Shown here in pieces: positions 1 through 18,770 of a DNA stretch of 18,770 nucleotides. The notes below the pieces were generated by a model. It saw only the letters and a list, made by a program, of their open reading frames with translations. It did not search any database and had not been told where the DNA came from. Source of the stretch: Bacillota bacterium (GTDB taxonomy: Bacteria; Bacillota_E; RBS10-35; JAJYVN01); the NCBI GenBank assembly GCA_021846605.1, contig JAJZWQ010000044.1, positions 1 through 18,770 of the forward strand, given 5' to 3'. A program made the translations under genes and the position numbers. Each line of letters opens with the position of its first letter. Position 1 is the stretch's first letter.

Positions 1-28
1 GCGGGTTCGAATCCCGCCCCCTCCGCCA
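1..28 (+). tRNA. 3' end of a tRNA, probably tRNA-Ser (partial)
   Basis: Only the 3' end is in the window. A five-base-pair T stem (1-5 with 13-17) encloses the loop TTCGAAT. The 3' acceptor strand CCCCTCC (18-24), discriminator G and encoded CCA (26-28) follow. The GC-rich acceptor with discriminator G fits tRNA-Ser, but the anticodon lies outside the window, so the amino acid is inferred. It sits 6 bases before a tRNA-Arg, so the two probably share a transcript. Confidence 0.8.
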
Positions 29-34
29 TGACAT

Positions 35-112
35 GCGCCCTTAGCTCAGCCCGGATAGAGCGACTGACTACGGATCAGTAGGTCGGGGGTTCAAATCCTC
101 CAGGGCGCACCA
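35..112 (+). tRNA. tRNA-Arg (anticodon ACG)
   Basis: A full cloverleaf can be drawn. The acceptor GCGCCCT (35-41) pairs with AGGGCGC (102-108), followed by discriminator A and encoded CCA at 110-112. The D arm carries GCTC/GAGC. The anticodon stem ACTGA/TCAGT encloses the loop CTACGGA, giving anticodon ACG, expected to be edited to ICG and to read CGU/CGC/CGA. The T arm carries TTCAAAT. tRNA-Arg genes are common attB sites for tyrosine integrases, and genes of an integrative element follow directly. Confidence 0.95.
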
Positions 113-142
113 CTCAACACCTAGAGCCACAAGGAAAACAAA

Positions 143-171
143 GAAGCCCCCAGGAAGGACCTGGGGGCTTC
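143..171 (+). terminator. Strong hairpin after the tRNA genes
   Basis: A perfect 12-bp stem (143-154 with 160-171) encloses the loop AAGGA. It lies 30 bases after the tRNA-Arg CCA. Only a weak T stretch (CTTTGG) follows about 7 bases later. It is best read as the tRNA operon terminator and could serve either strand. Confidence 0.7.
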
Positions 172-178
172 GAGCGTC

Positions 179-199
179 TTTGGTCCCCAAATGGTCCCC
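179..199. repeat. Short direct repeat beside tRNA-Arg, possible attachment scar
   Basis: The eight-base unit TGGTCCCC occurs at 181-188 and again at 192-199, separated by AAA. It lies between the tRNA hairpin and the first gene of an integrative-element-like block. Repeats of this kind near tRNA genes can mark the att or integrase-end region of integrated elements. No second copy was found by eye elsewhere in the window, so this role is inference. Confidence 0.3.
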
Positions 200-240
200 G
201 CGCTGCCCAGGAAGCCGCCCAGCCTTCCCGAAAGCGGCTC

Positions 241-252
241 GTTGCACAACGG
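241..252 (+). promoter_or_regulatory. Candidate operator, copy 1
   Basis: GTTGCACAACGG at 241-252 contains the inverted repeat GTTG-CA-CAAC. An 11 of 12 match is found at 1398-1409, just after the -10 box of the excisionase-type gene. In both places a nearby ACGCC follows. The site lies 55 bases upstream of the regulator start, so it could be an autoregulatory operator. A weak -35-like TTGCAC overlaps it. Confidence 0.4.
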
Positions 253-306
253 ACGCCTTGCCTGGTACCCTCGGTGTGTCAACGACAGGACAAGGGGTGC
301 ATTAGA

Positions 307-1293
307 GTGAATCGGGCACGGCCGTTCCCACCGTCTCCACTGCTGCCAGCCTATCTGCGGTATACGCTCGGGACCCGAAGTCAGCCAGACGCTGCGAGGG
401 CGGCCGGCATCAGCCGGCCGGGCCTTAATCGCGTCCTGACTGGCGTTACGGCATCACCGGCGCCTGACACATGTGTTCGGCTGGCGGGGGCGGTGGGTGC
501 ACCGCTCCTCCACGTACTGAGCTTGGCCGGCTGGCTCCACCTCGGGCCGCTCGACGCCGGACTGGCGGCGACCATGAAGGGGGACGACCACTATCGGTTT
601 GGGCCGGCGGCGTCAAGGCCACGACCGCCACTCGCGGAGGCGTTGGACCGGCGCGGGGCGGCGGGGAGCAGCGAGTGCCTGCACGCGCTGTTGCGGCGGC
701 AGGAGGGCCTGCAGGAAGACGCGCAGCGGGCAGGGGCGCTGGAGGCCATCGTCCGGGATGCTGCAGGCTGGGTCGAGTCGTGGGCCGGGGACCAAAAGGG
801 GACCATCGAGCCAAACCGGGCCGACAGCGCCTGCGAACGCTGGCGGGCATGGGATGCGAGCCGGGGGCAGCGGGCCGGGCTGCTCGTGGAGCAGGCAGAC
901 GTGGCGCTGCTGGCGGAGGTGATCCGTCGCACTCTCTGGCAAGACGACGGCCAAGGCTGGGCGCACGCATGGCTTTGCGGCCTAATCGGGGAGGACGTGG
1001 CGGCGGAGGCCGGGTTGGCGGCGTGGGTCGCGGCCTACAGGGCGGAGTGGGAATCCGTGCCACCGGCGCAGCGGCTCGGTCGGGTAGAAGCGCTGCGCGA
1101 GGCGGCTGGCGAGGTGTCGGGGCACGGGTGGCCGGCCAACGGGCAGGACCACGGCGAATACTTCTTGCGCCGGAGCGGGCGAGGGCAGGCTGTCCTACGG
1201 ATCAACTTTGCCGGCGCGGACCCCGCCCGTTTCGACCAACTGCTCCACGATCTGGAGGAGCGGTTGAACAGGGAGTTCTTGCGCGGGCGCTGA
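307..1293 (+). CDS. XRE-type HTH regulator of an integrative element
   Basis: This 328-residue protein has an N-terminal helix-turn-helix of Cro/C1 (XRE) type at about residues 17-73. The recognisable core is SQPDAARAAGISRPGLNRVLTG, followed by a second helical part ending LHVLSLAGWL. The rest (about residues 75-328) is Ala/Trp/Glu-rich and predicted helical, and I do not recognise it. The GTG at 307 is preferred because AAGGGG lies about 11 bases upstream. An in-frame GTG at 274 has no ribosome binding site. It is the first gene after the tRNA-linked att region and is followed by an excisionase-type gene with its own promoter, the usual place for an element's repressor or regulator. A DNA-binding role is well supported; repressor function is inferred. 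Confidence 0.65.
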   Translation: MNRARPFPPSPLLPAYLRYTLGTRSQPDAARAAGISRPGLNRVLTGVTASPAPDTCVRLAGAVGAPLLHVLSLAGWLHLGPLDAGLAATMKGDDHYRFGPAASRPRPPLAEALDRRGAAGSSECLHALLRRQEGLQEDAQRAGALEAIVRDAAGWVESWAGDQKGTIEPNRADSACERWRAWDASRGQRAGLLVEQADVALLAEVIRRTLWQDDGQGWAHAWLCGLIGEDVAAEAGLAAWVAAYRAEWESVPPAQRLGRVEALREAAGEVSGHGWPANGQDHGEYFLRRSGRGQAVLRINFAGADPARFDQLLHDLEERLNREFLRGR

Positions 1294-1368
1294 GACTCGG
1301 CTGGCCGGCTTCAACGGTACGCAGGTGACACCGCAAATCAGCGACAATCAACGGCGCCTACCTGTCCG

Positions 1369-1397
1369 TTGACAAGCGGGGTGCCCGGCTCTATAGT
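1369..1397 (+). promoter_or_regulatory. Sigma-70 type promoter of the excisionase-type gene
   Basis: A perfect -35 box TTGACA (1369-1374) and a -10 box TATAGT (1392-1397) are separated by 17 bases, the optimal spacing. Transcription would start near 1404, inside the candidate operator GTTACACAACGG. It drives the gene starting at 1443 and probably the replication genes behind it. In such GC-rich DNA a near-consensus promoter is unlikely to be accidental. Confidence 0.8.
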
Positions 1398-1428
1398 GTT
1401 ACACAACGGCAACGCCAACTGGTTTGGC
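1398..1428 (+). promoter_or_regulatory. Candidate operator sites at the start of transcription
   Basis: GTTACACAACGG (1398-1409) matches 11 of 12 bases of the site at 241-252. It directly follows the -10 box. A second inverted repeat, GCCAA-CTGGT-TTGGC, lies at 1414-1428. A repressor bound here would block the promoter at 1369-1397. The XRE protein encoded just upstream is the obvious candidate, but binding is inferred. Confidence 0.45.
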
Positions 1429-1442
1429 GAGGGGGTGCTTTG

Positions 1443-1703
1443 ATGGACAAGGTGACAGGCGCGGCACTCCGCGTGACGGAGATCGAGCGCGGCGGGCTGC
1501 CGTCATCGGATGACGTGCTCTTGACGTTGCGGGAGTTGGCGACGTACCTGCGGCGGCATGAAATGGTCGTCTGGCGCGAAGCCAAGGCAGGCAGGCTGCC
1601 GGGCATCAAAATCGCCAACCGCTGGATGTTCCGAACCGGCGCTATCCGCGCGTGGTTGAGGGCCCAGGAGGAGGCTGCGGTGGCTCAGGCCGCCGCGCAA
1701 TAA
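1443..1703 (+). CDS. Excisionase-family HTH (MerR-like) DNA-binding protein
   Basis: This 86-residue protein carries a winged-helix domain of the excisionase/HTH_17 family at about residues 25-75. The core begins LLTLRELATYLRRHEMVVWR and ends in a predicted wing around IANRWMFRTGAIRAWL. Such proteins bind att or control regions and bend DNA, steering excision or transcription of integrated elements. The ATG at 1443 has GGCGAGGGGG upstream with about 7 bases of spacing. A TTG at 1440 is a less likely start. A near-consensus promoter lies 45 bases upstream. The usual partner integrase is not in the window, so it could be a true Xis or a small regulator. Confidence 0.8.
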   Translation: MDKVTGAALRVTEIERGGLPSSDDVLLTLRELATYLRRHEMVVWREAKAGRLPGIKIANRWMFRTGAIRAWLRAQEEAAVAQAAAQ

Positions 1704-1733
1704 GGTCGAGAGGGAAAGGGGCAGAAAAGGGAA

Positions 1734-1755
1734 GCCCGCCGGTGGCACGGCGGGC
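1734..1755 (+). other. Hairpin between the excisionase-type and initiator genes
   Basis: The arms GCCCGCC (1734-1740) and GGCGGGC (1749-1755) pair perfectly around an eight-base loop. No T run follows. It sits about 8 bases before the only clear purine-rich ribosome-binding sequence in this gap (AGAGGAG, 1761-1767). It may modulate read-through or translation of the initiator gene. Confidence 0.4.
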
Positions 1756-1857
1756 CACAGAGAGGAGCAGTTCGTCGTCCTGGACAATCATACCACATCC
1801 AGCCAGCCGGCGGCTGCGCCTGCCGTCGGCACATTCAGTGCCAACGGCTTCACGCAA

Positions 1858-3039
1858 GTGCCCAACCAGGTACTCCTGCACCCAGACATTCCCCGCGGAG
1901 AAAAGCTCCTTTATGCGGTCCTGCTTGCAGCCACTTGGCGCACGAACGGCATATGGGATCGGACACAAAAGGAACTGTCAGATCTCTTACCAGCGTCGGT
2001 GGACGAGGTGCAACGCGACCTTCGTGGATTGGCTCGGCGGGGGCTGGTCGCCAGTAAGCGGCGCGGGCTCGGCCTGCCGAACACGTACCGCGTGCTACGG
2101 GTCGGGGCGAATCAGCAGACCGAAATGCCTACAGCACCAACTGATACCGCAGGCTTGCGGCATCCAGAAACCGCAGCACTGCGGCAGGAGGTACCGCAAA
2201 ATGCGGTAGGGGATACCGCAGGACTGCGGCAACCATCGGCCGGAAATCCTTCTCCCGCAAGGCGTGGGCGGCCACTTAATACGGTTAAGACATTGAATAC
2301 CGGAGAAGAAACCCACGCGCCGCCGCCGAGCGGCGCGTGGGGTGTGGACAACGACAGGCCGCAGGGTGCGGAGTCCGCGCAACCGCAACACGATAGCCCG
2401 ATTCAAAGCGTCGTCGATGCAGCGACTATCTCTGAATCGGGCGCTGACGCGCCCAGGAGGGGCAAATCGGTCGGTGGTTCTGCTGCCGCTGCACATGCAG
2501 TGCCGCTCGTCGACGCGGGCGATAGTGCCGATCAGACGCCGGCACCCACGCCGACAACGCGGAAGCGGAACATCGCCATGGCCGATCCCGCCGCCAGGAC
2601 GTTGGTGCAATCGGTGTGCGACGCGCTCGCAGCGCACGACATGCAGACCGTTTACAAGAGCGATAGGACGTATTGGCCGCGAGCTTGTCGGGCGGCTTAT
2701 CAAATCCTTCGCGCAGGGGTCTCTGGTGATCAACTGACCGCAGCGGTCGCCTGGGCGCTCGCTCCGGAGCGTGCGCAGTACCAGACAGCGCGGGTCCTGC
2801 AGCCGGCCCGGTGGGCTGAGTTGATTGGTATTTGGCAGTCCCAGACAAGACATACAGGAGGCGGGGCAGATGCTGAGGCAGGCGGGCGTGGACTGGCTGG
2901 CAAGCCTTCCCGACAGGACAGCGGAAAACAGAGCAGCAGAGGAGACAGCGGAGCGACTGCGCAGCGAGACTGGGGCTATCGACTGGGCGCAGGCGCTGAG
3001 GAAGCGCTATCCACACCTTCTGGCGGCGGCGGCGCCTAA
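1858..3039 (+). CDS. Replication initiator with N-terminal HTH_36 domain (lambda O-like role)
   Basis: The N-terminal 80 residues match the HTH_36 replication-initiator pattern: VPNQVLLHPD, then a KLLYAVLLAATW helix, then a winged helix ending NTYRVLRV. A long low-complexity linker (about residues 85-240) follows; its DNA holds four interrupted palindromes that look like iterons. A second conserved-looking segment (about residues 245-325) has VQSVCDALAAHD, YWPRACRAAYQI and LQPARWAELIGIW. The likely role is binding the element's origin and recruiting the helicase loader encoded next. The GTG at 1858 is the only canonical start in frame, but open frame and family-like residues (GFTQ before VPN) continue upstream to about 1780, where AGAGGAG (1761-1767) precedes a CTG. 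The true start is therefore probably upstream and unusual. The last 170 bases overlap the next gene. Confidence 0.75.
   Translation: MPNQVLLHPDIPRGEKLLYAVLLAATWRTNGIWDRTQKELSDLLPASVDEVQRDLRGLARRGLVASKRRGLGLPNTYRVLRVGANQQTEMPTAPTDTAGLRHPETAALRQEVPQNAVGDTAGLRQPSAGNPSPARRGRPLNTVKTLNTGEETHAPPPSGAWGVDNDRPQGAESAQPQHDSPIQSVVDAATISESGADAPRRGKSVGGSAAAAHAVPLVDAGDSADQTPAPTPTTRKRNIAMADPAARTLVQSVCDALAAHDMQTVYKSDRTYWPRACRAAYQILRAGVSGDQLTAAVAWALAPERAQYQTARVLQPARWAELIGIWQSQTRHTGGGADAEAGGRGLAGKPSRQDSGKQSSRGDSGATAQRDWGYRLGAGAEEALSTPSGGGGA
2146..2231. repeat. Four iteron-like interrupted palindromes, candidate replication origin
   Basis: The motif ACCGCA-N3/4-TGCGGYA occurs at 2146-2162, 2170-2186, 2193-2208 and 2215-2231. 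Start-to-start spacing is 24, 23 and 22 bases. The third copy is a perfect palindrome with seven-base arms TACCGCA/TGCGGTA. A related CCGCA-GGG-TGCGG lies at 2359-2371. An AT-richer stretch containing CTTAA-TACGG-TTAAG follows at about 2273-2303. Four palindromic iterons inside the initiator gene, next to an AT-rich stretch, is the arrangement of the phage lambda origin inside gene O. Origin function is inferred. Confidence 0.7.
2312..2341 (+). other. Strong hairpin beside the candidate origin
   Basis: A perfect 12-bp GC-rich stem (2312-2323 with 2330-2341) encloses the loop CGCCGA. It lies within the initiator coding region, about 80 bases after the last iteron and just past the AT-rich segment. 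It could be a structural part of the origin, such as a priming or single-strand signal, or a coincidence of GC-rich coding sequence. Confidence 0.4.
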
Positions 3040-3892
3040 GATCATCGAACAGATCGGCCAGATGGACGCCGCGGGTGTTGGGTACTTGATCCAGGAGATC
3101 GACGCCGACGGCGCTGACGGCGCGCTGGAGCATTGGGATTGCAGCTCGTGCCCTGCCCGTCAGGCCGAAGGGGACACGCTCTCGCGGGAGGCGGGCGTAT
3201 GCCGCCACCCGTTCCTCACCCTCTATCGAGGCGTCATCGTCCGACTGGAACACGGACCATGCCACGAGACGGCGAAGCGGGTTCGCGAGATCGAGATCAT
3301 GCGGCACCTTCTGCGAGTGGGCGTCTCGCAACGGTTCCGGGCCGCCTGCCTGGAGGACTTCTCTACGGAAACGCCGCTGCGCCGAGCGGCGGCGGAGGCG
3401 TCCCGCGCGTGGGTCACCACGCTCACCGGGCGCCGCCGCGACGGTGCGGGCGGCATCCTGCTGGCGGGAGGCACGGGGCGCGGGAAGACCTACCTGGCCG
3501 CAGCCTCGGTGCGGGCGCTCCTCACAGCGGGGGTCACGCACGAGGACCTGGCCTGGGTCACGGTGTCTGAGGCGCTAGAGGCACGGCGGAGGGGCTTCTC
3601 CGCAGACAGTGAGCGTGGTAGGCAGGCGGAGGAACGTTGGGAGCGCGCCACACGAGCCAGGGTAGCGGTACTCGATGACCTCGGGGCCGAAAAACCCTCC
3701 GAGTGGACCGTGGAGCAGGTCTTCGTTTTGGTCAACGCTCGGTACGACGCCGAACGGCCAACGCTCATCACGACCAATTGCACGGCAGCCGAACTCGCTG
3801 AGCGGCTCGGGGAACGCACCGTGAGTCGCATCCAAGAAATGACCGCTTGCTATCCGCTTGACGGGCCGGACCGGCGGAGAGGAGTCGTGTAG
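2870..3892 (+). CDS. DnaC/DnaI-type helicase loader (AAA+ ATPase)
   Basis: This 340-residue protein has the layout of phage and element helicase loaders. A cysteine/histidine cluster (C91, C94, C111, H113) suggests a DnaI-like zinc site in the N-terminal half. An AAA+ core follows, with Walker A GGTGRGKT (about 200-207), Walker B AVLDDLG (Asp about 269-270), a sensor-1 TTN (about 301-303) and an arginine-rich segment ERTVSRIQEM near 316. Such proteins load the replicative DnaB helicase at an origin marked by an initiator. The ATG at 2870 has a perfect AGGAGG (2856-2861) with 8 bases of spacing. The gene overlaps the 3' end of the initiator gene by 170 bases in another frame, implying tight coupling, as in lambda O/P. 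Family assignment is secure; the partners are inferred. Confidence 0.88.
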   Translation: MLRQAGVDWLASLPDRTAENRAAEETAERLRSETGAIDWAQALRKRYPHLLAAAAPKIIEQIGQMDAAGVGYLIQEIDADGADGALEHWDCSSCPARQAEGDTLSREAGVCRHPFLTLYRGVIVRLEHGPCHETAKRVREIEIMRHLLRVGVSQRFRAACLEDFSTETPLRRAAAEASRAWVTTLTGRRRDGAGGILLAGGTGRGKTYLAAASVRALLTAGVTHEDLAWVTVSEALEARRRGFSADSERGRQAEERWERATRARVAVLDDLGAEKPSEWTVEQVFVLVNARYDAERPTLITTNCTAAELAERLGERTVSRIQEMTACYPLDGPDRRRGVV

Positions 3893-4074
3893 CGGTTGGT
3901 ACCACCCCGCCGCGCCGCGGCCCTCCCAGGCCCCCGCCCCCTCCCGTCCCGCGCCCCCGTCTCCCGGTGCACGTAAGGTCCGGGCGGACGCCCTCACAGC
4001 GCGGAGCACAATAATGATGTGACTGACGAGCCCGTCGGACGTACTGGCGGCAATCGTTCGTGCGATGCGAGCGA
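3893..4074. other. C-rich non-coding stretch at the element/transposon junction
   Basis: After the helicase-loader stop the plus strand is very pyrimidine-rich (about 3903-3965) and then short of any convincing frame. I see no gene. It separates the replication module from the truncated minus-strand transposase and may include the junction where one element was cut or inserted. Confidence 0.5.
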
Positions 4075-4274
4075 CCCTTTAGGGCCACAGGGCGGGCGAA
4101 GAGGTCACGGTAGCGCCGCTGCAGCGTCCGCACCGTCACGCCGTGCTCTGCCGCCAGCTCCCGCCACAGGGCCATCCGGGCCCCGGGGGGCACGTCCTCC
4201 TCCACCCGACGCGCGATCGTCACGTACCGCTTCAGCGCCACCCGCTGCCGCCCCGGGCCCCCGTCGTCCGTCAC
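4075..4274 (-). pseudogene. N-terminal fragment of a DDE-type transposase
   Basis: Read on the minus strand from 4274, about 67 residues look like the start of an integrase-core transposase. A short basic lead is followed by an HTH segment, MALWRELAAEHGVTVRTLQR, and then RYRDLFARPVALKG. This resembles the N-terminal HTH of IS481-like or Mu-like transposases. The open frame continues to 3768, but the sequence after about 4075 is low-complexity and not transposase-like, and no DDE catalytic domain is present. The gene is therefore truncated and almost surely inactive. It lies just downstream, on the same strand, of the broken DUF6431 gene; these families often sit next to each other in mobile elements. 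The exact IS family cannot be named from this fragment. Confidence 0.6.
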
Positions 4275-4329
4275 GGCCGGTCCCTCCCGGCGCCATTCTC
4301 GCCGGGGCGGGCCCTCCGTGCCGTTCCGT

Positions 4330-4970
4330 TGGTTGGGAAACCGTCAGAGGTGCCACGATATGGCGGCACAGGGACCAAAAGCTTCCCGGTAGCACCTCCA
4401 TCCGTAACCGCCACGCAGCGCGGAGCCGCTCCACCCACCCCGCGAGCGCCTCGCCCAGCAACAGCCCCTCCAGCATCCCCGCCGCCCGGATCCGCCGCCG
4501 CTGCCAAAGTGTCCGCCTGCTCTCCGGTAGGACCAGTGGACCAACCGCTTCACCGGCTGCCGCGACCTGCTCCCGGCACGTCTGCACCCAGGGTCCTGCC
4601 TCCCACGCCAGGGCCCGCACCCATCTCCAACTTGTGCTATGGCTGCAGGAGACGACCGCCGCGATCCCCCAGTGCGTGCACCGGCCCGCCCAGGTACTCC
4701 TGGATCGCAAGGTCACGGGAGGCCGATGGGTATCGGCCAAATGGTACCAGGCAGTCCGGCAGCACCGTGAGCCGGACGCCGCACTCCCGGCACGCGTAGC
4801 GCATCAACTGCATCGCCACGTCGGCTCCTGTGCCGTCCCCCAAGGGCACCGCCCGCACCCGCTGATCATGCAGCCGCAGCGATGTGGCCCCACACAACGG
4901 GCACGACTCAAAGCACCAGCCCCTTCAGGCCTTCCGCCGCCACCTTGACGTCGCTGCCTAACGGGACGAA
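4330..4970 (-). pseudogene. Broken DUF6431-type transposon-associated gene
   Basis: Minus-strand reading gives three pieces in different frames. The first piece (about 4970-4910) reads GSDVKVAAEGLKGLVL and ends at a TGA. The second carries zinc-finger-like CPLCG and CRECG pairs (about 4908-4780), then LTVLPDCLVPFGRY. The third (about 4680-4350) reads SWRWVRALAWEAGPWV and continues to LWQRRRIRAAGMLEGLLLGE and WSLCRHIVAP. Together they follow the DUF6431 pattern of an N-terminal zinc ribbon, a VLP..LVPF.RY motif and a Trp/Arg-rich C-terminus. At least two frameshifts are needed to join them, one near 4911 and one near 4670. DUF6431 genes typically neighbour transposases, as here. The product is unlikely to be functional. 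Confidence 0.6.
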
Positions 4971-5144
4971 GACCGGTCATACTCACCGACGCCGCTACCA
5001 CCGGCGCCTGGGGGGTCGGGATCGCCAGTCCTCATCGACTTGGCGGTCCCCTGGATTTTCCTTCAGTGAACCCCTTCCAACTGGCCTCTGCCAGGGAGGC
5101 GTCTCCCAGTCCGACCAAAACCCCCGGTTCCTACGTCACCGAGC

Positions 5145-5400
5145 GTGAGCCTCTACAACTGGCGACGGATCCCCGGGCACGCGGTAGTGTTGGCGGAAAC
5201 GTTTGTGGACGGGGGGCGGTTTCCGGGGACCTGTCATCGGGCGGCCGGCTGGACCGAGGTTGGGGAGACCGGGGGGTACGGCAAGCCGAACATGCGCTCC
5301 GTGGAGCACGGCGAGCGCAAGCAGATGCTGGTGCGGCCATTGTTTCGCGGAGCCGAGGGATGGCTGAAGGCGCCGTTTGACGCACCAGCGCTGGCGGAGC
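5145..5400 (+). pseudogene. Fragment of a DUF4338 (DruA-like, transposon-associated) gene
   Basis: The plus-strand frame from 5145 reads GHAVVLAETFVDGGRFPGTC followed by HRAAGWTEVGETGGYGK and later KQMLVRPLFRGAEGWL. This closely follows the DUF4338 core pattern (LETFVD..RF.GTCYRAANW...G.T.GRGK). Only this C-terminal core is present. The N-terminal part is missing or frame-shifted; a possible trace, QNPRFL, is at about 5118-5135 in another frame. The open frame continues in name to 6467, but it then runs antisense-like through the next gene and is not real. DUF4338 occurs in transposon-associated genes and in Druantia DruA; nothing here supports a working defence system. Confidence 0.65.
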
Positions 5401-5544
5401 AAAGCTGTTGTTTTCGACCCAGACGGGCCGGCACCGCCGGCCACTCCCGATCAGGCCTTCACGATCCGCCACATCGTCAACCGGAACCTCGACCGGCACC
5501 CGGGCGTCTGAGGTGTAGCGACCCTCGCAGGGAAGGACGGGTAT
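5401..5544. other. Gene-free spacer before the lipoprotein gene
   Basis: A short plus-strand reading frame ending at about 5511 (VVFDPDGPAPP, then AFTIRHIVNRNLDRHPGV) looks protein-like but is not recognised and has no start. It may be another gene remnant. GGAAGGACGG at 5531-5540 is the ribosome binding site for the gene at 5545. No clear promoter is seen. Confidence 0.35.
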
Positions 5545-8500
5545 ATGCTGCCAGCAGCAAACACCTTCAAACATCGATGGGCCGCCCTGCTCGGCGTGCT
5601 CGCCGCCATCACCGCCCTTTTGGGGGGATGCGGTCCGCGGAGCTTGCCCTCATCGTCGACCGCCGCCGCCTTGCCGCTCGGTTGCGGCCCGCGCCCCGTA
5701 CAAGAACCTGCAGCCACTGCCATCCTTGCCAGCACAGCAACCCCAGACCGGTCCCTGCCCATCTACGGCGCGGCGGTGGGAGATCACAGCCTCACGGCAG
5801 TGGGCGGAACCGTCGTCACCTTCGCGGGGAGCGGCGTGGCCTCACCGAATCCCCTTTACGTCAGCACCGACACCGGTCTCCACTGGACGCATCTGCCCAA
5901 GCCCCTTCCCCCGGTGAACGGCTCGCTCGATCCCCTGGTCCTCTCGCCGAACGGCCACACTCTCGCCGGTTCGGACGGGCAGGACCTCTATGTCCTCGGG
6001 CTGCCGGCCCCGGCCGGAGACGCTGTGTCCACATGGCAGACCCAACCCGTCCAGAACCTCACCTTGCTGGCCTTCGACCCGGCCGATTCCAATGTACTGG
6101 CCGGCCTGGGGGCCCAGACAGGGACGGGCCGTCTTTTGCTGTATGGGAGCACCAATGGCGGCCACACCCTCACGGCGCACCCCCTGCCGGCAACCATCGG
6201 GCACGGGGAGGCCCTCGCGGTCATGGACGGTACGGCCCTGGTGGCCGTGGGTCAGGGCGCCGGGCCGGTGCGCCTGTTCGGCGTGCCGCTGAGCCCCGGC
6301 GCGGTGGCCACGCCGCCACAGCCCCCCGTGGGCGCCACCTCTCCGGTGTTTGCCTTGGCCGCCGGGCCGTCGGGCACCCTCTACCTGGCCACCGCCGGTG
6401 GTCTTTTCACGCTGCCGCACGGTGGGCGGACCTGGACATCGATCCCGACGCCTTCGGGTGTCGCTAAGGACGCCTCGATCTACGTCGCCGCCACGGCGGG
6501 GCAGTTGTACATCTCCGCAGACAACGCGTCGGACGAGGGTGTCCTCTGGCGAGGCCCCAAGACCGGCGGGGCCTGGCAGACTATCAAGATGCCCTCCGGC
6601 TTCATCGGCCAGCCTGTGGTCGATGGCACCCAGGTGTGGGTGCCCGCCGACGCCGGTCCGGTCCTCGTGGGATCGGGCGACGTCGGTGTCGTTCGCGCCG
6701 AGGGTATCGCTGCCCCCGCCACAGTGGTCGCCAGCGCGGCTTGGCGCCCCACGCTCGTAGCGGCCGGGTGGCGGGGAGGGCTCTTCTTCAGCGCCGACGG
6801 CGGGCAGACGTGGAACGCCCGCACCCCGCCCGGCAGCCCGCTCAGGAGCATCACACAGCTCAGTTGGACCCCAGATGGGGGCTGCGTCGCCGTGATCCGC
6901 GCCGCCTTGGGCAAGTCTCCCCCTGAAGCGTATCTCTCCGGCAATGCGGGGCGGTCTTGGTGGTCGCTCCCGGCGCCCGGTGCGGGATGGGTCACGGCCG
7001 TCACCGAATCGCCGCCCGGTAGCGGCATCTGGTGGGTTGCCGAGAGCGGTACCACCCCGGGGTTGTATCGGTCGGCGCCCGGCAGGGCGGTTTGGACCAA
7101 GGTCGACTTGCCATCGGCCGCTCCGGCTCCGTTGCACCTGGCGCCCGCGCCGGGTGGCGTATGGTGGAGTGGCGTAGGCTTTGGCGCCTGGCGCATCCGG
7201 TTGGCCCCGACGCCACGTGGCCTGGCCCGCTTGTGGACTCACATCACCGACCGAAAGCCCGTCGGGCCGACGATCACCGAGGTCCTTGGGGCAGGGGCCG
7301 ACCAATATGACGGCGTCACGCCCCATGCCCTCGCCTCAGACCCCTACGATCCCGCCGTCGTCTACAACGGCGTGCGACGCTCAGTGGACGGTGGCGCCAC
7401 CTGGGACCTGGCGCAGCCAGGCAGTGCGGGCGTAGCGCCCGTGACCACCATGGTGGAGGCATTGGCCTTCGGCCCGCGCCATCCAGGGGCACTGCTCGCC
7501 ACGGAGTTCGCATTGCTTCGGGATGACGGCACGACATGGGTTCCGGTGTGGCGGACGGCCCCGGATAACATCATCACCGACGTCGCCCCTGCGGGCCCGG
7601 GCCGGTTCTACGTGGCGGGGCAGGGATTCGGGATCATCGTGGTGGCCGATCCGCAAGCGACGTGGCTGCAGCCGCCGGCACCGGCCGGACAGGACCGGTG
7701 GACCGCGCCACCAGCCGGTTCGGGGGCACCCCCTCTCACTGCGGCGGCAGCCTTGGCGCCCACCACCGTGTACCGCCTGAGCCCGAGTGGGACGCTCGGC
7801 GTGTCCGACGACAGCGGAAAAACCTTCCCGACCACATACAGGGTGGCCTTGCCGAGCGGAGTTGCCTGCTGTAGTCCTGCCGACGCCGTGGGGATGGGGA
7901 GTGTGGTGGCGTCGACGTTGGCCGTGTCGCCGGTCAACGCCCAGCGCCTGTATGTTGGGATAGAGATCCAGGGGCTGACCCAGGGGGATCTCGGCCTGTG
8001 GACCTCCGCCGACGGCGGACGCACTTGGCGGCGGTCCGGGCTTCCTTCGGACCTTGGAGTGACCGGTCTGCGCATCGCCCCGGGGACAGGCCAAACCCTT
8101 TATGTCGTGGCCTATCCGGGACTGGACAGCGGTGCATCCGGGTTGTGGCGGAGCGTTGATGGAGGCAAGACATGGTCGCGGGTGGCAGGCGTAACTGGGC
8201 CGGTCTTCTCCGTTGGCACGCCGACATCCACGGAGGTAGTCGCGGGCGGTGCCGGCCGGGTCTGGCTATCGAACGACGGCGGGACAACATTCCAGCCTTT
8301 ACCCTTGGATATCCCATTCTGGGCCGCAGCCAGCGGTTCGTCGACCGGCCTTCCGGTGGATGCCGTGCTCCAGGTCCCAGGCGGCCCTCTGTTCGCGGCT
8401 ACAAGCCTGGGGGTGGCGCAGAGCGACGATGGCGGACGCACCTGGCAAGTCGTTTCTGAACCGGTGGGGGACCCACCAGTTCAGCCAGGGGGGCTCCATC

Positions 8501-8580
8501 TCCTGACCGACGGATCGGTGGCGGTCGCCACGCAGTTCGGCACTTTTACTTACCGCGACCCCGGTCGGGCAGCCCCGTGA
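5545..8580 (+). CDS. Large lipoprotein with Asp-box (BNR) beta-propeller repeats
   Basis: This 1,011-residue protein starts with a lipoprotein signal: positive residues (K9, H10, R11), a hydrophobic stretch, and the lipobox LGGC with Cys29. The mature part is Pro/Ala/Gly-rich and carries many Asp-box motifs (S-x-D-x-G-x-T-W/F), among them FFSADGGQTWN (near 6785), RRSVDGGATWD (7376), WTSADGGRTWR (8000), WRSVDGGKTWS (8146), WLSNDGGTTF (8266) and AQSDDGGRTWQ (8417). Degenerate copies such as YVSTDTGLHW (5860) and YLSGNAGRSWW occur earlier. Such repeats build beta-propellers as in sialidases, Ycf48-like and VPS10-type proteins. No sialidase catalytic set was recognised. It probably acts on the outer face of the membrane in binding or assembly; the ligand is unknown. 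The start is fixed by AAGGA (5533-5537), 7 bases before ATG. Confidence 0.8.
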   Translation: MLPAANTFKHRWAALLGVLAAITALLGGCGPRSLPSSSTAAALPLGCGPRPVQEPAATAILASTATPDRSLPIYGAAVGDHSLTAVGGTVVTFAGSGVASPNPLYVSTDTGLHWTHLPKPLPPVNGSLDPLVLSPNGHTLAGSDGQDLYVLGLPAPAGDAVSTWQTQPVQNLTLLAFDPADSNVLAGLGAQTGTGRLLLYGSTNGGHTLTAHPLPATIGHGEALAVMDGTALVAVGQGAGPVRLFGVPLSPGAVATPPQPPVGATSPVFALAAGPSGTLYLATAGGLFTLPHGGRTWTSIPTPSGVAKDASIYVAATAGQLYISADNASDEGVLWRGPKTGGAWQTIKMPSGFIGQPVVDGTQVWVPADAGPVLVGSGDVGVVRAEGIAAPATVVASAAWRPTLVAAGWRGGLFFSADGGQTWNARTPPGSPLRSITQLSWTPDGGCVAVIRAALGKSPPEAYLSGNAGRSWWSLPAPGAGWVTAVTESPPGSGIWWVAESGTTPGLYRSAPGRAVWTKVDLPSAAPAPLHLAPAPGGVWWSGVGFGAWRIRLAPTPRGLARLWTHITDRKPVGPTITEVLGAGADQYDGVTPHALASDPYDPAVVYNGVRRSVDGGATWDLAQPGSAGVAPVTTMVEALAFGPRHPGALLATEFALLRDDGTTWVPVWRTAPDNIITDVAPAGPGRFYVAGQGFGIIVVADPQATWLQPPAPAGQDRWTAPPAGSGAPPLTAAAALAPTTVYRLSPSGTLGVSDDSGKTFPTTYRVALPSGVACCSPADAVGMGSVVASTLAVSPVNAQRLYVGIEIQGLTQGDLGLWTSADGGRTWRRSGLPSDLGVTGLRIAPGTGQTLYVVAYPGLDSGASGLWRSVDGGKTWSRVAGVTGPVFSVGTPTSTEVVAGGAGRVWLSNDGGTTFQPLPLDIPFWAAASGSSTGLPVDAVLQVPGGPLFAATSLGVAQSDDGGRTWQVVSEPVGDPPVQPGGLHLLTDGSVAVATQFGTFTYRDPGRAAP

Positions 8581-8581
8581 C

Positions 8582-8710
8582 GGTATGCGGCTTGGGCACC
8601 TGCGCCCAAACCACGGCCCAGTCCGCGACATCTGCGCCAACCGGCCAGATCGGCCGGCCGGGGACCGGATCACCACCGTCTGGGGCGTCGGCTACCGCTT
8701 CACGGTGTGA
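8582..8710 (+). pseudogene. C-terminal remnant of an OmpR-family response regulator
   Basis: In the frame ending with TGA at 8708-8710 the sequence reads DRITTVWGVGYRFTV. This is the hallmark C-terminus (recognition helix to wing) of OmpR/PhoB winged-helix response regulators. The residues before it (RLGHLRPNHGPVRDI, then CANRPDRPAG) are a poor match to the expected VH-RLR-KL region, and the receiver domain is absent. The remnant begins directly after the lipoprotein stop at 8580, so the lipoprotein gene, or a rearrangement with it, replaced most of a response-regulator gene. There is no start codon context that would make it a functional protein. Confidence 0.65.
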
Positions 8711-8752
8711 GGCGCGCCCGGGACGCCCCGTGCTGGGGCGCCCGGGTGCGCC
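8711..8752 (+). terminator. Long GC-rich hairpin after the response-regulator remnant
   Basis: The arms at 8711-8729 and 8735-8752 pair almost fully (GGCGCGCCCGGGACGCCCC against GGGGCGCCCGGGTGCGCC), with small mismatches, around the loop GTGCT. It begins one base after the remnant's TGA, the normal position of a terminator. No T run follows. It probably was the terminator of the lost response-regulator gene and now also ends lipoprotein transcription. Confidence 0.65.
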
Positions 8753-8833
8753 GCGGGGTCCGGCGGTGGGCGCGGCCGGCCCCCGGCGGCGCGTCCTGGC
8801 GAAACCGAGGGCCAGCCGCACCCGCGGCCGCGT

Positions 8834-11800
8834 TTGAGCGCCAGCGATGTGGTGGACGCCTGCGCCTGCCCGGTCCTCCGGTCACTGGAGCGTGCCCGCC
8901 TGCAGGGCGGGTTGGTCCTGGAGCCGGTGTCCGACCGCGAGCGGGACCTGGTCGCCCGGCAGGCCGCACTCCACGAAGAGAACGCGCTGCGGGACCTGGC
9001 GCAAGGGGGACGGGTCGTCGTCCACATCCCCGCCCACCCGCCGGAGCGGGCGGCCACCTCGATGGAGCGGGCCATGGCGGCCGGCGCCGACGTGATCTAC
9101 CAGGGGGTGCTCCTCTCCCCACCGTGGCTGGGCCGTCCGGACTTCCTGCGCAAGGTCCCCGGCGAGAGCCGCTTCGGCCCCTTCCGCTACGAGGTCCTGG
9201 ACGCCAAGCTCGCACGCCACGCGCGCAGCCAGGCCCTGGTGCAGGGGGCGGTGTACAGCCTGATCCTAGATCGGGTCCAGGGCGTTGCCCCCGAGCACCT
9301 CCACCTCTGGCTCGGCACCGGCGAGATCGCCCGCTTCCGTGCCGCCGACTACACCGCCTACGCCGAGTTGGCCCGGCGGCGGCTGCTGGAGTCCCCGCCA
9401 GGGGTCCCCCTGAACGCGCCAGACCCCGTGCCCCACTGCGCCCAGTGCCGTTTTCTCCCGCACTGCGACGCCTGGCGCCGGTCGGAGGACCACCTCTTCT
9501 CCCTGCCGGGCATCCAGCATCGGCAGATCGTGCGGCTGCGGGCGGCTGGGATCTCCACCGTGGCCGACCTGGCCTCCGAGGACCCCGACCACCCGCGCCG
9601 GGCGCGCCAGCACCCCACCGACGCCCGCCTGATCCGCCTAGCCCAACTTCGCCTGCGGGAGCGCGAGACTGGACAGCCCAGCCACGCGCTCCGACCACCG
9701 GCCCCCGGCACCGGGCTCGGGAGGGTGCCCGAACCCGGCCCGGGGGATGTCTTCTTCGATCTGGAGGGCGACCCGTTTGCCCCGGGCGGGTCCCTGGAAT
9801 ACCTTTGGGGCTGGCTGGTGGGTACCCCTGAGGGCTGGACGTACGAGCACCGCTGGGCCCACACGGCCGCCGAGGAGCGGGCGGCGTTCGAGGCCTTTGT
9901 CGACCGGGTGGCGGAGTTGCGCGCGCGCTGGCCGGACATGCACGTCTACCACTACGCCGCCTACGAGGTCTCGGCCCTGCAACGGCTTTCGGGCCGCCAC
10001 GGCACCCGGGAGGCGGCCGTGGACGCCCTGCTGCGCGGTCAGGTCTTCGTGGACCTCTATCGGGTGGCCTACGAGGCCCTGCTCGTCTCCGGGGAGTCGT
10101 ACTCGATCAAGCACCTGGAGCCGCTGTACCTGCCGGAGCGGCGCCATGCGGGGGTCCAGACCTCGGTCGGCAGCATCGTGGCCTACGACCTGTGGAAGTC
10201 GACGGGCGATGGGGCGGTGCTGGAGGAGATCCGCGCCTATAACGAGGAGGACTGCCGCTCCACGGTCGCCTTGCGGGACTGGCTGGAGTCCCTGCGATCG
10301 GAGGCCGGCCTGACCGACCGGCCCGCCGCCGCGCCGGATGCGCCGTCGGCCGCCGTGCGCGAGCGGGACACGGCGCTGCTGGAGGCTGCGGCCGCACTGG
10401 ATGGTGGTCCAGCGGGCGAGGGTGGCGGGCGGGCGCTGCTGGCCGGATTGGTGCACTGGTACCGGCGGGAGCAGAAGTCTCAGTGGTGGGCCTTCTTTTC
10501 GCACGTGGAGGCGAGCGCCGAAGAACTCCTGGAGGACCCGGACTGCCTCGGCGGGCTGGAGATCGGCAACCGGGCCGGCGACCTCTGGACCTTCCGCTTC
10601 GACCCTGCGCAGGAGTGGACCCTGCGGATCGGCGACCAGCCCTGCGATCCGGATACCGGCGCGACTGCGGGTACCATCGTCGGCCTGGACGCGCGGCGGG
10701 GGGAGGTCATGCTGCGGTCGGGGCGGGAGATCTCCGGGTTGCGCGCCCTGATCCCGGGGCCGCCGCTCCGCGTGGACCAGCAGGAGGCGGCCCTGGCCCG
10801 GGTGGCCCAGGCGGTCGGGGAGCACGGGCTGACGGGGGAGGGGCCGTACCGCCACCTGCGGGACCTGTTGGCCGGCGCCGCGCCCCGTTTCGGCAGTGTC
10901 CCGCCAGGTGCGGTCCTGCAGCGGCACGGCGACGATCCCGTCGCCAGCGCCACCCGGTTGGCGCTGGAACTGGAAGACAGCACCTTGGCCGTACAGGGGC
11001 CCCCCGGCACGGGCAAGACGACGCTGGCAGGGGCGGTGATCGCCGGACTCTTGCGCGCGGGCCGCCGCGTCGGCATCACGGCCCAGAGCCACAAGGTGAT
11101 CGGCAACCTCCTGGGCGCCGTGGACCGTGCCCTCGGGGACGGGCGCGCTGCGATCCGGGGGGTGCAGCGCGCGCCCGAGGGCCAGGGGGTGACCCTGCCT
11201 TGGGTGGCCCCGGCGAAAGACAATCGGACCGTGGTGCGCGCGCTGCACGAGGGAGCCCGGCTGGTGGCCGGCACCGCCTGGCTGTTCGCACGCACGGAGC
11301 TGGACGCGCGGCTCGACGTCCTAGTGGTGGACGAGGCTGGCCAGTACTCCCTGGCGGATGCCGTCGCCTCAGGCACGGCGGCGCGCAACCTCGTGTTGGT
11401 CGGCGACCCCCAGCAGTTGCGGCAGGTGGTCCAGGGGAGCCACCCGCCCGGGGTGGCGGTCTCCGCGCTGGAGCACGTGCTGGCGGGGCACGCCACCATG
11501 CCGCCGGAGCGGGGCCTGTTCCTCCCGGTCACGCGGCGGCTGCACCCGGACATCGCCGCCTTCATCTCGGCCATCGCCTACGAGGGGCGGCTGGAGTCCG
11601 CGCCGGCGTGCGCCAAGCGTCGCCTCCAGGGGCCCCCACCCTGGGGGACGGCCCATCGCTGCTACATCCCCGTCGCGCACGTGGGGAACCGCCGCTCGTC
11701 GGAGGAGGAGGTGGCCTGCGTCGCGCGGATCGTGGACCAGATCCTGTGCTGCGGCTTCCAGGACGGGATGGGGCAATCGCGCCCCCTGACCCTGGAAGAC

Positions 11801-12145
11801 ATCCTGGTGGTCGCGCCCTTCAACGCCCACGTCCAGCGGTTGGGCGCCGCCCTGCCCGCCGGGGCTCGCGTCGGTACCGTCGACCGGTTCCAGGGCCAGG
11901 AGGCCCCGGTGGTGATCTATTCGACGGCGGCCTCGGACCCGGAGCACCTACCGCACGGCATGGAGTTCCTCTTCAGTCTGAACCGTCTGAACGTCGCCAT
12001 CTCGCGGGCGCAGGCGCTGGCGGTGCTGGTGGGCAGCCCGGCCCTGCTGCACGCCTGGAGTGCGGACCCCGAGCGCCTGCGGCTGGTGAATGCGCTCTGC
12101 CGCTTTGTACTGCAGGCCACCCCCGTGCCCGACCGGCCGGCCTAG
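8834..12145 (+). CDS. RecB-like Fe-S nuclease / DEDD exonuclease / SF1 helicase fusion (TM0106-like)
   Basis: This 1,103-residue protein joins three enzymatic parts. Residues 1-215 are a Cas4/RecB-like PD-(D/E)XK nuclease: GRPDFL (D103), YEVLDAK (E120, D123, K125), the QGAVY motif (about 137-141), and cysteines C12, C202, C205 and C211 fitting a 4Fe-4S cluster. Residues 305-485 resemble a DEDD-type RNase H-like exonuclease: FFDLEGD (309-313), YHYAAYE (372-378), DLYR (D407) and YNEEDCRST (469-477). Residues 640-1095 are a Dna2/Upf1-type SF1 helicase: Walker A GPPGTGKTT (722-730), DEAGQ (833-837), GDPQQL (857-862), VDRFQGQE (1016-1023) and NVAISRAQ (1053-1060). This is the TM0106 (TIGR03491) type of repair or processing enzyme. 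TTG at 8834 gives the usual start LSASDVVDA. No strong ribosome binding site is seen. Confidence 0.9.
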   Translation: MSASDVVDACACPVLRSLERARLQGGLVLEPVSDRERDLVARQAALHEENALRDLAQGGRVVVHIPAHPPERAATSMERAMAAGADVIYQGVLLSPPWLGRPDFLRKVPGESRFGPFRYEVLDAKLARHARSQALVQGAVYSLILDRVQGVAPEHLHLWLGTGEIARFRAADYTAYAELARRRLLESPPGVPLNAPDPVPHCAQCRFLPHCDAWRRSEDHLFSLPGIQHRQIVRLRAAGISTVADLASEDPDHPRRARQHPTDARLIRLAQLRLRERETGQPSHALRPPAPGTGLGRVPEPGPGDVFFDLEGDPFAPGGSLEYLWGWLVGTPEGWTYEHRWAHTAAEERAAFEAFVDRVAELRARWPDMHVYHYAAYEVSALQRLSGRHGTREAAVDALLRGQVFVDLYRVAYEALLVSGESYSIKHLEPLYLPERRHAGVQTSVGSIVAYDLWKSTGDGAVLEEIRAYNEEDCRSTVALRDWLESLRSEAGLTDRPAAAPDAPSAAVRERDTALLEAAAALDGGPAGEGGGRALLAGLVHWYRREQKSQWWAFFSHVEASAEELLEDPDCLGGLEIGNRAGDLWTFRFDPAQEWTLRIGDQPCDPDTGATAGTIVGLDARRGEVMLRSGREISGLRALIPGPPLRVDQQEAALARVAQAVGEHGLTGEGPYRHLRDLLAGAAPRFGSVPPGAVLQRHGDDPVASATRLALELEDSTLAVQGPPGTGKTTLAGAVIAGLLRAGRRVGITAQSHKVIGNLLGAVDRALGDGRAAIRGVQRAPEGQGVTLPWVAPAKDNRTVVRALHEGARLVAGTAWLFARTELDARLDVLVVDEAGQYSLADAVASGTAARNLVLVGDPQQLRQVVQGSHPPGVAVSALEHVLAGHATMPPERGLFLPVTRRLHPDIAAFISAIAYEGRLESAPACAKRRLQGPPPWGTAHRCYIPVAHVGNRRSSEEEVACVARIVDQILCCGFQDGMGQSRPLTLEDILVVAPFNAHVQRLGAALPAGARVGTVDRFQGQEAPVVIYSTAASDPEHLPHGMEFLFSLNRLNVAISRAQALAVLVGSPALLHAWSADPERLRLVNALCRFVLQATPVPDRPA

Positions 12146-12178
12146 ACCCCCTCCCGCCGCGGATGCGTCCCCGGGACA

Positions 12179-12200
12179 GGCCCCCTCCCGCAGGGGGGCC
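12179..12200 (+). terminator. Terminator-like hairpin after the nuclease-helicase gene
   Basis: GGCCCCCT (12179-12186) pairs with AGGGGGGCC (12192-12200) around CCCGC, with one extra G as a bulge. It lies 34 bases after the stop codon. No T run follows, which is common in GC-rich genomes. A further G/C-rich hairpin follows within 60 bases. Confidence 0.5.
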
Positions 12201-12419
12201 ACGCGGCTTGCCCAGGGCGCCGGCGGGGTCCGGGGGCGGGGGACCGGCCCCCGTCCGGGGGGAGCGGTCCCGCCGGGGACCTCTCTGCCGCAGGCAGGCC
12301 CAACGCCGTCCCACTTCCCTCGCCGGTTCGACCGTGAGCGCGCCCAGAAGCCACGGGGGGATCCCACGGTTGCGGGAGTAGGCCGGGGGTAGGCCGCCGC
12401 CTGCAGGATTCGCCCATCT

Positions 12420-12448
12420 TTGGTCGAAAAGCCTACTCGATCTATGTC
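12420..12448 (+). promoter_or_regulatory. Weak candidate promoter for the LAL regulator
   Basis: TTGGTC (12420-12425) and TATGTC (12443-12448) are separated by 17 bases. Each differs from consensus at two or three positions. It is the best pair seen by eye in the intergenic region, but it lies about 310 bases before the gene start. Confidence 0.25.
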
Positions 12449-12662
12449 TAGACAGAGCCTACCGGGGCGGATGGAAGTATCCCCTCGGATACCCTGCCGG
12501 CCGCCCGTGCGATGCCATGCCATCGGGATCCACGTGCCCATTCAAGGGCTGCGTGCCGCCGAGGCCGATGCCACGACTGCGGTCAGGGTGTTGCCGCCGT
12601 CCCCGCAGGCGATATGGCCGGTATGGGTCCACAAGGGGCATAGCCGACCGTCGACGGGCGGA

Positions 12663-12679
12663 GCGTGGCGAAGCCACGC
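12663..12679 (+). other. Perfect hairpin in the LAL regulator leader
   Basis: GCGTGGC (12663-12669) and GCCACGC (12673-12679) form a seven-base-pair stem with the tight loop GAA, followed by a run of C. It lies about 85 bases before the preferred start of the regulator gene. It may be an operator or an RNA structure; nothing decides between them. Confidence 0.4.
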
Positions 12680-12762
12680 CCCCCCGAGAAAGCGTCCGAA
12701 TCTATCCAGTCAAGGGGTTCCGTACTCCGTGTCTGGAGTCCGGCCCCGCGGGGGTGTGGCCC

Positions 12763-15549
12763 GTGCAGCACGCTGTCATCGACCGCCTGGCCGAGATCTT
12801 CGTCGGGCGGCGCGAGGAGTTGCGGCTGCTGTCGGCCGAGTTGCAGACCGTGCGCACGGGCCATCCGCGCGTCGTCTGGATCGAGGGCGAGTCGGGGGTG
12901 GGCAAGAGCGCCCTCCTGCGGCAGTTCCTGGCCCGGCCCGGCGCGCCAGGCGTCCGACTGGTGCGGGCGAGCGGCGAGGAGGGCGAGGGTGGGCTGACGT
13001 ACGGGCTGCTGGGCCAGGTCTTCCCGCCAGCGCCGGGGATAGAGAGCGCCGGTTTGCGCCTGTTAGCTCGCCGCCCCCCGCCGGACACCGACCCCTTGGC
13101 GCTCGGTGCCGAGCTGGGCGACTGGCTCCGCGGCCTGCAGTCGGGTGGCAGCCCGGTGGTCCTGGCCGTCGAGGACCTGCAGTGGTGCGACGGGCCATCC
13201 GCCCGGGCGCTGTTGTTCGCGTTGCGCCGGCTGCGCGCCGAGCGCGTGCTGGCACTGCTCACGGTCCGTGCCGGGGCACCGGTCCCGCACGCGGACGGCT
13301 GGCGGCGGCTGACCGATGAGCCGACCTTCTGCCGCCGGCTCCTGCTCACGGGTCTGTCGACCCCGGAGGTGCGGGAGCTGGCCTCCGCCCTGCAGGGGGA
13401 GGCCCCGCCCGTGGGGGCTGCGGAGCGTCTGCGGGAGCACACCGGTGGCAACCCCCTCCATCTCCGGGCGCTCCTGCGCGAACTGCCGCCCGAGGTGCTG
13501 CGCCAACCGGTCGGGCGCCTGCCCGCACCCCGTTCCCTGTCCGCGGCGGTGTCGGCTGCGCTGGCCGGCGTATCGTCCGCGACGCGGTCGCTGGCCGAGG
13601 CGCTCGCCGTTGCGGGCGGGCCCTGCCGCGTGGGGCTGGCAGCGGCCGTGGCCGGGCTGCCGGACGCGGACGGCGCCCTCGCCCAGCTCCGGGCGATCGA
13701 CATGGTCCGGCCCGCCGCCGGCCCGTCGGGGGACGAGATCGCCTTCGCGCATCCCCTCCTGCGGGTGGCGGTCTACCAGGACCTCGCGCCCGGGCGCCGC
13801 GCGCGCCTGCACGAACGGATCGCGCAGCTGACGGCGTCGCTCGCACACCGCGTGGCCGCTGCGGCGGGCATGCCCGACGCGGGCCTGGCCACCGAGCTGG
13901 AGACTCTCGCGGTGGCGGAGTCGGCCGCCGGAGACCTGCATGCCGCCGCCGACCACCTGCTCTCGGCGGTGCAGATCTGCGCCGACGGGCCCGACCGAGA
14001 GCGGCGGGTGCTGACCGCCGCGGCCACCCTGCACGGGGCCGGCGAATTGGCCCGGGCCGAGCTCCTGCGGCCGCTTGTCGAGGCCTGCCGGCCAGGTCTG
14101 CGGCGCAGCCACGTGCTGGGAAGGCTCGACCTCGATCGGGGCCGGCTCGCCTCCGCGGGGCGACTCCTGGAGGAGGCTCTCGCGGCGGTGCCCCCCGGCG
14201 CCGATCCCGAGGAGGCTGCCTCCGCCACGGCCTCGCTCGCGATGGTCCGCGTGCAGCAGGGGCGCCTGCCGGAGGCTGTGGCTCTGGCTCGGCGTGCCCT
14301 CGCCGCGGAATCGCTCCTGCCCTGGGCACGCCGCCTGGCCCTGCTTGCCCTGCTGACCTCCCTCGTGGCCTTGGGACGGCGTGACGATGCCCTCTCGCTG
14401 GCCGACGCGGCCGTGGCGGCCGCAGGCGCCGACGCGGTGCAGTCGGCGAGCGCGCGTGCCCTGCGCGGGGCCGTGCTGGCTGCGGCCGCCGACTTCGCCG
14501 CCGCCGCACCCGACCTGACGGCGGCGGTGGAGACCCTCTGGGCGGCGGACCGGTGGCGCGAGTCGGCCCTGGCCTACGTCTACCTGGCCGAATCGCGCTT
14601 CCGGCTGGGCGACTGGGCGGCGGCCGAAGAGCAGGCGGACATGGCGGTCTCGCTGGCCGAGGACGCCGGCTACGAGTGGCACCGGGCCGCGGCCAACGGC
14701 GTGGCGGCGCTGATTCTGGCCTGCCGTGGGGGGTTCGGCCCGGCGGAGAGCTGCGTGCGCGCGGCGGCGGAGGCGTCGGCCGGGCAGCCCGCCTCCTGGG
14801 GCGCTCGCGGCCACGCCGGGCTGGCGGCGGCTGTACTGGCGCGGCTGCGGGGCGATCCCGCGCGAGCCCTCGCGACCGTCGAGCCGCTCTGCCTTCCGCC
14901 GCTGGTGGAGATCCTGGACAACCTGGGACGGTTCTACGTGCGCGCCGAACGCGTGGAGGCGTTGCTGGCCCTCGGGCGCCTGCCCGAGGCCGAGGACGCC
15001 CTCGTCGACCTGGAGACCCGGGTGCGTCCGGGCACCCCCCTGGCGGTCGACGCCCACCGGCTGCGGGGCGGCCTTGAGGCCGCCCGCGGTAGGGACGGCG
15101 CGGCTCGCGCGGCGTTCGAGGCCGGCTTGGCGCAGTGTGCGGAGGGCGCACCCTTCGAGCGGGCGCAGCTGCAGTTGGCGAGGGGACGCTGTCTGCGTCT
15201 CGCGGGGGAACGGCGCGAAGCCGGCAAAGCCCTGCGGGCCGCGCGGCAGGCGCTCGGGGCGCTCGGCGCCGCGCCCTGGCTGCCGTCCTGCGACGCGGAG
15301 TTGCTGGCCTGTGGCCTTCGCGGCGTGCCGCGCACCGGGGCCAACCCCCTGGACCTCACCCCGCGCGAGATGGCGGTGGCACGCCTGGCCGCCCAGGGGC
15401 TGACCAACCGAGAGATCGGTGCGCAGGTATATCTGAGCCACAAAGCCGTCGAGCACCACCTGGGCCAGGTCTTCGCCAAGCTCGGCGTCCGCTCGCGACG
15501 CCATCTCGGGGCAGCGCTGCCGCCGGAGGACCCCACCGCACCGCGCTGA
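12763..15549 (+). CDS. LAL/MalT-like ATP-dependent LuxR-family transcriptional regulator
   Basis: This protein of about 928 residues has the three-part layout of LAL regulators. An N-terminal STAND/AAA-type ATPase has FVGRREEL, Walker A GESGVGKS (about 42-49) and a Walker B-like VVLAVEDLQW (E137-D138). A long Ala/Leu/Arg-rich helical middle (about 320-855) looks TPR-like. A C-terminal LuxR HTH (about 865-920) reads LTPREMAVARLAAQGLTNRE, then YLSHKAVEHHLGQVFAKLGV. In this family ATP and an inducer drive oligomerisation and promoter activation. The GTG at 12763 is chosen because it directly precedes the conserved IFVGRREEL start. GTG at 12754 is possible; the open frame upstream to 12517 is low-complexity and probably untranslated. 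Targets may include the exported protein downstream, but this is inference. Confidence 0.88.
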   Translation: MQHAVIDRLAEIFVGRREELRLLSAELQTVRTGHPRVVWIEGESGVGKSALLRQFLARPGAPGVRLVRASGEEGEGGLTYGLLGQVFPPAPGIESAGLRLLARRPPPDTDPLALGAELGDWLRGLQSGGSPVVLAVEDLQWCDGPSARALLFALRRLRAERVLALLTVRAGAPVPHADGWRRLTDEPTFCRRLLLTGLSTPEVRELASALQGEAPPVGAAERLREHTGGNPLHLRALLRELPPEVLRQPVGRLPAPRSLSAAVSAALAGVSSATRSLAEALAVAGGPCRVGLAAAVAGLPDADGALAQLRAIDMVRPAAGPSGDEIAFAHPLLRVAVYQDLAPGRRARLHERIAQLTASLAHRVAAAAGMPDAGLATELETLAVAESAAGDLHAAADHLLSAVQICADGPDRERRVLTAAATLHGAGELARAELLRPLVEACRPGLRRSHVLGRLDLDRGRLASAGRLLEEALAAVPPGADPEEAASATASLAMVRVQQGRLPEAVALARRALAAESLLPWARRLALLALLTSLVALGRRDDALSLADAAVAAAGADAVQSASARALRGAVLAAAADFAAAAPDLTAAVETLWAADRWRESALAYVYLAESRFRLGDWAAAEEQADMAVSLAEDAGYEWHRAAANGVAALILACRGGFGPAESCVRAAAEASAGQPASWGARGHAGLAAAVLARLRGDPARALATVEPLCLPPLVEILDNLGRFYVRAERVEALLALGRLPEAEDALVDLETRVRPGTPLAVDAHRLRGGLEAARGRDGAARAAFEAGLAQCAEGAPFERAQLQLARGRCLRLAGERREAGKALRAARQALGALGAAPWLPSCDAELLACGLRGVPRTGANPLDLTPREMAVARLAAQGLTNREIGAQVYLSHKAVEHHLGQVFAKLGVRSRRHLGAALPPEDPTAPR

Positions 15550-15870
15550 TGGATCGATCCGGCCCCCCGTGCTTCCCGCCGGGCCATCCTCCCCGGCGCC
15601 ACGTCGCCGTGCCTCCCCACCCGGAGCCCCCACGATCCCGGACCGGGCGTGCTGCCGCATGTCCCGGGCGCCCGTTCGACCATTCGGGTTTCACCTGCGG
15701 GTGGGGGCACCCGCATTCCGCAGCGCAACGAGGCCTGGCATGCATTAGGAGATTTCGAGGATCTGCAGGGGCATGTCGAGGGGGGATCCGAGGGATCTCC
15801 CCGTCGTCACGGCGTGCACCAGAGCCCACCATGAAGACGTTCCGGAAGTGGACCTCGCGGGGGTGTTGGC
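15550..15870. other. Intergenic stretch between the LAL regulator and a small gene
   Basis: No recognised gene is seen in these 321 bases. A perfect hairpin (15696-15715) may be the terminator of the regulator gene. A short plus-strand reading near 15725-15790 (QRNEAWHALGDFEDLQGHVE) looks mildly protein-like but has no start or homolog that I recognise. Confidence 0.4.
15696..15715 (+). terminator. Terminator-like hairpin downstream of the LAL regulator
   Basis: TGCGGGTG (15696-15703) and CACCCGCA (15708-15715) form a perfect eight-base-pair stem with loop GGGG, about 147 bases after the regulator stop. It is followed by TTCC rather than a T run. Confidence 0.45.
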
Positions 15871-16083
15871 GTGCGGGTGCGCTTGGAGTTGTATCGCACC
15901 GCCGACGGTCATTTCTGCGGGCGGGTCGCGCACGGCGAAGGCGGTGCGGAGTTCCCGTTCTACGGGGTGCTGGGCTTAGTCGGCTTGCTGGAGGAGTTCG
16001 ATCCGGAGGAGCCCCCCAAGGCAGTCGAGGGATCGGCGGATCTGGCGGATCCCCAGTCGGGCGGGCGGCCACCGGCTTCCTGA
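15871..16083 (+). CDS. Small acidic hypothetical protein (70 residues)
   Basis: The GTG-started frame reads VRVRLELYRTADGHFCGRVA and continues to FPFYGVLGLVGLLEEFDPEE. The alternating hydrophobic pattern suggests a small beta-hairpin (LELYRTADGHFCGRV) followed by a hydrophobic helix (YGVLGLVGLLEEF) and an acidic, Pro-rich tail. I do not recognise the family. The upstream GCGGGGGTG is a weak ribosome binding site, and no earlier in-frame start exists after the TGA at 15832. It lies 68 bases before the Kelch/FN3 gene and could be co-transcribed with it. The composition is more protein-like than shadows in this region, but it could still be spurious. Confidence 0.45.
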   Translation: MRVRLELYRTADGHFCGRVAHGEGGAEFPFYGVLGLVGLLEEFDPEEPPKAVEGSADLADPQSGGRPPAS

Positions 16084-16151
16084 CCGCGGGCGTTGGGTGC
16101 GTGGGTTCGGTTCGGCAGAGGAAGCGGAGCGCAGCGGAGGGATGATGGAGC

Positions 16152-18770
16152 GTGGCCACACGGGGGGCATGGGGATCCCTGGCGAGGCGGGCGGGGGCCA
16201 GGGGGGGATTAGGCGGACAGGTTGCGGGGCGGGGTCGGCAGTCGGCCCGTCCGTGGCGGGTGGCGTCCGTCCTGCCCCGTGTGGCCATAGTGGCAGCGCT
16301 GATGGCCGTCCTGGCGACGCCGGCGGCGGCGGCGAGCGCCATATTCACATGGGTCGCGCAGACGCCTGCCACGCATCCCTCGGCCCGCTTTCTTGCCGCG
16401 ATGGCCTACGACTCGGCGACCGGGGACATGGTCCTCTTCGGCGGACAGCGCTATGGCTTTCTGGGCGACACCTGGACGTACAATGGCACCACCTGGACCC
16501 AGCAGCACCCGGCCACGAGTCCCCCGGCCCGCGACTCGGCGTCGATGGCCTACGATGCGGCGACCGGGAACATCGTCCTGTTCGGCGGGGAAAACAGCAA
16601 CGACCTGGCCGACACCTGGACCTACAATGGCACCGCCTGGACCCAGCAGCACCCGGCCACGAGTCCCCCGGCCCGCATCAATGCCGCGATGGCCTACGAC
16701 CCGGCGACCGGGAACGTGGTGCTCTTCGGCGGGTTCGGCAGCAGCGGCGCCGCCCTGGGCGACACCTGGACCTACAATGGCACCACCTGGACCCAGCAGA
16801 CCCCTGCCACGAGTCCCCCGGCCCGCGGCTATGCCATGATGGCCTACGACCCGGCGACGGCCAGCATGGTCCTCTTCGGCGGGGGAACCAGCAGCAGCAC
16901 CCTGGGCGACACCTGGACGTACAATGGCACCACCTGGACCCAGCAGCACCCTGCCACGAGTCCATCGGCGCGCAGCGGTGCAGTAATGGCCTACGACCCG
17001 GCGACGGCCAGCATGGTCCTCTTCGGCGGGGCAACCAGCAGCAGCGCTGCCCTCGGCGACACCTGGACGTACGACGGCACCACCTGGACCCAGCAGCACC
17101 CTGCCACGAGTCCCTCAGCCCGTTTCTATGCGTCGATGGCCTATGACTCGACGACGGCTAGCATGGTCCTGTTCGGTGGGGCAAATAGCTCCGACTTCTT
17201 CAGCGACACCTGGACCTACCAACCGGCCACCGCCCCGAGTGCGCCTACCGGCCTCACCGCCAGCGGCGGCAACGGCCGGGTGGCGTTGTCGTGGACCGCG
17301 CCCTCCTCCGACGGCGGCAGCCCGGTCACCGGCTACAACGTGTATGAGGGGACGAGCACCGGAGGGGAGTCTGCCACCCCGGTGAACGCGTCGCCGCTGT
17401 CGGGCATCGCCACCGCGTACACGGTGAGCGGGCTGACGAACGGCACGAAGTACTACTTCACCGTCAAGGCGATCAACGCAGTCGGCACGTCGTCGGCGTC
17501 GAACGAGGCGTCTGCCATCCCGGCGGCCACTATCCCCGGCGCACCGACGGGGCTGACCGCCACTCCGGGAAACGCCCAGGTGGCGTTGACATGGACCGCG
17601 CCCACCTCTGACGGCGGCAGCACGATCACCGGCTACAACGTGTACGAGGGGACGAGCACCGGAGGGGAGTCTGCCACCCCGGTGAACGCGTCGCCGCTGT
17701 CGGGCACCGCCACCTCGTACACCGTGAGCGGGCTGACGAACGGCACAAAGTACTACTTCACCGTCAAGGCGATCAACGCCGTCGGCACGTCGTCGGCATC
17801 CAACGAGGCGTCCGGCACACCGAAGACCACGCCTGCTGCTCCGACGGGGCTGACCGCCACTCCTGGTAACGCCCAGGTGGTGTTGACGTGGACCGGGCCG
17901 TCCTCTGACGGCGGCAGCACGATCACCGGCTACAACGTCTATGAAGGCACGAGCACGGGCGGGGAGTCTGCCACCCCGGTGAACACGTCGCCACTGTCGG
18001 GCACCGCCACTTCGTACACCGTGAGCGGGCTGACCAACGGCACGAAGTACTACTTCACCGTCAAGGCGATCAACGCCGTCGGCACGTCGGCGGCGTCGAA
18101 CGAGGCCTCTGCGACCCCGGCCACTACGCCTGGCGCCCCGACGGGGCTGAGCGCCACTCCTGGCAACGCCCAGGTGGCGTTGACATGGACCGCGCCCACC
18201 TCTGACGGCGGCAGCACGATCACCGGCTACAACGTGTACGAGGGGACGAGCACCGGAGGGGAGTCCGCGACCCCGGTGAACGCGTCGCCGCTGTCGGGCA
18301 CCGCCACCTCGTACACCGTGAGCGGGCTGACCAACGGCACGAAGTACTACTTCACCGTCAAGGCGATCAACAGCGTCGGGAGCTCGTCGGCGTCGAACGA
18401 GGCCTCTGCGACCCCGAAGACCACTCCTGGGGCTCCGACGGGGCTGACCGCCACTCCTGGCAACGCCCAGGTGGCGTTGACGTGGACCGGACCGTCCACT
18501 GACGGCGGCAGCACGATCACCGGCTACAACGTCTACGAGGGGACGAGTGCTGGCGGGGAGTCCGCGACCCCGGTGAACGCGTCGCCGCTGTCGGGCACCG
18601 CCACTTCGTACACCGTGAGCGGGCTGACCAACGGCACGAAGTACTACTTCACCGTCAAGGCGGTCAACGCCGTCGGGAGCTCGTCGGCGTCTAATGAGGC
18701 GTCTGCTACCCCGGCCGCACCCGCGACTGCCCCCGCTGCCCCGACCGTTCTCACTACCACAGCGTGCTAC
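16152..18770 (+). CDS. Secreted Kelch-FN3 repeat protein (3' end outside window)
   Basis: The frame is open from 16146 to the window end (873 codons from GTG 16152). GGAGGG (16136-16141) lies 10 bases upstream and GGAG directly before the start. The first 63 residues are an Arg-rich lead, the hydrophobic run VAIVAALMAVLA and a cleavage-like TPAAAASA, so export is likely. Six Kelch repeats of 48-50 residues follow, each with MAYD.ATG..VLFGG and DTWTYNGTTWTQQ, starting at 16401, 16545, 16689, 16839, 16986 and 17136. They should form one six-bladed propeller. Five FN3 domains (about 17232-18714) follow, joined by PATTP/PKTTP linkers. It is probably a surface or extracellular binding protein; no catalytic domain is seen. 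The start could also be a later GTG. Confidence 0.85.
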   Translation, partial: MATRGAWGSLARRAGARGGLGGQVAGRGRQSARPWRVASVLPRVAIVAALMAVLATPAAAASAIFTWVAQTPATHPSARFLAAMAYDSATGDMVLFGGQRYGFLGDTWTYNGTTWTQQHPATSPPARDSASMAYDAATGNIVLFGGENSNDLADTWTYNGTAWTQQHPATSPPARINAAMAYDPATGNVVLFGGFGSSGAALGDTWTYNGTTWTQQTPATSPPARGYAMMAYDPATASMVLFGGGTSSSTLGDTWTYNGTTWTQQHPATSPSARSGAVMAYDPATASMVLFGGATSSSAALGDTWTYDGTTWTQQHPATSPSARFYASMAYDSTTASMVLFGGANSSDFFSDTWTYQPATAPSAPTGLTASGGNGRVALSWTAPSSDGGSPVTGYNVYEGTSTGGESATPVNASPLSGIATAYTVSGLTNGTKYYFTVKAINAVGTSSASNEASAIPAATIPGAPTGLTATPGNAQVALTWTAPTSDGGSTITGYNVYEGTSTGGESATPVNASPLSGTATSYTVSGLTNGTKYYFTVKAINAVGTSSASNEASGTPKTTPAAPTGLTATPGNAQVVLTWTGPSSDGGSTITGYNVYEGTSTGGESATPVNTSPLSGTATSYTVSGLTNGTKYYFTVKAINAVGTSAASNEASATPATTPGAPTGLSATPGNAQVALTWTAPTSDGGSTITGYNVYEGTSTGGESATPVNASPLSGTATSYTVSGLTNGTKYYFTVKAINSVGSSSASNEASATPKTTPGAPTGLTATPGNAQVALTWTGPSTDGGSTITGYNVYEGTSAGGESATPVNASPLSGTATSYTVSGLTNGTKYYFTVKAVNAVGSSSASNEASATPAAPATAPAAPTVLTTTACY
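16401..17220 (+). repeat. Six Kelch-encoding DNA repeats (144-150 bases)
   Basis: Repeat starts at the ATGGCCTA anchor lie at 16401, 16545, 16689, 16839, 16986 and 17136, so unit lengths are 144, 144, 150, 147 and 150 bases. Long blocks such as GACACCTGGACSTACAATGG and ACCCAGCAGCACCC recur almost unchanged. Length differences fall in the loop after VLFGG and keep the frame. Confidence 0.9.
17241..18714 (+). repeat. Five near-identical FN3-encoding tandem repeats (about 297 bases)
   Basis: The conserved codon pair at the start of each FN3 domain lies at 17244, 17544, 17841, 18138 and 18435, giving periods of 300, 297, 297 and 297 bases. Blocks such as ATCACCGGCTACAACGT and GTGAGCGGGCTGAC are almost identical between copies at the DNA level, including silent positions. 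This indicates recent duplication or gene conversion. Confidence 0.92.

Follow-up and report, generated by a model that had tools for sequence, protein, structure and literature searches.

The window (the whole stretch of DNA that was analysed, 18,770 bases) opens with a tRNA-Arg gene (35-112); the contig begins 34 bases before it. The region just behind this gene (113-201) contains a terminator-like inverted repeat (approximately 143-171) and two copies of TGGTCCCC (approximately 181-199). It resembles the border of an integrated element, and neither an integrase nor a second att copy was found. There follow an XRE-like regulator (274-1293), for which HTH_3 scores just under its cut-off, and a small excisionase-like protein on the plus strand (1443-1703), which matches HTH_17 at E 1.9e-9 and phrog_66 (excisionase and transcriptional regulator) at 4.1e-8, with TIGR01764 below its cut-off.

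Downstream of these regulators lies an initiator-like gene of 393 codons on the plus strand (1858-3039, GTG start as given in the list of open reading frames). Its phrog matches include phrog_270, replication initiation protein (E 1.2e-4); O-like phrogs are reached at E 0.022 and 0.042 only. In the AlphaFold2 model the protein consists of a winged helix (residues approximately 1-80, with pLDDT of about 90 for residues 11-80), a disordered linker (approximately 85-243) and a low-confidence helical C-terminal domain (244-333). The recognition helix, assigned from DSSP of the model and from the helix alignment, covers residues 48-60 (1999-2037, plus strand). It is capped by serine 47 and begins S47-V48-D49-E50-V51-Q52-R53; counted from this serine, D49 is S+2, Q52 is S+5 and L55 is S+8.

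The gene had been taken for an HTH_36 initiator in the first-pass annotation. The winged helix is indeed predicted, but the HTH_36 profile (PF13730) gives residues 1-91 only 14.9 bits against a gathering cut-off of 25 (E 0.024). With the whole protein, Pfam lists neither HTH_36 nor RepA_N at E 0.1. A profile of wHTH domains built without the window reaches E 0.0083 for residues 1-90 and 0.064 for the whole protein. Foldseek with the predicted N-terminal domain places 5kbj, 4pql and 4pt7 on top of the PDB matches (E 1e-3), which we take to be N-domains of RepA-type plasmid Rep initiators; by VIA-align Z, 4pql and 4pt7 are tied with other winged helices, for example those of the regulators CRP and LexA. 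Searches for relatives of the initiator yielded 10 pattern stretches in viral contigs, none of them confirmed, no protein at E 0.001 among 7996 scored, and nothing by tblastn in phages and plasmids.

The next gene on the plus strand (2870-3892, start codon uncertain) encodes a DnaC-like helicase loader (phrog_50, E 1.6e-41; IstB_IS21, 6.4e-9, above cut-off; PRK08116 subfamily, 3.9e-32, below its cut-off). The frames of initiator and loader overlap by approximately 170 bases (2870-3039), and alternative loader starts exist. The closest relative of the loader, P0002, is 42% identical over 84%, in an alignment that begins only near residue 50; the others are distant, among the best 80 of 315 matches in genome contigs and the best 80 of 208 in viral contigs. 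A search of 110 genomes from the class of G245, run without a positive control, gave no copy of the loader. Behind it, no intact gene was matched between 3893 and 5500, and a DUF6431 piece on the minus strand (4637-4897, E 3.2e-8) suggests a decayed insertion.

No phage structural gene was seen in the window. It had been proposed that the element may replicate after excision. We find no backing for this: a Pfam scan of 12 reading frames shows no integrase, and the window holds no repeat of at least 18 nt that could represent a second copy of the tRNA end.

The palindrome array and its surroundings

Four palindromes of the form ACCGCA-N3/4-TGCGGYA occupy 2146-2231 on the plus strand, with starts 24, 23 and 22 bp apart: iteron 1, ACCGCAGGCTTGCGGCA (2146-2162), iteron 2, ACCGCAGCACTGCGGCA (2170-2186), iteron 3, ACCGCAAAATGCGGTA (2193-2208), and iteron 4, ACCGCAGGACTGCGGCA (2215-2231). 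Iteron 3 is part of a perfect TACCGCA/TGCGGTA dyad starting at 2192 and is matched by the pattern on the minus strand as well (2192-2207). These four sites are the only ones in all 18,770 bases, and 200 dinucleotide shuffles gave a mean of 0.01 and a maximum of 1. The looser pattern CCGCA-N2-6-TGCGG finds the same four iterons, an outlying fifth core, CCGCA-GGG-TGCGG (2359-2371, plus strand), and nothing else in the window (shuffle mean 0.67, maximum 4). Both the positions and spacing of the four palindromes in linker-coding DNA and the presence of the fifth core thus stand as first described.

All five cores lie within the frame 1858-3039. The array encodes residues 97-125, within the stretch that the model leaves disordered. 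In copies 1, 2 and 4 the dyad is translated in codon phase 0 (peptides TAGLR, TAALR and TAGLR); for copies 3 and 5 the phase is 2 (PQNAV and PQGA). Among 2000 synonymous recodings of the gene, the best dyad family reached three copies once and four or five copies never, against the five observed. Because the dyads exceed what recoding produces and are split between codon phases, selection or recent duplication must have worked at the level of DNA; duplication by itself would not preserve the dyads through a change of frame. The array is explained neither by chance nor by the protein sequence.

GC content within the gene is lowest over the 40 bp at 2272-2311 (37.5% against 64.1% for the gene overall; 42.5% for 2278-2317). 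This stretch begins 41 bp past iteron 4 and is a candidate unwinding region. Directly 3' of it there is a perfect 12-bp inverted repeat with a 6-nt loop (2312-2341; arms 2312-2323 and 2330-2341, 12 perfect pairs), which none of 200 shuffles equals (z -5.27). The AT-richer stretch and hairpin reported between the iterons and the fifth core are therefore present.

Iterons and recognition helices of other initiators

The iteron family was not recognised at first sight, and the window has no monopoly on it: the same class is present in other phage and plasmid initiators (L201, L172, L239). When viral contigs were scanned for pairs of adjacent dyads, 41 loci emerged. In five of them at least three cores lie close to the match, and each of these arrays falls within a wHTH reading frame (L201 with six cores, L172 with four, L171, L185 and L178 with three each; L171 and L185 are close relatives), so that the palindrome array sought in the linkers of other initiator genes does recur. 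Two-core loci in wHTH-like frames are L165 and L198 (the same gene) and, by eye, L199; the remaining 33 were judged to fall outside such frames. Protein similarity led to a Tardiphaga plasmid (L239) with GCCGCA half-sites in the linker and the helix SVDTVQR. In a separate scan, by peptide patterns that left out the helix, two of the new genes (L391 and L392) combine an S-x-D-S-V-x-R helix with CCGC dyads; both are relatives of a query protein, P0018. Across these genes the CCGCA-type dyad recurs in unrelated linkers encoding other peptides. The idea that the palindromes are conserved no further than the protein requires is contradicted, as far as sequence can tell, by this recurrence together with the recodings.

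At the scale of all collected loci (8184 frames of at least 100 aa), strict arrays were detected in 23 of 182 wHTH frames (159 kb) versus 25 of 8002 others (5.05 Mb), the latter 25 including overlapping frames. Six of the 23 genes (the window, L171, L172, L178, L185, L201) had come to light by way of their arrays, and L213-L215 are close relatives. Four of the seven seeds of the wHTH profile were the window and three members of the class; in a run over all frames with a profile lacking the window seed, the window is absent. A relaxed detector applied to 168 genes with domain identity below 85% scored 38 at 9 or higher, where shuffles predict 1.6. By this comparison of sequences, linker palindrome arrays with approximately 22-bp spacing recur, with many palindromes, in a minority of winged-helix genes. 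Successive iterons are 21-24 bp apart in 79 of 153 pairs.

The dyads themselves vary: GGTGAC in Bifidobacterium phage PMBT6 (L238), GTGACA in L433, CGACA in L213 and GTGAAC in L427. Inspection by eye adds GTGACAAAATGTCAC for Vibrio phage D67 and a GGTGCA type for Pseudomonas phage PseuP_222, whose genes run CI, Cro, CII, regulatory protein, O, replisome organizer and NinB. A near-constant period of 22-23 bp was seen in the wHTH-gene arrays of L286 (five intervals of 22), L208, L121, L234 and L273, which are genome sequences and one viral contig.

Upstream of loaders, exact-arm arrays were found in only 4 of 150 regions (L032, L086, L104, L136; shuffles 0.0), and in none of 154 control regions downstream or 121 far upstream of loaders. 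This rule overlooks the palindrome array of L147. Arrays also exist outside initiators (L017/L101, L032, L067, L155). The four TAACAATTTGTTA-type dyads of L017 (Veillonella, 3849-3950) and of L101 (a viral contig, 1849-1950) are 26-32 bp apart, several kb from the loader and within no frame of at least 100 aa.

A tandem GAACC repeat with a period of approximately 12 bp is present in 23 of 153 initiator linkers (1.25 expected), often just past the iterons (for example in L391, L392, L437, L421 and L239). At first glance it suggested a DNA element, perhaps one for unwinding; because 23 of 24 genes share one codon phase (Glu-Pro), we do not claim it as a DNA element, and it may be a feature of the peptide instead.

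The CCGC class shares no close protein relationship with the window: N-domains of the members compared are 16-31% identical to it, and a non-member, L234, is higher (37%). What the class does share is the recognition helix. After removal of domains 80% alike, aspartate at S+2, two residues past the helix-capping serine, is found in 6 of 6 array genes of the CCGC class versus 0 of 14 other array genes (Fisher p = 2.6e-5). Aspartate alone is insufficient: 20 of 149 domains carry it, and 14 of these belong to the 129 genes in which no strict array was detected; L273 bears the helix SRDTAMR yet has GTTGC-type iterons.

Helix similarity correlates with half-site similarity over 38 array genes (Mantel r = 0.19, p = 0.0004), and controlling for the remainder of the domain leaves this unchanged, whereas that remainder by itself has no such correlation (r = -0.003, p = 0.52). 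The correlation persists after removal of the CCGC class (N = 29, p = 0.009), below 45% identity (N = 32, p = 0.002) and without the window and the pattern-found genes (N = 33, p = 0.005); at score 10 or higher (N = 23) p is 0.16. A nearest-neighbour version gives p = 0.002 for all 38, 0.09 (N = 32), 0.14 (N = 33) and 0.75 (N = 23). The signal comes from S+2, S+5 and S+8, which lie on one helix face (p = 0.001, 0.002 and 0.007, uncorrected for 18 positions). The five helices nearest to that of the window among the 37 other array genes all belong to genes with CCGC half-sites, so that its iteron would have been predictable from the helix; the same is not true of the five genes closest to it in the remainder of the domain.

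Pairs of related genes point in the same direction. The domains of L275 and L283 are 56% identical; their helices read SKDSVDR and SRATVKR, and their dyads TAGCCGC...GCGGC and TAGGTTC...GAACC, respectively (for L275 the automatic half-site took an adjacent dyad, GCGGCT). L386 is 46% identical to L172 over the first 67 residues, but has SRATVIR and GATAC...GTATC. These sequences suggest that reading helix and sites change together in related genes. We propose, giving it an even chance, that S+2, S+5 and S+8 set the half-site, that S-x-D-[TSE]-[VI]-x-R would read CCGC(A), and that helix and linker sites would form a self-contained, swappable specificity module of phage and plasmid winged-helix initiators, of which the window is one member. 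In a literature search that leaves most subscription papers outside, no helix-iteron rule for HTH_36-type initiators is described in the accessible parts of PMC3832669, PMC5703833, PMC7466680, PMC3155836, PMC8263062, PMC4936722, PMC7556043 and PMC8951638.

A putative origin within the initiator gene

We consider it very likely, from sequence comparison and analogy, that a replication origin lies inside the initiator gene, with the N-terminal winged helix binding the linker iterons and the loader acting afterwards. The initiator's own protein would probably bind the linker palindromes to start copying of a mobile element. We favour this reading because the array exceeds both chance and coding needs, the loader gene is next and an AT-rich stretch with a hairpin adjoins; because the iteron class recurs in wHTH linkers and the helix, not the rest of the domain, predicts the half-site; and because the spacing resembles that of lambda, Foldseek puts Rep N-domains first, and lambda O and pSK41 Rep share the plan.

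In a possible mechanism, the winged helix binds the palindromes that encode its own flexible linker, a step in keeping with the comparisons above. A number of dimers, bound at intervals of about two helical turns, might then wrap the DNA, as in lambda and RepA_N replicons, and wrapping would open the adjacent AT-rich stretch, the hairpin possibly limiting or orienting the opening. The C-terminal domain and the DnaC-like neighbour could finally load the host replicative helicase. With the sites kept in the linker, protein and sites would travel as one module.

The palindromes might instead be operators, by which the protein represses or times transcription of its own gene and the loader gene, with replication elsewhere or never. 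Repressors typically combine a winged-helix domain with tandem dyads, iterons frequently serve for autoregulation as well, and the fold match of the N-domain is level with that to regulators including CRP and LexA. Yet the array is 290-370 bp inside the gene, away from the promoter, the neighbour encodes a DnaC-like loader, and linker arrays are visible by eye in genes deposited as "DNA replication protein O" (PseuP_222), "replication initiation O-like" (D67) and "primosomal protein" (Bcep176); we regard the operator explanation as improbable. Little probability also falls to a degenerate former origin, in which the element would have shed genes, its integrase included, and the palindromes would be a decaying relic. 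The lack of an integrase in the 12 scanned frames fits this, as does the region from about 3900 to 5500 with its lone DUF6431 piece and no intact matched gene, but array, both reading frames and hairpin are intact, and the dyads survive in two codon phases. That linker codons for TA-x-LR merely happen to form dyads is suggested by three of the five copies, which encode such peptides in one frame; with no recoding out of 2000 reaching four copies, copies 3 and 5 in another phase and the dyad recurring in linkers with other peptides, this explanation has a negligible chance and is close to refuted by the recoding test.

An origin inside the initiator gene has precedents, and the first-pass annotation compared the locus with the O-ori-P layout of lambda. 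The layout corresponds: four palindromic iterons within the initiator gene (starts 20, 24 and 23 bp apart in lambda), then an AT-rich stretch, here with a hairpin, and a loader gene next. In lambda, O binds to iterons that form imperfect inverted repeats, and the origin is midway along gene O (PMC7466680, accessible part). Kinship does not follow from this, since similarity of the window initiator to O is not significant (E 0.02-0.04) and family membership is unsupported by sequence. Further, lambda iterons are of the unrelated ATCCCTCAAAACGAGGGA type, the lambda loader is P whereas that of the window is a DnaC-like AAA+ protein and not an annotated P homologue, and no integrase or phage structural gene was seen here.

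The RepA_N plasmids offer a second parallel, with an N-terminal winged helix (predicted in our case), a linker encoded by the origin, a C-terminal domain and boxes in mid-gene. According to the accessible text of PMC5703833, the origin of pSK41 lies midway along rep, comprises four Rep boxes and encodes a linker that the protein can function without, pSK41 Rep contacts primase, and in the hybrid Rep of pPR9, whose rep region replicates, the N-domain is of the pfam13730 type and related to a phage protein. The window differs in that a helicase-loader gene follows and in the lack of a RepA_N Pfam match. Further plasmids with an origin inside the initiator gene are listed in PMC3155836 (accessible part). 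In V. cholerae PLE, a RepA_N DNA-binding domain covaries with semi-palindromic iterons and modules are swapped, but the iterons are intergenic, not linker-encoded (PMC8263062, accessible part). Similar in plan are the HTH_36-type initiators described above (L201, L172, L171/L185, L178, L239, L391, L392), which share with the window the iteron class, its site just past the winged helix and the helix S-x-D-[TSE]-V-x-R, and differ in their low N-domain identity and, for L201, in having no loader in the next frames. The best reading is that the locus would work like lambda O-ori-P and RepA_N replicons, while sequence does not place it in either group.

Origins within initiator genes are already known from lambda O and pSK41 Rep; the helix-iteron rule is the bolder point. 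If it is true, the origin could be read from any such initiator gene, and the cognate initiator of an orphan origin could be guessed from one helix. The family would represent a natural series of protein-DNA specificity changes with protein and site in one gene. The rule would likewise account for the repetitive, variable linkers of phage initiators and allow uncultured phages and plasmids to be sorted into testable incompatibility groups.

In the six-iteron initiator L201 (2205-3326), behind which no loader was seen, the C-terminal part matches the N-terminal domain of DnaA (PF11638, E 7e-4, below cut-off); this domain perhaps contacts the helicase and replaces a separate loader. Elsewhere in the window, an RNase H/helicase protein has a best identity of 49% among 301 genomes of one phylum, and 16152-18770 encodes a Kelch and fibronectin-III protein with five repeat units of 297-300 bp, 87-92% identical to the reference unit.
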